DNA from: Novosphingobium sp. 28-62-57
GTDB taxonomy: Bacteria; Pseudomonadota; Alphaproteobacteria; Sphingomonadales; Sphingomonadaceae
Length of the DNA: 64,000 nt
Direction of reading: 5' to 3'
Assembly (NCBI GenBank): GCA_002256985.1
Contig: NCGO01000018.1
Location: forward strand, 40,462-104,461
Shown: positions 1-64,000 of the stretch, piece after piece
Layout of the letters: each line of letters begins with the position of its first letter
Numbering within the stretch: the stretch's first letter is position 1
Notes under the pieces: generated by a model
The model's input: the letters and a program-made list of their open reading frames with translations, nothing else
Told to the model about the DNA's origin: nothing
Database searches by the model: none
Made by a program: the position numbers and the translations under genes

Positions 1-699
1 AAGTACCCCAGCCGCTTCATCGGCATGGGCACCGTCGCACCGCAAGACCCGGAATGGTCGGCGCAGGAAATCCGGCGCGGCGCGACCGAACTGGGCTTCA
101 AGGGCATCCAGATCAACAGCCACACGCAGGGGCGCTATCTGGACGAGGAATTCTACGACCCGATCTTCCGCGCGCTCGTTGATATGGACCAGCCGTTGTA
201 TATCCATCCGGCAACGCCGCCCGATGCGATGATTGCACCGATGCTCGAAGCGGGGCTGGACGGCGCGATCTTCGGCTTCGGGGTGGAAACCGGCATGCAC
301 CTGCTGCGCCTGATCACCATCGGCATTTTTGACAAGTACCCCAGCTTGCAGATCATGGTCGGCCACATGGGCGAGGCGCTGCCCTATTGGCTCTACCGGC
401 TGGATTACATGCACCAGGCAGGGGTGCGCTCGCAGCGCTATGAACGCATGAAGCCGCTGAAAAAGACCATCGCCGAATATATGCGCACCAACGTGCTGGT
501 CACCAATTCGGGCATGGCGTGGGAGCCTGCGATCAAGTTCTGCCAGCAGGTGATGGGCGAGGATCGCGTGATGTATGCGATGGACTATCCCTATCAATAT
601 GTGGCGCAGGAAGTGCGCGATATGGATTCCATGGACATGAGCGCCGAAACGAAGAAGAAGTTCTTCCAGACGAATGCGGAGAAGTGGTTCAAGCTTTGA
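1..699 (+). CDS. ligW: 5-carboxyvanillate decarboxylase LigW, 3' part
   Basis: The frame is open from base 1, so the gene begins before the window; 232 C-terminal residues are present. It is an amidohydrolase-superfamily (ACMSD-like) decarboxylase. Visible metal and active-site motifs are YIHPATPP, GHMGEALP and YAMDYPY; the His of the first and the Asp of the last are metal ligands in this family. The sequence matches what I remember of sphingomonad LigW, which converts 5-carboxyvanillate to vanillate in biphenyl and phenylcoumaran catabolism. A related gamma-resorcylate decarboxylase is the main alternative. The following MFS gene on the same strand is probably its partner carrier. The enzyme should be cytoplasmic. 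Confidence 0.85.
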   Translation, partial: KYPSRFIGMGTVAPQDPEWSAQEIRRGATELGFKGIQINSHTQGRYLDEEFYDPIFRALVDMDQPLYIHPATPPDAMIAPMLEAGLDGAIFGFGVETGMHLLRLITIGIFDKYPSLQIMVGHMGEALPYWLYRLDYMHQAGVRSQRYERMKPLKKTIAEYMRTNVLVTNSGMAWEPAIKFCQQVMGEDRVMYAMDYPYQYVAQEVRDMDSMDMSAETKKKFFQTNAEKWFKL

Positions 700-710
700 A
701 GTAAGCGCTG

Positions 711-791
711 CGTCCCCGCGAAAGCGGGGACCTCAGGGTTGTTACGGAACGCTTCAGCAAAACGCCTGAGGCCCCCGCCTCCGCGGGGGCG
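711..791. repeat. 81-bp intergenic repeat, family A copy 1
   Basis: This 81-bp unit has outer arms of CGTCCCCGCG and CGCGGGGGCG type and an inner GTTGTTACGGAACGCTTCAG core. It recurs at 2429-2509 in the same orientation and at 58723-58803 in the opposite orientation, always 81 bp long. It lies between ligW and the MFS gene. Confidence 0.85.
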
Positions 792-838
792 CAGCGAAGG
801 CTCTGGGTGGCGTTGAGAACAAGATGACGGGAGAGCCA

Positions 839-2422
839 ATGACCACGCAGCCGCGCCGTTCCCTCGCACCGGGAGCATGGTACGCGCTTGTCCTTGTCGC
901 GCTGACCAATGCGATGAGCCTGCTGGACCGGCAGATTCTGGCGATCCTTGCCCCTGCCATCAAAAAGGACCTGAAGATCGGCGATGCCGAGATGGGGCTG
1001 CTCTATGGCACCGTCTTTGCCCTGTTCTATGCGCTGTTTTCACTGCCGGTGGGGCGCCTGGCCGATGGCTGGGTGCGCACGCGCTTGCTGGCGATCAGCC
1101 TGCTGTTCTGGTCTGCGGCAACGGGTCTTGCGGGCTTTGCCAGCAGCTTTGCGATGCTCGCCCTCTCGCGGCTGGGCGTGGGGATAGGCGAGGCGGCAAC
1201 TGCGCCTGCGGGGACGTCGCTGCTTTATGACTTCTGGCCAAAGCACCGGCGCGGCTTTGTGATGTCGGTGATGGCATCGGCCATTGCGCTGGGCCTTGGC
1301 GGATCATTGGTGCTGGGCGGTGTGGCCGCCGGATGGTGGGACGCAAATCACGCGGCGGGTGGCCTGAAAGGCTGGCAATTTGCGTTTCTCGTCGCCGCCA
1401 CGCCCGGCTTCGTGCTTGCCGTTTTCCTGTGGACGCTGAAAGAGCCGACGCGCGGCCAGATGGATGGGATCGATACGGCACCCGATCCGCGCCCGTTCCG
1501 CGCCAGCCTTGCGCTGCTTGGCTCGGTTACGCCGGGGGTGCACTGGATCGGCATGAAGGGCAGGGGGGCCAGCGCTGGCATGGTGCGCGGCAATCTGCTG
1601 GCGCTGGCGGGCATTGCCACCGCTGCTGTGCTGCTGACGATGCTCAGCACGGCCATAAGCCCCAAACCCGCCATGGCTTTCGGCGCGATTTCGCTCAATC
1701 CCCATGCGCTGCAATGGACCGTGATCGGCCTTGGCGTGTTCGTGATCGTCAACCTGATGCAGGGTATGAAGCTGGGCGATGCCCAAGCGTTCCGCGTGAT
1801 TTCGCGTTCGCCCACGCTGATGATGTGCATCGCGGTGGGTACGCTGCAATCGGTCCTGAACTATGGGATGATGGCCTTCAACCCCAGCTTCCTGATCCGC
1901 AGCTATGACCTGACGATGCAGGAAACCGCGCTGCAATTCGGCCTGCTGTCTGCCGCGATGGGCATTGTCGGGCCGCTGGTGTGGGGGCCGCTGTCGGACT
2001 GGCTGAACCAGCGTTTTCCCGGCGGCGGGCGGGCGTGGGTCGCGCTGTTTGCGATGGGCGTTTCGCCGCTCATGTCGTTCTGGGTCTATTACGCCGGTGA
2101 TCCCGGCAGCTTCTACGCGCGGTTCATGATCTACAGCTTCATCCTCACCGGGTGGATGCCTCCGCTCTATGCGATCATGTATGATCAGGTGCTGCCCCGG
2201 ATGCGCGGGCTGACGGCAAGCCTCTACCTGCTGGTGATGACCATTCTGGGCATGGGCATCGGGCCCTATGTGGTGGGGTTGCTGTCCGACGCGACCGGAT
2301 CTTTACGCACCGCGATGCTGTCGATCAACGTGGTGGCGATCCCGATTGCCGTGCTGATGGTGCTGATTGCGCGCCGGGCGGAGCGCGACGAAGCGGCGCT
2401 GCTGGAGCGTGCCGCCCCATAA
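839..2422 (+). CDS. MFS transporter (spinster-like), probable aromatic acid carrier
   Basis: A 527-residue major facilitator protein with about 12 hydrophobic segments. Family signatures include LLDRQILAILAP in the first segment and the loop GRLADGWVRTR. A long central part (about residues 205-260) is less hydrophobic. The ATG at 839 is chosen because GGGAGAG lies just upstream; an in-frame ATG at 824 would add five residues. It follows ligW on the same strand after a 139-bp gap that holds a repeat, so uptake of a lignin-derived acid is a reasonable but unproven role. The substrate cannot be read from the sequence. Confidence 0.8.
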   Translation: MTTQPRRSLAPGAWYALVLVALTNAMSLLDRQILAILAPAIKKDLKIGDAEMGLLYGTVFALFYALFSLPVGRLADGWVRTRLLAISLLFWSAATGLAGFASSFAMLALSRLGVGIGEAATAPAGTSLLYDFWPKHRRGFVMSVMASAIALGLGGSLVLGGVAAGWWDANHAAGGLKGWQFAFLVAATPGFVLAVFLWTLKEPTRGQMDGIDTAPDPRPFRASLALLGSVTPGVHWIGMKGRGASAGMVRGNLLALAGIATAAVLLTMLSTAISPKPAMAFGAISLNPHALQWTVIGLGVFVIVNLMQGMKLGDAQAFRVISRSPTLMMCIAVGTLQSVLNYGMMAFNPSFLIRSYDLTMQETALQFGLLSAAMGIVGPLVWGPLSDWLNQRFPGGGRAWVALFAMGVSPLMSFWVYYAGDPGSFYARFMIYSFILTGWMPPLYAIMYDQVLPRMRGLTASLYLLVMTILGMGIGPYVVGLLSDATGSLRTAMLSINVVAIPIAVLMVLIARRAERDEAALLERAAP

Positions 2423-2428
2423 TTTGCG

Positions 2429-2509
2429 CGTCCCCGCGAAAGCGGGGACCTCGGTGTTGTTACAGAACGCTTCAGTAAACCGCCTGAGGCCCCCGCCTTC
2501 GCGGGGGCG
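2429..2509. repeat. 81-bp intergenic repeat, family A copy 2
   Basis: Same length and orientation as the copy at 711-791. The two copies bracket the MFS gene. The unit starts 7 bp after the MFS stop codon, so its outer hairpin may also act as a transcription stop. Confidence 0.85.
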
Positions 2510-2625
2510 CGGGAAGTTTATCCTGAGCTTGTCGAAGGGCGGCGTCTCGACTTCGCTCGACACGAACGGGACATGTGTTGGATCAATGTCATGTCATCCC
2601 GGTCTAGAAATGCGCAGCGCTATCT

Positions 2626-2727
2626 CCCCCTCCTCTTCAGAGGAGGGGGCAGGGGGGTGGTGGGGGTTTCACACAAAGCTCAATGCCGCAGCACCACCCC
2701 CAACCCCCTCCTCTGAAGAGGAGGGGG
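2626..2727. repeat. G/C-tract palindromic repeat
   Basis: Two hairpin units, CCCCCTCCTC..GAGGAGGGGG at 2626-2649 and again at 2704-2727, flank a GGTGGTGGGGGTTT-rich spacer. Together with the family A copy before it and a TCGACTTCGCTCGACACGAA hairpin near 2548, this fills the gene-free stretch 2423-2734; I see no gene there. It lies between convergent genes. Confidence 0.75.
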
Positions 2728-2734
2728 CCTAAGA

Positions 2735-3208
2735 TCACGTGACCCGCCACACCCACAGCTTGATTCCCAGCGGATACCTTGCGCCCGAGCAGACGAAAAT
2801 CGACCGGTTCATCCAGTCATACTTGCCCACCGGCGCGATGAATTCGGGCACCGTGCGGAAATAGTATTCCGCCGGGTCTACATCTTGCCCTGCTGCCAGC
2901 CGCTGCATCACCTCCGGCGGGCCATGGCGCAGGCCGCGGTTGCGGATCTGGATCACCACGCCATCATCGGTTTCCAGCGCATAGATCGCATCGGCGACGG
3001 TCACGCCATCGGGCCGGGTGACCTGCCAGTCGGCCGCATTGCCGATCAGCTTGCCCTTGATCAGCGGACCTTCCACGCGCCCGCCACCCACGATGGGGAT
3101 GATGCGGCGGGTGCCGTCAAAAGTTTCGCCAATGGGAATTGGCGGTTCGAGTTCGCCATGCGCTTCGTAGACGAATTCAAGGGCCGGTTGGATTCGGGGC
3201 TGGATCAT
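2735..3208 (-). CDS. DUF3237 family protein
   Basis: A 157-residue protein that matches DUF3237 throughout: an N-terminal strand (LEFVYEAHGEL), then IVGGGRVEGPLIKGK, then a WQVTRPDGV stretch, and a C-terminal YDWMNRSIFVCSG. The family has no established enzymatic role that I can name. The ATG overlaps the stop of the upstream alcohol dehydrogenase by four bases (ATGA), so it is the third, translationally coupled gene of the lignostilbene dioxygenase operon. No signal peptide is visible, so it should be cytoplasmic. A role in handling the cleavage products is inference from context only. Confidence 0.85.
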   Translation of the reverse strand: MIQPRIQPALEFVYEAHGELEPPIPIGETFDGTRRIIPIVGGGRVEGPLIKGKLIGNAADWQVTRPDGVTVADAIYALETDDGVVIQIRNRGLRHGPPEVMQRLAAGQDVDPAEYYFRTVPEFIAPVGKYDWMNRSIFVCSGARYPLGIKLWVWRVT

Positions 3209-4320
3209 GCGGCTGAAACCCGAAGCACCGGCTTGATCACGCGCCCGCTCTCGCTGGCTTCAAACGCTGCGTTGATATCGTCAAAGGCGAACATTTCCAC
3301 CAGCCGATCAAACGGATAGCGGCCTTCCACATGGTGCGCGATCAGTTCGGGGATGAAGACTTGCGGGTCGCTGTCGCCTTCCAGAATGCCCATCACGCGC
3401 TTGCCGCCGCCCATCAGCGAGGTTTCGTTGAAATGGACCATCGCGTCGGCATCGGACGCGCCGACAAGACCGAGAATGCCGCGCGGAGCCAGTTGTTCGA
3501 ACGCCAGTTCGATCAGCTTGCCAAGCCCGGTGGTATCGAACGCATAGTTGAGGCCCGTGGGGCATATCTCGCGCAGGGCGGCGGCCACATCGGCATCGCC
3601 CTTGATCGTGTGGGTCGCCCCCAGTTCGCGGGCAAGCGCGAGGCGGTTTTCGTGCAGGTCTATCGCGATGATCGGATCGGCCCCGGCAATGCGCGCGGCC
3701 ATGATCGCCGAAAGGCCCACCGCGCCTGCGCCGAACACCGCGATGGAGCGCCCGGCCTTGACCGCCATCGAATTGAGCACCGCGCCAGCCCCGGTCTGCA
3801 GCCCGCAGCCCAGTGGGCCGAGCAGTTCGAGTGGCACATGGGCCGCACTGGCGGGCACTTTCACCACGTTGCGCGCGGTGGCCATCGCGTGGGTGGCGAA
3901 GGATGACTGGCCGAAGAAATGGCTGTGGATCGGGCCGCTGTCTGTGCTGATCGCGGTGCTGCCATCTGCACGCGCGCTGGCAAAGTTGTGCAAGCCGAAG
4001 GCGTAGCAATAGGCGGGCGCATGGTCGGTGCAGTTCAGGCATTCGCCGCAACTGCCGAAGGTCAGCACCACCGCATCGCCGGGGGCAACATGGGTCACGC
4101 CTTCGCCGACGGCCTCGACAATGCCCGATCCTTCGTGGCCCAGCACCACCGGCAGCGGCACCGGCAATTGCCGGTCACGCACCGCCATATCGGTGTGGCA
4201 CACGCCCGCGCCGACGATGCGCACCAGGACTTCGCCCGCGCGGGGGGCGTCGATTTGCGCGTCTTCGATGGAGAAAGCTGAAGAGCCCTCACGGCAGATG
4301 GCAGCGCGGATATCGGTCAT
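3205..4320 (-). CDS. Zn-dependent (aryl-)alcohol dehydrogenase
   Basis: A 371-residue medium-chain dehydrogenase. Visible motifs are the catalytic Zn ligands GxxVCHTD and [12 protein letters not shown], the structural Zn cluster CGECLNC with a further Cys at PAYC, and the Rossmann motif [10 protein letters not shown]. The length and the long class III-like catalytic loop resemble benzyl/aryl-alcohol dehydrogenases. The ATG at 4320 overlaps the stop of the stilbene dioxygenase gene (ATGA), and its own stop overlaps the DUF3237 start, which shows tight coupling in a three-gene operon. A likely job is interconversion of an aromatic alcohol and aldehyde, such as vanillyl alcohol and vanillin; the substrate is inferred. 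Confidence 0.85.
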
Positions 4321-5801
4321 GCGGCAAGTTCCTTTGTTGCAAGGCCGATCTCGTCGGCATTCGCCCAATTGCCATGCAGGCCAAAGCGCAGGCGGATCGG
4401 GATGTTCACGGTTGCCACGGGGCCTTTTGCGATGTCGAGTGCATCAAAGATCAGGAGATCGCTGCGGTGGTCTTCCAGCCGGTTGCAGACTTGCACGATC
4501 CAGCCATCGCCTTCGGGCGCGTCCTTCGAGCGCGGGACGAAGCACGGTTCTTGCAAGGACGAGACCGGGCCGCACCACCAGTGCTGTTCGTGGCCTGTCT
4601 CAAAGTCCTTGTGGAACAGGCAGTTCATCAGCAACCCGCCCGCGCTGCCGCCGCGCAGTTCTACCGGGCGTTTCATGTCCATTTCAAGGAACCAGCCGTA
4701 GCGGGTCTTGCGCCCCACAAAGCGGTCATCGATGCGCGGGAATTCCGATGCCGTATCGGTCAGCCGCACCACCTCGGCAAAGTCCGTTCCGTTGCTCGCC
4801 ATGTCCACCACCCAGTCGGTCGGGTAGCTCATCGCTTCCATCCCATTGAATGGTGCACCGTGCACATCGGGGAAGAACGGGAACATGTTGTTCTTCGCCT
4901 CGCAGGTCACGAAGTGGATTTTCGTGCCGTCCTGCCATGCGTTCAGCACGTGGCTGGCAAAGCAGTTGTCGCGTGTGAACCAGCGGATGTCTTCGTTGGT
5001 CACCCCATCGCGGCGTGGGATCACGCCCAGATGCACCGGCATCGTTGTGTCAAAGCCGAAGTGCGGCATGCCCTTTTCCAGCCGCTCCCAGCTGCCGATC
5101 GAAGGCACGATATGCAGCACGAGGTAATCCTTGGTAATGCCGAAGTCGTGCATCATGCAGTAGTAGGGCACCTTGAACCACACCTCGCGGATCAGCTCGC
5201 CTTCAGGGCTCACCTCCATATAGGTCACGTCATCGGTGCATAGCCCGCTTGCGGCATAACCTATGGCCACCATGTTGCCGGTTTTCGGATCGATCTTGGG
5301 ATGCGAGGTAAAGGTCTGCCCGGTCATCTTGCCGCCGAACTTTTCGAACCCGAACGTCTCCATCGTGGCCGGGTCCATCGTCAGGGCGGGGCTGTCTTCC
5401 TTCATCGCCCAGAGCTTTCCGGCAAAGAGGAAAGCGTTGGTGTTGGCGGTGGAGCGGTATTCACCTTGCACGCTTTCATCGTCGGTCAGCGGGTTGCGAT
5501 AGGCCCCGAACAGTGCCTTTCCGGCGGCGTTCTCCAGCTTCCACTTGTCGGTCCGGGCCCAGCGCTGGCGGAAGTCCACTTGCCCGTCGTGGATGTGGAA
5601 ACGGGTGATCATGCCATCGCCGTTGAAGGCGATATCGTCGGCCAGCCGGGGAGGAAACTGCGGGTCGGGCTGGACGCGATAGAATGCGCCGTTTAATCCT
5701 GCCGGAATCGTGCCTTCGTGTGCGAGGTTGGCAATGTCCGCCTCGATCCGTGAGGGCGTGTTGAATCCCGTAAAGCTGGGGGTGTTCGGAAATTGGGCCA
5801 T
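4317..5801 (-). CDS. lignostilbene-alpha,beta-dioxygenase (carotenoid oxygenase family)
   Basis: A 494-residue non-haem Fe(II) dioxygenase that cleaves the central double bond of 4-hydroxystilbenes to two aldehydes. The four iron-binding histidines are at 167 (TSHPK), 218 (MMHDF), 284 (ASHVL) and 476 (LHGNW), the numbers known for N. aromaticivorans NOV1. Phe59, Tyr101 and Lys134, which hold and deprotonate the substrate 4-hydroxyl in LSD enzymes, are also present. This separates it from true carotenoid cleavers. The start has a strong AGGAGG site. It is the first gene of an operon with an alcohol dehydrogenase and a DUF3237 protein, divergent from a MarR gene. Confidence 0.93.
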
Positions 5802-5819
5802 GGCATCCTCCTTGCAACA

Positions 5820-5838
5820 TTGTATGTATTGCTAACAA
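5820..5838. promoter_or_regulatory. candidate MarR operator in the divergent region
   Basis: TTGTATGTATTGCTAACAA lies between the dioxygenase start (5801) and the marR start (5879). Its reverse complement, TTGTTAGCAATACATACAA, resembles the sequence at 6354-6373 before the MFS gene, sharing TTxTxAGCAATA. Operator function is inferred from position and recurrence. Confidence 0.5.
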
Positions 5839-5878
5839 ATAGACAAGCGGATTTGCCAAGAGTTTCGGGAGCAGGGCA

Positions 5879-6352
5879 TTGATCAGAGACAAGTTTGCCG
5901 ATGCCATTGCGCCGGCCGGGCACACTGATGAAGCTGATGTTGGTGCAATCAACGATATTCTGGGCTTCCACATCCGTCTGGCGCACGGCGCGTGTCTGCG
6001 GCACTTCACCGAAACCTTCACCGATCTGGACCTGACGCAAAAGCAGGTCTCGGTGCTGTGGCTGGTCGATGATCACCCCGGCATCGCGCAGACCGACCTG
6101 GCCCAGCGCCTGCGCATGGACCGCGCGACCACGATGGCCATCATCAACCGCTTGCAGGCCAAGCATTTTCTGCGCCGCGACCGTTCGCCCAAGGATGGCC
6201 GCAAGCAGGCCCTGTTCCTCCAGCCGGAAGGCCAGGCCATGCTCGCGCAGGCCAAAACCGCGATTGGTGAGCATGAGGCCTGGGTGAAAAACCGCTTTTC
6301 CGACAAGGAAGTGAAGCAGCTCATTGAACTGCTTTCGCGAATCCACGAATAA
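5879..6352 (+). CDS. MarR family transcriptional regulator
   Basis: A 157-residue winged-helix regulator. It has the dimerisation helix, then LTQKQVSVLWLVDDHPGIAQTDLA.., recognition helix DRATTMAIINRLQAK and the wing RDRSPKDGRKQ. The only usable start in the frame is TTG at 5879, after AGCAGGGCA; a stop at 5840-5842 bars anything longer upstream. It is divergent from the lignostilbene dioxygenase operon and just upstream of an aromatic-acid symporter gene on its own strand. By analogy with other MarR regulators of aromatic pathways it would repress both and be released by an aromatic ligand, which is an inference. Confidence 0.87.
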   Translation: MIRDKFADAIAPAGHTDEADVGAINDILGFHIRLAHGACLRHFTETFTDLDLTQKQVSVLWLVDDHPGIAQTDLAQRLRMDRATTMAIINRLQAKHFLRRDRSPKDGRKQALFLQPEGQAMLAQAKTAIGEHEAWVKNRFSDKEVKQLIELLSRIHE

Positions 6353-6353
6353 G

Positions 6354-6373
6354 TTATAAGCAATAGCAATTAA
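6354..6373. promoter_or_regulatory. second candidate MarR operator
   Basis: TTATAAGCAATAGCAATTAA begins two bases after the marR stop and lies 26 bp before the MFS start. It matches 12-13 of 19 positions of the candidate site at 5820-5838 read on the minus strand. This would place the transporter gene under the same regulator. Confidence 0.4.
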
Positions 6374-6399
6374 CAGTTTGGACGAGGACCAAGGGCCGC

Positions 6400-7725
6400 A
6401 TGACACAGACCCCGCGCGAGGTGATCGAGCAGACGCCGATGGGCGTGCGCCAATGGATCGTGGTGGTCCTGATGGTGCTGTTGAACGCGCTTGATGGGTT
6501 TGACGTCCTGTCGAGCGCCTTTGCCGCGCCGGGGATCACCGCCGATTGGGGCATTGCCCGCCCGGCGCTGGGCGTTGTGCTTTCGGCCGAACTGCTCGGC
6601 ATGGGCTTCGGTTCCGTGCTGCTGGGCGGGGCGGCAGACCGCTATGGCCGCAAATTCACGATGATCGGCTGCCTCGTGCTGATGGCGATTGGCATGTATC
6701 TGGCGAGCATCGCGGCGTCGGTTCAGCCGATGGTGGCCTACCGGTTCCTCACCGGCATCGGCATCGGCGGGATGCTCACCACCACCAACGCGGTGGTCGC
6801 CGAAAGCACCAACAGCCGTTGGCGCTCTGTTGCCATTGCGGTTTATGTGGCGGGCTATCCGCTGGGCGCGATCATTGGCGGAATTGCGGCATCGGAATGG
6901 CTGCTGCCGACCTATAGCTGGCATGCGGTGTTCGTGTTCGGCGCGGTGGTGACCGCAGTTCTGATCCCCGTCATTCTGGCGCTGGTGCCTGAAACAGCGG
7001 CCTATTGGGCGACGAAGCGCAATCTGGCGGGCGTGAACCGCACGCTCGCCGCTTTTGGCAAGCCTGCCATCAGCGATCTGCCGGTGATCGTGGCGGGCAC
7101 CGTCAAGCCGCGCGTAACCGATATCCTCTCCAACCCCAGACTGCGCCCTGTCACTCTGTTGTTGGCGTTCGGCTACACATTCCACTGCATCACTTTCTAT
7201 TACATCCTGAAGTTTGGTGTGCAGATCGTGTCCGATTATCCGCCCGGCTATCCGCCATCGCAGGCGGCCACGGTGCTGACATATGCCAACATCGGCGGGT
7301 TCATGGGCAGCGCGCTTTTCGGCTTTGTGATGGCGCGGCTGGGGGTCAGGTGGCCGACCGCGTTGATGTTGCTGATCGGCGCGATGCTGGTGGCCTGGTT
7401 CGGCACTGGCCGTGACACGCTGAACGCGTGGCAAATGGCGACGATGATCGCCGGTTTCTTCACCAATGCGGCGATCAGTGGCTTTTATGCCGCCTTTGCG
7501 CGCGGCTTCCCGGCTTATGCGCGGGCCACCGGCACAGGTTTCGCGCTGGGCGTGGGGCGGCTGGGCGCTGCGGGCAGTCCGTTGCTGGCGGGCACCCTGT
7601 TTGGCTGGTTGGGAGACGACCAACTGCTGACGGTGTCGATCATCATGGCGATGGGCTCGGTTATCAGCCTAGCGCTGTTTCTGATGCTGCCCGAGCGCGA
7701 TGGCGACGACGTGATGTCGGAATAG
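6400..7725 (+). CDS. MFS aromatic acid:H+ symporter (AAHS, PcaK-like)
   Basis: A 441-residue inner-membrane carrier with 12 predicted segments. It carries the AAHS signatures: LDGFDV in segment 1 and the [10 protein letters not shown] loop between segments 2 and 3. Members take up 4-hydroxybenzoate, protocatechuate, vanillate or related acids with protons. The gene starts 47 bp after marR, with a candidate MarR operator in the gap, so it probably belongs to the lignostilbene regulon. The substrate cannot be told from sequence. Confidence 0.88.
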   Translation: MTQTPREVIEQTPMGVRQWIVVVLMVLLNALDGFDVLSSAFAAPGITADWGIARPALGVVLSAELLGMGFGSVLLGGAADRYGRKFTMIGCLVLMAIGMYLASIAASVQPMVAYRFLTGIGIGGMLTTTNAVVAESTNSRWRSVAIAVYVAGYPLGAIIGGIAASEWLLPTYSWHAVFVFGAVVTAVLIPVILALVPETAAYWATKRNLAGVNRTLAAFGKPAISDLPVIVAGTVKPRVTDILSNPRLRPVTLLLAFGYTFHCITFYYILKFGVQIVSDYPPGYPPSQAATVLTYANIGGFMGSALFGFVMARLGVRWPTALMLLIGAMLVAWFGTGRDTLNAWQMATMIAGFFTNAAISGFYAAFARGFPAYARATGTGFALGVGRLGAAGSPLLAGTLFGWLGDDQLLTVSIIMAMGSVISLALFLMLPERDGDDVMSE

Positions 7726-7796
7726 CTTGCCGAGTAAGACCACCCTTTTTGCGCCGCACGGTTGAGTGCTGCGCCGGTTCGGGCAAGGATGCGGGC

Positions 7797-9053
7797 ATGA
7801 AACACGCGCTCATCCTCGCCCCGCTGGCCCTCGCCCTGATCGCCGCCACTCCGCCCAAAAGCCCTGAGGCGGTGGCAGACGCCGCCTTGCGCGCTGCGCC
7901 CGTGTTCGATGGGCACAACGATGTGCCCGAACAGTTGCGCGAACGCCGCCGGGATATGCTCGAAGGCTTCGATTTCCGCGACACGCGCAGCACCGGCGAT
8001 GCGGCCAAGGGCCTGCCGCCAATGATGACCGACATCACGCGTATGCGCACAGGCAAAGTCGGCGCGCAGTTCTGGTCGGTCTATGTCTCGGCCAATCTGC
8101 CCGAACCGCAGGCAGTGCAGGCCACGCTCGAACAGATCGACGTGACGCGCCGATTGATCGCGCAATACCCCGCCGACCTGCAGCTGTGCACCGATAGCAA
8201 ATGCGTCGAAGCCTCAGGCAAGGCCGGGCGCATTGCTTCGCTGATCGGCATGGAGGGTGGCCATTCGATCGGCGGATCGCTGGCCGTGCTGCGCCAGATG
8301 CACAGCCTTGGCGCGCGCTACATGACGCTCACCCACTTCAAGAACACCGCCTGGGCCGATAGCGCCACCGATGCCCCCGCGCATGATGGCCTCACCCCGT
8401 TTGGCGAACAGGTGGTGCGTGAAATGCAGCGGCTGGGCATGCTGGTCGATCTGGCGCACGTAAGCGAGGCGACGATGCGCGATGCGCTGGCGCTGGGTGG
8501 CCCGCCGCCGATTGTCAGCCATTCCAATGCGCGCGCAATCAACCACCATTCGCGCAATGTTTCTGACGAAACGCTGAAGGCTATCGGGGCCGCAGGCGGC
8601 ATCGTGATGGTGAACTTCTATCCGCCCTATGTGGTCGAAGCCGCGCGCCAATGGTCGGCAGCACGCGATGCGCAAGCTGCACAGGCCAAGGCGCTCAACC
8701 GTGGCGATCCGGCCGCAGAAGCGGCTGATCTTGCCGCATGGGACAAGGCCAATCCGATGCCTCGCGGCACCGTGGGCGATGTGGCAGATCACATCCAGCA
8801 TATCGCCAAGCTGATCGGGGCGGACCATGTCGGCCTTGGCGGGGATCTCGATGGGGTGGAAACCACCGTCGCCGGGCTTGAGGACGTATCGACGTATCCC
8901 ACCCTGTTCACCGAACTGGCGCGGCGCGGCTGGTCGCAAGCCGACCTTGAAAAGCTGGCAAGCCGCAACATGCTGCGCGTGATGAAAGCCGCCGAAGCCT
9001 ATGCTGCGGCCCATCGTGCCGATCCTGCTCTGGAAAACCCGACAACTTTCTAA
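7797..9053 (+). CDS. secreted membrane-dipeptidase-like peptidase M19
   Basis: A 418-residue protein with an N-terminal signal peptide (hydrophobic LILAPLALALIAAT). It has the M19 (renal dipeptidase) zinc residues in order: GHND (His40, Asp42), GMEGGH, LAHVSE and SHSNAR, then GLGGDLDG near the C terminus. The family cleaves dipeptides, some with D-residues, and some members hydrolyse other amides. The frame is open upstream to 7428, but that part overlaps the MFS gene; the ATG at 7797 is chosen because the signal peptide starts there. The gene follows the symporter by 71 bp on the same strand. Any link to aromatics is unclear. Confidence 0.87.
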   Translation: MKHALILAPLALALIAATPPKSPEAVADAALRAAPVFDGHNDVPEQLRERRRDMLEGFDFRDTRSTGDAAKGLPPMMTDITRMRTGKVGAQFWSVYVSANLPEPQAVQATLEQIDVTRRLIAQYPADLQLCTDSKCVEASGKAGRIASLIGMEGGHSIGGSLAVLRQMHSLGARYMTLTHFKNTAWADSATDAPAHDGLTPFGEQVVREMQRLGMLVDLAHVSEATMRDALALGGPPPIVSHSNARAINHHSRNVSDETLKAIGAAGGIVMVNFYPPYVVEAARQWSAARDAQAAQAKALNRGDPAAEAADLAAWDKANPMPRGTVGDVADHIQHIAKLIGADHVGLGGDLDGVETTVAGLEDVSTYPTLFTELARRGWSQADLEKLASRNMLRVMKAAEAYAAAHRADPALENPTTF

Positions 9054-9152
9054 TGTCGCGCAGCGGAATATGTGCAGAAACCCTCTCGACGCAGGACCAT
9101 GATCCGGGCAGAAATAGTTCGGTTCAATAACAATATGGACGGAGAGTTCCCG

Positions 9153-9533
9153 ATGTTCACGCACAGCTTCCTGGGCACCAATGACGTTGAAAAGTCGCGC
9201 CAGTTCTACACCGCGGTCATGGGCGCGCTGGGCCACACCACGGCCGTGCCGCTGCCGATGGGCACGGTGTTCCCTTCGACAGAAGGTTCCCTGATTGTCG
9301 GCACGCCTGCCAATGGCGAAGCGCACACGGTGTCCAACGGCCATACGCTGGGTTTCAAGGCCACGGATTTTGGCGCGGTCGATGCGTTCCACGCCGCAGG
9401 CCTTGCCAATGGCGGCACCTGCGAAGGCGCTCCGGGCGTGCGCGTGAATGCGCCGGGACAGCAATATGGCGCATACTTGCGCGATCCCGATGGCAACAAG
9501 ATCTGCGCCTTCGCACCCAACCCCAACGCCTGA
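9153..9533 (+). CDS. VOC (glyoxalase/bleomycin resistance-like) protein
   Basis: A 126-residue vicinal-oxygen-chelate protein with two beta-alpha-beta-beta-beta halves. It begins with FTHSFLGTNDVEKSRQFYTAVMG and ends with YGAYLRDPDGNKICAF, both typical of the fold. GGAGAG lies eight bases before the ATG at 9153, so upstream in-frame starts are not needed. The sub-family contains lactoylglutathione-lyase-like proteins and dioxygenases, and the reaction cannot be assigned. It may or may not be cotranscribed with the dipeptidase, 99 bp upstream. Confidence 0.82.
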   Translation: MFTHSFLGTNDVEKSRQFYTAVMGALGHTTAVPLPMGTVFPSTEGSLIVGTPANGEAHTVSNGHTLGFKATDFGAVDAFHAAGLANGGTCEGAPGVRVNAPGQQYGAYLRDPDGNKICAFAPNPNA

Positions 9534-9549
9534 TCTAACCCCCGTCCCG

Positions 9550-9701
9550 GTTGGCGATCATCCCGCTCGCATACGAAACTCTCAAATTCGTCATGCTGAA
9601 CTTGTTTCAGCATCCATCTACCGACGCGCACGGCTGTTCGTGGGGAGAAATGGACCCTGAGCCACAAGGCCAGCGTAGCTAAACAAGTTCAGGGTGACGG
9701 G
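9550..9701. repeat. intergenic repeat, family B copy 1
   Basis: An inverted repeat with arms ATGCTGAACTTGTTTCAGCAT and AAACAAGTTCAGGGTGACG around a spacer containing GGAGAAATGGACCCTGA. The 5' flank, TTGGCGATCATCCCG to ACTCTCAAATTCGTC, is shared almost base for base with the copy at 24987-25053. It lies between convergent genes and fills most of 9534-9761. Confidence 0.8.
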
Positions 9702-9761
9702 AAGAGGGGTAACGTTTGCAAGCGGGATAGACGACGTCCCGGTTTCGAACCGGGGCGGGGC

Positions 9762-11171
9762 TTACAGATCGGTGATGCCATAGGGCACCAGATCGCGCGC
9801 GTGCGGATCGACCACGATGGCGCGGTCACTCGGCGGAAAGGCGCGCTGGTCGCAAGCATCGCGCGGGCAGATGCGGCAGGAAATGCCGATCCGGGTCACC
9901 GCTTCGGGCCGCGCCAGATTGATCCCGTCGGCATAGATGAACTCATCGGCCAGCGCCGCTTCGCACCCCAGCGCCACGGCATAGCGGCGCGGCGGGCGGT
10001 AAAAGCTGCCCGATGGTTTGACGAGGCCCTTGGCAATCGAAACATAGCGCACGCCATCGGGCATTTCGGCGGCTTGCACGTGTATGCGATCAGGAATCGC
10101 CACCGCTTCATGCACCACCCATAGCGGGCAGGCCCCGCCAAAGCGGGCGAATTGCAGGCGGGTGGCCGAATGGCGCTTGGTGATGTTCCCGGCCATATCC
10201 ACGCGGCAGAAGAACATCGGAATGCCGCGCGCCTGCGGGCGTTGCAGCGTGGACAGGCGGTGGCAGACCTGTTCGAAGCTGGCCCCGAAGATCTGGCGCA
10301 ACTGGTCTATATCGTGGCGCAGCGCGCGGGCGCGGGTGCGGAACCATTCATAGGGCATGATCAGCGCCCCTGCGGCGTAATTGCCAAGGCCCACGGTCAG
10401 CAACTGCCGCGCCGCGTCCGATTGCAGGGTTGCACTTTCCACAATCGCGGCAATTTCCTCGCGAAGGCCCTCGGCAGCCACCTGATAGGCCATCTGAAAG
10501 CGCCCGCTTTCAATCGGCTGGTTGGGATCAAGCGTCAGCCGCCGTGCATCGGGATCAAAGCGGCGCATCGCCCCGCCGCTCACTTGCTCCACTGCAATGC
10601 CCCGGCTTTCCAGCCAGATCGCCATCTGCCCCATCGTGGGCGACATGCCGGTGCCTGAAAGACGCACGGCGAGGCGTTCGGCAGACCGATCAATAGTGTC
10701 GACATAGTTGTTGGCGTGATGAAACCAGTCGCGCACTTCCTCCCACGGCAGGCGTCCGCCGGTAACATTGTCCGATCCCAGCGCCTCATCAATCGCTTCC
10801 AGCCGCTGCACAGACCGTCGGTGCTGTTCCCACAGCGTTGCAAAAGCCTGTGCGAAGGCCGGATATTGTTCGGCCACACGCTCCACCTGATCGCCGGGAA
10901 GCGCAGCGCCGATCATCGGGTCTGCGGCGGCATCACGCAAAGCGGTCAGCACCGGCTCCACCCGGTCGGCGGCGAAATCCTGCCATTCCACCGGGAAACT
11001 GTGTTGCAACCGGTCGGCCAGAACGGGCGTCAGCGGGCGTTCGTCGTTCTCGATCTGCGAGAGATAGGATGCGCTGATGCCCAGCAGGCTGGCCATTTCA
11101 CCCTGACGCAACTTTCGCGTCGTGCGCAGGGCTTTGAGCTGTTCGCCTGCAAAGAGGCGGCGTCTTGCCAT
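9762..11171 (-). CDS. ScfR-family (PccR-like) XRE regulator of propionate metabolism
   Basis: A 469-residue regulator with an N-terminal helix-turn-helix ([21 protein letters not shown], about residues 20-41). A central ImmA/IrrE-like part and the C-terminal domain with four cysteines ([12 protein letters not shown] and upstream) are typical of short-chain fatty acyl-CoA regulators. PccR of Rhodobacter sphaeroides, of this family, controls propionyl-CoA carboxylase. This gene is divergent from pccB, and TTTGCAAA-type boxes lie between them. The ATG at 11171 is preferred over an in-frame TTG six bases earlier. It probably senses propionyl-CoA or a related thioester. Confidence 0.88.
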
Positions 11172-11186
11172 TTCCAACGATCCGAT

Positions 11187-11217
11187 TTTGCAAAGTTATC
11201 CTTCGCAAGTTTGCAGA
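11187..11217. promoter_or_regulatory. candidate ScfR/PccR operator (TTTGCAAA boxes)
   Basis: TTTGCAAA (11187-11194) is followed by TTCGCAAG (11202-11209) and TTTGCAGA (11210-11217), between the regulator start and pccB. The known PccR site is two TTTGCAAA boxes with a short spacer. Here the first box is exact and two degenerate boxes follow. The site is 16 bp from the regulator start, so it would also allow autoregulation. Confidence 0.7.
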
Positions 11218-11393
11218 ATAACATTGGACTTGGCAAGCGCGCTGGCGCAGGTGGAGGGGCATTCCGCAGTATCACCTTGGGGCTCTTGCCCTGTGGCAAG
11301 GCTGCGGTTCCGGCTCTGGCCTTGCACCCCGGGGAGGGGGTGCGGGCCGGAACCGAGCATTTGATCCGGCTTATCAACAAAAGGGTGCCACGC

Positions 11394-12885
11394 ATGTCCG
11401 CCAATATTGCCGAGATGGAAAAACGCCGTCAGGCAGCACGCATGGGCGGCGGGCAAAAGCGCATCGATGCGCAGCACGCCAAAGGCAAACTGACCGCGCG
11501 CGAGAGGCTGAAGGTCCTGCTCGACGAAGGCAGCTTTGAAGAAGTCGACATGTATGTCGAACACAACTGCGTCGATTTCGGCATGCCCGATACGGTCATT
11601 CCCGGCGATGGCGTGGTGACGGGTTCGGGCACGATCAATGGCCGTCTGGTCTATGTGTTCAGCCAGGATTTCACCGTGTTCGGCGGCTCGCTGTCAGAGC
11701 GGCACGCGCAGAAGATCTGCAAGATCATGGACACCGCGCTGAAAGTCGGCGCACCAGTGATCGGCCTCAACGATTCCGGCGGCGCGCGCATTCAGGAAGG
11801 TGTGGCGTCCTTGGGCGGCTATGCTGAAGTGTTCCAGCGCAACGTGCTGGCCAGTGGTGTGGTGCCGCAGCTTTCATAGCCCTGCGATGACCGACTTCAT
11901 CTTCATGGTGAAGGACAGCAGCTACATGTTCGTCACCGGCCCCGATGTGGTCAAAACCGTGACCAATGAGGTCGTGACGCAAGAAGAACTGGGCGGCGCG
12001 GTAACACACACCACCAAGACCTCGGTCGCCGATCTCGCGCTGGAAAACGACATCGAAGCGCTGCTGGCAGCGCGCGATTTCTTCGATTACCTGCCGCTGT
12101 CAAACCGCCACGACGTGCCCGAACGGCCCACGTCCGACCCCTATGACCGCGCCGAACACAGCCTTGACAGCATCGTGCCCGCATCGGCCAACCAGCCTTA
12201 TGACATGCACGAAGTTATCGCCAAGACGGTGGACGAGGGCGAGTTCTTTGAGATTCAGCCCAAGCATGCGGGCAACATCATCTGCGGTTTCGGCCGCATC
12301 GAAGGCCGCACCGTGGGCATCGTCGCCAACCAGCCGATGGTGCTGGCTGGCGTGCTGGATATCAACTCCTCGAAAAAGGCCGCGCGGTTCGTGCGCTTTT
12401 GCGATGCCTTCAGCATCCCGATCGTGACCTTCGTCGATGTTCCCGGCTTCCTCCCCGGCACGGCGCAGGAACACAACGGCATCATCAAGCACGGCGCAAA
12501 GCTGCTGTTCGCCTATGCCGAAGCCACCGTGCCCAAGATCACCGTCATCACCCGCAAGGCCTATGGCGGTGCCTATGACGTGATGGCCTCCAAGCACTTG
12601 CGCGGGGATTTGAACTACGCCTGGCCCACCGCCGAAATCGCGGTGATGGGTGCCAAGGGCGCGGTTGAAATCATCTTCCGCGGCCTGTCTGCTGAAGAGC
12701 AGGCGGTGAAGACCCGCGAATACGAAGACCGCTTCGCCAACCCCTTCGTGGCGGCGAGCAAGGGCTTCATCGACGAAGTGATCCACCCCCATTCCACGCG
12801 GCGGCGCATCGCGCTGGGCTTGCGCAAGCTCAAGACCAAGAGCTTGGAAAACCCATGGAAAAAGCACGACAACATCCCGCTCTGA
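11394..12885 (+). pseudogene. pccB: propionyl-CoA carboxylase beta subunit, broken by an internal deletion
   Basis: Carboxyltransferase subunit that moves CO2 from biotin to propionyl-CoA to give methylmalonyl-CoA. Frame 1 runs 11394-11879 (161 residues, to GVVPQLS then TAG). The match resumes in another frame at about 11878 with [18 protein letters not shown] and runs to 12885. Homologues have about 12 residues (LIM-GPCAGGAVY) between the two parts, so about 35 bases are missing near 11875. The lost GPCAGG segment forms part of the N-terminal carboxyltransferase active site. With it the protein would have the normal length of about 510 residues. The rest shows no decay. This is a recent lesion or an assembly error. 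Confidence 0.88.
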
Positions 12886-12913
12886 TTGAGCGCTTCAGTC
12901 TGGAAGAACTGAC

Positions 12914-14092
12914 ATGACCGACATTTTCATTATCTCGGGCGCGCGCACCGCCATTGGCTCATTCGGCGGCGGGCTCGCCTCGATGCGTCCGGCTGAAACC
13001 GGCGCGATTGTGATCAAGGAAGCCATCGCGCGCGCCGGGATTACGCCTGACAAGGTGCAGAACGTGGTGATCGGCACCGTGGTGCCAACCCAGCCCAAGG
13101 ACGCCTATGTCAGCCGTGTGGCCGCCGTAAACGCCGGCATTCCGATTGAAGCGCCCGCGATGAACGTCAATCGCCTGTGCGGCTCGGGCCTGCAGGCCAT
13201 CGTGTCGGCAGCGCAAGGGATTGCCCTTGGCGAACAAGACATCGCCATCGGCGGCGGTGCGGAAAGCATGTCGAACGCGCCGCACATGGTGCTGACCGCG
13301 CGCAATGGCCAGAAGATGGGCGATCAGGTGCTGATGGACGCCATGCTCGGCGCGCTGCACGATCCGTTTGAAGGCATCCACATGGGCGTGACCGCAGAAA
13401 ACGTGGCCGAGCGCTGCAGCATCAGCCGTGAAGAGCAGGACGCGCTGGCTGTGCAAAGCCACCATCGCGCTGCCGCGGCCATCGCGGCGGGCTATTTCAA
13501 GGACCAGATCGTCCCGGTTGAGATCAAGACGCGCAAGGGCGTGACAGTGTTCGACACCGACGAACACGTGCGTGCCGATGCCAGTGTCGAAGCGATGGCA
13601 GCCCTGCGCCCGGTCTTCAAGAAGGATGGCACCGTCACCGCAGGCAACGCCAGCGGCATCAACGATGGCGCAGCCGCAGTCGTGCTGGCCAGCGGCAAGG
13701 CGGTTGAAGAACATGGGTTAAAGCCGATGGCCAAGATCCTCGGCTGGGGCCACGCGGGCGTTGAACCGAATGTCATGGGCCTCGGCCCGGTCAAGGCCGT
13801 GCCGGTGGCGCTGCAGCGCGCCGGGCTGACGCTCGACCAGATCGACATTATCGAGAGCAACGAGGCGTTTGCGGCACAGGCCTGCGGCGTGGCCAAGGAA
13901 CTGGGCTTCGATCCGGCCAAGACCAACGTCAACGGCTCGGGCATCTCGCTCGGCCATCCCATCGGTGCAACCGGCGCGATCCTGACGATCAAGGCGATGT
14001 ACGAATTGCACCGCACCGGTGGCCGTTATGGCCTGATCACGATGTGCATCGGCGGCGGTCAGGGCATCGCCATGGTCATCGAGAAGGTCTGA
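12914..14092 (+). CDS. acetyl-CoA C-acetyltransferase (thiolase II)
   Basis: A 392-residue biosynthetic-type thiolase with the acylation Cys in NRLCGSGLQA (about residue 89), the GHPIGATGA His motif and the C-terminal CIGGGQGIA Cys motif. It condenses or cleaves acetoacetyl-CoA or a branched 2-methylacetoacetyl-CoA. Lying in the propionyl-CoA module, it could release propionyl-CoA in isoleucine degradation, or serve polyhydroxyalkanoate synthesis. A GGAAG site precedes the ATG. It follows pccB by 28 bp and is followed at once by the epimerase gene, so it is in the same operon. Confidence 0.92.
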   Translation: MTDIFIISGARTAIGSFGGGLASMRPAETGAIVIKEAIARAGITPDKVQNVVIGTVVPTQPKDAYVSRVAAVNAGIPIEAPAMNVNRLCGSGLQAIVSAAQGIALGEQDIAIGGGAESMSNAPHMVLTARNGQKMGDQVLMDAMLGALHDPFEGIHMGVTAENVAERCSISREEQDALAVQSHHRAAAAIAAGYFKDQIVPVEIKTRKGVTVFDTDEHVRADASVEAMAALRPVFKKDGTVTAGNASGINDGAAAVVLASGKAVEEHGLKPMAKILGWGHAGVEPNVMGLGPVKAVPVALQRAGLTLDQIDIIESNEAFAAQACGVAKELGFDPAKTNVNGSGISLGHPIGATGAILTIKAMYELHRTGGRYGLITMCIGGGQGIAMVIEKV

Positions 14093-14094
14093 TC

Positions 14095-14535
14095 ATGAAA
14101 CTGGGCCGCCTCAACCACGTCGGCGTCGCCACGCCAGATATCGACGCTTCGATCGCGTTCTACCGCGATGTGATGGGCGCGAGCGACATTACCGAGCCGT
14201 TCGTGCTGGAAAGCCAGCAGGTGCGGGTGTGCTTCGTGAACACGCCGGGTGAAAACGGGACCGCTGGCACGCAGATCGAGCTGATCCAGCCAACCAGTCC
14301 GGACAGCGCTGTGGGCAAGTGGCTCGCGGCCAACCCCTTGGGCGGCCAGCACCACCTTTGCTACGAAGTGCCCGATATTCACGCGGCCAAGGCGTGGTTC
14401 GAAAGCCAAGGCAAGCGCGTGCTGGGCGAACCCCGCATCGGTGCGCACGGGACGTTGATCTTCTTCGTCCACCCCAAGGACATGGGCGGGCAGCTGACCG
14501 AGATCATGGAAGTGCCTGCGGGCGGGCACCACTGA
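14095..14535 (+). CDS. mce: methylmalonyl-CoA epimerase
   Basis: A 147-residue VOC-fold protein that interconverts (S)- and (R)-methylmalonyl-CoA. Diagnostic features are LNHVGVATPDIDASIAFYRD at the N terminus, QIELIQP, HHLCYEVPDI and the C-terminal GQLTEIMEV; the His and Glu of these bind the metal. The ATG at 14095 follows the thiolase stop by two bases, so translation is probably coupled. The enzyme links propionyl-CoA carboxylase to the mutase encoded next. Confidence 0.93.
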   Translation: MKLGRLNHVGVATPDIDASIAFYRDVMGASDITEPFVLESQQVRVCFVNTPGENGTAGTQIELIQPTSPDSAVGKWLAANPLGGQHHLCYEVPDIHAAKAWFESQGKRVLGEPRIGAHGTLIFFVHPKDMGGQLTEIMEVPAGGHH

Positions 14536-14543
14536 CCTTAAAG

Positions 14544-14664
14544 CCCTCGCCCCTTCAGGGGAGAGGGTTGGGAGAGGGGGCGTACCGCGCAAGGCCCCTC
14601 TCCAACTTCGGCTAGGCAGCAAGCTGCCAAGCCTGCGTATCCTCTCCCCGACCGGGGAGAGGGC
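14544..14664. repeat. intergenic repeat, family C copy 1
   Basis: Starts CCCTCGCCCCTTCAGGGGAG and ends CTCCCCGACCGGGGAGAGGG, with CCCCTCTCCAACTTCGGCTA inside. The same unit occurs inverted at 52454-52579. It separates mce from the mutase gene within the operon and ends one base before the first possible mutase start codon (14665). Confidence 0.8.
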
Positions 14665-14679
14665 ATGGAGATTGAGACG

Positions 14680-16760
<2,081 letters not shown>

Positions 16761-16794
16761 TAGGTTCGCGTAAATCACGCGAAGGAGAGATGCC

Positions 16795-18078
16795 ATGACG
16801 CAGAAGCTTGAAACGCTGTCAGTCCACGCCGGGTGTGAGCCTGACCCGACCACAAAGGCACGGATCACGCCGATTTACCAGACGGCCAGCTACGTGTTCG
16901 ACAGTGCCGAGCACGCTGCGAACTTGTTCGCGCTGGCCGAATTCGGCAACATCTACACCCGCATCATGAACCCCACCAATGCCGCGCTGGAAGCCAAGAT
17001 CGCGGCGCTTGAGGGCGGTGTAGGTGCACTTGGCGTCGCTTCAGGCCATGCCGCGCAGTTCATCGTGTTCCACACCCTGATGGAGCCAGGCTGCGAGATT
17101 GTGGCGGCCAAAAAGCTTTACGGCGGCACGCTCAACCAGTTCGCGCATAGCTTTGCCAAGTTCGGCTGGAAGGCGATATTCGTCGATGCCGATGATCCTG
17201 CTGCCGTTGCCGCTGCGATCACCGAAAAGACGCGCGGCGTGTTCATCGAAAGCCTCGCCAACCCCGGTGGCGTGGTGCAGGACATCGCGGCGATTGCCGA
17301 AGTCGCCCATGCCGCAGGCGTGCCGCTGATCGTGGACAACACGATGGCCAGCCCCGCGCTGTGCCGCCCGATCGAACATGGCGCGGACATCGTCGTCCAT
17401 TCGTGCACCAAGTTCCTTAACGGCCACGGCAATTCCATCGGCGGGCTGATTGTGGATTCGGGCAAGTTTGATTGGGCAGCGAGTGACAAGTTCCCCTCGC
17501 TCACGCAGCCCAACCCGAGCTACCACGGCGCGGTGCTGACCGAGGCATTGAAGCCCGTCGGCCCCATCGCCTTCATCATCGGCTGCCGCGTGCTCGGCCT
17601 GCGCGATCTCGGTCCTTCGATGGCACCGATGAACGCATTCCTGACGCTGACCGGCATGGAAACGCTGGCGCTGCGCATGGAGCGGCACTGCAGCAATGCG
17701 CTGCATCTGGCGCAGTGGCTGCAGGCCCATCCCAAGGTGGCGTGGGTGTCCTACGCAGGTCTGCCGGAAGACCCCTATCACCAACTGGCCAAGCAATACC
17801 TTGGCGGCAAGGGCGGCGCGGTGTTCACCTTCGGCGTGAAGGGCGGCTACGAGGCGGGCGTGAAGCTGGTCCAGTCGGTCAAGCTGTTCAGCCACCTCGC
17901 CAACATCGGCGACACCCGCTCACTGATCATCCACCCCGCTTCGACCACGCACAGCCAGTTGGGCGAGGAAGAACTGGTGGCCGCAGGTGCAGGGCCGGAT
18001 ACGGTGCGCGTGTCGGTGGGCATCGAGCATATCGACGACATTGTGGCCGATTTGGCGCAGGCGTTGGAATTGGTGTGA
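16795..18078 (+). CDS. metY: O-acetylhomoserine sulfhydrylase (MetY type)
   Basis: A 427-residue PLP enzyme of the Cys/Met metabolism family that makes homocysteine from O-acetylhomoserine and sulfide. It has ETLSVHAG at the N terminus, the phosphate-binding YTRIMNPT segment, DNTMASP, and the PLP lysine in HSCTKFLNGHG. The length of about 430 residues fits MetY rather than the shorter MetB/MetZ. A clear GAAGGAGAG site precedes the ATG. It sits between the mutase and pccA genes. Methionine synthesis has no direct step in the propionyl-CoA route, so its presence here may be chance or a shared B12/methionine theme. Confidence 0.9.
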   Translation: MTQKLETLSVHAGCEPDPTTKARITPIYQTASYVFDSAEHAANLFALAEFGNIYTRIMNPTNAALEAKIAALEGGVGALGVASGHAAQFIVFHTLMEPGCEIVAAKKLYGGTLNQFAHSFAKFGWKAIFVDADDPAAVAAAITEKTRGVFIESLANPGGVVQDIAAIAEVAHAAGVPLIVDNTMASPALCRPIEHGADIVVHSCTKFLNGHGNSIGGLIVDSGKFDWAASDKFPSLTQPNPSYHGAVLTEALKPVGPIAFIIGCRVLGLRDLGPSMAPMNAFLTLTGMETLALRMERHCSNALHLAQWLQAHPKVAWVSYAGLPEDPYHQLAKQYLGGKGGAVFTFGVKGGYEAGVKLVQSVKLFSHLANIGDTRSLIIHPASTTHSQLGEEELVAAGAGPDTVRVSVGIEHIDDIVADLAQALELV

Positions 18079-18104
18079 CCTTGCCTTTCGCCTCCCTCTT
18101 TCCC

Positions 18105-18189
18105 GTCGCCCCGGGCTTGACCCGGGGCCCCGCTACCTTTTTCGGCGGTGCGGAGAAAGCGGGACCCCGGGTCAAGCCCGGGGTGACGA
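18105..18189. repeat. inverted intergenic repeat (CCCGGGCTTGACCCGGGG type)
   Basis: Arms CCCCGGGCTTGACCCGGGG and CCCCGGGTCAAGCCCGGGG surround a short spacer. A partial relative is at 25086-25115 (TCCCGGATCAAATCCGGGG). It lies between metY and the small membrane protein gene. Confidence 0.75.
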
Positions 18190-18223
18190 GAGTTGTTGAG
18201 AAACGCCCAAGTCCCAACACACA

Positions 18224-18316
18224 TCGTCATGCTGAACTTGTTTCAGCATCCATCTGTGGTCCGGCGACGTCCGTGCGAGCGGAGAAATGGACGCTGAAAC
18301 AAGTTCAGCGTGACGT
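18224..18316. repeat. intergenic repeat, family B copy 2
   Basis: ATGCTGAACTTGTTTCAGCAT pairs with CTGAAACAAGTTCAGCGTGA at the other end, around a spacer with GGAGAAATGGA. It has the same plan as the copies at 9550, 24987 and 53387. Confidence 0.8.
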
Positions 18317-18367
18317 AGTGATGAAGAACTAAGGGTGAGTTTTGCCGATGAGCCTCAGACGGACACC

Positions 18368-18586
18368 ATGCGCAAGGTCGGGTGTTTTCTGCTTGGTCTG
18401 ATCGGGTGTGCTTTCGTGGCTTTCCTTCTGGTCGGAGCAGCAATGGGCGATTGCGCGCCGAACGCTGACGGCACGGGCTGCGAGAATGACGGATTGATCC
18501 GCTTCCTGATGTTTCCGGGAAGTCTGATCTTGTTGATTGCGATTGGTATCTTCGCCGCAAGGCGTGTGACGAAAGACAGGGACTAA
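18368..18586 (+). CDS. small two-segment membrane protein coupled to pccA
   Basis: A 72-residue protein with two hydrophobic segments (about residues 4-25 and 48-66), joined by a loop with two cysteines (DCAPNADGTGCEND), and a basic C terminus (RRVTKDRD). I do not recognise a family. The ATG at 18368 starts directly before the first segment; an in-frame GTG at 18335 would add 11 polar residues. Its stop codon shares one base with the pccA start (TAATG), so pccA translation is probably coupled to it. Function unknown; coupling to the biotin carboxylase gene is the only clue. Confidence 0.6.
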   Translation: MRKVGCFLLGLIGCAFVAFLLVGAAMGDCAPNADGTGCENDGLIRFLMFPGSLILLIAIGIFAARRVTKDRD

Positions 18587-20607
18587 TGTTCAAGAAAATC
18601 CTCATCGCCAACCGTGGTGAAATTGCCTGCCGTGTGATCAAGACGGCCCGCCGCATGGGTATTGCCACCGTCGCGGTCTATTCGGATGCCGATGCGCGCG
18701 CGCCGTTCGTGCAGATGGCCGATGAAGCCGTGCACATCGGCCCTGCGCCTGCCGCGCAGTCCTACCTGATCGCTGACAAGATCATCGCAGCGTGCAAGCA
18801 GACGGGTGCGGATGCGGTGCATCCGGGCTACGGCTTCCTGTCAGAGCGTACCTCGTTTGCCGAAGCGCTGGCGGCTGAAGGCATCGCCTTTGTCGGCCCT
18901 CCGGTGAATGCCATTGCCGCGATGGGCGACAAGATCGAATCCAAGAAGCTGGCGATGAAGGCAGGCGTCAACGTCGTGCCCGGTTTTGTGGGCGAGATCG
19001 AGGATACCGAACATGCCGTGCGCATTTCGGAAGAAATCGGCTATCCGGTGATGATGAAGGCCTCTGCTGGCGGCGGCGGCAAGGGCATGCGCCTTGCCTA
19101 TTCCGAGCAGGACGTGCGCGAGGGCTTTGAAGCGACCAAGCGCGAAGGGCTGAACTCGTTCGGCGATGACCGCGTGTTCATCGAGAAGTTCATCCTCAAC
19201 CCGCGCCACATCGAGATCCAGATCCTCGGCGACCAGCACGGCAACATTCTGTACCTGAACGAGCGTGAATGCTCGATCCAGCGCCGCCATCAGAAGGTGG
19301 TGGAAGAAGCGCCTTCGCCCTTCGTCACGCCCAAGATGCGCAAGGCCATGGGCGAACAGTGCGTCGCGCTGGCCCGCGCGGTGGGCTATTACTCGGCAGG
19401 CACGGTGGAACTGATCGTTTCGGGCGCGGACCCCTCAGGCGAGAGCTTCTACTTCCTCGAAATGAACACCCGCCTGCAGGTGGAGCATCCTGTCACCGAA
19501 GCCATCACCGGCATCGACCTTGTCGAACAGATGATCCGCGTGGCCGCTGGCGAGAAGCTGGCGTTGACGCAGGATGATGTGAAGATCGACGGCTGGGCCA
19601 TCGAAAACCGCGTCTATGCCGAAGACCCCTATCGCGGCTTCCTGCCCTCCACTGGCCGCCTGATCCGCTATCAGCCGCCACTGGCAGGCTGGACTGACGA
19701 TGGGCACGCCAATGGCCGTCGCGGTGTGGACGGCGTGCGCGTGGACGATGGCGTCTATGAAGGCGGCGAAGTTTCGATGTTCTATGACCCGATGATCGCG
19801 AAGCTGATCACGTGGGGGGAAACGCGCGATGAAGCAGCGGACAAGCAGATCGCGGCATTGGATGCGTTTGAAATCGAAGGGCTTGGCCATAACATCGATT
19901 TCGTCTCGGCCATCATGCAGCACCCGCGCTTCCGCTCGGGCGAACTGACCACGGGCTTCATCGCCGAGGAATATCCGGAGGGCTTCCACGGGGCAGCTAC
20001 TTCGGACGAATTGAAAGAGACACTGGCCGCGCTGGCAGGCTTCCTCGCCACCGCCCGCGCCGACCGCGCCCGCCGCGTCGACCAGCAACTGGGTGACGAG
20101 CTTGATCCGCCTTACGAATGGGCAGTGAAGATCGGCGATACGACGTATGCCGTCACGCTCGACGAAGATGAAGTGACGGTTGACGGCAAGGCCATCGACC
20201 TCGCGCTGGAATACACGCCGGGTGACCGGATCGTGCATTGCGAGATCGACGACAAGCCGCTGTCGGTAAAGGTCGAACCCACCCGCGCCGGCTTCAAGCT
20301 GACCACGCGCGGCGCGATTCAGCAGGTGCAGGTCCTGCCCGCCCACATCGCGCCGTACACGCAGCACATGATCGAAAAGATCCCGCCCGATCTTTCGAAG
20401 TTCCTGATCTGCCCGATGCCGGGCCTGCTCGTCACGCTCAACGTGGGCGAGGGCGATACGGTGGAAGCGGGCCAGCCATTGGCCGTGGTCGAAGCGATGA
20501 AGATGGAAAACATCCTGCGCGCGGAGAAGGCGGGCAAGGTGAAGTCGGTCAATGCCAAGGCGGGTGATAGCTTGGCCGTGGATGCGATCATTCTTGAGAT
20601 GGAGTGA
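18586..20607 (+). CDS. pccA: propionyl/acetyl-CoA carboxylase alpha subunit (biotin carboxylase + BCCP)
   Basis: A 673-residue protein with, in order, a biotin carboxylase domain (KILIANRGEIACRV, ATP-grasp glycine loop KASAGGGGKGMR, EMNTRLQVEHPVTE), a BT linker domain at about 500-590, and a C-terminal biotinyl domain with VVEAMKMENIL, the lysine being biotinylated. The alpha subunit carboxylates its own biotin for transfer by PccB. The order and length fit PccA. It is intact, while the presumed partner pccB at 11394 is broken in this sequence. The start overlaps the stop of the small membrane protein gene. Confidence 0.92.
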   Translation: MFKKILIANRGEIACRVIKTARRMGIATVAVYSDADARAPFVQMADEAVHIGPAPAAQSYLIADKIIAACKQTGADAVHPGYGFLSERTSFAEALAAEGIAFVGPPVNAIAAMGDKIESKKLAMKAGVNVVPGFVGEIEDTEHAVRISEEIGYPVMMKASAGGGGKGMRLAYSEQDVREGFEATKREGLNSFGDDRVFIEKFILNPRHIEIQILGDQHGNILYLNERECSIQRRHQKVVEEAPSPFVTPKMRKAMGEQCVALARAVGYYSAGTVELIVSGADPSGESFYFLEMNTRLQVEHPVTEAITGIDLVEQMIRVAAGEKLALTQDDVKIDGWAIENRVYAEDPYRGFLPSTGRLIRYQPPLAGWTDDGHANGRRGVDGVRVDDGVYEGGEVSMFYDPMIAKLITWGETRDEAADKQIAALDAFEIEGLGHNIDFVSAIMQHPRFRSGELTTGFIAEEYPEGFHGAATSDELKETLAALAGFLATARADRARRVDQQLGDELDPPYEWAVKIGDTTYAVTLDEDEVTVDGKAIDLALEYTPGDRIVHCEIDDKPLSVKVEPTRAGFKLTTRGAIQQVQVLPAHIAPYTQHMIEKIPPDLSKFLICPMPGLLVTLNVGEGDTVEAGQPLAVVEAMKMENILRAEKAGKVKSVNAKAGDSLAVDAIILEME

Positions 20608-20622
20608 TTTTCCAGATGTTCG

Positions 20623-20705
20623 TCATTGCGAGCGCAGCGAAGCAATCCAGTGCGGTTTATCCCGACTCTGGATTGCTTCGTCAGCTTCGCCTCCTCGCAA
20701 TGACG
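20623..20705. repeat. REP-like inverted repeat
   Basis: CATTGCGAGCGCAGCGAAGC..CTGGATTGCTTCG..CTCGCAATGACG forms a long imperfect hairpin between the convergent genes pccA and the FAD oxidase. It may serve as a transcription stop for both. I see only one copy in this window. Confidence 0.75.
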
Positions 20706-20722
20706 AAGGTTGATCGAATTGG

Positions 20723-22126
20723 CTAAATTCGGAAAATCTTGCCCGGATTGAACAGGTTGTCCGGGTCCAGCGCCTGCTTGATCGTGCGCATCACATCCAC
20801 CGCACCCTCGCCCAGTTCATCGATCAGGCACTGCTGCTTGCCAATGCCGATGCCGTGTTCGCCGGTGCAAGTGCCGTCCATCGCCAGCGCGCGGGCGACC
20901 ATGCGGTGGTTGAGCGCTTCGACCTCGGCCATCTCCTCCGGCACGTTCGGATCGATCGAGAAGATCAGGTGGAAATTTCCATCACCCACATGCCCGACGA
21001 TGGTGGCGGGCACGCTGCACACATCCAGCTCGGCCCGGGTGGCGAGGATACACTCGGCCAGACGGCTCATCGGCACGCATACATCGGTCGTCAGGCCAAT
21101 AGCGCCGGGGCGTAGGGCGATGGCGGCGTAATAGGCCTCGTGCCGCGCGCGCCACAGGCGGTTGCGGTCTTCGGCCAGCGTGGCCCACTGAAACTCACCG
21201 CCGCCATTGGCCGCCGCCAGCGCCTTCACCGTCTCCACCTGCTCGGCCACGCCCGCCGTGCTGCCGTGGAATTCGAAAAACAGCGTCGGCACTTCGGGCA
21301 GGTCCAGCTTGCTGCGCAAATTCACCGCGCGCACCTGCATCGCATCGAGCAGTTCGATCCGCGCCATCGGCACGCTGCAGTGGAAAGCCTGCACCACCGT
21401 CTCTACCGCACCCGCCAAAGTTTCGAACGGGCAGGTAGCGGCCAGGATCGCTTCGGGCACCGGGTGCAGCCGCAGCGTGATGCCGGTGATGACGCCTAGC
21501 GTGCCTTCAGACCCGATGTAGAGGCGCGTCAGATCATACCCGGCGGCAGACTTCTTCGCCCGCCTGCCGGTGCGGATAACCTTGCCCTGCGCGGTGACGA
21601 CTTCCAGCCCCAGGACCGCCTCGCGCATCGTGCCATAACGCACCGCGTTGGTCCCCGAAGCCCGCGTCGCGGCCATGCCGCCGATGGTGGCGTTCGCGCC
21701 CGGATCGATCGGAAAGAACAGGCCGGTATCGCGCAAATGCGCGTTCAGCGCCTCGCGCCGGATGCCGGGCTGCACGGTGCAATCAAAGTCTGCGTGGTTC
21801 ACGCTCAGCACCGCGTCCATGCGCGACAGGTCAAGGCTCACCCCACCTTTCAGCGGCAGCGTATGCCCCTCCAGCGATGTTCCCGCGCCATAGGGCACGA
21901 TGGCCACGCCGCCCTCGCGGCACAAGTTCACGCAATCGACCACATCCAGTGTCGATCCGGCAAAGACCACCGCATCGGGCAGGACCGTGGCATATTGCGA
22001 TTCGCTGGCCCCATGCTGCGCGCGGATCGCCTCGCCTGTCTGGCAAGCCTCGCCAAAGCGCTGGGCCAGATGGTCGAGAAAGCCGGGAGGCAGCGGGCGC
22101 GGGGGGTGAGCCATGTTCATGTCCAT
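20723..22126 (-). CDS. FAD-linked oxidase, D-lactate dehydrogenase (cytochrome) type
   Basis: A 467-residue flavoprotein of the GlcD/DLD family. The FAD_binding_4 domain shows VPYGAGTSLEGHTLP and PGANATIGGMAA; the C-terminal FAD-linked oxidase domain ends with GTCTGEHGIGIGKQ and NLFNPGKIF. These enzymes oxidise D-lactate, glycolate or other 2-hydroxy acids and pass electrons to quinone or cytochrome c. GGTGGAG lies just before the ATG at 22126; ATGs at 22120 and 22114 are alternatives. A cytochrome c gene is divergent from it 156 bp away, which would suit the cytochrome-dependent type. Confidence 0.87.
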   Translation of the reverse strand: MDMNMAHPPRPLPPGFLDHLAQRFGEACQTGEAIRAQHGASESQYATVLPDAVVFAGSTLDVVDCVNLCREGGVAIVPYGAGTSLEGHTLPLKGGVSLDLSRMDAVLSVNHADFDCTVQPGIRREALNAHLRDTGLFFPIDPGANATIGGMAATRASGTNAVRYGTMREAVLGLEVVTAQGKVIRTGRRAKKSAAGYDLTRLYIGSEGTLGVITGITLRLHPVPEAILAATCPFETLAGAVETVVQAFHCSVPMARIELLDAMQVRAVNLRSKLDLPEVPTLFFEFHGSTAGVAEQVETVKALAAANGGGEFQWATLAEDRNRLWRARHEAYYAAIALRPGAIGLTTDVCVPMSRLAECILATRAELDVCSVPATIVGHVGDGNFHLIFSIDPNVPEEMAEVEALNHRMVARALAMDGTCTGEHGIGIGKQQCLIDELGEGAVDVMRTIKQALDPDNLFNPGKIFRI

Positions 22127-22282
22127 GACTCCACCTAGCGGGCAATTCCACCTTTTTGAATGCGCACGCCCTTTTGGCACTGGTGCAAAACTGTTCAGGC
22201 AGGATAAAGCGCACGGGCTTGATATACCGCCGGGAGCCTCACAGTGAGGCTTTGACGGGTTTAGAACAGGGCAGGTTTCCAG

Positions 22283-22675
22283 ATGGGCAAATTGACGGGT
22301 GCAGTGTTGATTGCAGGTCTCGCGGTTTCAGCGCTTGCGGGCGGAACAGCTTTTGCGCAGGCAAAGGGTGATCCGGTCGCGGGCAAGAAGGTGTTCATGC
22401 GCTGCGTTGCCTGCCACGCCGTTCAGCCTTCTGCCGGTCCGAAGATGGGGCCAAACCTTGCTGGCGTCGCTGGCCGCAAGGCCGGTGCTGTTGCCACCTT
22501 CAAGTATTCCGCAGCCATGAAGAAGGCCAATCTCAAATGGGATGACGCCACGCTCGACAAGTGGCTGGCCAAGCCTTCGGCCGTCGTTCCCGGCACCTCG
22601 ATGGCCTTTGCCGGGCTTTCAAACCCGGTCGAGCGTGCGAACGTGATCGCCTACCTCAAAAAGCCGGTCCCCTAA
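22283..22675 (+). CDS. periplasmic class I cytochrome c
   Basis: A 130-residue protein with a signal peptide ending at TAFAQA (about residue 26), one haem site CVACH (about residues 41-45) and a methionine ligand in PGTSMAF. It resembles cytochrome c2/c550 of alphaproteobacteria, which shuttle electrons to terminal oxidases. GGGCAGG precedes the ATG. It is divergent from a D-lactate-dehydrogenase-like gene, a possible donor, and its stop codon overlaps by four bases the end of the convergent sulfatase gene. Confidence 0.92.
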   Translation: MGKLTGAVLIAGLAVSALAGGTAFAQAKGDPVAGKKVFMRCVACHAVQPSAGPKMGPNLAGVAGRKAGAVATFKYSAAMKKANLKWDDATLDKWLAKPSAVVPGTSMAFAGLSNPVERANVIAYLKKPVP

Positions 22676-24609
22676 GGCGTCACGATATTGAAGGCAGGGT
22701 CCGGCTTGTCCAGCCAGCCGATCAGGCGGGCAAAGCCAGCCGGATCCCCTTCGATCTTCGCCTCACCCGAGGCGATTTTGGCCGCCAGCGGCTGTCCTGA
22801 AAACAGCGCGGCCAGCAAATCGGCATAGCGCACCGTCAAAGTCGCCTGCCGTCCCTCACGCAGGCCCGGACGGTGGATCAGCACCCCGTTGGCCACGCTC
22901 AGCGTATGGTGTGCGTCCTTGTCGGGGAACACGAACCCCAAAGTCACGGCACCATCGCCCGCTTTGGCCGGATCGAGCCTCACCGCCAGCACATCGAACA
23001 GATCGGAAGGCGGCAACTGGCTGACCAGCGCGGCCCCGCCAGTGGGATCGGACGCAGCAACGCCGTGTTCCAGTTCATCCGCGCCCGTCAGATACATGTT
23101 GCGCCACAGGGCATTTTCGCTCTGATAAGCCAGCTGCCGATAGGCGCGTGCCAACAGGGCCTTGGCGTCCGTATCGGTGCTGTCTGCAAAGATCACCTTG
23201 TCGAGCAGTTCGGCGGTCCAAGCGTAATCGCCCTTGGCAAAAGCCTCCTGCGCCAAAGCCTTCACGCGCATAGCGCCGCCCATCGCCTCGACATAACGTT
23301 TGCCTCCGGTCTCGGGCGGCAGTGGCGCAAGGTGAACCGGGTTGCCATCATACCAACCCATGTAGAACTGATAGACCGCGCGCGCATTGAAGCTGTACGA
23401 TCCGTAATAGGGCCGGTCGTACCACTGCTTGGCCAATGCCGGTGGCAGAGTCAGTGTCGCGGCGATTTCCGGCCCGGTCAGGCCCTTGTTCATCAGCCGC
23501 ACCGTCTGATCGTGCAAAAAGGCATAAGCATCGCGATGCTTGGCCAGATAGTCGGTAATTTCATCCGCACCAAAGCGGGGCCAGCCATGGCTGGTGATCA
23601 GCACTTCTGATCCGGCAAAGAAGTCGATTGCCTCGGTCAACCCCTGCGCCCATGCCTTGGCATCACGGATCACCGCACCGCGCGGGGTCAGGATGTTGTG
23701 CTGGGTGGCATTGGCGTTTTCGGCCAGATCGGCCACTTTCCAGTCGGGAAAGCCGAAATTCATTTCCGCTGGCGCTTCGGTGCCGGGTGTCACCTGAAAG
23801 CGGATGCGCACGCCATCGATGACCAGTTCGGTCCCGCTCTCGCTGATCTCGCGCGTGGGCGGCAACAGACTGCGCGTCCCGGCGGCCACACCCATGCCAA
23901 TGCCCGATCCCATCGAACCGTCCGGTCCCTTGGGCAGGCCAAGCCCGAACTGGTATCCGGCCCGGCGGCCCATGGCAGGCCCGGCGATCACGTTTTCGCT
24001 CACGGCGGCGCGCGTAAAGCCCTGCGGCGCAAGGATTGGCGCATCCTTCGCCATCAACCCGGCAAAGGCGCCGGCGCCGCCAAAGTGATCGACATGGCTG
24101 TGGGTATAGATCATCGCGGTCACCGGTAGCTTGGCAACTTTGGCTGCCACCAGGTCATAGGCGGCTGCTGCGGTTTCGGTTGCGGTCAGCGGATCGACCA
24201 CGATCCAGCCCTTGTCCCCGCGCACGAAGGTGATGTTGGCCACATCAAAGCCGCGCACTTGCCAGATGCGATCGGTAACCTTGAAAAGCCCCGCCTTGCC
24301 CAGGACCTGCGCGTGTCGCCACAAGCTGGGATGGACGCTTGCCGGAGCGGCCCCTTTGGCAAAGGCAAAGGCCGCAGTATCCCACACCGGCTTGCCCGCA
24401 GCATCGCGGATCAAGGGGTCGACACGCGTTGCAACAAAGCCCCGTGACGCGAAATCGAAATCGCGCCTGTCTGCCATTGGCAGTTCGGAAATTGCGGCCA
24501 GATTGGCCCGCTGCGTGGCGTCACTCGCCGATTGAGCCACGGCAGGCTGCGCGAACAGGAACAGGCTGGCGCTACCAAGTAGGCCAAGGTGCAGGGCGGC
24601 AAGACGCAT
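22672..24609 (-). CDS. secreted alkyl sulfatase (SdsA1/BDS1-like metallo-beta-lactamase)
   Basis: A 645-residue exported enzyme with a signal peptide (LLGSASLFLFAQPAVAQ). The metallo-beta-lactamase domain holds THSHVDHFGG, the HxHxDH dinuclear zinc motif. A dimerisation region follows, and a C-terminal SCP2-like domain (about residues 530-640) that binds the alkyl chain. Members hydrolyse alkyl sulfates such as SDS to alcohol and sulfate. GGGAGTG before the ATG at 24609 supports that start over one 12 bases upstream. Confidence 0.92.
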   Translation of the reverse strand: MRLAALHLGLLGSASLFLFAQPAVAQSASDATQRANLAAISELPMADRRDFDFASRGFVATRVDPLIRDAAGKPVWDTAAFAFAKGAAPASVHPSLWRHAQVLGKAGLFKVTDRIWQVRGFDVANITFVRGDKGWIVVDPLTATETAAAAYDLVAAKVAKLPVTAMIYTHSHVDHFGGAGAFAGLMAKDAPILAPQGFTRAAVSENVIAGPAMGRRAGYQFGLGLPKGPDGSMGSGIGMGVAAGTRSLLPPTREISESGTELVIDGVRIRFQVTPGTEAPAEMNFGFPDWKVADLAENANATQHNILTPRGAVIRDAKAWAQGLTEAIDFFAGSEVLITSHGWPRFGADEITDYLAKHRDAYAFLHDQTVRLMNKGLTGPEIAATLTLPPALAKQWYDRPYYGSYSFNARAVYQFYMGWYDGNPVHLAPLPPETGGKRYVEAMGGAMRVKALAQEAFAKGDYAWTAELLDKVIFADSTDTDAKALLARAYRQLAYQSENALWRNMYLTGADELEHGVAASDPTGGAALVSQLPPSDLFDVLAVRLDPAKAGDGAVTLGFVFPDKDAHHTLSVANGVLIHRPGLREGRQATLTVRYADLLAALFSGQPLAAKIASGEAKIEGDPAGFARLIGWLDKPDPAFNIVTP

Positions 24610-24693
24610 GATCACTCCCAATTCCCTTCTTTGAAGGGTTCCGTCAGGGAGTTTGCCTTTAATCGATCGATTAGGAAAGGGCGAAAGCGACCT

Positions 24694-24963
24694 TCAGCCA
24701 AACAGGCGCTGGACCCAGCCACGCTTGCGCGGAACAGGCATTTCCTGTCCGGTCAGGCGCATCAGATATTGGGCCAGCAGCATCGCCTGATTGCGCGTCA
24801 TCAGCAGATGATGTGTATCAACCGATCCGGGTGTCGGCTTTGCGCGTACGGTGGATTGCACGGTAAGCTGGATATTGCGCGAAATGGACTGGTGTCCCCA
24901 CCCGATCACCACGCCGGACAATTCCTGTGGCAGATCCTCTTCCTGTTGCTTCGCCGTGGCCAT
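24694..24963 (-). CDS. hypothetical small protein
   Basis: An 89-residue soluble protein with no signal peptide and a basic tail (PRKRGWVQRLFG). The ATG at 24963 has a GGGGAGAGGG site; a longer frame upstream only runs into a repeat. The middle contains SRNIQLTVQSTVRA, and the C-terminal half has an amphipathic helix (LMTRNQAMLLAQYLMRL). I do not recognise the family. It stands alone between the alkyl sulfatase and fatty acyl-AMP ligase genes, all on the minus strand. Confidence 0.6.
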   Translation of the reverse strand: MATAKQQEEDLPQELSGVVIGWGHQSISRNIQLTVQSTVRAKPTPGSVDTHHLLMTRNQAMLLAQYLMRLTGQEMPVPRKRGWVQRLFG

Positions 24964-24986
24964 TGCGCCCTCTCCCCAAACTTTGT

Positions 24987-25115
24987 TGGCGATTATCCCG
25001 TTCGCACACACAACTCTCAAATTCGTCATGCTGAACTTGGTTCAGCATCCATTTTGCCAATCAGACCAAAGCTCTAGGTCCAAAAATGGGTCCCGGATCA
25101 AATCCGGGGTGACGA
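24987..25115. repeat. intergenic repeat, family B copy 3 (partial) with a second repeat
   Basis: TTGGCGATTATCCCG, ACTCTCAAATTCGTC and ATGCTGAACTTGGTTCAGCAT match the 9550 copy almost exactly over about 68 bp, but the right arm is missing. It is replaced by GGGTCCCGGATCAAATCCGG at 25086-25107, related to the repeat at 18105. The rest of 25116-25242 shows nothing I can name. Confidence 0.75.
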
Positions 25116-25242
25116 AGATTGGAAAGCCGCAAGCAAACGGACTAAACGCGATCCTCAACAGGGACAGGAATCGCAAATGCTGGCTCTGGTCAAGCCATTT
25201 TGGTTCCTTTGATCATGGGCCTGTCCAATGGGTCAGGACAAG

Positions 25243-27000
25243 TCAGGCAGCCAGTTGATAGGGTGCGATCTCGCCCGTCAGGTACAGCTTCTTGGCTTTG
25301 GCCCGGCTCAGCTTGCCCGAACTGGTACGCGGCAGGGTGCGCGGCGGCACCAATTCCACCACGCAATTCATGCCGGTGATCGAACGCACCTTGTCGCGGA
25401 TCTGGTCGCGCAGTTTCACCCGCTCGACCGGATCGGACACGCGGCAATGCACCAGCACGGCAGGGGTTTCCTCGCCATTTTCGGTTTCGACCGAGAAGGC
25501 GGCAATGTCGCCCTGGTGGAAGCCCGGGAGCTGTTCCACCGCCCATTCGATGTCCTGCGGCCAGTGGTTCTTGCCGTTGATGATGATCATGTCCTTGGCG
25601 CGGCCCACGATGAACAGGTAACCCTGTTCATCGACATAGCCCATGTCGCCAGTGTCCAGCCAACCATCGACCATGCAGGCCTCTGTCGCTTCGGGATCGC
25701 GGAAATAGGAGTGCATGACCGACGATCCGCGGCACCACACTTTGCCGATGTGATGGTGGGCCAATTCTTGGCCGCTCTCGCCCCGGATCGCCAATTCCAT
25801 ACCCAGCACCGGCACGCCGCAATTGACCATCGCGCGATAGCGGGCAGGGCGTGAAAGATCGCGCGGACTGCCTGAAAGGCGCTCTTCTTCCACCAGCTCT
25901 ACGCGGATGCCTTCACCCGGCGGCATGACCGTCACGGCCAGCGTTGCTTCGGCGAGGCCATAGCTTGGCAGAAACGCATCGGCGCGGAAACCGGCCTCGG
26001 CAAAGGCATTGACGAAGCTTTGCATCACATCGGGCCGGATCATGTCTGCGCCATTGCCCGCCACGCGCCAGCGCGAAAGGTCGAACCGGTCGGCCACGTG
26101 GCTCTGGCTCGAAATGCGGCGGGCACAGATGTCATAGCCAAACGTGGGCGAGTAAGAGAGCGTGGTGCCCTGATTGCGGCTGATCAGATCGAGCCAGGCC
26201 AGCGGACGCCGCGCGAAATCTTCGGTTTTCAGGAAGTCGACCGAAACACCGTTGGCGATGGGTGACAGGAAGCAGCCGACCAGACCCATATCGTGATACC
26301 ACGGCAGCCACGACACGGCGCGGTCCGGATTGTCGATCTTCATGCCGTGTGAATGGCCCGCCAGATTGGCCAGCAGCGCGCGATGGGTTACGGCCACACC
26401 GTGGGGAAAGCGGGTCGATCCGCTGGAATATTGCAAATAGCTGATCGCATCGGGATCGGGCTTGGGCAGGTCGGTCGCGCTTTCCTCACTGGCGTGGAAT
26501 TCGTCCCACGAAAGCCCGGCGCAGCCTTGGCGGGCGGCAGCTGCGCCTGCCATTTCGGCGATTTCATCGGGATAGACCAGCATCTTGGGGTCCGAGCTGG
26601 AAAGCTGGACAGCCAATTGATCGATATAGCTTTCCTTGCCGCCAAAGCTGGTTGGCAGCGGCAGCGGCACGGGCCAGGCGCCAGCATACATCGCGCCGCA
26701 AAAGATGGCCGAAAAGTCGGGGCCGGTCTGCGCCACAAGTGCCACCCGGTCCCCCGGCTTCACACCCATCGCCAGCAGTTTGCGTGCGGCCACCAGCGCA
26801 TCTGCGCGCAGTTCGGAATAGGGATAAACCCGCGCCAGATTGCCGCGCGGATCGTGGAAGTTGAAGCCCAGCACGCCTTTGGCGGCATAGTCCAGCGCAT
26901 CGCAGAACGTATCGAAATCCGCATAGCGACGTGGCTGCACGTCGATATTCGGTGTGGGAACGAGGGCCGCCGGTGCGGCAACAGCGTTCAAAACAGTCAT
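25243..27000 (-). CDS. fatty acyl-AMP ligase (FAAL)
   Basis: A 585-residue adenylate-forming enzyme. It shows the P-loop-like YLQYSSGSTRFPHGVAVTH, SWLPWYHDMGLVG typical of FAALs, PSYGLAEATLA, WLDTGDMGY, GRAKDMIIINGKN and a C-terminal lysine motif SSGKLSRAK. FAALs activate fatty acids as acyl-adenylates and hand them to an acyl carrier protein rather than to CoA. No ACP or polyketide gene lies next to it, so it is a stand-alone ligase. A role in envelope or sphingolipid precursor supply is possible in this group but is an inference. Confidence 0.9.
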   Translation of the reverse strand: MTVLNAVAAPAALVPTPNIDVQPRRYADFDTFCDALDYAAKGVLGFNFHDPRGNLARVYPYSELRADALVAARKLLAMGVKPGDRVALVAQTGPDFSAIFCGAMYAGAWPVPLPLPTSFGGKESYIDQLAVQLSSSDPKMLVYPDEIAEMAGAAAARQGCAGLSWDEFHASEESATDLPKPDPDAISYLQYSSGSTRFPHGVAVTHRALLANLAGHSHGMKIDNPDRAVSWLPWYHDMGLVGCFLSPIANGVSVDFLKTEDFARRPLAWLDLISRNQGTTLSYSPTFGYDICARRISSQSHVADRFDLSRWRVAGNGADMIRPDVMQSFVNAFAEAGFRADAFLPSYGLAEATLAVTVMPPGEGIRVELVEEERLSGSPRDLSRPARYRAMVNCGVPVLGMELAIRGESGQELAHHHIGKVWCRGSSVMHSYFRDPEATEACMVDGWLDTGDMGYVDEQGYLFIVGRAKDMIIINGKNHWPQDIEWAVEQLPGFHQGDIAAFSVETENGEETPAVLVHCRVSDPVERVKLRDQIRDKVRSITGMNCVVELVPPRTLPRTSSGKLSRAKAKKLYLTGEIAPYQLAA

Positions 27001-27153
27001 GCGATACCCCGATGTTCTCTTCTATCGACCAACAGGCATCTGCGCGCCCGCTCATGAACCGCCCATTGCCTGAACGGCCCATTATTGGCCCGTGACGCAA
27101 AATACACGCAATCACGGCTCGGACGTTCTCATTTAACCCCGACTGTGGCACGA

Positions 27154-27747
27154 ATGTGGCGCATGGGCCGCTTCTCTTCCAATGATACGTCGCGCAGACG
27201 CGAACGGCCGACCGAGCGCAAGCCTCCGCGCCCGATCGATGCTGCGCGGTTGAACGAGATGGCGCTGGCCTATGTCGCGCGCTTTGCCACCAGCGGAGGC
27301 AAACTGGCCGACTATCTGAAACGCAAGCTGCGCGAGCGCGGCTGGGAAGGCGAGGGCGAGGCCGATATCGCCGGAATCGTCGCCCGGTTCGCGGAATTGG
27401 GCTATGTCGATGATGCCGGGTATGCGCGCGGCAAGGCGCAAAGCCTGTTGCGGCGCGGCTATGGCGTGCGGCGGATCGATCAGGCGCTGGGCGCTGCGGG
27501 CATTGCCGAAGAGGTGCGCGAAGATGCGCGCGGCAGCGAGGGTGAACGGCGGCGCGCGGCGCTGGTCATGGCGCGCAAGCGGCGGTTCGGCCCGTTTGGA
27601 GAGATTGGCAGGCTTGACCCGGCGCTGCGGGAAAAGCAGACCGCAGCCATGCTACGCGCCGGACACCCCCTTGCACATGTGCGCGCGGTGGTGAATGCCG
27701 TATCGGAGCAGGCGGTGGAAGAGTGGATCGATGAAGCAGATGACTAG
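27154..27747 (+). CDS. recX: regulatory protein RecX
   Basis: About 197 residues, basic, with the tandem three-helix repeats of RecX: ALAYVARFATSGGKLADYLKRKL then FAELGYVDDAGYARGKAQSLLRRGYG, and a degenerate third repeat. RecX binds RecA filaments and limits their activity. The start is uncertain: ATGs at 27154 and 27163 lack clear ribosome sites. The end overlaps the next gene by 17 bp in another frame. Confidence 0.82.
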   Translation: MWRMGRFSSNDTSRRRERPTERKPPRPIDAARLNEMALAYVARFATSGGKLADYLKRKLRERGWEGEGEADIAGIVARFAELGYVDDAGYARGKAQSLLRRGYGVRRIDQALGAAGIAEEVREDARGSEGERRRAALVMARKRRFGPFGEIGRLDPALREKQTAAMLRAGHPLAHVRAVVNAVSEQAVEEWIDEADD

Positions 27748-28231
27748 ATTGGCGGCATTTGCCGCTTTTGCGATACTGGCTGGCTGTTCACCCGGCACGG
27801 CAGACGCCGGGACGAAGGCTGCGACGACGGCGGCTACGGCTGATGTGGTCCATCCGATCTCTGGCCTGCAAGTGGCTCCGGTCACCGTGGTCAGCGGGAC
27901 TACGCGCCACGTGTTCAAATCCGAATTCGCGCGCAGTGCACCGGAACAGGCCAAGGGCCTCATGTTCCGCACCAGCCTTGGCGATGACGAGGCGATGATC
28001 TTTCTTCGCAATCCGCCTGATCGTGCCTCATTCTGGATGCGCAACACGGTGATTCCGCTCGATATCATCTACATCGGCCTTGACCGGCGCATCCTGAACA
28101 TTGCCGCCAATGCGGTGCCCTATGATGAAACGCCGCTGCTCTCGGCCGGGCCGACGCTGGCCGTGTTCGAGATCAACGGCGGCCTTGCGGCCAAGCTTGG
28201 CATAAAGCCGGGCGACAAGGTGGAATGGTAA
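27731..28231 (+). CDS. DUF192 family lipoprotein
   Basis: A 166-residue protein with a lipoprotein signal (AFAILAGCS, Cys at about residue 20), then a low-complexity linker and a DUF192 domain: GLMFRTSLGDDEAMIF, FWMRNTVIPLDIIYI and GIKPGDKVEW. The function of the family is not established. GGAAGAG precedes the ATG at 27731. The gene overlaps the 3' end of recX by 17 bp and is likely cotranscribed with it. Confidence 0.87.
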   Translation: MKQMTRLAAFAAFAILAGCSPGTADAGTKAATTAATADVVHPISGLQVAPVTVVSGTTRHVFKSEFARSAPEQAKGLMFRTSLGDDEAMIFLRNPPDRASFWMRNTVIPLDIIYIGLDRRILNIAANAVPYDETPLLSAGPTLAVFEINGGLAAKLGIKPGDKVEW

Positions 28232-28304
28232 AGCGGATTCACCCGGCAAATGGGCGCAGTACCCGCTTGCCGACTCCCCCTCTGAACGGCTAAGCGCGGG
28301 CACC

Positions 28305-28718
28305 ATGAGCATCCTCGGCAAAATCTTCACCTGGTGGAATGGCGCTACCCTCACCACCATGCTCGACAGCGCGCTCAAGGGCGAACAAGTCGGCACCGAC
28401 GCGCAGGGCAACAAATATTACCGCGCCAAGAAACCCTTTCCCAAGGGCCACCCCTTTGCAGGCCGCGAACGCCGCTGGGTGATCTACAACGGCTCCAACG
28501 ATGCCAGCCGCGTGCCTGCCGAATGGCACGGCTGGCTCCACGGCTCGTTCGATGGCATTCCTGAAAGCAACCTGCCGCCCGCGCGCATCTGGGAGGTTGA
28601 TTACACCCCCAACGCCACCGGCACCGCTACCGCCTATCGCCCGCAAGGTGCGCTGGAACGCGGCGGAAAGCGGGCTGCGGCCACCGGCGATTACGAAGCC
28701 TGGGTTCCGGAAGCCTGA
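28305..28718 (+). CDS. NADH:ubiquinone oxidoreductase 17.2 kDa-like subunit (NDUFA12)
   Basis: A 137-residue protein of the NDUFA12 (B17.2) family: KIFTWWNGATLTTML at the N terminus, GNKYYRAKK, RRWVIYNG, PAEWHGWLHG and a C-terminal GDYEAWVPEA. It is an accessory subunit of alphaproteobacterial and mitochondrial complex I. It is usually encoded away from the nuo operon, as here. Its stop shares a base with the start of the DUF2155 gene (TGATG), the common arrangement in this group as I recall it. Confidence 0.92.
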   Translation: MSILGKIFTWWNGATLTTMLDSALKGEQVGTDAQGNKYYRAKKPFPKGHPFAGRERRWVIYNGSNDASRVPAEWHGWLHGSFDGIPESNLPPARIWEVDYTPNATGTATAYRPQGALERGGKRAAATGDYEAWVPEA

Positions 28719-29356
28719 TGCCATCGCTCGCACCGTCGGCTCGCGGCTCTGCGCTCGCCGTGGCGTGCGCAATGCTGCTCGCCGGGTGCGAAAAGGATGC
28801 TCCCGCACCGCCGCCCGAAGCGGTCGCAACGGGTGTGCCGGTCGCGGCTGCATCGGGCGCGGCGGTTGAAAGCGAATTCGGCACGCCGGTAAAGGATCGC
28901 GTGGCCACACTCGGCTTTCTGAACAAGCGCAACAACATCACGCAGGACATCGTGCTGAAAAGCGGCGAATCGCGCCGCATCGGCAACGCCATCGTGAAGC
29001 TCGCCACCTGCGAGAAGACCGCGCCGTGGGAAGATCCGGCGGAGACGGGCGCCTTCGTGCAACTGTTTGTCGAAGAGCGCGCGACGACCGATCAGCCGCT
29101 GGCCTGGCGAAAGGTCTTTTCAGGCTGGCTGTTCCGCAATTCGCCGTCGCTCAACGTGGTGGAGCACCCGATCTACGATGTCTGGGTGAAAGATTGCGCG
29201 ATGAGCTTCCCCGGTGAGGAAGAGCCGGTGGCCTCGGCCCGCAGTGCTGCAAAGCCGATCGGGAGTGCCAGCGGGGCACCTGCGGCTTCTGCGCCCAAAC
29301 CCACGCCCAGCGCCTCGGCCAGCGCCCGCGCGCCTTCGGCTTCGCCTGCCGAATAG
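28718..29356 (+). CDS. DUF2155 protein, putative lipoprotein
   Basis: A 212-residue protein with a lipoprotein-like signal ([10 protein letters not shown]) and the DUF2155 core at about residues 60-165 ([52 protein letters not shown]). It then has a tail rich in Ala, Ser and Pro. Function not established. The tail lies over the 3' end of the convergent aat gene for 184 bp. It is translationally coupled to the NDUFA12 gene. Confidence 0.87.
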
Positions 29357-29946
29357 GGCCGTTGGGCGGCTGACAGCAGTTTCAGATACTGGCTTTGCGG
29401 AATTTCCACCGCGCCCAGTGATGCCAGATGCGAGGTGGTAAACTGGCAATCGAGCAGCTCTGCCCCGATTCGCCGCAGCGCGGCCACCAGCCACGCCAGG
29501 GCGACTTTTGATGCATCGGCCTCGCGGCTGAACATCGATTCGCCGCAGAACACGCGTGCAAACCCCACGCCGTAAAGCCCGCCGACCAGCCGCCCTTCGC
29601 GCCAGCATTCGATCGAGTGAGCATGGCCATGTTCGTGCAGACCGATATAGCTTTCGCGGATGCGCGTGCTGATCCAGCTTTCTTCGGCACCCGGACGCGG
29701 CGCGGCGCAGGCATCGATAACCGCTTCGAATGCGGCGTTGCAGGTGACGGTAAAGCGTTCGCGCCGCAGCGTGCGGGCCAGCGAATGCGACATATGGAAG
29801 CCATCAAGCGGCAGAATCGCTCGCATCCGTGGCTCCACCCAGAACACTTCGGGATCGTCACGGCTGTCCGCCATCGGAAAGATTCCGGCGCGATAGGCCT
29901 TCAGCAGAAGGTCAGGCGGAATGGTGTGAGGATCGTTTCTGGCCAT
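29173..29946 (-). CDS. aat: leucyl/phenylalanyl-tRNA--protein transferase
   Basis: A 257-residue enzyme that adds Leu or Phe from tRNA to proteins with N-terminal Arg or Lys, feeding the N-end rule. Signatures are [61 protein letters not shown] and [14 protein letters not shown]. The ATG at 29946 is preferred to a TTG nine bases before. The last 60 or so residues (Ala/Gly-rich) go beyond the conserved core and are encoded opposite the DUF2155 tail. Confidence 0.92.
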
Positions 29947-30013
29947 AATGTGCAAGAATGTGTTTCGGTCGGTTGCATCCCCCGCGTCAACCCTTTAAGG
30001 GCCGCTGCGGCAC

Positions 30014-30089
30014 AGGAGTGTAGCTCAGTTGGTAGAGCATCGGTCTCCAAAACCGAGGGCCGTGGGTTCGAGTCCCCCCACTCCTGCCA
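30014..30089 (+). tRNA. tRNA-Trp (CCA)
   Basis: A 76-nt cloverleaf: acceptor AGGAGTG pairs with CACTCCT, D arm TAGCTCAGTTGGTAGAGCA, anticodon CCA at 30047-30049 in loop CTCCAAA, T arm GGGTTCGAGTCCC, discriminator G and encoded CCA. In alphaproteobacteria tRNA-Trp normally lies just before secE; here secE is 5 kb away. Confidence 0.97.
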
Positions 30090-30266
30090 TTAGCTTGCAT
30101 AAAGCTAGGATTTCCGGGGATTTTTGGGCGGGTTAGCCAAGTCTCGGGTTTTGCGGTTAGCCAAATCGAGTTCGGTTGCTGGATTGATCGCATTTTCGGC
30201 TTTAGCAGCGATCTAACAGCTGTGACTGTCTGGAATCCCGAGTATCAACCCAAGCACTAATAAACT

Positions 30267-30629
30267 CTACAAAGCTCCTCCTGACGGAGTTGGTGGCTCT
30301 GATGCGTCATCCTCGTTTTGGCGATCGCCCTTTCCGGAAAGTTCAGCGCTTTCGCGCTTCAATGGCCGCGAAACTGGGCAGACTTCCTGCACATAGGAAT
30401 TCAGAGTGTTGACGAGATTTTCGGGGATCAGGCGGTAGTAGACAAACTGCCCGCGCTTTTCGCTTGAGATCAGGCCAGCGTTCTCAAGGATCGAAAGATG
30501 TTGAGAGACTGCCGGTTTCGACATCTCGAAGCGCGCAGCGATTTCGCCCGCGTTAAGTTCGGCCTTCGAGAGGTATGCAAGGATTCTGCGCCTTGGCGTC
30601 GAGGCGAGCGCTTCGAAAGTTTTCTGCAT
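30267..30629 (-). CDS. ArsR/SdpR family transcriptional regulator
   Basis: A 120-residue winged-helix repressor: TPRRRILAYLSKAELNAGEIAARFEMSKPAVSQHLSILENAGLI is the helix-turn-helix, followed by the wing SSEKRGQFVYYRL. It has none of the usual ArsR metal-site cysteines (ELCVC), so it fits the SdpR-like group that responds to other signals. The C-terminal tail is polar and disordered. It is divergent from a desaturase operon, with a duplicated candidate operator between them. Confidence 0.87.
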   Translation of the reverse strand: MQKTFEALASTPRRRILAYLSKAELNAGEIAARFEMSKPAVSQHLSILENAGLISSEKRGQFVYYRLIPENLVNTLNSYVQEVCPVSRPLKRESAELSGKGDRQNEDDASEPPTPSGGAL

Positions 30630-30636
30630 GCCCCTA

Positions 30637-30653
30637 TTTAAGGAATAAGCTAA
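30637..30653. promoter_or_regulatory. candidate ArsR operator 1
   Basis: TTTAAGGAATAAGCTAA, eight bases upstream of the arsR start. It shares TTTAAG-NN-AT-N-AGCTAA with the site at 30680-30696. A -35-like TTGACA (30658-30663) lies between the two copies. Confidence 0.5.
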
Positions 30654-30679
30654 CCGCTTGACAAGTGCTGAACAAGATA

Positions 30680-30696
30680 TTTAAGCCATGAGCTAA
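30680..30696. promoter_or_regulatory. candidate ArsR operator 2
   Basis: TTTAAGCCATGAGCTAA, a direct repeat of the site at 30637 with 14 of 17 bases identical, 43 bp away (about four helical turns). It lies 23 bp before the desaturase start and probably covers the promoter. Confidence 0.5.
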
Positions 30697-30719
30697 ATAC
30701 CTTGTTGAGGGGGCGGCGA

Positions 30720-31682
30720 ATGGGGACTGACGGCGAATTGGCAGATCGTTGCCGGGTAAACAGCCTCGTGGAGACGCCAGGCTGCGAGCCCGTTCACGGA
30801 GTGGTGCGCTGGGATCCGGTGCATTCTCTGTGGAACGGAGGGATGCTTGCCGTATCGCTTGTGCTTGGCCCGGTGTTCCTGACCTGGGACGCATTGCTGG
30901 TATTCGTGGTCATGACCGGCACCTCGCTGTTGCTTGGGCACAGCGTGGGATTTCATCGCCGCCTGATCCATCGCAGTTTTGGCTGTCCGCTGTGGCTAGA
31001 ACGTGTGCTGGTGTGGATCGGCACCTGCGTGGGGATGAGCGGCCCGTTCTGGATGATCCGGACGCATGACTTGCGAGACTGGGCGCAACGAAATCCGCAA
31101 TGCCATGATTACCTCGCTCATCGCGGTGGAATGGCGCGAGACTATCTTTGGCAGGTGCACTGTCGCCTGAAGCTTGACCACTCTCCGCACTTCGATCTGG
31201 GACGTGCCGGACGCGATCCATTCTATCGCTTTCTCGAACGGACATGGATGCTGCAGCAACTGCCGATTGCCGCACTGCTGTTTCTGTTCGGTGGGTTAGG
31301 CTGGGTGATCTGGGGCGTGTGCGTCCGGGTGACGGTATCGGTGACGGGACACTGGTTTGTCGGCCATCTCGCCCACACGCGCGGGCCGCAGACCTGGCAA
31401 GTGGTAGAAGCCGGTGTTCAAGCGCATGATGTGCCATGGGCTGCCATCCCGACCATGGGCGAGGCATGGCACAACAACCATCACGCATATCCCGGTTCAG
31501 CGCGGATTGGCATTCATGCGGGACAGTCCGATTGGGGCTACGCCTTTATTTGTCTGCTTAAACGCGCTGGTCTTGCTTGGGATGTAGTGCTGCCGGAGCA
31601 TCTTGACCGGGCCGATGCGCTCAAGCGCGTAGCGTCGCCATTCTGGAAGGCGGCGGAAAGTCTGAAGGAGGCGCGGACATGA
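30720..31682 (+). CDS. membrane fatty acid desaturase (delta-9 acyl type)
   Basis: A 320-residue integral membrane di-iron desaturase. The three histidine boxes are present: GHSVGFHRRLIHRSF, HDLRDWAQRNPQCHD-like region and EAWHNNHHAYP. Two pairs of hydrophobic segments flank them. This fits the stearoyl/palmitoyl desaturase family; the exact substrate and regiochemistry cannot be read, and box 2 is not the standard HRxHH form. The ATG at 30720 is taken over a TTG at 30702. It overlaps the next gene by four bases (ATGA). The divergent ArsR protein is the likely regulator. It probably adjusts membrane lipid unsaturation. Confidence 0.85.
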   Translation: MGTDGELADRCRVNSLVETPGCEPVHGVVRWDPVHSLWNGGMLAVSLVLGPVFLTWDALLVFVVMTGTSLLLGHSVGFHRRLIHRSFGCPLWLERVLVWIGTCVGMSGPFWMIRTHDLRDWAQRNPQCHDYLAHRGGMARDYLWQVHCRLKLDHSPHFDLGRAGRDPFYRFLERTWMLQQLPIAALLFLFGGLGWVIWGVCVRVTVSVTGHWFVGHLAHTRGPQTWQVVEAGVQAHDVPWAAIPTMGEAWHNNHHAYPGSARIGIHAGQSDWGYAFICLLKRAGLAWDVVLPEHLDRADALKRVASPFWKAAESLKEART

Positions 31683-33007
31683 AGGCAAGTTTACCCGGAA
31701 TCGCGCAGCGCTGTGCCTATCTTGCTGCGTCGCTGGTGTTGATCGCCAGCCAAAACCTTGTCGCTTGGGGCGTCGTGAAAGCTTATGCCGAGAAGCGAGC
31801 ACTTGATCTGGAATTCTGGCTGACGCCGCTCAGCACTGCAATGTCGGTCTATGATCTTCCGCCGATCTGGGGTGCTGCCATCTTCGCCTATTTCCTGCTG
31901 GTGGCTTGGTTGTTGGCCTTGATGTCCTTTCAGCTGGCGCGACGGACCAACAGGGGGTTTGTCCTTGCGGTGCTCAGCGTCGTCCCGGTGGTGCAGTTGG
32001 GCGCGATCCTGTTCAACTCGGTGCTCCCAACGCGCGAAGCTGTTGACGAAATAAAGCAATCCCAAGCGGCATCAGCAAGGAACGTAACGATGGGACTCAT
32101 TGCCGGGATGGCACTGGTCGTCCTTGCGGTGCTGGTTTCTGCCGTTACTTTCGGCGCCTATGGGTGGGGGCTATTCGTCATGACCCCGTTGCTCGTTGGC
32201 ATAACGTGCGGCTATCTGGTGAACGATCAGCGCGACCTTGGTGCCTGGGCTACCATGAAGTTGGTGATTGCGGCAGCGGGCTTGGGGAGTCTGGCCTTGG
32301 TCGTTCTCGCGCTTGAGGGGATTGTCTGCATCATACTTGCAGCACCGCTGGCGATTCCCATCGTTATGCTTGGCGGGGTCTTAGGCAGAGGACTGGCGAC
32401 CGCCCGCCACAACCGGCGCAATCCGCTCGCTAGCATCGCGATCTTGCCAATGGTGTTCATGCTGGAGGCTGCCATGCCGCCAGAAGCGCCGATCATCACA
32501 GAATACGAGATCGAGATCGCAGCACCGGCAGAGCACGTCTGGCAGGCGCTGATCGGTTCGGAACCGATCGCCCCCGCACCGGGCTTTCCGGCGCTGGCGG
32601 GCCTTGCTTACCCGATCAAAGGCACGCTGAAAGGCGAAGGGCTCGGCGCAACTCGCACTGGCGTGTTCTCCACCGGGACCGCGAACGAGGTGGTGACCCA
32701 ATGGAAGCCGAACAGGTTGCTGGCCTTTCGAGTCGAGAAGGAAGCGCCGGCGATGGAAGAAATGAGCCCCTATCGCCGGGTCCACGCCCCGCATGTTGAG
32801 GGCTATTTCACCACCGGCGAAACCCGCTTCGTTCTGCTGCCGGTGGCGGCCAACCGCACCCTGCTGAAAATCGCTTCAGACCATCGCCTTCGGATTGATC
32901 CGGTGCCCTACTGGGAGCCAATCGCGCGGCTTGCCATTCATGGCAATGTCAGCCGGGTGCTGGCCGACATCAAAGCCAAATCCGAAGCCAATCAGAGGCG
33001 AGATTGA
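31679..33007 (+). CDS. multi-pass membrane protein with C-terminal SRPBCC-like domain
   Basis: A 442-residue protein in two parts. About residues 1-255 hold six or seven hydrophobic segments (for example YLAASLVLIASQNLVAWGVV and MGLIAGMALVVLAVLVSAVTF). About residues 275-440 look like an SRPBCC/polyketide-cyclase fold: ITEYEIEIAAPAEHVWQALI at the start, then VVTQWKPNRLLAFRVEKEAP, with a terminal amphipathic helix. Such domains bind hydrophobic ligands. The gene is coupled to the desaturase by an ATGA overlap, which suggests it handles the same lipid. I know no characterised protein with this layout. Confidence 0.75.
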   Translation: MKASLPGIAQRCAYLAASLVLIASQNLVAWGVVKAYAEKRALDLEFWLTPLSTAMSVYDLPPIWGAAIFAYFLLVAWLLALMSFQLARRTNRGFVLAVLSVVPVVQLGAILFNSVLPTREAVDEIKQSQAASARNVTMGLIAGMALVVLAVLVSAVTFGAYGWGLFVMTPLLVGITCGYLVNDQRDLGAWATMKLVIAAAGLGSLALVVLALEGIVCIILAAPLAIPIVMLGGVLGRGLATARHNRRNPLASIAILPMVFMLEAAMPPEAPIITEYEIEIAAPAEHVWQALIGSEPIAPAPGFPALAGLAYPIKGTLKGEGLGATRTGVFSTGTANEVVTQWKPNRLLAFRVEKEAPAMEEMSPYRRVHAPHVEGYFTTGETRFVLLPVAANRTLLKIASDHRLRIDPVPYWEPIARLAIHGNVSRVLADIKAKSEANQRRD

Positions 33008-33071
33008 TGCACTTAGGCACTTTGTCCCGTCCGGGTGAATCTAAACGGAAAGATGAACCGGGTGGCTCGGA

Positions 33072-34808
33072 CTATCCTCCCTGGCGATCCCACACCAGCT
33101 TGCCGCCAACGAAGGTCATGTCGACCTTTGTTTGCAGCAGATCTTGCGCTGGAACGGTCAAGGGATCGCGGTCCAGTACGATGAAGTCGGCGAATTTGCC
33201 GGGCTCGATGCTGCCTTTTTTCGCCTCGTCCCACGTTAGTGCGGCGGCTTTGGCGGTGTAGAGGCGGATGGCTTCCTGGCGGGTGATGGCTTCGGACAGC
33301 GCAAACTGGTGGCCGTTCATGCCTTTGCGGGTGACAGCGGTGTAGAGGCCAACCATCGGGCCGATCGGCAGATTGTCGCTGCTCATGACCACGTTGACGC
33401 CGTGTCTGATCGGCGTGGCCATCGGATTGATACGGTCGAGCCGCTCTCCGTCCAGCACTTGCAGATAGCGCCCTTCAAGGTTGTAGGTGAAGTTGGGCTG
33501 TGCCGTGGTCCAGATGCCGTCTGCCGCCATGGTCTTCATCGTCTGTTCGGTGGGCAGCATCGTGAAGTGCGAGAGGAACCAGCGGTGGTCGGTTTTCGGG
33601 CGCACGCTCAAGGCTTTGTGGTAAGCGCTGGCGACGGTATCGATGGCCTCGTCCCCGATGGCGTGAATGCCAAGCTGCCAGCCCAGCGCCGCCGAAGTAT
33701 CGACCATTTCCTGCAGCGCGGTTTCAGACATGAAGGTGGTGCCGCGAAAGCCCGGTTGCCCCTTGTAATCCTTTGATGTGCGCGCGGTGGGGCCAGTGAA
33801 GCCGCCGTCGTAGGCGCTTTCACCAATCGGCCCCAGTTTCAGGCGATCATCGCCATAGCCGGTCCGATAGGGGAACCGCTTCAGCCGCTCTGCCCCCGGA
33901 TACATGATGTAAAGCGTGGCGCGGGGCAGGTCTTCGCCTTGCTGGTCATAGATCGTGCGCAATTGCTTGAACGTGTGGCCGCGCACGGCATTGCCGCCGC
34001 CCCCTGCCAGCCCGCCGCGTTCCACCGGCTCATCATCAATCGTTGTCCAGGCTTCCATGAAGCTTGTGATGCCGAGCGCCAGCAGGTTTTTCAGTGCGCT
34101 GACATAGCTGGGGCGCATCTGTTCGGGGCTGTCTGGCGGCACCAGCTTCAAGAGCAGATCGATCCGTTCGCGAATCATGCCGTTGGGAACCCCATCGGGG
34201 CCGCGTTCGATCAGTCCTCCGTCCGGGTCTGGCGTGCTCTGGTCGATCCCGGCGAGCTTGAGCGCGAGCGAATTGCCAACAGCGCTGTGCGCGCCGGCGC
34301 GGACCAGCACGACCGGATTGTTGGGGGCGATGGCATCGAGATCGGCGCGGGTGGGGTTGCGCTTTTCGGCCAGCAGCGCCTCATCCCAGCCTGACCCTGC
34401 GACCCATTCGCCGGGCCCCAGTTCCTTTGCCTTGGTGGCGACCATAGCGCCCAGTTCGGTGATCGAGCGGGCCTTGTCAGGCTCAATCGAGCGATGCGAC
34501 AGGCCTTTGAGATGGAGGTGCGCGTCGACAAAGCCCGGCATCAGGGTGCGGCCCTGCAGATCGACCGTGCGTTTTGCCTGCCAGTCCTTGGCAACTTCGC
34601 TGCCGCCGACTGCGACGATCTTGCCATCCTTTACCGCAACCGCCGAACGCACGGCGAAATCCTTGTCGACGGTCAGCACTTTGCCGTTGAACAGGACAAG
34701 GTCTGCAGTTCCGGCAGGTGCGGCGCTGGCTGAAAGCGGCCAGGTGGCCAAGGCACAAGCGGCCATGATAGGGGCAATCAGCGCGATGGACTTCGCAGGC
34801 GTGCTCAT
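33072..34808 (-). CDS. exported amidohydrolase (YtcJ-like, amidohydrolase_3 family)
   Basis: A 578-residue protein with a signal peptide (PIMAACALATWPLSASA). The fold is marked by the N-terminal metal motif PGFVDAHLHL, the central GIHAIGDEAID and LSHFTMLP histidine motifs, the SSDNLP aspartate and a C-terminal GSIEPGKFADFIVLD. The family includes N-substituted formamide deformylase and many uncharacterised exported hydrolases. The ATG at 34808 is preferred; 34823 is an in-frame alternative. It is convergent to the desaturase operon and divergent from secE. Confidence 0.87.
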   Translation of the reverse strand: MSTPAKSIALIAPIMAACALATWPLSASAAPAGTADLVLFNGKVLTVDKDFAVRSAVAVKDGKIVAVGGSEVAKDWQAKRTVDLQGRTLMPGFVDAHLHLKGLSHRSIEPDKARSITELGAMVATKAKELGPGEWVAGSGWDEALLAEKRNPTRADLDAIAPNNPVVLVRAGAHSAVGNSLALKLAGIDQSTPDPDGGLIERGPDGVPNGMIRERIDLLLKLVPPDSPEQMRPSYVSALKNLLALGITSFMEAWTTIDDEPVERGGLAGGGGNAVRGHTFKQLRTIYDQQGEDLPRATLYIMYPGAERLKRFPYRTGYGDDRLKLGPIGESAYDGGFTGPTARTSKDYKGQPGFRGTTFMSETALQEMVDTSAALGWQLGIHAIGDEAIDTVASAYHKALSVRPKTDHRWFLSHFTMLPTEQTMKTMAADGIWTTAQPNFTYNLEGRYLQVLDGERLDRINPMATPIRHGVNVVMSSDNLPIGPMVGLYTAVTRKGMNGHQFALSEAITRQEAIRLYTAKAAALTWDEAKKGSIEPGKFADFIVLDRDPLTVPAQDLLQTKVDMTFVGGKLVWDRQGG

Positions 34809-35004
34809 CTGGCCAGACCTCATTCAAGAAAAACCCTGCGCGAAGGAAGCCGAATCGCCCGAGGGCGACAACACCTTTTTTGACCGGCATTGCTTCTTCT
34901 GCGCCGGGTTTCGCACTGCAAAGCCGGTCGGAAGGCGCGCCTTTCGGTGCACTCTTGCCATCGGGGCCTGCTGCGACTAGATAAACAGCACTTCCGACAT
35001 CGGA

Positions 35005-35046
35005 AAATCGCCAAGCCCCTCCCGGACCTGTCCGGGGCGGCGATTT
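35005..35046. other. long hairpin upstream of secE
   Basis: AAATCGCC (35005-35012) pairs with GGCGATTT (35039-35046), and the inner part contains CCGGAC-CT-GTCCGG plus flanking C/G runs. It has no T-run on the plus strand. It may be a leader structure for secE-nusG or a remnant of a terminator from the former tRNA-Trp context. Confidence 0.55.
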
Positions 35047-35108
35047 CCCCTAGGCGGAAGAAATGATTTCAACGCGGCTGATGCCGCAGCAAGCAAGGCG
35101 TTCGATCG

Positions 35109-35303
35109 ATGGCCAAGACCAGCCCCGGCGAGTTCTTCAACCAGGTGAAAGCCGAAGCGCGCAAGGTTGTCTGGCCGACCCGTCAGGAAACCACCACCAC
35201 CGCCATTTTCGTCGGCATCATGATGCTGATCCTCGCGGTGTTCTTCCTTGGCATCGATACGCTGTTCGGCATGACCGTGAAGTTTCTGCTGTCGCTCGCC
35301 TGA
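35109..35303 (+). CDS. secE: preprotein translocase subunit SecE
   Basis: A 64-residue protein with one C-terminal transmembrane segment. The conserved amphipathic helix and hinge PGEFFNQVKAEARKVVWPTRQET carries the typical VVWP motif. SecE clamps SecY in the SecYEG channel. An AAGG lies about eight bases before the ATG. It heads the conserved secE-nusG-rplK-rplA block. Confidence 0.96.
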   Translation: MAKTSPGEFFNQVKAEARKVVWPTRQETTTTAIFVGIMMLILAVFFLGIDTLFGMTVKFLLSLA

Positions 35304-35332
35304 TCGCAACCTACAGGACCCGAAAGAACAAC

Positions 35333-35872
35333 ATGGCCCGCTGGTACATCATTCACGCCTATTCCGGTTTCGAGAACAAGGTCAAAGAGGCGATCATTTC
35401 CGAGGCTGAGCGGATCGGCCTGTCGCAGCTGGTCGAAGCGGTGGAAGTGCCCACCGAGACGATCACCGAGGTAAAGCGCGGCAAGAAAGTTCAGGTCGAG
35501 CGCAAGTTCATGCCGGGCTACGTGCTGGCCAAGCTGGCGATGAACGACGATATCTATCACCTCGTCAAGAACACGCCCAAGGTGACAGGCTTCCTTGGCA
35601 CCAACAACAAGCCGCAGCCGATTTCCGACAAGGAAGCCGCGCGCTACTTTGGCGCGCGCGAACAGGCCGCTGCCGAGCCGCGCAAGAGCGTCGTGGTCGA
35701 TTACGAAATCGGCGATTCGGTCAAGGTCAACGCAGGGCCCTTCGCCACGTTCAACGGCGTGGTCGAGGAACTGGACTTCGACAAGAGCCGCGTGAAGGTG
35801 TCGGTTTCGATCTTTGGCCGCGCAACGCCGGTGGAACTGGGCTTCGAGGAAGTCGAGCTGGTTCGCGGCTGA
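35333..35872 (+). CDS. nusG: transcription termination/antitermination protein NusG
   Basis: A 179-residue protein with the NGN domain (RWYIIHAYSGFENKV at the start, FMPGYVLAKLAMND in the middle) and a C-terminal KOW domain (GDSVKVNAGPFATFNGVVEELD). NusG binds RNA polymerase, S10 and Rho. It follows secE by 29 bp. The ATG at 35333 begins exactly at the conserved MARWY; longer upstream reading frames are spurious. Confidence 0.97.
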   Translation: MARWYIIHAYSGFENKVKEAIISEAERIGLSQLVEAVEVPTETITEVKRGKKVQVERKFMPGYVLAKLAMNDDIYHLVKNTPKVTGFLGTNNKPQPISDKEAARYFGAREQAAAEPRKSVVVDYEIGDSVKVNAGPFATFNGVVEELDFDKSRVKVSVSIFGRATPVELGFEEVELVRG

Positions 35873-35891
35873 TCCACAATGGCTTGCATTT

Positions 35892-35917
35892 GCGGGCCGA
35901 TAGGCTTATCGGCCCGC
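35892..35917. other. perfect hairpin between nusG and rplK
   Basis: GCGGGCCGATA, loop GGCT, TATCGGCCCGC: an 11-bp perfect stem 20 bp after the nusG stop. No T-run follows, so it looks more like an RNA processing or attenuation element than a simple terminator. Confidence 0.6.
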
Positions 35918-36039
35918 GCTTCGCTGCCTGAAAGGGTGGCGATCCCGCGCGGGAGTTCCGGATTTTCCGGGGCGTCTGACCGCTCACTCTGAGGTCCGGC
36001 CTGAACAAGGGCGGCCAACAGGAAGAAAGGAGGCCCATC

Positions 36040-36471
36040 GTGGCCAAGAAGATTGAAGGCTATATCAAGCTGCAGGTTGCAGCCGGTGAAGCAAAACCAT
36101 CACCGCCGATCGGACCTGCGCTGGGTCAGCGCGGCGTCAACATCATGGAATTCTGCAAGCAGTTCAACGCTGCCACGCAGGAAGTGGAAAAGGGCACACC
36201 GCTCCCCACCGTGATCACCGTCTATGCCGACCGCTCGTTCACTTTCGTGACCAAGACCCCGCCCGCCACCTTCTTCATCAAGAAGGCCGCAGGCATCAAG
36301 TCTGGTTCGAAGACGCCGGGCAAGGCTTCGGCCGGAACGATCAAGCGTTCGCAGCTGGCGGAAATCGCCGAGGCCAAGATGAAGGACCTCAACGCGAACG
36401 ACATCGAAGCCGCAACGAAAATCATCGAAGGCTCCGCGCGCGCGATGGGCCTCACCGTGGTGGAGGGCTGA
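36040..36471 (+). CDS. rplK: 50S ribosomal protein L11
   Basis: A 143-residue L11: [37 protein letters not shown] is the N-terminal factor-binding domain, [18 protein letters not shown] and the C-terminal RNA-binding part follow. The start is GTG at 36040 with an excellent AAAGGAGG site six bases before; no ATG fits. It forms an operon with rplA. Confidence 0.97.
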
Positions 36472-36475
36472 GACC

Positions 36476-37177
36476 GTGGCCAACCTGACCAAGAAGCAGA
36501 AGTCGCTGACCGAAAAGCTGGGCGACAACCAGAAGCTCTATTCCGTCAATGACGCGATCAAGCTGCTGAAGGACCTCAAGAGCGCCAAGTTCGACGAGAG
36601 CCTTGAAGTTTCGCTGAACCTCGGCGTCGATCCGCGCCATGCCGACCAGATGGTCCGTGGCATGGTGTCGCTGCCTTCGGGCACCGGCAAGGACGTGAAG
36701 GTTGCCGTGTTCGCTCGTGGCGACAAGGCCGAAGCCGCGCTTGCCGCTGGCGCTGACAAGGTTGGTGCCGAAGACCTGCTGGAAGACATGCAGGCCGGCA
36801 ACCTCGACTATGGCCGCGTGATCGCAACGCCCGACATGATGGGCATCGTCGGCCGTCTCGGCAAGGTGCTGGGTCCCAAGGGCCTGATGCCGAATCCGAA
36901 GCTGGGCACGGTTACCCCGAACGTCGCCGATGCAGTGAAGGCAGCCAAGAGCGGCCAGATCGAATTCCGCGTTGAAAAGGCGGGCATCATTCATGGCGGC
37001 ATCGGTAAGCTCTCGTTCTCGGACGATGCGCTGCGTGCCAACTTCGATGCGTTCGTCGATGCGATCGTCAAGGCCAAGCCTGCTGGTGCCAAGGGCAAGT
37101 ATGTCCGCAAGATCGGCCTGTCGTCTTCGATGGGCCCCGGCCTGAAGATCGACGTGTCCGAAGTGCACGGCGGCTGA
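36476..37177 (+). CDS. rplA: 50S ribosomal protein L1
   Basis: A 233-residue L1, containing the L1 signatures [48 protein letters not shown] and the C-terminal [15 protein letters not shown]1 forms the ribosomal stalk at the E site and represses its own operon in many bacteria. It starts with GTG four bases after the rplK stop. A strong terminator lies 85 bp downstream. Confidence 0.97.
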
Positions 37178-37188
37178 TATCCCAGTTC

Positions 37189-37242
37189 GTCCCCGCCCCT
37201 CGACAAGCTCGGGATAAACTGCCCGAAGGGCAGGCGGGGACC
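37189..37242. repeat. short intergenic inverted repeat
   Basis: CGTCCCCGCC and GGCGGGGACC bracket CTCGACAAGCTCGGGATAAA and CTGCCCGAAGGGCAG. The outer arms resemble those of the 81-bp family A but the core differs. Confidence 0.6.
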
Positions 37243-37261
37243 CCAGGCAGCATATCGCAAC

Positions 37262-37300
37262 AAAAAGAGCCGGGGAGGGAAGCCTCTCCGGCTCTTTTTC
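37262..37300 (+). terminator. rho-independent terminator after rplA
   Basis: AAAAAGAGCCGGGGAGG, loop GAAG, then CCTCTCCGGCTCTTTTT: a 12-bp G/C-rich stem with one G-U pair, followed by a T-run. The A-run on the left makes it work on both strands. Confidence 0.9.
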
Positions 37301-37329
37301 TGTCAGCACATCGCGGCTAGGAACGGGCG

Positions 37330-37506
37330 ATGCCTGAAGACACCGCGCCCCAAAATCCTGTGACCGCCGCCCGATTGCAGGTTGAGGCCGTGATCCCGCC
37401 CGAAAAGCGCGGGCCCGGTTGGGATCGGCATTGGCGCGAACTGGAAGCTTATGCCGATGCCGCAATGGAAGGCGCTGTCGGCGACTGGACCGTCAATCCG
37501 CGCTGA
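37330..37506 (+). CDS. hypothetical small protein
   Basis: A 58-residue reading frame from ATG 37330 to TGA 37506, MPEDTAPQNPVTAARLQVEA at the start and GDWTVNPR at the end, rich in Pro, Glu and Trp. GGAACGGG lies just before the ATG. It follows the rplA terminator and overlaps the 3' end of the convergent lipoprotein gene by 14 bp. No family recognised; the acidic start with the WDRHWRELEAYADAAMEG helix looks protein-like. Confidence 0.45.
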   Translation: MPEDTAPQNPVTAARLQVEAVIPPEKRGPGWDRHWRELEAYADAAMEGAVGDWTVNPR

Positions 37507-38017
37507 GATTGGCGCGAGTGTAGCATTCCACTACTAAACTGATCGCGCGGCCATCTGCCAGACGCAGCACGGCGCGGTGCGATAGCACGGTTCCGGCAGG
37601 GCACTCCGGCATCGCCCCGCGCTTTGTCGCCAACCGTTCGCGCCGGAAGCCAAGCGAGCTGACGACTCTGCCGAACGGGGTGTCGCTCGTCTCCAGCGTC
37701 CGGTTCATCTCGGGCGCAAGACGCGCAGGCACGTACCAATTGTGCGCCACGGACAGTACGGTGGTTCCGCACACAAGCCGGACATGGCGGTAGCGGACTA
37801 AGTCTTCGCTGCTCACGCCAAGTGTTTCCCGGACTTGTGCTGAGGCGGGGGCAAGTTCCACCTTGTCCGCCAGTGCGCGGATTACCGGAGGGTCGGCGAT
37901 ACGCTGTGTCTGGCACCACTGCCCCAGCGCCGCCGTTGCGCTGTCATTGGCGGCCAATACTTGTTCGAAGCGTGACAGGCCGGGGCCAGCGCACCCGCCG
38001 AGCAGCGCTGCGATCAA
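37493..38017 (-). CDS. putative lipoprotein, possibly chorismate-lyase-like fold
   Basis: About 174 residues beginning MIAALLGGCAGPG, a lipobox-like LLGGC very close to the start. The only start here is TTG at 38017; a CTG further upstream within the preceding gene could lengthen the signal. The body has RYRHVRLVCGTTVLSVAHNWYVPARL and LSHRAVLRLADGRAISLVVECY, which recalls chorismate pyruvate-lyase/UTRA-type folds, but this is a weak resemblance. It follows the cyclophilin gene by seven bases and is in its operon. Confidence 0.6.
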   Translation of the reverse strand: MIAALLGGCAGPGLSRFEQVLAANDSATAALGQWCQTQRIADPPVIRALADKVELAPASAQVRETLGVSSEDLVRYRHVRLVCGTTVLSVAHNWYVPARLAPEMNRTLETSDTPFGRVVSSLGFRRERLATKRGAMPECPAGTVLSHRAVLRLADGRAISLVVECYTRANLSAD

Positions 38018-38024
38018 AACGGCT

Positions 38025-38723
38025 TCAGGGCGCAGGCGCAGGGGCTGGTTCCGCCAAACGGCGCGCGGTGATGATCTTCACCGGCTTGGCCAGAATCTGC
38101 CCGCGCATGATCCCTTCGCCTTCGGTTTCGGAGATTGGCGCTGCGAAAATCGTGCGGACCACGTCCATGCCTTCGATCACCTGCCCGAATGCGGCATAGC
38201 CTGCCTTGGCCTCGGGATCGGCGGATTCGGGCTGGGCGTCGAGGCCCGGTTGATCCGATACCATGATCGAAAAGTCGCCCGTTGCCGTGCCGGGGGCATA
38301 GCGCGCCATCGAAAGCGTGCCCGCCTTGTGCAGGATGCCGGTCTGGTCGGTTGGCTCATGCGCGATGGGGGGCAGGTTCCGCTTGGGATCTCCGCGCGTG
38401 CCCGCTTGGATCAATCCATTGGGCTGCTCGCCCCACTTCAGGTGCATGGCGCGGTAGAACACGGTGCCATCAAAACGTTTGGTTTCGGCATAGCGGACGA
38501 AGTTGGTGGCGCTGGCCGGCGCGCGTTTGATGTCGAGTTCCACGACGATGCGCCCGGCCTCTGTCTCCAGCGCCACGCGGACCAGATCGGGCAGGGGAGC
38601 CTTCGACGGCGCGGGATAGGCAGGGGTGGGGGCGCGCGGCGCGGCGGCGCGCTTCCTGACCGGCGCTGCGGCGATCAGCGCGAAAGCGAGGGGAGCCAGC
38701 AGGGCAAGCCGCCGATCCAGCAT
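38025..38723 (-). CDS. exported peptidyl-prolyl cis-trans isomerase (cyclophilin)
   Basis: A 232-residue cyclophilin with a signal peptide (LALLAPLAFALIAAAP) and a Pro/Ala-rich linker. The domain shows VELDIKRAPASATNFVRY, FDGTVFYRAMH, IQAGTRGDP, GTLSMARY, DFSIMVSD and FGQVIEGMDVVR. It catalyses proline isomerisation in the periplasm. The arginine/phenylalanine pair usual in the active site (FHR) is FYR here. The start overlaps the stop of the CinA-like gene (TGATG). Confidence 0.9.
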   Translation of the reverse strand: MLDRRLALLAPLAFALIAAAPVRKRAAAPRAPTPAYPAPSKAPLPDLVRVALETEAGRIVVELDIKRAPASATNFVRYAETKRFDGTVFYRAMHLKWGEQPNGLIQAGTRGDPKRNLPPIAHEPTDQTGILHKAGTLSMARYAPGTATGDFSIMVSDQPGLDAQPESADPEAKAGYAAFGQVIEGMDVVRTIFAAPISETEGEGIMRGQILAKPVKIITARRLAEPAPAPAP

Positions 38724-39490
38724 CAGGTGGTGATCCCGCCAGCCACGGGCGTGCGGCCCAAAGCCGTGAGCCCTTCCTCAAGCGTTTCCACGCAAGCCGC
38801 AATCTGGCTTTCGCTGACCGAGCGAACGACGAAGTTTGCGCCGGTGCGTCCTTCGCGGAAAAAGGGGTAGCTGCCGATCTGCACGCCATCGAAGGCCTTT
38901 TCCGTCTCGCGCAGCAGGTCGGCAATCTCGCTTTCGGCGACCCAGCAGCCGAGCGTGGCCGACAGCAGGGGCAAGCCGCCTTCAAGCTGGCCGGTCAACC
39001 CATCAAGCATTTGCGCGGTGATGCCCGGCACGCCTGCCATCAGATAGACATTGCCCGCGCGGATGCCCGGTGCGCCTGATACCTTGTTGTCGATCAGATC
39101 GGCTCCCTCGGGCACGCGCGCCATGCGCAGGCGGGCGTCGTTCAGGCCGCCGCGCGTGGTGTAGTAGCTTTCAAGGATGGCCCGCGCCTTGGGGTGGATC
39201 ACCACCGGAACGCCCAGCGCGGCGGCCACGGCATCAACCGTGATGTCATCGTGCGTGGGGCCGATGCCGCCGGTGGTGAACAGGTAATCGTTGCGCACGC
39301 GCAGCGTATTCACCGCCTCGATGATCGCGTCCATGTCATCAGGCACCACGCGCACTTCGCGCAGGCGTATGCCCTGCACGCCGAGCCACGTGGCGATCTG
39401 GGCGATATTCTTGTCCTGCGTGCGGCCGGACAGGATTTCATCACCAACCACAACCAGTGCGGCGGTCCATATGCGGGATTCGTTGGTCAT
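38723..39490 (-). CDS. CinA-like molybdopterin-binding domain protein
   Basis: A 255-residue protein of the competence/damage-inducible CinA N-terminal (MoCF_biosynth) family: LVVVGDEILSGRTQDKN, LFTTGGIGPTHDDIT and MAGVPGITAQMLDGL. It lacks the C-terminal nicotinamide-nucleotide amidase domain, so this is the stand-alone form, often with ADP-ribose or FAD-related phosphatase activity. The ATG at 39490 is chosen; the frame is open to 39601 without further homology. It leads an operon with the cyclophilin and lipoprotein genes. Confidence 0.87.
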   Translation of the reverse strand: MTNESRIWTAALVVVGDEILSGRTQDKNIAQIATWLGVQGIRLREVRVVPDDMDAIIEAVNTLRVRNDYLFTTGGIGPTHDDITVDAVAAALGVPVVIHPKARAILESYYTTRGGLNDARLRMARVPEGADLIDNKVSGAPGIRAGNVYLMAGVPGITAQMLDGLTGQLEGGLPLLSATLGCWVAESEIADLLRETEKAFDGVQIGSYPFFREGRTGANFVVRSVSESQIAACVETLEEGLTALGRTPVAGGITT

Positions 39491-39530
39491 ATCCGGCTGG
39501 CTTACCGCATGGCACCCCGGTGCAAAAGCG

Positions 39531-41054
39531 CTATTGCGCTGCGGCCATATGCGCCTTGTGCACGGTTGTGCCGCGCGCCTGGCCAAATTGCAGCACGCCA
39601 TCCTCGATCGGATCAGACTTCATCCACGCCACATCGCGCACGTAATCCTGATTGAGCCGCCAGCGCATGTCGCTGGCGGATTTGGGCAGGAGATGGCGCG
39701 CGCGTTCGATATAGCCTGAGGACAGATCATAGATATTGTCCTCGTCCAACTGGTGGTCGGGCGCGAGCTTTGGCACGGCCAGATCGGCGCCTTTGGTCTT
39801 CATGGCATTGAGCACATCGCACACATAGCGAGCGTTGATATCCGCGCGGAGCGTCCACGATGCGTTGAGATAGCCGAACACGACCGCAAGGTTGGGCAGG
39901 TTCGAGAACATCACGCCCTTGTAGTAATAGCGCTCAGCAAAATCGATGGGCGCGCCATCAAGGCTGAGCGCGATCTTGCCCGCCATCACCATCTTCAGGC
40001 CCGTTGCGGTCACGATCACATCAGCGTCCAGATGCTGGCCCGATTTCAGCATGATCCCGGTGGCATCGAAACGGTCGATATGATCGGTCACCACGCTGGC
40101 CTTTCCGGCCTTGATCGCTTCGAACAGATCGGCATCGGGCACCAGACACAGGCGCTGGTCCCACGGATCGTAGGGCGGGGTGAAGGCCTTTTCATCATAC
40201 TTGTCACCCAGCGCGGCCTTGATCTTTTTGGTCAGGAAATCGCGGACCTTGTCGGGCCGGGCGCGGGCGCGTTTGAAGAAATAGTTCTGAACTTTGACGT
40301 TTTTCCAGCGCGTGATCCTGTAAGCCAGTTCCTCTGGCAGGAATTTGCGCAGCATGTTGGCAATGCCATCCTTGGCCGGGCGCATGGCATACCAGGTGGG
40401 TGTGCGCTGCAGCATGGTGACATGCGCGGCCTTGCGCGCCATTGATGGCACGATGGTCACCGCGGTGGCACCCGATCCGATCACGACCACGCGTTTGCCC
40501 GCATAATCAAGGTTTTCGGGCCAGAATTGCGGGTGGATGACCTGCCCCTTAAAATCCTCACGCCCTTCAAATTGCGCTTCGTGGGGCTTGTCGTAATCGT
40601 AATAGCCCGAACCCAGATAGAGCCAGCGCGCGGTGACGCGGCTGCGCTGGCCATCGCCGCTTTCCAGCGTCACCACCCATTGCGCCAAGCCGCTATCGAA
40701 ATCGGCGCTGACGACCTTGCTGTCAAAGCGGATGTGGCGGCGGATGTCGCGTTCGTCGGCGATACGGTTCAGGTAATCGAGAATCGCCGGGCCATCGGCG
40801 ATGGACTTTTCATGCTTCCACGGCTCAAACACGAAGCCCAGCGTGTGCATGTCCGAATCCGAACGCACGCCGGGATAGCGGAACAGGTCCCACGTGCCGC
40901 CAATCTGCCCGCGTCGCTCCACAATGGTATAGCTGCGGTCCGGGCACAGCATCTTCATGTGCGCGGCCATGCCGATGCCGGATATGCCCGCGCCGACGAT
41001 AAGCACGTCAACGTCGGGCTGAACTGCGGTGATGGTGGCCTGCTGTGCGCCCAC
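39531..41054 (-). CDS. flavin-containing (Baeyer-Villiger type) monooxygenase
   Basis: A 507-residue class B flavoprotein monooxygenase with FAD motif IVGAGISGIGMAA, GTWDLFRYPGVRSDSDM, the BVMO fingerprint FKGQVIHPQFWP and the NADPH motif VVIGSGATAVTI. It inserts oxygen next to ketones or hydroxylates alkyl substrates; the sequence is of the EthA/FMO-like group. The start is GTG at 41054 with GGAGAGAG before it. It is divergent from corA. The substrate is unknown. Confidence 0.9.
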   Translation of the reverse strand: MGAQQATITAVQPDVDVLIVGAGISGIGMAAHMKMLCPDRSYTIVERRGQIGGTWDLFRYPGVRSDSDMHTLGFVFEPWKHEKSIADGPAILDYLNRIADERDIRRHIRFDSKVVSADFDSGLAQWVVTLESGDGQRSRVTARWLYLGSGYYDYDKPHEAQFEGREDFKGQVIHPQFWPENLDYAGKRVVVIGSGATAVTIVPSMARKAAHVTMLQRTPTWYAMRPAKDGIANMLRKFLPEELAYRITRWKNVKVQNYFFKRARARPDKVRDFLTKKIKAALGDKYDEKAFTPPYDPWDQRLCLVPDADLFEAIKAGKASVVTDHIDRFDATGIMLKSGQHLDADVIVTATGLKMVMAGKIALSLDGAPIDFAERYYYKGVMFSNLPNLAVVFGYLNASWTLRADINARYVCDVLNAMKTKGADLAVPKLAPDHQLDEDNIYDLSSGYIERARHLLPKSASDMRWRLNQDYVRDVAWMKSDPIEDGVLQFGQARGTTVHKAHMAAAQ

Positions 41055-41141
41055 AATCTCTCTCCATGGTTTCTATTTACAGGGATGTTAACACACTCGC
41101 AGACGATTGCCAGTGCCGCGAAGGTTTGCCAGTTAAGGCCC

Positions 41142-42116
41142 ATGACCGTGATTGCCGCCCGCCGTTACAGCAACGGCATCGCCCACGAACAGGCAATTGA
41201 CCTTAACGGTGAGCCTGTTGTTGCCCTGCCGCCTCACAGCTTTGACTGGATTGGCCTGTGCGAACCGGATGCGGCAGAAATGGAGCTCGTCCGGCAGCAA
41301 TATGGCTTGCACCCGCTGGCTGTCGAAGATGCGCTGAACCCGCGCCAACTGCCCAAGGTCGAGGTCTATGGCAAAACACTGTTCGTGGTTGCACGAACGG
41401 CAGAACTCCAAGCCGGCGAGGACATTGGCTATGGCCAGACGGCGTTCTTTGTCGGCCCTGGTTTCCTGATCAGCGTCCGCTTTGGCAGCAGCCGGGCGCA
41501 TCTGGGTTTGCGCGCAGGCCTTGAAGGCAAGGGTGACCGTCTCGCCGAAGGGCCGGACTATGTGCTCCATGCCGTGCTGGATTTTATCGTCGACGGCTAT
41601 CTCCCCCTGCTCGAACGGCTGGAGGAAGTGGCGCAGGAGATGGAGGAGGCGGCCATAGATGTGTTTCCCGAACAGGCCGTCATCCGGCGCATTTTCCGGC
41701 TACGCCGCCAGTTGCGCCGATTCGAACGGGTCATCGGGCCGATGGAGGAAGTGTGTGAGCGGCTGGTCGTGGCCGATCTTCCCTGTATCGATGCGGGCGC
41801 GCGCATCTGGTTTCGCGATGTGCTCGATCACGTGCGCAGGGCGATGGCCCGGATGCGGGGATTGAAAGAAACTTTGGCGGCAATTGTCGAGACGGCGGGC
41901 CTGCTTGAACAGCATCGGCAGGGCGAGATGACCCGGCAGCTTGCGGCATGGGCGGCCATCCTTGCCGTGCCCACCGCGATTGCCGGGATCTATGGAATGA
42001 ACTTCGATTACCTGCCCGAACTGCACTGGCGCTATGGCTATTTCGCGGTGTGGGGCGTGATCATCACCATCTGCGGCGGGCTCTGGCTGCGTTTCCGCAA
42101 GATCGGCTGGCTTTAG
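41142..42116 (+). CDS. CorA family magnesium/divalent metal transporter
   Basis: A 324-residue CorA protein. The N-terminal cytoplasmic funnel carries FDWIGLCEPDAAEMELV and HPLAVEDALNPRQLPKVE, and a long helix leads to two C-terminal transmembrane segments with the signature GIYGMNFDYLPEL between them. It forms pentameric channels for Mg2+, Co2+ or Ni2+. The frame is open far upstream, but ATG 41142 is where family homology begins. The stop overlaps the convergent DUF1365 gene by four bases. Confidence 0.92.
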   Translation: MTVIAARRYSNGIAHEQAIDLNGEPVVALPPHSFDWIGLCEPDAAEMELVRQQYGLHPLAVEDALNPRQLPKVEVYGKTLFVVARTAELQAGEDIGYGQTAFFVGPGFLISVRFGSSRAHLGLRAGLEGKGDRLAEGPDYVLHAVLDFIVDGYLPLLERLEEVAQEMEEAAIDVFPEQAVIRRIFRLRRQLRRFERVIGPMEEVCERLVVADLPCIDAGARIWFRDVLDHVRRAMARMRGLKETLAAIVETAGLLEQHRQGEMTRQLAAWAAILAVPTAIAGIYGMNFDYLPELHWRYGYFAVWGVIITICGGLWLRFRKIGWL

Positions 42117-42883
42117 CGGCCTATCGTCACCGCTTCATTGGGCGGCGCTGGCTTGCGGAATAGGGGAACCCGCTTGCGCCACAGTTTCAGCGCTTCCCAG
42201 TGTATGCCTGCTGTAACCTTGAGCGTGGCCAAGGGGTAGGTCAGGGCGGTTTTCAGCAGGCTGCGGTCGGTCAGCGCGGTTTTGTGTGCGGTGTGGATCG
42301 CCGCCAGAATCGGGCCTTTGTCGTCCGAAACCGTAATGCCCAGTGCGAGCTTTTCTTCGGGCGGCAGCACGCGGAAGGCGTAGTCCATGGCCATCGGCAG
42401 AAATGGCGAGACGTGGAAGCTTTTGGGTGCAAACTGGTGCAGCGTGCGCGCGCCGGGGCGGGCCGGGATCACGTAGTTGTGCCGCTCACCAAAAGTATTG
42501 GACACTTCATAGATCACCGCGCGCAACGCGCCGTCTGTGCCGTGGCAGAACCAGGTGTTGAGCGGGTTGAACGCATAGCCCAGCAGGCGCGGCATGGTCA
42601 GTATTTGGATTGGTCCGCCATCGGGTTCGATCCCGGCGGCACGCAGCAGGTTCTCTGCATGGGCGCGCAAGGGTGTTCGGGGCGTCTGCCCGATGCTGCC
42701 GTGGTCGGCATCGTGGAATGAAAACAGGTTGAAGCGGTTGTGCGAGAACAGGCGCAGCCGCGCCGCCAGATCGTCGATCCGATCAATGTCGAGCAGCAGA
42801 TGGAACACGCGATAGCGCAGCCGGTGCCTTGCTGGGCGCAGCCGCCGATGCAAAACATCTCCGTGATAGAGCGCGTGCTCCAC
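42113..42883 (-). CDS. DUF1365 family protein
   Basis: A 256-residue DUF1365 protein: YHGDVLHRRLRPARHRLRYRVF at the N terminus, LGYAFNPLNTWFCH, YEVSNTFGERHNY and KSFHVSPF. It starts with GTG three bases after the stop of the FAD oxidoreductase gene. The family almost always occurs with this oxidoreductase and a cyclopropane-fatty-acid-synthase-like methyltransferase, so it probably works on lipid acyl chains. Its own reaction is not established. Confidence 0.9.
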   Translation of the reverse strand: MEHALYHGDVLHRRLRPARHRLRYRVFHLLLDIDRIDDLAARLRLFSHNRFNLFSFHDADHGSIGQTPRTPLRAHAENLLRAAGIEPDGGPIQILTMPRLLGYAFNPLNTWFCHGTDGALRAVIYEVSNTFGERHNYVIPARPGARTLHQFAPKSFHVSPFLPMAMDYAFRVLPPEEKLALGITVSDDKGPILAAIHTAHKTALTDRSLLKTALTYPLATLKVTAGIHWEALKLWRKRVPLFRKPAPPNEAVTIGR

Positions 42884-42886
42884 GGT

Positions 42887-44218
42887 TCAGGCAGGCTCCG
42901 TGATGCGTTGGCCGATTGGTCCGGCATTGCGGGTCACGTGAATGCGGCCCGATTCATCCTCGACCTGCCATGGCCGGCGCAGACCGCCCAGTTGCTCGGC
43001 CACGGCAAGGCCTGCCTGCAGCCCGTCTTCGTGGAAGCCCGCGCCAAACCATGCGCCGCAGAACCACGTGTTGCGCCTGCCCTGAAGGGCCCACAACCGG
43101 CTCTGAGCAGCACCTGCCTGGGCATCAAACACCGGGTGATGATAGATATCGCGCCGGTAAACCAGTTTCGGATCGGGTTCGACCAAGGGGTTCAGCGTGA
43201 CGAACAGATCGCGCTGCGTTGGCAGGTGCTGCAACCGGTTCATCCAGTAGGTGACCGACAACTGGTTCGCGCTCTCACTCCGTTGCGCGGCATAGTTCCA
43301 GGCCGACCACACTTTGCGCCGCTTTGGCATCAGGGCCGCATCGCTGTGCAGCACGGCTTCGTTGCGGCGATAGGGAAAAGCGCCAAGCAGGCGGGTTTCC
43401 AGCGCATCAGGATCGGCCAGCATGCCCAGCGCCTGATCGGCGTGGGCGGCAATGACGACATGGTCGAACCGCTCCCATCCGCGGCCAGCATCGAGTTCCA
43501 CCGCAGTGCCGGTGCGGCGGACCTGCCGCACGGGGGAGGACAGCCGCACCCGATCGGCAAACGGCGCACTGATTCGCTGCACATATTCGCGGCTGCCACC
43601 TTCGACCGTGCGCCATCTGGGGCGTTCGCGAAATTGCAGCAGGCCGTGGTTTTCAAAGAACCGGATAAAGGCGGCGGCCGGATGGTTGGGGATGTCGGCG
43701 ACCGGTGTGGACCAGATTGCGGCGGCCATGGGGTAGAGATGATCGTCGCGGAAGGCGGTGCCGCAGCCCAGCCCGTCCAGATAATCGCCCAGGCCCAACT
43801 GGCCCAGTTCGGGCAGATCGCGCGGGGCGGCTTTGTAAAAGCGGGCGACATCGCGCAGCATCGACCAGAAGCGGGGCGAGAGGAGGTTGCGCCGCTGCGC
43901 AAAGAGCCCGCGCAGATCGCCCGAATACTCAAGCTTTCCCTGATCGAGCGACACCGCAAAAGTCATCACGGTTTCGCGCGTTGGCACATCGAGGTGCCTG
44001 AACAGCGCGGTGAGATTGGGATAGGTTTTTTCATTGAAAACAATGAAGCCAGTGTCGACGGGCACGTTATCGGCCATCACGGTATTGCTGTGACCGCCCA
44101 GCCTGTCATCGGCCTCGAACACGGTCACCCGGTGCCCCTGCGATAGCAGCCACGCGGCGGACAGACCCGATATCCCGCTTCCTACCACAGCAATATCCAG
44201 CGCAAATCCGCCGTGCAT
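42887..44218 (-). CDS. FAD-dependent amine-oxidase-like oxidoreductase
   Basis: A 443-residue flavoprotein with IAVVGSGISGLSAAWLLSQGHRVTVFEADDRLGGHSNT at the N terminus and the partner motifs VDTGFIVFNEKTYPNL and CGAWFGAGFHEDGLQAGL at the end, typical of the NAD(P)-binding oxidoreductases paired with DUF1365. Members act on phospholipid acyl chains in some alphaproteobacteria (desaturation in furan fatty acid formation). The ATG at 44218 starts next to the Rossmann motif; the frame is open upstream to 44422 but would cross the divergent promoter region. Confidence 0.87.
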   Translation of the reverse strand: MHGGFALDIAVVGSGISGLSAAWLLSQGHRVTVFEADDRLGGHSNTVMADNVPVDTGFIVFNEKTYPNLTALFRHLDVPTRETVMTFAVSLDQGKLEYSGDLRGLFAQRRNLLSPRFWSMLRDVARFYKAAPRDLPELGQLGLGDYLDGLGCGTAFRDDHLYPMAAAIWSTPVADIPNHPAAAFIRFFENHGLLQFRERPRWRTVEGGSREYVQRISAPFADRVRLSSPVRQVRRTGTAVELDAGRGWERFDHVVIAAHADQALGMLADPDALETRLLGAFPYRRNEAVLHSDAALMPKRRKVWSAWNYAAQRSESANQLSVTYWMNRLQHLPTQRDLFVTLNPLVEPDPKLVYRRDIYHHPVFDAQAGAAQSRLWALQGRRNTWFCGAWFGAGFHEDGLQAGLAVAEQLGGLRRPWQVEDESGRIHVTRNAGPIGQRITEPA

Positions 44219-44342
44219 CAACCAGTGCCCCCCATTGGCCCGTCTAACAATTGATAGCGGCCTTACCCCGTCCCCGTCTATTGTTGAGCGTTCCCGTGCG
44301 GACAGATTGACAGAATTCATATCCTGATGACTAAGTCGCGGC

Positions 44343-45377
44343 GTGACCGTGATTGCCTCTGCTACCGCGCTGGTTGAGCGTCTGCCGCTGCCCGATGCCC
44401 TGACCCGTCTGGGTGTGGACATCCTATGCAGCCAGCGCCGCCGCCAGATTTATCGCAACCAGCCAGACGAGGCTGCATTTGCGGCATGGATGGCGCAGCG
44501 CCCGGTGGCTGAGCACACGGATGCCGCAAACCGCCAGCACTATGAATTGCCTCCCCGCTTTTTCGAGCTGAGCCTGGGCCCGAACGCGAAGTATTCGTGC
44601 TGCCTCTATCCCACGGGCACCGAAACGCTGGAGCAGGCAGAGCTTGCGGCGCTTGCCGAAACGGTGGCGCATGCGGCGCTGGCAGATGGTCAGGATATTC
44701 TGGAGCTTGGTTGCGGCTGGGGGTCGCTCAGCTTGTATATGGCGGCGCAGTTTCCGAATGCGCGGATCACTTCGGTTTCAAATTCGCGCCCGCAGGGGGA
44801 TCATATCCGCGCACAGGCTGCGGCGCGGGGTCTGACGAATCTGACGGTGTTGACCGCCGACATGAACGGGTTCCAGCCCGAAGGACAGTTCGACCGCGTG
44901 GTTTCGGTTGAAATGTTCGAACACATGGCCAATTGGCGCGAATTGCTGGGGCGCGTGCGGGGCTGGCTGCGGCCAGAAGGAAGGCTGTTCCTTCATGTGT
45001 TCAGCCATGAACGCTACCCTTACCGATTTGATCTGGACGACAAATCCAGCTGGATTGCGCAGTATTTCTTCACCGGCGGCGTAATACCCAGCCACGGCCT
45101 GATCCAGCAGTTTGGCGATCTGTTTACGCTGGAGCAGGAATGGCGCTGGGACGGCACCCATTACGAGCGGACCGCGCGTGACTGGCTGGCGCTGTTTGAT
45201 GCCCGCGCGGATGAGATCAGGCTGGTGCTCCAAGGCGTCTATGGCGCAGATACGCAGCTGTGGATGCGGCGCTGGCGTCTGTTTTATCTCGCGACAGCTG
45301 GCCTGTTTGGCAACAACCGCGGGCGCGATTGGGGCGTCAGTCACTGGTTGCTCAAACCTGCATCAAATCACGGTTAA
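44343..45377 (+). CDS. cyclopropane-fatty-acyl-phospholipid synthase-like methyltransferase
   Basis: A 344-residue SAM-dependent methyltransferase. Signatures are HYELPPRFFELSLGPNAKYSCCLY, the SAM loop ILELGCGWGSLSLYMA, VSVEMFEHMANW and YFFTGGVIPSHGL. The family methylates unsaturated phospholipid acyl chains to cyclopropane or methyl-branched forms. The start appears to be GTG at 44343. It is divergent from the FAD oxidoreductase/DUF1365 pair and completes the usual three-gene lipid-modification set. Confidence 0.9.
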   Translation: MTVIASATALVERLPLPDALTRLGVDILCSQRRRQIYRNQPDEAAFAAWMAQRPVAEHTDAANRQHYELPPRFFELSLGPNAKYSCCLYPTGTETLEQAELAALAETVAHAALADGQDILELGCGWGSLSLYMAAQFPNARITSVSNSRPQGDHIRAQAAARGLTNLTVLTADMNGFQPEGQFDRVVSVEMFEHMANWRELLGRVRGWLRPEGRLFLHVFSHERYPYRFDLDDKSSWIAQYFFTGGVIPSHGLIQQFGDLFTLEQEWRWDGTHYERTARDWLALFDARADEIRLVLQGVYGADTQLWMRRWRLFYLATAGLFGNNRGRDWGVSHWLLKPASNHG

Positions 45378-45470
45378 ACATGTTCGATAGGTGCTTATCC
45401 GGATAGCATGGGCTGCATTCGGTTTGTCCTGATACCCTAGGACAGGCCGCATGCCATTTGCGGATCTGCC

Positions 45471-46760
45471 ATGCTCAAGCGTGTGACTACCGAAGAGATC
45501 GAACTGGGAATGTTCATTCACAAGCTGGAAGGGAGCTGGTTCAGCCATCCTTTCTGGAAGAGCCGATTCCTGCTTGAAGATCCCGGCATGCTGGACGCGC
45601 TCAAGAATAGCGCGGTGGGCGGCGTTATCATCGATACCGCGCGGGGCAAGGATACGGCGCGTGTGGCAGCCGTGGCGACCGGCCATGTCGAAGCCGCTGC
45701 CCCGCCGCGCATGCCCGCAGCCTTTGGACGAAGCGCACGATCGGCTGAGGCTCCGGTGCCGCAGCGCATCGGTTTTGCCCGGCCAGCGCCTGCCATGCCG
45801 ATAGCCCGCGAATTCGGCCGGGCCAAACGCACCGCCGGAGATGCGCTTAAGGTGGTGAGCCGCACGTTCATCGAAATGCGTCTGGGCAAGGCGATACGCT
45901 CGCATGGGGTCGAACCGATGCTTGATAATGTCTATGCCTCGGTTCAACGTAATCTATATGCTTTCAACGGGTTGCTGCGGTGCCAGAGTGACAGCGAACC
46001 TGTCTATCGGCACTCTTTGGCGGTCAGCGCGCTGATGATCGCGCTTGCCACGCACCTGAAATTCTCCCCGGCAGAGGTCCGCGATGCGGGTATGGCCGGG
46101 CTGCTCATGGACGTGGGGGCAGGGCAGCTTCCTGTCGATCTGGCCACGGTCGGCGGGGATTACATGTTGTTGCGTCAGGATTTGCGCGAACAGCATGTGC
46201 TGCATGGCTATTCGTTCCTGAAAGCCGCTGGCGACATTCCCGATGAAGTGCTGCGCGCCGTGTTGCACCATCACGAGCGGCTTGATGGCAGTGGCTATCC
46301 GCAGCAGCTGACGGGGCCGGTTATCGATCTGCTGGGCCGGATGGCTGCGATCTGTGATACTTACGATACGCTGATTTCGGGCGGTGATCCGGCGCTGCGG
46401 ATTGATCCGGCCGAAGCCATCCAGCAGCTGCGCGATCAGCCTGAAAAGTTCGATGCGACGCTGGTTGAGCGCTTTATCGAAACCGTGGGCATTTACCCCA
46501 TCGGCGCCTTCGTGCGGCTGCGTTCGCAACGGCTGGCGATGGTGGTGGACGAGGACCCGGTTGACACGCACCTGCCCACTGTCCGCACGTTCTGGTCGCT
46601 CCCCCAAGACAAGCGCCTGAAAGGGGAGAACATCGCGCTGGCCCATTGCTATGGCGAAGACGCGATCGATGGCGTGGCCGACCTCACCGGGCTTGATCTG
46701 CCCGATATTGCAAAACTGCGCGAAAGCCTGCTGGCCGCTGCCTGCAAGGAGGCGCGTTAG
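45471..46760 (+). CDS. HD-GYP-type protein with altered metal site
   Basis: A 429-residue protein with an N-terminal DUF3391-like region (VTTEEIELGMFIHKLEGSW), a Pro/Ala linker (75-115), then an HD-GYP domain. HHERLDGSGYP (267-277) is canonical. The HDxGK motif reads MDVGAG (213-218), so the HD histidine is Met213 and the lysine Ala217. HD-GYP enzymes hydrolyse cyclic di-GMP; this one may be inactive or bind without cleaving. His181 and His242 are kept. The gene overlaps by four bases with the convergent DUF983 gene. Confidence 0.85.
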   Translation: MLKRVTTEEIELGMFIHKLEGSWFSHPFWKSRFLLEDPGMLDALKNSAVGGVIIDTARGKDTARVAAVATGHVEAAAPPRMPAAFGRSARSAEAPVPQRIGFARPAPAMPIAREFGRAKRTAGDALKVVSRTFIEMRLGKAIRSHGVEPMLDNVYASVQRNLYAFNGLLRCQSDSEPVYRHSLAVSALMIALATHLKFSPAEVRDAGMAGLLMDVGAGQLPVDLATVGGDYMLLRQDLREQHVLHGYSFLKAAGDIPDEVLRAVLHHHERLDGSGYPQQLTGPVIDLLGRMAAICDTYDTLISGGDPALRIDPAEAIQQLRDQPEKFDATLVERFIETVGIYPIGAFVRLRSQRLAMVVDEDPVDTHLPTVRTFWSLPQDKRLKGENIALAHCYGEDAIDGVADLTGLDLPDIAKLRESLLAAACKEAR

Positions 46761-47182
46761 CGCGGAGCGGCCTCGTCGCGCCCGGCCTTGCCGGCAAAGC
46801 CGTTAAGGCCCAGCCACCATTGCAGCGCGATCACGCCGCCCTTGGCGGGCTGCAGGATGCTGCCGATCAGCACCAGCGCCAGCGATGCGACGATCAGCAT
46901 CATCGCCCAGGCGGGCAGGGCTGAGTTGAGGCCGAGTTCGATAATCACCGGGGCCATGATGTGCCCGGTCAGGATGATCGCGATATAGGGCGGAAAGTCA
47001 TCAGCCCCGTGCAGCGTCCAGTTCTGGCCGCACATCCGACAGCGCTCGACTGGCTTCAGGAAGCCGGCGAAAAGATGCGTGCCACCACAGCGCGGGCACT
47101 TGCCCCGCACCCCGCGCCACACAGCCGCGCCAGCGCCCTGGGGAAGCGATGCGCGGTCGAGAGGCAGGGCGAGGTGGGGCAT
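46757..47182 (-). CDS. DUF983 family membrane protein
   Basis: A 141-residue protein: an N-terminal zinc-ribbon-like stretch with four cysteines (KCPRCGG, RCRMCGQN), a ADDFPPYIAIILTGHI motif in the first of two hydrophobic segments, and a second segment near residue 100. This is the DUF983 family, of unknown function. It starts two bases after the der stop and is its likely operon partner. Confidence 0.87.
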   Translation of the reverse strand: MPHLALPLDRASLPQGAGAAVWRGVRGKCPRCGGTHLFAGFLKPVERCRMCGQNWTLHGADDFPPYIAIILTGHIMAPVIIELGLNSALPAWAMMLIVASLALVLIGSILQPAKGGVIALQWWLGLNGFAGKAGRDEAAPR

Positions 47183-47184
47183 GG

Positions 47185-48567
47185 CTATTTCGCGAAGGGA
47201 TTCTTGGGGCTGCGCAAGGTCATGCGGATCGGCACGGCATCAAAGCCCAGTTCGCGGCGAATGCTGTTGATCAGATAGCGCCGATAGCTTTCGGGCAATT
47301 GATCGAGCCGCGTGCCGAACAGGATGAAGCCCGGCGGCCGGGTCTTGGCCTGCGTGATGTAGCGCAGCTTGATGCGGCGGCCACCCGGCGCAGGCGGCGG
47401 ATTGGCGGCCAGTGCATCATCGAACCACCGGTTGAGCGCAGCGGTGGCCACTCGCTTTGACCACGCAGCGCGGATTTCGAACGCGGCCTTGAGCAGATCG
47501 TCGAGCCCTTTGCCGGTGCGGCCCGAGATCGCCAGCAGTGGCACACCGCGCACTTGCGCAAGGCCATCTTCCAAAGCGGCGCGGATGCCCTGGAACAGGC
47601 CCGAAGGGTCTTCGGCAATGTCCCACTTGTTGATGGCGATCATCAGGGCGCGGCCCTCTTCGAGCACCATCGAAGCGATCTTCAGATCCTGATGCTCCAG
47701 CCCGCGCGTAGCATCGAGCATCAGCACGACGACTTCGGCAAAATCGATGGCATGGCGCGCATCGGCCACCGACATCTTTTCCAGCTTCTCAACGACTTGC
47801 GCCTTCTTGCGCATGCCGGCCGTGTCAATCAGGCGAACCGGGCGATAGCCTTCGCGCTCCGGATCGAACCATTGCCAGTCAATCGCGATGGAATCGCGGG
47901 TAATGCCAGCCTCAGGCCCGGTCAGCAGACGGTCTTCGCCCAGCAGGCGATTGATCAGCGTGGATTTGCCCGCGTTCGGGCGGCCAACGATGGCGAGCTT
48001 CAGGACGGATTCGGGATCGAACTCCTCCTCGTCATCCTCGGCTTGGGCGTCTTCGTCCACTTCGACCTGCTTGGGTTCCAGATGCGGGCGCAGCGCTTCG
48101 AACAGGTCGGCAAGGCCTTGACCATGTTCGGCAGAAAACGCCACCGGCTCACCAAAGCCCAGCGCAAAGGCGTCATAGATGCCCGGATCGCCTTGGCGGC
48201 CTTCGGCCTTGTTGGCCATCAGCACGATCGGCACGCGGCTTGATCGCAGATAGCGGGCGATTTCCTCGTCCAGCGGGGTAACGCCTGCGCGCGCATCGAT
48301 CACGAACAGCGCAACGTCTGCGCCGACCAGCGAAGCTTCGGTCTGCTGGCGCATGCGGCCGGGCAGTGTCTCGGGATCGAGGTCTTCCCAACCTGCGGTA
48401 TCGACGATGGTGAAATCGAGCCCGAGCAGCGTCGCCTCGCCAAAGCGGCGATCGCGCGTGACGCCGGGCTGATCGTCCACCAGCGCAAGCTTTTTGCCCA
48501 CAAGCCGGTTGAACAGCGTGGATTTGCCGACATTGGGGCGACCGATAATGATGACTTGAGGGCGCAT
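47185..48567 (-). CDS. der: ribosome biogenesis GTPase Der (EngA)
   Basis: A 460-residue protein with two GTPase domains, GRPNVGKSTLFN (about residues 8-19) with DTAGWED, and GRPNAGKSTLIN (about 195-206) with DTAGMRKKAQV and NKWD, plus a C-terminal KH-like domain (RPPGFILFGTRLDQLPESYRRY). Der is needed for 50S assembly. GGGAGG five bases before fixes the start at 48567. The linker of about 20 acidic residues between the domains is longer than in E. coli. Confidence 0.95.
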   Translation of the reverse strand: MRPQVIIIGRPNVGKSTLFNRLVGKKLALVDDQPGVTRDRRFGEATLLGLDFTIVDTAGWEDLDPETLPGRMRQQTEASLVGADVALFVIDARAGVTPLDEEIARYLRSSRVPIVLMANKAEGRQGDPGIYDAFALGFGEPVAFSAEHGQGLADLFEALRPHLEPKQVEVDEDAQAEDDEEEFDPESVLKLAIVGRPNAGKSTLINRLLGEDRLLTGPEAGITRDSIAIDWQWFDPEREGYRPVRLIDTAGMRKKAQVVEKLEKMSVADARHAIDFAEVVVLMLDATRGLEHQDLKIASMVLEEGRALMIAINKWDIAEDPSGLFQGIRAALEDGLAQVRGVPLLAISGRTGKGLDDLLKAAFEIRAAWSKRVATAALNRWFDDALAANPPPAPGGRRIKLRYITQAKTRPPGFILFGTRLDQLPESYRRYLINSIRRELGFDAVPIRMTLRSPKNPFAK

Positions 48568-48691
48568 GGGCCTCCCGTGGCTGTTCCTGCGCATGAACGC
48601 AAGGGGCGGTTTAAGTCAGGGTGATTGATTAGGTCTGCGTTAACCAAGGATTGAAGCTGCGCTATAACCAAAGCAATGCAAAACGCAGGGT

Positions 48692-49498
48692 ATGAGAACC
48701 CGCTTTTGCTGCATCGCCGTGTTGAGCGTTTTGGCCATGCCAGTGGCGGACGGCAATGCTGCCGAGTTTCGCGATTCGTCGCGGTATTCCGGCATTTCCG
48801 ATGAAGCGCGCGATCAACTGCCTTATCTGCAATGCGTGCCCTATGCGCGGCAGATCAGCGGCATCCAGATCTATGGTGATGCGCTGACCTGGTGGGAGCA
48901 GGCCGAGGGGCGCTATGCCAAAGGGCGCAAGCCAAAACCCGGCGCAGTCATGAGCTTTGCCCCCTATGGCCGGATGGAACTGGGCCATGTTGCCGCCGTC
49001 AGCCGCGTGATCGATTCGCGCACGGTGCTTCTGCGCCATGCCAACTGGTCACCCATTGACGGGCGACGCGGGCAGATTGAGGATGATGTGCGCGCGGTGG
49101 ATGTGTCCGAACGCAACGATTGGTCGCAAGTGCGGGTGTGGTATGCGCCCATCGGCAATCTGGGCACAACGGCATGGCCGGTGAACGGGTTCATCTATCC
49201 TGACAAGCCGGGCCGACAGAACGGCTTTACGCTGCTGGCAGCCAAACCTGCTTCGGTCCCAGCATCGGTCAAAGCCAAAGCTGCCGAAGCCCCCAAAACG
49301 ATGGTCGGTGCAGACTTTCTGAAAGGTATCCGGCCCGAGGTGGATACGAAGGCTGCGCCAGCACGGCGGCACCTTGCGTCCAACTATAGTGCGTCTGGCA
49401 CAACGCCCCGGAAAGCCGGATCGGCCCAAGCGTCAGCGTCTCGTCAGGCCATGTCAAACGACCCGATCGGCCGTATCATCGCTGCCAAAACGCGCTGA
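48692..49498 (+). CDS. exported CHAP-domain peptidoglycan hydrolase-like protein
   Basis: A 268-residue protein with a signal peptide (VLSVLAMPVADGNAA), then a CHAP domain with catalytic Cys48 in LQCVPYARQ and His99 in ELGHVAAV, followed by HANWS. About residues 170-268 are a low-complexity Ala/Lys/Ser-rich tail. CHAP enzymes cleave peptide bonds in murein stems or cross-bridges. It is a single gene, divergent from der. Confidence 0.87.
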   Translation: MRTRFCCIAVLSVLAMPVADGNAAEFRDSSRYSGISDEARDQLPYLQCVPYARQISGIQIYGDALTWWEQAEGRYAKGRKPKPGAVMSFAPYGRMELGHVAAVSRVIDSRTVLLRHANWSPIDGRRGQIEDDVRAVDVSERNDWSQVRVWYAPIGNLGTTAWPVNGFIYPDKPGRQNGFTLLAAKPASVPASVKAKAAEAPKTMVGADFLKGIRPEVDTKAAPARRHLASNYSASGTTPRKAGSAQASASRQAMSNDPIGRIIAAKTR

Positions 49499-49539
49499 CG
49501 CTTTCCTGACCGAACACTAAGATCAATTCAGCGCCTTTG

Positions 49540-51060
49540 TCAGGCTGCAGCACGCATCTGCGGCACGTCGCGCTTCATCGAAAAGTGTTCCAGCGTTTTC
49601 AGCAGGGCACCTGCTTCTGTTGAAAGCGAATGCAAGGCGGCGTTGCTTTCCTCGACCATGGCGGCATTTTGCTGGGTGGATTTGTCAATCGCGCCAAACG
49701 CATCCTGAAAACCGGTCAAGGCTGTGGCGGTGGTATTGGCGGCGTCGGCAATGTCTGAAACCCGCGTCCCGACTTGGGATACGTCGGCCAGCATGTCTTG
49801 CAGAACCGTTTCGGCTTGCGTCACGTATTCCACACCCTCGCTCACTTGCGCGTTCGAGGATTCGATCAGCGTCTTGATATTCCGCGCAGCATCTGTGGTG
49901 CGTTGCGCCAAAGCGCGCACTTCGGTTGCCACCACGGCAAAGCCCTTGCCCGATTCACCGGCGCGCGCGGCCTCTACACCGGCGTTCAGGGCCAGAAGAT
50001 TGGTCTGGAATGCAATCCCATCGATCAGGACGACGATCTTGGCGATCTCGTTGGCCGATTGTTCGATCTTTTGCACGCTGGTCATCGCGCGGGTCACGGT
50101 TTCTGTGCCACGCACGGCGCGTTGCTGCGATTCGCCCAATGCTTCCTGCACCGCATTGGCATGTGCCGCCGCTGTCTGAGCAGATGCGGTAAGCTGGGTG
50201 ATGACCTGCGTGGCGCGTTCGAGCGCGGCGGCATCAGTTTCGGTCCGCCGTGCCAGATCGGCAGCGGCCTGATAGATCTCGCTCACCCCGCCTTCGATTT
50301 GCTGCGACGTGTTCGAAACCTCCAGCACGAGCTGGCGCAAGGTGCCGATCGTGTTGTTGAAATCCCTGCGCAAGGCATCGAAGCCCTGCGGGAAGGGTTG
50401 CGAAATCGCACATTCCAGATCGCCTGAGGCCAGAGCGTTCAGCCCCGCGGCCAGATTCTGGACGATCATGCGCTGTTCCGCATCGCGCTTGTCCCGCTCG
50501 GCCTGCGCGGCCATTTCCAGCTCTGCCTTGGTCTGCTCCGCTGCCATTTGCGCAAGGATCAGTGCTTCCATGCGCTGGGTCATCAGCACCAGCACGGCCG
50601 TTTCCATAACCACGATCAAGGCATGGAGCAGCACTCTGCCAAGATCCGATGTGCCCGAAAAGACCAGCGAGGGGGCAAGGAAATTCAGCAGCAAGTGATG
50701 CACCGCGGTGACCGCTGCCGCGGCCAGAACTGGCCGCCAGTCGGCGAAGATGGCCACGATGGCGATCATCGCAAAGAAGGCCATGTGCAAGTCCACTTGC
50801 CACGCATGGCCCGACCACTGCATCAGCAGGATCGCGCAATACAATGGCATCGTGCCGCCAAGGACTATGCGCGTGAGCGGGTCGGAAAGCTTGCGGGCAA
50901 AGGCAATCGTCGGAAATACGCTGATGATCAACGCCATGCCCACGGGCAGGAAGCTGCCGCCTGAGATAAACCAATCCAGAAGGATGATGGCACTGCACAG
51001 CCACGCTACGCCTGCGATCAGGCCAAGGCCGTTTTGCCGGAATGTCTTCAGATCATTCAT
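49540..51060 (-). CDS. methyl-accepting chemotaxis protein with multi-pass membrane N terminus
   Basis: A 506-residue MCP. About residues 10-160 form five or six hydrophobic segments with no large periplasmic sensor, so sensing is probably within the membrane. A HAMP-like region follows, then the signalling domain with the hairpin tip EIAKIVVLIDGIAFQTNLLALNAGVEAARAGESGKGFAVVA. The ATG at 51060 overlaps the stop of the small upstream gene. The C-terminal end lacks a CheR pentapeptide tether that I can see. Confidence 0.9.
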   Translation of the reverse strand: MNDLKTFRQNGLGLIAGVAWLCSAIILLDWFISGGSFLPVGMALIISVFPTIAFARKLSDPLTRIVLGGTMPLYCAILLMQWSGHAWQVDLHMAFFAMIAIVAIFADWRPVLAAAAVTAVHHLLLNFLAPSLVFSGTSDLGRVLLHALIVVMETAVLVLMTQRMEALILAQMAAEQTKAELEMAAQAERDKRDAEQRMIVQNLAAGLNALASGDLECAISQPFPQGFDALRRDFNNTIGTLRQLVLEVSNTSQQIEGGVSEIYQAAADLARRTETDAAALERATQVITQLTASAQTAAAHANAVQEALGESQQRAVRGTETVTRAMTSVQKIEQSANEIAKIVVLIDGIAFQTNLLALNAGVEAARAGESGKGFAVVATEVRALAQRTTDAARNIKTLIESSNAQVSEGVEYVTQAETVLQDMLADVSQVGTRVSDIADAANTTATALTGFQDAFGAIDKSTQQNAAMVEESNAALHSLSTEAGALLKTLEHFSMKRDVPQMRAAA

Positions 51061-51401
51061 TGCCTTGTCCAATTAAAAGAACGTGCAGGGTTGAGGGCGC
51101 TGAGGCCAACATCGGAAGGTTGGCCGCACAAGCCAGCAGGGGCTGCCAAAGGAAGGAAGCCCAGCCGAAGAACGGCCAGAGTCGGAAACTTTTCAGTGTG
51201 ATACACCACCAGCGTGTGCGGCCACCGGCCGGGGCCCACCAGCGCCAGTCCCTTGGCGCTAAGGGCTTTGAAGCTTGCTGCATCCTGATGGCCCAGCGGC
51301 AACAGCAGCACAGGCTGGCCCGCACGGGGCAAAAGCGTGGCCAACAGCAGAATCGCCACCGCAAGCGCTGCTTGCGCGACAGGCAAAGCTATGGGCTTCA
51401 A
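51057..51401 (-). CDS. small protein with N-terminal signal/anchor, upstream of the MCP gene
   Basis: A 114-residue protein with one N-terminal hydrophobic segment (ALPVAQAALAVAILLLATLLP) and a soluble C-terminal part with GPGRWPHTLVVYHTEKFPTL. Its stop overlaps the MCP start by four bases (ATGA), so the two are coupled. No family recognised. A periplasmic part tethered to the membrane could act with the MCP, which lacks its own periplasmic sensor. Confidence 0.6.
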   Translation of the reverse strand: MKPIALPVAQAALAVAILLLATLLPRAGQPVLLLPLGHQDAASFKALSAKGLALVGPGRWPHTLVVYHTEKFPTLAVLRLGFLPLAAPAGLCGQPSDVGLSALNPARSFNWTRQ

Positions 51402-51507
51402 CGGACCGGTCGTTTCATGCTGATACCAATCACCAAATCGGGACGGGCATCAAATATCAGGACTGTGACAACAATCCGGCAACAATTAGGTAGGTGCGTT
51501 TCCATAG

Positions 51508-51548
51508 GGCCTGACAGCGCTGGTGCACGCCGTCAGGCCGCTTTTCTT
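51508..51548 (+). terminator. terminator-like hairpin with no obvious plus-strand gene
   Basis: GGCCTGAC (51508-51515) and GTCAGGCC (51532-51539), then GCTTTTCTT: a perfect 8-bp stem with an 16-nt loop and a T-run on the plus strand only. Both neighbouring genes are on the minus strand, so the T-run does not serve them. Confidence 0.55.
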
Positions 51549-51574
51549 ACCTATTTTCGGTCACGAGCCGCGCG

Positions 51575-52444
51575 TTACAGCGACTTGATAATGGCTGAAA
51601 AATCCAGCCCGGCAGAGCCGGCATCGGCAAAGGCGGCATAAAGCTCTTCCGCCCGCGCGCCCATCGGCACGTTTGCGCCTGCGTCCTTGGCGGCGGCCAT
51701 GGCCAGCTTCAGATCCTTGAGCATCAGCGCCGTGGCAAAGCCGCCCTGATAGTCATTGTCCGCAGGCGTCTGCGGGCCAACGCCGGGGACCGGGCAATAC
51801 GATGTCATCGACCAGCACTGGCCCGAGGCCTTGGATGAAATGTCGTAGAAGGTCTGCAGGTCCAGCCCCAGCTTTTCGGCCATGGCAAAGGTTTCGCACG
51901 TGGCGACCATCGAGGCGCCGAGCAGCATGTTGTTGCAGATTTTGGCCGCTTGGCCCGCACCGCTGGCCCCTGCATGGATCACCGCCTTGCCCATCGCGGC
52001 AAGGATCGGTTCGGCGCGGGCGAAAGCCTCGTCGCTCCCGCCAACCATGAAAGTCAGCGTCCCGCCATTGGCCGCCGCGATCCCGCCCGAGACGGGTGCG
52101 TCGACCATTGCGTAACCGGCAGCATCAGCAGCAGCGGCGACTTCGCGGGCGGTCGCCACGTCGATGGTCGAGCAATCGAGGAGGAGAGCGCTGGCAGGTG
52201 CTTGGCCGATCACATCGGCGGCATAGACCGATTTCACAATGGCGCCATTGGGCAGCATCGACACCACCGCATCTGCGCCTTGCACTGCCTCTTTCACCGA
52301 GGTGTAGGTGGTGCAGCCATTCTCCTGCGCGCGGGCGAGCGCCGCTTCGGCAAGGTCGAAAGCGTGGACGTCATGTCCTGCTTTCACAAGGTTTGCGGCC
52401 ATCCCGCCGCCCATATTGCCAAGACCGATGAATGCGATTTTCAT
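51575..52444 (-). CDS. mmsB: 3-hydroxyisobutyrate dehydrogenase
   Basis: A 289-residue enzyme that oxidises 3-hydroxyisobutyrate to methylmalonate semialdehyde with NAD. It has the Rossmann motif FIGLGNMGGGMAANLVKAGH, the substrate loop DAPVSGGIAAANGGTLTFMVGG and the catalytic lysine region GAGQAAKICNNMLL. The ATG at 52444 follows GGAGAA; the open frame upstream is repeat sequence. It acts between the hydrolase and MmsA encoded in the same cluster. Confidence 0.93.
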   Translation of the reverse strand: MKIAFIGLGNMGGGMAANLVKAGHDVHAFDLAEAALARAQENGCTTYTSVKEAVQGADAVVSMLPNGAIVKSVYAADVIGQAPASALLLDCSTIDVATAREVAAAADAAGYAMVDAPVSGGIAAANGGTLTFMVGGSDEAFARAEPILAAMGKAVIHAGASGAGQAAKICNNMLLGASMVATCETFAMAEKLGLDLQTFYDISSKASGQCWSMTSYCPVPGVGPQTPADNDYQGGFATALMLKDLKLAMAAAKDAGANVPMGARAEELYAAFADAGSAGLDFSAIIKSL

Positions 52445-52453
52445 ACAATTCTC

Positions 52454-52579
52454 CAGTGCCCTCTCCCCTTCAGGGGAGAGGATACGAAGGCTTGGCGCGC
52501 ATGCGCCTAGCCGAAGTTGGAGAGGGGCTTGTGCGGTCGCCCCCTCTCCCAACCCTCTCCCCTGAAGGGGCGAGGGCTA
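52454..52579. repeat. intergenic repeat, family C copy 2
   Basis: CCCTCTCCCCTTCAGGGGAG.. ends CTCTCCCCTGAAGGGGCGAG, with TAGCCGAAGTTGGAGAGGGG inside: the same unit as at 14544-14664, inverted. It lies between mmsB and the enoyl-CoA hydratase gene. Confidence 0.8.
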
Positions 52580-52585
52580 AATGAC

Positions 52586-53371
52586 TTACCGCCCCTTCCA
52601 CACACCCGGGCGCTTTTCGATGAAGGCTTTCATGCCCTCAGCCTTGTCCTCAGTCGCGGTGAGCACCTGGAACAGGCGGCGTTCGAAGAGCAGGCCCTGA
52701 TCCAGCGTGGTTTCGAACGCGGCATTGACCATTTCCTTGTTGGCGATAGCGGCCATGGGCGGCATTCCGGCAATGGCTTGCGCGGCTTTCAGCGCTTCGG
52801 CCACCAGATCGGCCAGCGGCACCACGCGGCTGACAAGGCCGCTGCGTTCAGCCTCGGCGGCGTCCATCATGCGGCCGGTCAGGCACATGTCCATCGACTT
52901 GGCCTTGCCCACCGCGCGGGTCAGGCGCTGCGATCCGCCCATGCCGGGAGCAACGCCCAGCTTGATTTCGGGCTGGCCAAACTTGGCCGTGTCAGAAGCG
53001 ATGATGAAATCGGCCATCATCGCCAGTTCGCACCCGCCGCCCAAGGCAAAGCCATTGACCGCCGCAATCCACGGCTTGCGCGTGGTCTTGACCAAGTGGC
53101 TGGTCCACTTGGAGAAAAAGTCCTCGTTGTAGAAATCAGCTGCCGGTTTGTCGGCCATTTCCTTGATGTCGGCCCCTGCGGCAAAAGCCTTCTCGCCCGA
53201 ACCGGTCAGCACCGCGCAGCGCTGCGATGCGTCGGCCTCAAACGTGGCGAAGGCCTCGATAAGGTCGGCCAGAACCTGCGAATTCAATGCATTGAGCGCC
53301 TGCGGGCGGTTGAGCGTGATCAGGGTGACGGCACCCTGCTGTTCGACGAGGATGGTTTCGTATTCGGCCAT
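52586..53371 (-). CDS. enoyl-CoA hydratase
   Basis: A 261-residue crotonase-fold enzyme: [15 protein letters not shown], the oxyanion loop [11 protein letters not shown], and the second catalytic segment [17 protein letters not shown] with the acid glutamates ([11 protein letters not shown]). In this cluster it would hydrate methacrylyl-CoA to 3-hydroxyisobutyryl-CoA in valine degradation. AAGGAGG before the ATG at 53371 fixes the start. Confidence 0.92.
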
Positions 53372-53386
53372 GTCTGCCTCCTTAAA

Positions 53387-53480
53387 ATTCGTCACCCTGA
53401 ACTCGTTTCAGGGTCCATTTCTCCGTCTAGAGCACCGCGCAAATGGCACGATGGATGCTGAAACAAGTTCAGCATGACGG
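53387..53480. repeat. intergenic repeat, family B copy 4
   Basis: ATTCGTCACCCTGAACTCG, then TTTCAGGGTCCATTTCTCC, and the other arm ATGCTGAAACAAGTTCAGCA. It is a full inverted copy between the hydratase and hydrolase genes. Confidence 0.8.
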
Positions 53481-53485
53481 TTATC

Positions 53486-54571
53486 TCAAAGTGGCTGCCA
53501 CTCCTCCGGCTCCGTTAACGGCGCAAAGATGGCATCGAGCAGATCGTCGGTCACACCCTCGGGCGTGGCGGGCGACCACTTTGGCGCGTGGTCTTTGTCG
53601 ATGATCACGGCGCGCACGCCCTCGGCAAAGTCTGGCAGGACGAGCACCCGCGCGCCCACGCGATATTCCATCGCCATGTTCGCGGCAAAATCGGGCAGGG
53701 TCAGGCTGGTGGCCAGTTGACGCAGCGCCACCTTGCACGTCTGCGGGCTCTTGGTGTGCAATGTTTTCAGCGTTTCTTGCGCAAAGTCTGAGCCATCGGC
53801 TGCCAGCGCGGCGAGAATATCTTCGTAGCGGCTTGCGGCAAAAAGCCGCTCGATCTCTTCGGCGTGCGCGGCGATCTTCGGTTCGGGCGGCACGGCGGAC
53901 AGTTCGCGCAGGATCGCCGGGATGTTTTCAGGATCGGCGGCAATCCGCGCTTTGGCTTCGGCCAGATTGGCCGATGGCAGATAATGCGTGGCAAGGCCTG
54001 CCCAAAGGCATTCCGCACCATCCAGCCGCGCCCCGGTCAGCGCCAGATATTGCCCCATCCGCCCGCGCAGGCGCGAAAGGAACCAGCCCCCGCCGACATC
54101 GGGGAACAGGCCGATGCCGGTTTCGGGCATCGCCAGCTTGGTGTTTTCCGTGGCAATGCGATAGGTCGCAGGCGCTGAAATGCCCACACCGCCGCCCATC
54201 GTGATGCCATCCATGAACGCCACCACCGGCTTGCCATAGGTCATCAGCAAGTGGTTGAGCTGGTATTCATCGTGGAAAAACTTGCGCCCCGATGCGCCGC
54301 CATCGTTCAGCGCCGAGTTGCGCAGGAAGGCGATGTCGCCGCCTGCGCAAAACCCGCGCGACAGTTTGGGGTCACCATCCGGTGCGGCAGCGTGATCGAT
54401 CATCACGACTGCCACCGCCGGATCATCGCGCCATTCCAGAAGCGCCGCTGTCATCGCGTGAACCATGTCCAGCGTCAGGGCGTGCAAGGCCTTGGGCCGG
54501 TTCAGCGAGAGGATGCCTGCCTGCGTCTTGGTGCACTTCAGGACGCTCTCGGTGCTGTTCGGAACGCTCAC
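53486..54571 (-). CDS. 3-hydroxyisobutyryl-CoA hydrolase
   Basis: A 361-residue crotonase-fold hydrolase, longer than hydratases because of its C-terminal extension. It has LNRPKALHALTLDMV, FCAGGDIAFL, MDGITMGGGVGISAPATYRIATE, AMPETGIGLFPDVGGGWFLSRL. It releases free 3-hydroxyisobutyrate from its CoA ester, the step that leaves CoA in valine degradation. Its start overlaps the acyl-CoA dehydrogenase stop by four bases. Confidence 0.92.
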   Translation of the reverse strand: MSVPNSTESVLKCTKTQAGILSLNRPKALHALTLDMVHAMTAALLEWRDDPAVAVVMIDHAAAPDGDPKLSRGFCAGGDIAFLRNSALNDGGASGRKFFHDEYQLNHLLMTYGKPVVAFMDGITMGGGVGISAPATYRIATENTKLAMPETGIGLFPDVGGGWFLSRLRGRMGQYLALTGARLDGAECLWAGLATHYLPSANLAEAKARIAADPENIPAILRELSAVPPEPKIAAHAEEIERLFAASRYEDILAALAADGSDFAQETLKTLHTKSPQTCKVALRQLATSLTLPDFAANMAMEYRVGARVLVLPDFAEGVRAVIIDKDHAPKWSPATPEGVTDDLLDAIFAPLTEPEEWQPL

Positions 54572-55710
54572 TTCAGCAGGTCCCTTCCCACGATCATGCG
54601 CATGACCTCGTTGGTGCCTTCCAGGATGCGGTGGACGCGCAGATCGCGCCAGAACCGCTCGATCGGATAGTCACGCAAATAGCCATAGCCGCCGAACATC
54701 TGCAGCGCGCGATCGACAATAGACGATCCGCTGTCGGTCGAAAGCTTCTTTGCCATCGCGGAAAAGCGCGTCTTGTCAGGCGCATTGGCCGTCACTTTGG
54801 CGGCGGCCATATAGAGCAGCGCGCGGGCCGCTTCCAGATCGGTCGCCATGTCGGCCAGCACGAATTGGGTGTTCTGGAATTCGGCAATCGCCTTGCCGAA
54901 CTGGCGGCGGTCCTTCACATATTGCACCGCTTCATCAAGGCAGCGCTGCGCTCCGCCCAATGAACACGCGCCGATGTTCAGGCGTCCGCCATCGAGCCCG
55001 GCCATCGCAAAGCGGAAGCCATCGCCCTCTTCGCCCACGCGGTTGGCCACTGGCACGCGTGCATTGTCAAAGATCACTTGCGCGGTGGGCGAGGCGTTCC
55101 AGCCCAGCTTGCGTTCGGGCGCGCCAAAGCTGACGCCGGGGGTGTCCTTGTCGACCACTACGCAGGAAATGCCCTTCGGCCCATCCTCACCGGTGCGCAC
55201 CATGACGACGTAAACATCGTTCACCCCGCCGCCCGAGATGAACTGCTTGGTGCCATTGAGCACATAATCATCGCCATCGCGCCGGGCGGTGGTCTTGAGC
55301 GCGGCAGCATCAGAGCCAGAGCCGGGTTCGGTCAGGCAGTAGCTGGCGAACAGGTCCATGCTGACAAGGCCGGGCAGATAGCGCGCCTTCAGATCATCAC
55401 CGCCGAAGCAATCGATCATCCACGCGGCCATGTTGTGGATCGAAATGAACGCGCTGGTGGTGGGGCAGCCATAGGCCATCGCCTCCATGATCAGTGCGGC
55501 TTCCAATCGGCCAAGCCCGATACCGCCCGATTCCTCGCTGACATAGATCGCCGCAAAGCCCAGTTCCGCCGCCGCCTTGATCGTATCGCGCGGGAACAGA
55601 TGCTCCTCGTCCCACTGCGCAGCAAAGGGCGTGATGGCATCGGCGGTAAAGCGCCGGGCCATGTCCTGAATGGCGATCTGGTCTTCGGTCAGCGAAAACT
55701 GGTCGGTCAT
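54568..55710 (-). CDS. acyl-CoA dehydrogenase (isobutyryl-CoA type)
   Basis: A 380-residue FAD-dependent dehydrogenase: ALIMEAMAYGCPTTSAFISIHNM, CLTEPGSGSDAAALKTTA, KQFISGGGVNDVYVVM, and the C-terminal MFGGYGYLRDYPIERFWRDLRVHRILEGTNEVMR with the catalytic glutamate in EGTNE. In this cluster it would oxidise isobutyryl-CoA to methacrylyl-CoA. GAAGAGAG precedes the ATG at 55710. Coupled to the hydrolase gene by an ATGA overlap. Confidence 0.92.
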   Translation of the reverse strand: MTDQFSLTEDQIAIQDMARRFTADAITPFAAQWDEEHLFPRDTIKAAAELGFAAIYVSEESGGIGLGRLEAALIMEAMAYGCPTTSAFISIHNMAAWMIDCFGGDDLKARYLPGLVSMDLFASYCLTEPGSGSDAAALKTTARRDGDDYVLNGTKQFISGGGVNDVYVVMVRTGEDGPKGISCVVVDKDTPGVSFGAPERKLGWNASPTAQVIFDNARVPVANRVGEEGDGFRFAMAGLDGGRLNIGACSLGGAQRCLDEAVQYVKDRRQFGKAIAEFQNTQFVLADMATDLEAARALLYMAAAKVTANAPDKTRFSAMAKKLSTDSGSSIVDRALQMFGGYGYLRDYPIERFWRDLRVHRILEGTNEVMRMIVGRDLLK

Positions 55711-55794
55711 CTCTCTCTTCCCGTCACACGGATTACACCGCGCCCTTGATTTTGCTGGACGGCGGATCTGGTCCACCATCCATGCTGCCTGCAC

Positions 55795-56094
55795 CTATCC
55801 GCAGGAAATGCGGACAATCGTGTAGTCATCGTCATAGCTTACCGTCAGCCGATCCGCCCGGTAATCCATCGTCACCGCCGAACGCGGTGGTACCCAGCGC
55901 AAGGTCCGGGCACCCGCCAACCGCAGCAGTTCTGCCCCGCTGGCTGCACTGGCCTTGTGCCCGATGTGCGATTGCAGCGGCTCTGCATTGCAGGTGCCTT
56001 CGAGCATGGCGGGCAGGTCTTCAGCCGGGGCCGGGGCCATGCAGCCTCCAAGCCCGAGCGATGCGGCAGCGGCGCAGGTCAGAAACGGCTTCAT
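55795..56094 (-). CDS. peptidase inhibitor I78 family lipoprotein
   Basis: A 99-residue protein with a lipoprotein signal (AAAASLGLGGCMAP). The mature part is the I78 domain: CNAEPLQSHIGHKAS, RTLRWVPPRSAVTMDYRADRLTVSYDD and the C-terminal IVRISCG. The family inhibits serine proteases of the elastase type. The ATG at 56094 starts the signal; the open frame upstream overlaps the mmsA end and has no homology. It sits inside the valine cluster without an obvious metabolic link. Confidence 0.82.
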   Translation of the reverse strand: MKPFLTCAAAASLGLGGCMAPAPAEDLPAMLEGTCNAEPLQSHIGHKASAASGAELLRLAGARTLRWVPPRSAVTMDYRADRLTVSYDDDYTIVRISCG

Positions 56095-56171
56095 CGAGGA
56101 ATACTCCGGTGTTGCATGCAGATCGAAACCCCAACGCCCACCGAAGCATTCCTTTCCAAAACCGCGCTGCT

Positions 56172-57671
56172 TCAGCCCATCGTCGGGATGACAAAGGCGT
56201 TGGCAAGATCGCCCACGCCGCCATCGGGCCAGCGCTGCGTCACGGTCTTGACCTTGGTCCAGAACTTGACGCCTTCCATGCCGTGCTGGTTGGTATCGCC
56301 AAAGGCAGACCGCTTCCACCCGCCAAAGGTGTGATAGGCAACCGGCACCGGGATCGGCACGTTGATGCCGACCATGCCGACGTTGACGCGCGCGGCAAAT
56401 TCGCGCGCAGCATGGCCGTTGCGTGTGAAGATCGCCACGCCATTGCCGTACTGGTGCTTGCTGGCAAGGTCCAATGCGCCTTCGAAGTTTTCAGCGCGCA
56501 CGATCTGCAGCACGGGGCCGAAGATCTCGTTATGGTAGCTGTCCATGTCGGGCGTGACATGATCGATCAGCGTCGGGCCGACGAAGAAGCCGTTTTCGTG
56601 GCCCTGCAGCGTGAAGCCGCGTCCATCGACCACCATTTCACCGCCTTCTTCCACGCACTTGGCGATCCAGGCTTCGACCTTTTCCTTGTGCGCCTGCGTC
56701 ACCACCGGGCCATAATGGGCTTCGGGATCGGTCGAGATACCGACCTTGAGCGCATGGATCGCCGGGATCAGCTTGGCGCGCAGACGCTCTGCCGTGTCAT
56801 GCCCCACCGGCACCACCACTGGCAGCGCCATGCAGCGCTCGCCCGCCGAACCGAAGGCTGCGCCGCACAAGTCGTTCACCACCTGATCGAGATCGGCATC
56901 GGGCATGACCACGCCATGGTTCTTGGCCCCGCCCATCGCCTGCACGCGCTTACCAGCAGCGACGCCACGATTGTACACATAGTGCGCGATGTCGGATGAT
57001 CCGACAAAGCTGATCGCGCCGATGGCCGGGTGATCGAGGATGGCGTCGACCATTTCCTTGTCGCCGTGGACGACCTGGCAGATGCCTTCGGGCAGGCCGG
57101 CTTCGATGAACAGTTCGGCCAGCCGTACGGGCAGGGTCGGGTCGCGTTCGGAAGGCTTGATGATGAAGGCGTTGCCGGTGGCGATGGCAATCGCGCTCAT
57201 CCACAGGGGGATCATGCCGGGGAAGTTGAACGGCGTGATGCCCGCACCAATTCCGATGGGCTGGCGGAAGGAATAGACATCGATGCCGGGGCCTGCGCCT
57301 TGGGTAAACTCGCCCTTCAGCACGTGCGGGATGCCGCAGGCAAATTCCACCACTTCCAGCCCGCGTTGAATATCACCCTTAGAATCGGCGATGACCTTCC
57401 CATGTTCGGACGAAAGGATGTGGGCGAGGGCATCAATGTTTGCCTCGACCAGTTCCTTGAAGCGGAACATCACGCGAGCGCGGCGCTGCGGGTTGGTGGC
57501 GGCCCATGCTGGCTGGGCCTTCAGCGCAGCTTGCACGGCGCGCTCCAGCGTTTCGGCGGTGCCAAGTGCGACTTGGGCCTGCACGCCGCCGTTGTTGGGA
57601 TCGAAGATATCGCCCTTGCGCGCAGGCGCTTCGCCAGAGCCGCCGACGATGAAATGGTCTACCAAGCGCAT
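56172..57671 (-). CDS. mmsA: methylmalonate-semialdehyde dehydrogenase (CoA-acylating)
   Basis: A 499-residue aldehyde dehydrogenase of the MmsA type: PFNFPGMIPLWMSAIAIATGN, QAMGGAKNHGVVMPDADL and the catalytic cysteine in GSAGERCMALP. It turns methylmalonate semialdehyde with CoA and NAD into propionyl-CoA and CO2, the exit of valine degradation. AGAGGA lies nine bases before the ATG at 57671. Its product feeds the propionyl-CoA module at 11-20 kb. A LysR-type gene is divergent from it. Confidence 0.95.
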   Translation of the reverse strand: MRLVDHFIVGGSGEAPARKGDIFDPNNGGVQAQVALGTAETLERAVQAALKAQPAWAATNPQRRARVMFRFKELVEANIDALAHILSSEHGKVIADSKGDIQRGLEVVEFACGIPHVLKGEFTQGAGPGIDVYSFRQPIGIGAGITPFNFPGMIPLWMSAIAIATGNAFIIKPSERDPTLPVRLAELFIEAGLPEGICQVVHGDKEMVDAILDHPAIGAISFVGSSDIAHYVYNRGVAAGKRVQAMGGAKNHGVVMPDADLDQVVNDLCGAAFGSAGERCMALPVVVPVGHDTAERLRAKLIPAIHALKVGISTDPEAHYGPVVTQAHKEKVEAWIAKCVEEGGEMVVDGRGFTLQGHENGFFVGPTLIDHVTPDMDSYHNEIFGPVLQIVRAENFEGALDLASKHQYGNGVAIFTRNGHAAREFAARVNVGMVGINVPIPVPVAYHTFGGWKRSAFGDTNQHGMEGVKFWTKVKTVTQRWPDGGVGDLANAFVIPTMG

Positions 57672-57723
57672 CGAAAATCCTCTTTCAAAACAAGCTTGCC
57701 GCATCACATGCGCTACCTCACGA

Positions 57724-57770
57724 TTGCAGGCAACCGGTGAATATGCGAGGGCTACCTGCAAAATTGCAGG
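57724..57770. promoter_or_regulatory. candidate LysR operator between mmsA and its regulator
   Basis: A palindrome CCTGCAAAATTGCAGG (57755-57770, 7-bp arms) directly precedes the lysR ribosome site, and another half-site TTGCAGG lies at 57724-57730, about 35 bp away. A pair of sites with a dyad is the usual LysR layout. Confidence 0.6.
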
Positions 57771-57777
57771 TGCTTAC

Positions 57778-58674
57778 ATGCAGTCGAATGACTGGAACGA
57801 TTTTCAGGCCTTCCTTGCCGTTGCCCGTTCAGGCCAGCTTGCCCGCGCGGCCAGCGCGCTTGGCGTTGATGCCACGACCGTAGGTCGCCGCTTGCGCCGG
57901 TTGGAAACGCGCACCGGGGTCACCCTGTTCGAGCAGACTCGCGAAGGCCAGGTGCTGACCGAAGCCGGGGAGGCCATGCTTGCCGAAGTTGAGGCCATGG
58001 CCCAAGCCGCCAGCCGGATTGCCGAGCATGCCGCCAGCGGCAGCGGCCCTGCAGGCCTGCTGCGCATTAGCCTGTCCGAGGGCTTTGCCAGCTGGATCGT
58101 GGCGCCTGCACTGCGCGGCTTTGTCGAAGCATACCCGCGGCTGATCGTTGATCTGGTGGCGTCTTCGGGCTTCCTCAGCCCGTCCAAGCGTGAGGCGGAT
58201 CTGGCCGTCACCCTATCACGCCCGCGGGCCGGGCCGGTGATCGCGGGCAAGCTTTCGGATTATACCCTGCGGCTTTATGCCACGCGCGGCTATCTGGCGC
58301 AGCGCGGGCTTCCGGGCAAACCGCAGGAACTGGCGCGCGGGCACCGGCTGGTGGGATACATCCCCGATCTGCTCTATGCCCCGGAACTGCGCTATCTGGC
58401 GGAAATCGAACCTGATTTGTCCGCCACGGTGCGCTCATCCTCGATCAACGCGCAGCACCGGATGATCGCAGCCGGGGCCGGGATCGGGGTGCTGCCCTGC
58501 TTCATCGGCGATGCTGACAAGTGGCTGGTGCCGGTCCTGCCGGAGCAACGCATCACGCGCTCGTTCTGGCTGGTCACGCACAAGGACACGCACAATCTGG
58601 CGCGGGTGCGGGCGTTCAAGGACTGGCTGACAGCGCTGGTGGCGCGAGAGCGGGGGCGGTTGTTGCCGCGCTAA
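57778..58674 (+). CDS. LysR family regulator of valine/isobutyrate degradation
   Basis: A 298-residue LysR protein: N-terminal helix-turn-helix with FQAFLAVARSGQLARAASALGVDATTVGRRLRRLE, then the ligand-binding domain (LLRISLSEGFASWIVAPALRGF to GIGVLPCFIGD). The recognition helix reads TTVGRRLRRLE rather than the commoner SxVSxxIxxLE. Divergent from mmsA, so control of that gene is inferred. The ATG at 57778 is chosen because family homology begins there. Confidence 0.87.
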   Translation: MQSNDWNDFQAFLAVARSGQLARAASALGVDATTVGRRLRRLETRTGVTLFEQTREGQVLTEAGEAMLAEVEAMAQAASRIAEHAASGSGPAGLLRISLSEGFASWIVAPALRGFVEAYPRLIVDLVASSGFLSPSKREADLAVTLSRPRAGPVIAGKLSDYTLRLYATRGYLAQRGLPGKPQELARGHRLVGYIPDLLYAPELRYLAEIEPDLSATVRSSSINAQHRMIAAGAGIGVLPCFIGDADKWLVPVLPEQRITRSFWLVTHKDTHNLARVRAFKDWLTALVARERGRLLPR

Positions 58675-58722
58675 TAATCACAATTACAGTTGCGCCAGAG
58701 TTGTGTAGTTGCGCTAGAATTG

Positions 58723-58803
58723 CGCTCCCGCGAAGGCGGGGGCCTCAGGCCGGTTAAGCCAGCGTTCCGTAACAACCCTGAGGTCCCCGCCTGCGCGGGG
58801 ACG
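58723..58803. repeat. 81-bp intergenic repeat, family A copy 3
   Basis: Inverted copy of the units at 711 and 2429, again 81 bp, with the GTTGTTACGGAACGCT core on the minus strand. It lies between the convergent lysR and DUF3297 genes. Confidence 0.85.
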
Positions 58804-58822
58804 CAAGGGCATAGGAAAAGCC

Positions 58823-59152
58823 TTAAGCCTTTGCCACCGGCGCGCCTTCGCCCAAGTCTTCGTACCATGCCTCAACCGGGCCGTTCAGCTTGATGGTCAG
58901 CGGGTTGCCCTTGCGGTCCATGCTCTTGCCCGCCTGCACGCGCACCCAGCCTTCGGAAATGCAATATTCCTCAACATTGGTGCGCACCACGTCCTTGAAC
59001 CGGATGCCCACGCCCCGGCGCAGCTTGTCTGCATCAAAGTGCGGGCTGCGCGGATTGATCGCCAGCCGGTCGGGCGGCACATCGGGTCCGGAGGCGGCAG
59101 CAGGTGCTGCGGTGTCGGTTGCGGATTCGGGCTGAGTGGTTTCGTCGGTCAT
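58823..59152 (-). CDS. DUF3297 family protein
   Basis: A 109-residue protein: a disordered Ala/Thr/Ser-rich N terminus, then the DUF3297 domain with PPDRLAINPRSPHFDAD, GVGIRFKDVVRTNVEEYCISEGWVRV and MDRKGNPLTIKLNGPVE. Function unknown; proteobacterial. The ATG at 59152 is chosen over a longer frame to 59188. It is the last chromosomal gene before tRNA-Val. Confidence 0.87.
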   Translation of the reverse strand: MTDETTQPESATDTAAPAAASGPDVPPDRLAINPRSPHFDADKLRRGVGIRFKDVVRTNVEEYCISEGWVRVQAGKSMDRKGNPLTIKLNGPVEAWYEDLGEGAPVAKA

Positions 59153-59251
59153 GGCCCGCGCAAATATCTTGATTGCCCCACTTGTCAATCAAACCACTTC
59201 ATCGTAATGGCCCGCCCCTGTCATGCGGGTGCGCCAAACGCCACCCCCGAC

Positions 59252-59326
59252 GGGCGCGTAGCTCAGCGGTAGAGCACACCCTTCACACGGGTGGGGTCGC
59301 AGGTTCAATCCCTGCCGCGCCCACCA
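59252..59326 (+). tRNA. tRNA-Val (CAC)
   Basis: A 75-nt cloverleaf: acceptor GGGCGCG pairs with CGCGCCC, D arm TAGCTCAGCGGTAGAGCA, anticodon stem CACCC/GGGTG with loop TTCACAC (anticodon CAC at 59284-59286), T arm CAGGTTCAATCCCTG, discriminator A and CCA. An integrase gene follows on the minus strand, 122 bp away. Confidence 0.96.
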
Positions 59327-59357
59327 TAAATCCCTTTGAAATATAGGGAATTTATGG
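59324..59357. other. inverted repeat at the tRNA-Val 3' end, possible attachment region
   Basis: CCATAAATCCC and AGGGAATTTATGG form an imperfect hairpin starting within the CCA of tRNA-Val. It could be the tRNA terminator or part of the attachment site. No T-run follows. Confidence 0.45.
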
Positions 59358-59448
59358 ATGACCAATTTCCTTCTTTGCATGTTTCGACGCCGTTTCACCC
59401 CGAAAAGGGGCCGGAATCGGCCATCGCTCGTACAAAACCCGTACAGCA

Positions 59449-60546
59449 TCAGAGCTCCTTTCTCAGCTTGAGCCGCGTCTTGCGCTCGGCCTTCAACAGT
59501 CCCCGTCGCAGGGCCTGATTGATCTTGATCTCCGCATCCTCGGCATGCGTGTAGGTGTTGCGCATCAAATTGAGGTCGGACCAACCGCCGAACGCGCCGG
59601 CGGCCTTCTCGTCGACTCTTTCGCGGACGTTCATTTCCTGGCCGAAGCCATGGCGGCCCGCCGGATGGAACGGGATTTGCTCGATACCGGCATCTTCGCA
59701 AGCCTTGTTCCAGAGCTTTCGCGGTCCGCCACGGTCTGCATAGCCGAAGAGCCGCAGGTTCTCCGGTTTGCGCGGCCAGTCGCGAGGATAGACCTCTGGC
59801 AAGGCTGTTAGCTCGGCTAGGATTTCGTCAGGCACCCGCAGCCATCGATCCCCATGCCCCTTGGCGCCGGGAATACAGATCATGCCCTTCGCCTTGTTGA
59901 TGTGTTTGTGGGGATGCATCGAGACTGCCTGACTGATCCGGGCGCCAGTGACGAACATCAGCAGTGCCAGCGCCCCCAAGCGAGGAGACGCATGCTCCCG
60001 GAACTTGAGCAGCCATTCCCAGCTGCCCGGCGGATACTTCTTCCGCCCGGTGCTCTTGCGCTTGTTGTCCTGCGCGACCTTTTCTTTCTGGGTATAGCCC
60101 CTGACTCGAAAGGCGATTCCGCTTTCGCTGTCATTGATGTTGTTGAGTACCGCCCTGACCGGCGTGACAACCTGGCGTGTCCAGGTGTCGGTCGAACAGT
60201 TGGGATAGAGCTTCGGGCCTAGCTCGCGAACCAGCTTCGGGCTGATTTCCTGGATAGGGATCGAGCCGATCTCCAAGGTTATCGGGACGAGGTAAGCGGC
60301 TTCCTTGGGCTTGGCATCATACTTCAGAACAGCATCGGCGAACGTGATGGTCTTTTCTTCTGGATCCTCACCTAGAAGGTGGATGCGGATGGCGGTTTGC
60401 TCTTCCTTCCGGCACCAGTCCCACGCGCCTTGTTCCTCAGATGCGCCAGTGCTGCATCGGTAGTATTCGGTGATCGGCGCGCCGTTGTATTCGACCCGGC
60501 CGCGCGCCCACCAGACCGCGCCGCGGGGATAAGGCTCGAGGGGCAT
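59449..60546 (-). CDS. tyrosine recombinase / phage-type integrase
   Basis: A 365-residue tyrosine recombinase. The catalytic residues are Arg203 (TGARISQ), Lys229 (AKGHG), His294 and Arg298 (HPAGRH), Trp322 and the nucleophile Tyr332 (NTYTHAE). The N-terminal 65 residues contain a WARGRVEYNG strand pattern typical of arm-binding domains. It faces tRNA-Val, the probable attachment site. The ATG at 60546 lies 197 bp inside the 3' end of the upstream HTH gene, in another frame. Confidence 0.92.
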   Translation of the reverse strand: MPLEPYPRGAVWWARGRVEYNGAPITEYYRCSTGASEEQGAWDWCRKEEQTAIRIHLLGEDPEEKTITFADAVLKYDAKPKEAAYLVPITLEIGSIPIQEISPKLVRELGPKLYPNCSTDTWTRQVVTPVRAVLNNINDSESGIAFRVRGYTQKEKVAQDNKRKSTGRKKYPPGSWEWLLKFREHASPRLGALALLMFVTGARISQAVSMHPHKHINKAKGMICIPGAKGHGDRWLRVPDEILAELTALPEVYPRDWPRKPENLRLFGYADRGGPRKLWNKACEDAGIEQIPFHPAGRHGFGQEMNVRERVDEKAAGAFGGWSDLNLMRNTYTHAEDAEIKINQALRRGLLKAERKTRLKLRKEL

Positions 60547-60743
60547 ATCTTCTTGCTTTCGATGATGAAGTCAATTTGCTCAGGAGTAATGAGCGTGACC
60601 CGGCCCAGTTTGTGGCAAGCACCAAACTGTTTCGCCAACTCGCGCAAGGTTCGCGGCGAGAGCATGATTCCTTTCTCCGCTAGCAGCTCGGACCAACATT
60701 CGGGGGTCTTGAACCGGTCGAGGATGGGAGTGAGGTTGGTCAC
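60372..60743 (-). CDS. HTH/excisionase-like protein overlapping the integrase
   Basis: A 123-residue protein whose first 70 residues (FKTPECWSELLAEKGIMLSPRTLRELAKQFGACHKLGRVTLITPEQID) look like a winged-helix excisionase-like domain. The rest is a basic Ala/Gly/Arg tail encoded out of frame over the first 175 bp of the integrase gene. The start is GTG at 60743, overlapping the stop of the gene before it (GTGA). Small DNA-binding partners like this are common next to such integrases; the tail beginning CPSSL looks familiar from them. Function is inferred. Confidence 0.65.
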   Translation of the reverse strand: MTNLTPILDRFKTPECWSELLAEKGIMLSPRTLRELAKQFGACHKLGRVTLITPEQIDFIIESKKICPSSLIPAARSGGRAAGSNTTARRSPNTTDAALAHLRNKARGTGAGRKSKPPSASTF

Positions 60744-60961
60744 AGCAAAGGTCCCCTCGATTTGGGGGTAGGCTGCGAACCAAATTCAAGATCTGGCTCA
60801 ACCATATTGGCCTGAACGAACTCATCCACGGCGTTGGCTGGAAGAAGGAGCAAGCCATCAAGTTTCACATGGCGAAGCCGACGTGCTGCCACGAGGCGGC
60901 GGATCCGGCCCTCCGGCCAGCCCGAATGCCGCGCGATTTCTCGGATGGTCATCATTTGCAT
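60740..60961 (-). CDS. small HTH DNA-binding protein (excisionase-like)
   Basis: A 73-residue protein with a MerR/excisionase-type helix-turn-helix: MTIREIARHSGWPEGRIRRLVAARRLRHVKLDG followed by LLLPANAVDEFVQAN. GGAGG lies ten bases before the ATG at 60961; the open frame above is not needed. It overlaps the next gene by four bases and is divergent from the XRE repressor gene. Confidence 0.7.
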   Translation of the reverse strand: MQMMTIREIARHSGWPEGRIRRLVAARRLRHVKLDGLLLLPANAVDEFVQANMVEPDLEFGSQPTPKSRGPLL

Positions 60962-61066
60962 ATCAGCAAATCCTCCGTATTCTGCGTGTTCACCCGCCAA
61001 TGGCCACCCATTATTCAGATATGACAATAATATGCATTTCGTGATAATTCGCAAGCCTTTTCGTAT

Positions 61067-61471
61067 ATGACGACGATCGGACAACGATTCTTCGATGTTC
61101 GCCGCGCAAAAAAGGCGACGCAAATCGAGTTCGCCAGCAAGCTAGGACTCTCACAGTCGGCTCTCGTCGCTTATGAACGAGGTGACCGCGACCCGCCCGC
61201 CGCTGCCATTGGCAAGATCTGCCAAGAGTACCGAGTTGACCCTACTTGGCTGCTGACCGGCACAGGCATCATGTTTCGCGACAACCTGCTGCAGATGTTC
61301 GAACAGGCGATCCGCCTCGCAAAGGAGTTCAACCTCAGGTATGAGGTAAACCCGACCAGCGAAAACGAGATCAACCTCGCGAAATTGTTCTTTCAATACT
61401 TGATCGAGAACGGCACAATTTCAGACGATATGGCGGATATGCTGACCAGAAGGATGGCAGCCAATGAATGA
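61067..61471 (+). CDS. XRE family (cI-like) repressor
   Basis: A 134-residue protein with the helix-turn-helix FFDVRRAKKATQIEFASKLGLSQSALVAYERGDRDPPAAAIGKIC (about residues 8-52). The rest is an acidic/aliphatic segment with no peptidase domain. No ribosome site is visible before the ATG, so the message could be leaderless as for some phage repressors. It is divergent from the excisionase-like operon and overlaps the next gene by eight bases. Confidence 0.82.
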   Translation: MTTIGQRFFDVRRAKKATQIEFASKLGLSQSALVAYERGDRDPPAAAIGKICQEYRVDPTWLLTGTGIMFRDNLLQMFEQAIRLAKEFNLRYEVNPTSENEINLAKLFFQYLIENGTISDDMADMLTRRMAANE

Positions 61472-61928
61472 CAATGATGCGTTTGGCACTGCGGAACGAA
61501 ACCTGCATTCCTTCTTCGCCGATCGGTATCCTGATCGCGCCGCTGCCCAACGGACCATAGTTCGCCAATCCATACTACAAAGAGCACGACGCGAACATTT
61601 GAGGCTCGTGTTGCAAAGCTATATGTCTTTGATGAAATGGCTAAAGCCCGTCACACTGGCTCTGGTTTTTTTCGCATCGGCAGCATATTTCCTACGGGTG
61701 TCATCGCTAGGCTTATCAGCGGCCTTGCCAGAGCCGCACGAAGCTATGATTTTATTCCTCTTTTGCGTCCTTCTCACTCTGGAGAAGATGATTGGGCGGC
61801 CAGTCTTGCGTGGAAATGCCTGGAATTGGCGGGACGGATGGCGACTGGAGCTAAGCCCAGCGTTTAAGCGGATGTACCGCGCGAGCCATACCTCAATACA
61901 ACATCGCCGAAGAGCAAGAACCCACTAA
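61464..61928 (+). CDS. hypothetical membrane protein coupled to the XRE repressor
   Basis: A 154-residue protein with two hydrophobic segments (about residues 61-76 KPVTLALVFFASAAYF and 93-107 EAMILFLFCVLL) flanked by basic regions. No family recognised. It overlaps the repressor gene by eight bases, a phage- or island-like arrangement. It may be an exclusion or signalling partner, which is speculation. Confidence 0.55.
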   Translation: MNDNDAFGTAERNLHSFFADRYPDRAAAQRTIVRQSILQRARREHLRLVLQSYMSLMKWLKPVTLALVFFASAAYFLRVSSLGLSAALPEPHEAMILFLFCVLLTLEKMIGRPVLRGNAWNWRDGWRLELSPAFKRMYRASHTSIQHRRRARTH

Positions 61929-61992
61929 GCGTTTATGGCGAAGGGGCTTGTGACAACGCCGGACTATCAGCGCACTTTTGAGCCAGCCGGGC

Positions 61993-62083
61993 ACCCGCAA
62001 AAACCTCAGTTTTCTTGAATCTCTGAGCGCCAACTAATTGAATTTATTAGACGGCATTTGTCAGATTCGAGGTTTTTGCGGGT
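61993..62083. repeat. 15-bp perfect inverted repeat with 61-bp spacer
   Basis: ACCCGCAAAAACCTC at 61993-62007 and GAGGTTTTTGCGGGT at 62069-62083. It lies in the 238-bp gap before hipB and ends 27 bp before the first hipB operator-like palindrome. I know no assigned role; see findings. Confidence 0.9.
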
Positions 62084-62110
62084 ATCCGGCTTATCTTCTG
62101 CGAATAAGTC

Positions 62111-62124
62111 GGCCACATATGGCC
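62111..62124. promoter_or_regulatory. candidate HipB operator 1
   Basis: GGCCACATATGGCC, one base from a perfect palindrome, 41 bp upstream of the second copy and 42 bp before the hipB ATG. Confidence 0.6.
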
Positions 62125-62151
62125 CATAAGATTGACAATTTCGAACTAGTG

Positions 62152-62165
62152 GGCCATATATGGCC
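62152..62165. promoter_or_regulatory. candidate HipB operator 2
   Basis: GGCCATATATGGCC is a perfect 14-bp palindrome ending one base before the hipB ATG at 62167. It would block the transcription or translation start itself when bound. Confidence 0.65.
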
Positions 62166-62166
62166 A

Positions 62167-62478
62167 ATGCTTCTCACCCTCAATGACCAATTGGCGGACC
62201 TCGGTCGGCGGATCAAGGCGCGCCGCCTGTCGCTCGACCTTACCCAGCAAGCGGCAGCAGCTAAGTCAGGAGTAGCTCACCGAACGTGGCGGCGGATGGA
62301 AGCTGAAGGTCGAGCTTCCATTGAGGATCTTGTTCGCGCGGCCATTGCTTTGCGATGCGATGAGGGCATTGCCGCCCTGTTCCCAGAGATGGCGGCAAAC
62401 AGCATGGATGAACTGCTTGCGCAGCAACGTAAGGCAACCAAGCCTCAGCGGCAGCGCGCTACGGGGACAAGACTGTGA
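62167..62478 (+). CDS. hipB: HipB-like XRE antitoxin
   Basis: A 103-residue antitoxin with the helix-turn-helix LGRRIKARRLSLDLTQQAAAAKSGVAHRTWRRMEAEG at about residues 12-47. The tail is basic. The ATG at 62167 follows the operator directly; the open frame to 62038 above is not supported. It overlaps the hipA start by GTGA, the usual coupled toxin-antitoxin order (antitoxin first). It should bind the two GGCC palindromes with HipA. Confidence 0.85.
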   Translation: MLLTLNDQLADLGRRIKARRLSLDLTQQAAAAKSGVAHRTWRRMEAEGRASIEDLVRAAIALRCDEGIAALFPEMAANSMDELLAQQRKATKPQRQRATGTRL

Positions 62479-63737
62479 AGCTTGCTTCGGGAATGCCCTT
62501 GGCAATGGGGCTACTCACCGATCAGAATTCACCGGCGCGTTCGGTCGGCAGGCTCGCGATGGCTGCTGGACTGGCGCAGCTCGAATGGTCGGCAGACGTT
62601 ATTGCACAGGGCCTCTCAATCTCTCCCTTGCGCTACCCCGCCGAGCCCGGCCTGCACCCTGCGCGCAGTCGGACATTCGATGGACTTCACGGTTTCCTGT
62701 CGGACTGCCTGCCTGATGCCTGGGGGATGCTATTATTGAAACGTCGGGTCCAGCAGTTGGGCCAGCGTTTCGAAGCTCTCGATGCGGTCGACCGACTCGC
62801 CTTGGTTGGTACGAAAGGCCGCGGCGCCCTAGTCTTCCAGCCTGAAACACTCACGGGCGAGCTAGATGAAAGCATCGATCTCGATCTTCTCGCGGACGAA
62901 GCCCGCCATGTCTTGCTGGGCGAGGAGTCCGAATTGGATGATCTGCTAGCGCGCCTCGGCGGCGGTTCTGGTGGCGCGCGCCCGAAAGTGCATGTGGCGA
63001 TCGGCGCAGGCGGTAGCCTGTCCGCCGGAGACGAACTGGCTGTGACGGGGATCGGAAGCGCCAGTGAGGAATGGATCGTCAAATTTGCAGCAACCAATGA
63101 TCCTGCTGATATCGGGCCGCTGGAAGAGGCCTATGCACGTATGGCCCGCGCTGCGCAGATCGACATGGCGGAAACACGGTTGATCCCGTCGACGACTGGG
63201 CCCGGCCATTTCGCAACCAGGCGTTTCGATCGACCGGCACCGGGAAAGCGGCTGCACATGGTCAGCCTCGGAGGAGCCCTGGAAGCGTCCCCGCATATGC
63301 CGAGCGTTGATTACGACGGCTTCCTCAAGGCGACATTGGCCATCACGCACAGCATGGCGGACGTCGAGCATGCCTTCCGCCGCATGATCTTCAACGTGCT
63401 CGCGCGAAACCGTGACGATCATGTCCGCCAGCATGCCTACCTGATGGATGACCGAGGAAACTGGCGGCTTGCGCCTGCTTTCGATCTTACGTTCTCGAAT
63501 GGCCCCGGCGGCGAGCATTACATGGCTGTTCTGGGCGAAGGCCGCGCCATCACTCGCGAGCATGTCGAGAAGCTTGGGAAGAACCACGGGGTCCCAGCCA
63601 AGCGTGTTGCCGCCGCCATTGACGATGTCCGCGCGGCCCTTGCCGATTGGCCGTCGTATGCGCGAGACGCTGGAGTTGGGGTGTCCGTAGCCACAGTGAC
63701 GGAAGGGCTGGATTCAGTGGCGCAACAGTTTGGCTAA
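62475..63737 (+). CDS. hipA: HipA-like serine/threonine kinase toxin
   Basis: A 420-residue HipA-type kinase. The N-terminal HipA_1 domain ends with GLHGFLSDCLPDAWG; the kinase core shows GGSGGARPKVHV (the phosphorylated-serine loop), the catalytic NVLARNRDDHVRQHAYLM and the metal motif AFDLTFS. HipA toxins phosphorylate GltX and slow translation, giving persistence. The start is GTG at 62475. It is intact here, so it is probably active and held by HipB. Confidence 0.9.
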   Translation: MKLASGMPLAMGLLTDQNSPARSVGRLAMAAGLAQLEWSADVIAQGLSISPLRYPAEPGLHPARSRTFDGLHGFLSDCLPDAWGMLLLKRRVQQLGQRFEALDAVDRLALVGTKGRGALVFQPETLTGELDESIDLDLLADEARHVLLGEESELDDLLARLGGGSGGARPKVHVAIGAGGSLSAGDELAVTGIGSASEEWIVKFAATNDPADIGPLEEAYARMARAAQIDMAETRLIPSTTGPGHFATRRFDRPAPGKRLHMVSLGGALEASPHMPSVDYDGFLKATLAITHSMADVEHAFRRMIFNVLARNRDDHVRQHAYLMDDRGNWRLAPAFDLTFSNGPGGEHYMAVLGEGRAITREHVEKLGKNHGVPAKRVAAAIDDVRAALADWPSYARDAGVGVSVATVTEGLDSVAQQFG

Positions 63738-63902
63738 CCGGCCAGATTTCAATCCCGGACATGCGATCCCATCTTACAACTGCAGGTTATGTTGCGTGAC
63801 ACATTGTGTCTTCTGCCTTAGACATTCGAATATCGTGAGCAATTCAGGGGCATTGAGTGAAAGCAGCTGAGACCAGAGTAGACCGGTTCCTCGCAAGCAG
63901 TG

Positions 63903-64000
63903 TGTGGATCGGCGTGCAAAAAGGACCCCGTTAGCGGGGTGATCGGCGTCTAAAAGGGACCCCTCATTTCGATGGTTTAAGCAGCTGGCTGGATTTTCAG
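63903..64000. mobile_element. end of an IS21-family insertion sequence
   Basis: TGTGGATCGGCGTGCAAAAA begins a terminus that contains two direct repeats, GATCGGCGTGCAAAAAGGAC (63907) and GATCGGCGTCTAAAAGGGAC (63941), around CCCCGTTAGCGGGG. This is the typical IS21-family end with multiple transposase sites. The istA/istB genes would lie past base 64000. Confidence 0.8.

Follow-up and report, generated by a model that had tools for sequence, protein, structure and literature searches.

A propionyl-CoA gene cluster with two interrupted genes

The window analysed here is a stretch of 64,000 nucleotides, positions 40462-104461 of contig C23, from an assembly of 4,102,969 bases in 39 contigs that is rated 100% complete. 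The genes of interest in it are laid out as follows.

9762-11177, minus strand: divergent RamB-like regulator gene, open (389.7 bits, under the family cut-off of 700)
11394-11879, plus strand: 5' part of pccB, 161 codons, ending GVVPQLS, with a TAG at 11877-11879; Pfam PF01039 positions 2-136 of 493
11875-11876, plus strand: junction of the 35 bp deletion in pccB, give or take 1-2 bases; relatives carry LIMGPCAGGAVY or a near-identical sequence here
11875-12885, plus strand: 3' part of pccB in the next frame, HSPAMTDF...DNIPL; PF01039 positions 149-493 of 493
12914-14092, plus strand: beta-ketothiolase gene (BktB-like), intact, by homology
14107-14535, plus strand: methylmalonyl-CoA epimerase gene, intact (TIGR03081, 118.2 bits against a cut-off of 114.95)
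14680-15804, plus strand: 5' part of the mutase gene, homology up to ...TDFS and then out of frame; stop at 15802-15804
15766-15767, plus strand: junction of the 61 bp deletion in the mutase gene, give or take 1-2 bases; relatives carry RIARNTQ and about 13 more residues
15767-16760, plus strand: 3' part of the mutase gene in another frame, carrying the B12-binding domain
16795-18078, plus strand: O-acetylhomoserine sulfhydrylase gene, intact and in the same cluster, by homology
18586-20607, plus strand: pccA (biotin-carboxylase subunit), intact, by homology

The frame of pccB (11394-12885) starts at the ATG at 11394. Relative to the sequences of relatives, the gene lacks 35 bp at 11875/11876, a position fixed only to within 1-2 bases, as the ancestral sequence can only be guessed from relatives. 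No single open carboxyltransferase frame is present: the gene is divided between two frames, the first closed by the TAG at 11877-11879, and the closest in-frame ATG for the 3' part lies at 11887. When pccB was compared by blastn with six relatives, a single 35 bp gap was found at 11876 in L052, L054, G027, and G009, and in L053 and G011 the aligner split the gap into pieces that total 35. The remaining gaps were a compensating +1/-1 pair (against G009) and differences of 1-5 bases at the extreme gene ends. An alignment of 29 same-genus loci contained one 35-column gap in our pccB, and the other gaps of this sequence within the gene, of 3, 3, 15, and 6 columns, were multiples of three. These alignments and the frame analysis bear out the preliminary description, according to which pccB has lost about 35 bp and is out of frame, the N-terminal part ending GVVPQLS-TAG and the match resuming in another frame at SPAMTDF (HSPAMTDF from 11875, one frame over).

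The same description had noted that the GPCAGGAVY loop, which we take to be the oxyanion-hole loop of the carboxyltransferase, is gone, and it is indeed absent from pccB here. The corresponding place was read through in one frame in 80/80 named loci, the best-scoring 80 of 589 retrieved with the C-terminal half of pccB, and in 29/29 same-genus loci. Among the 12 loop positions, M, G, P, A, G, G, V, and Y were identical in all 80 named loci, with variation limited to the first L (39/80), I (77/80), C (77/80), and the second A (72/80). The three closest pccB genes among these loci were from Novosphingobium. A DNA search with pccB gave a match in 57 of 61 genomes, our own included, and in 49/49 genomes of good quality. 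In one metagenome-assembled genome (L061, Sphingomonas bacterium RYN_529), pccB has an in-frame stop at codon 244 and retains the loop. The best solved relative of the 3' part is the propionyl-CoA carboxylase beta subunit 6ybp (6e-162). As in that family (PF01039; 6ybp, 3n6r), the two pieces jointly cover positions 2-136 and 149-493 of 493, but here the 12 active-site loop positions are missing and the frame is broken. Without the loop, PccB has no means of holding the thioester oxygen.

The reading of pccB given in the preliminary description is incomplete, since the gene for methylmalonyl-CoA mutase (about 14680-16760), which acts two steps after the carboxylase in the same pathway, is also broken. 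This break, shown by tblastn of relatives' genes against the window, is a 61 bp frame-breaking deletion at 15766/15767, 3.9 kb downstream of the pccB lesion, and the gap sits between TTTTCCG and CGATCC. The probable start codon is at 14680; the open reading frame list starts at the ATG at 14665. The barrel and the B12 domain do not share one open frame, as the two pieces lie in different frames. The place was spanned in one frame in 47 of the 80 named loci, all 47 with an identical RIARNTQ; of the other 33, 32 had no mutase within the locus and one was cut by a contig end. The gene resembles that of single-chain methylmalonyl-CoA mutase (PRK09426; structures 2xij, 1req) in having both barrel and B12-binding parts, but about 20 residues are gone and the frame is broken. 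A mutase that lacks part of the barrel and is severed from its B12 domain is dead. Between the epimerase and mutase genes (14540-14665), there is an inverted-repeat-like sequence whose length differs among relatives.

It could be asked whether the pieces act as split subunits, like accA/accD of acetyl-CoA carboxylase or the two-chain mutases, as each 3' piece is open with possible starts. We consider this very improbable. In pccB, the conserved loop is lost at the break, which falls at profile positions 136-149 of 493, and the mutase break is within the barrel domain, ahead of the start of the B12 domain. Since residues are missing, neither association of the pieces nor readthrough or frameshifting can restore them.

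The thiolase, epimerase, sulfhydrylase, and pccA genes of the cluster are full length and open. In N. tardaugens, the same gene set is clustered and testosterone-induced (PMC6895838). This induction supports the view that the cluster serves as the propionate route in this genus. The methylmalonyl pathway cluster of that species, EGO55_01990-02025, likewise unites pccA, mutase, epimerase, and pccB; the portion of the article available to us mentions no broken gene there, whereas two of the four are broken here (PMC6895838).

Search for back-up genes and an alternative route

The preliminary description had foreseen the loss of propionyl-CoA carboxylase unless another copy exists, and had called for a search for a second pccB in the rest of the genome. 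The search was run on the whole assembly and returned no second pccB, the gene being seen solely as its two pieces. With the loop mostly invariant in relatives, this result supports the expected loss. Since pccB is out of frame, its loop is lost and no second copy was found in the assembly, the proper enzyme is lost if the sequence is right. A second mutase was not found assembly-wide either, the only PF01642 matches being the two mutase pieces.

Of the six PF01039 matches in the assembly, two are the pccB pieces and one is a 594-codon frame on C1; the other three are weaker, and one of these is accA-like. The only other full-length carboxyltransferase is C1:186956-188410, which shares 35% identity with PccB's C-terminal half. 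The ten solved chains nearest to it are headed by 4q0g (acetyl-/propionyl-CoA carboxylase AccD1) and then 3u9r (methylcrotonyl-CoA carboxylase). They include several methylcrotonyl-CoA carboxylases and two chains labelled with propionyl-CoA, 4q0g and 9tps (propionyl-CoA carboxylase beta). As PccB matches 9tps weakly (1.7e-55) compared with 6ybp (6e-162), 9tps belongs to the other branch. From these matches, we take C1:186956-188410 for a methylcrotonyl-CoA carboxylase that may have some propionyl-CoA activity.

For the methylcitrate route, the best assembly matches to its markers were below the cut-offs, both for citrate-synthase-II (336.8 against 421.3) and for PrpB (61.5 against 354.4). The two missing segments were also looked for by pattern search of the assembly: one gave a single match with two mismatches, on C29, and the other gave none.

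Age of the lesions and background rate of broken genes

To estimate dN/dS (Nei-Gojobori), slightly trimmed gene halves of our sequence were compared with four relatives. Values were 0.018-0.077 for the pccB halves and 0.036-0.116 for the mutase halves; those of the intact thiolase, epimerase, and pccA genes against the same four relatives were 0.024-0.107. No stops were found in the aligned pieces of pccB and mutase. Low dN/dS in both halves of both genes and the absence of stops imply a recent loss, and both lesions look very young. Each gene is an otherwise conserved orthologue with a frame-breaking lesion, which would class it as a pseudogene formed by recent deletion. Such pseudogenes are ordinary, and the point of interest is their pairing inside one pathway.

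We then compared about 101 of our gene regions (113,636 bp) with relatives, and after the flagged rows had been read, pccB and mutase alone were broken. The comparison started from 119 relative-gene queries, which gave 101 distinct regions, some with doubtful gene models, and the sample was non-random, being centred on the window and on syntenic stretches. Matches had at least 65% identity, E of at most 1e-15, and 70% query coverage, and a stop counted only if it lay outside the first 20 and last 8 codons; with these cut-offs, a gene that had lost more than about 30% would escape. Among the 11 flagged rows, three were pccB, one was mutase, four were antisense models over mutase, and three were harmless (a stop lying 10 codons short of the end, a model that extended too far, and an antisense model). 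In the reverse control, with our genes against relatives, 2/112 queries were flagged: a small doubtful model and a gene split over two frames in G027 (C1, about 143660-144660), whose orthologue in our genome (G000 C3, about 68390-69352) is open. This comparison supersedes earlier homology screens, which were cluttered by long antisense frames and in one of which the stretches C4:6001-26000 and C1:527001-547000 of our genome contained no compared gene.

Both lesions lie in one pathway while the rest of the compared sample is clean, and this speaks for a real loss. With about 6.0 kb of the 113.6 kb taken up by the four pathway genes, and one lesion already placed in pccB, the chance that a second random lesion strikes another of them is about 4%, a figure that is suggestive only. 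Moreover, both genes belong to one 9 kb cluster; a local assembly fault would therefore look identical, and pathway and position are confounded.

A coding-frame model was also applied. It called 13 frame changes in 344 kb of our DNA and 20 in 380 kb of G011, and systemic frameshift noise was rejected. The model flagged mutase and missed pccB; it is blind to lesions of the pccB type because a usable start comes after the stop. One of the 13 changes is the mutase lesion, and 10 are at or near the ends of neighbouring open frames. The change at position 9435 of the C23 set is inside a frame that matches PfkB positions 35-296 of 302, and at 69403 of the same set (window 29403) the gene matches G011 in one frame. 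A supposed third lesion at 31311 of the C23 set proved to be a tRNA-Ser gene upstream of an open gene.

Origin of the deletions and fate of the pathway

Possible microhomology at both junctions is about 0-2 bp, the lost bases being guessable from relatives only. No Ku gene was found in a search of the genome, the positive control giving its match in Bacillus subtilis. These results make both repeat-mediated deletion and Ku-type end joining an uneasy fit. Judged on four relatives, predicted DNA hairpins at both sites are no stronger than in the rest of the cluster, and hairpins as a cause are not supported. GC richness applies in part, to the pccB site only: this site ranks in the top 2-4% of 60-base windows in two of the four relatives and in the top 13-18% in the other two, and the mutase site was GC-rich in 0/4. 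The junction, hairpin, and GC data favour neither a slippage deletion nor an overlap-driven misassembly.

It is quite possible, if short of probable, that the 39-contig public draft is wrong at both gaps through a faulty local join or gap closure, and that the genes are intact in the organism. The two lesions lie inside 3.9 kb, both genes are otherwise under purifying selection with no older decay, the junctions have no repeat, the pccB loop is never missing in the 80 named and 29 same-genus loci, and the pccB site is GC-rich to the extent given above, all of which would suit such errors. However, an assembly fault has to be reconciled with the lack of any further broken gene in the roughly 101 regions, with hairpins no stronger at these sites than elsewhere in the cluster of four relatives, with a mutase site that is not GC-rich, with a window without any N, and with junction overlaps that are almost nil and leave little to drive a false join.

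On balance, we lean towards two short recent frame-breaking deletions, of 35 bp in pccB and 61 bp in mutase, having inactivated the sole route from propionyl-CoA to succinyl-CoA that was found. Here we infer from the sequence that the deletions are real in the organism and that the pathway is dead. PccB would have lost its active-site loop and been cut in two, and the mutase would have lost about 20 barrel residues, its B12 domain being severed from the remainder. The second deletion may have followed the first either because the cell had ceased to benefit from the pathway or through harm done by its intermediate. Counting against a real loss, two deletions without extra stops or raised dN/dS are more than usual neutral decay would give.

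As a sub-case of this double inactivation, relaxed selection alone could have led to loss of the pathway by drift in a strain kept or living in conditions in which it uses no propionate, odd-chain fatty acids, or branched-chain amino acids. It shares the support of the double inactivation, two genes of one pathway being affected, but neutral decay usually adds substitutions and stops, and here the aligned pieces are stop-free and dN/dS is not raised; we regard it as rather unlikely. Still more doubtful is a selected pair, in which loss of the mutase would cause methylmalonyl-CoA to build up and loss of pccB, which makes the precursor, would relieve the harm as a natural suppressor, both deletions being fixed fast.

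Unless the public assembly is wrong at both gaps, the organism should be incapable of using propionate. Propionyl-CoA arises from valine, isoleucine, methionine, odd-chain fatty acids, and steroids. If the double inactivation is true, a free-living alphaproteobacterium has just lost its known propionyl-CoA route, and the locus could reveal the order in which a pathway with a harmful intermediate is dismantled. If the assembly is at fault, it serves as a warning that a pair of enzymes from the same pathway can vanish unnoticed from a draft rated 100% complete and lead metabolic models astray.

Elsewhere in our genome, two short palindrome-rich repeats on contig C1 (L133, 4488-4592 and 16516-16558) look like REP-type elements. 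By blastn, the first was matched 15 times, counting itself, within 384 kb of our DNA, and the second matched only itself in our sample. Among the matches listed, both had many in three related genomes.
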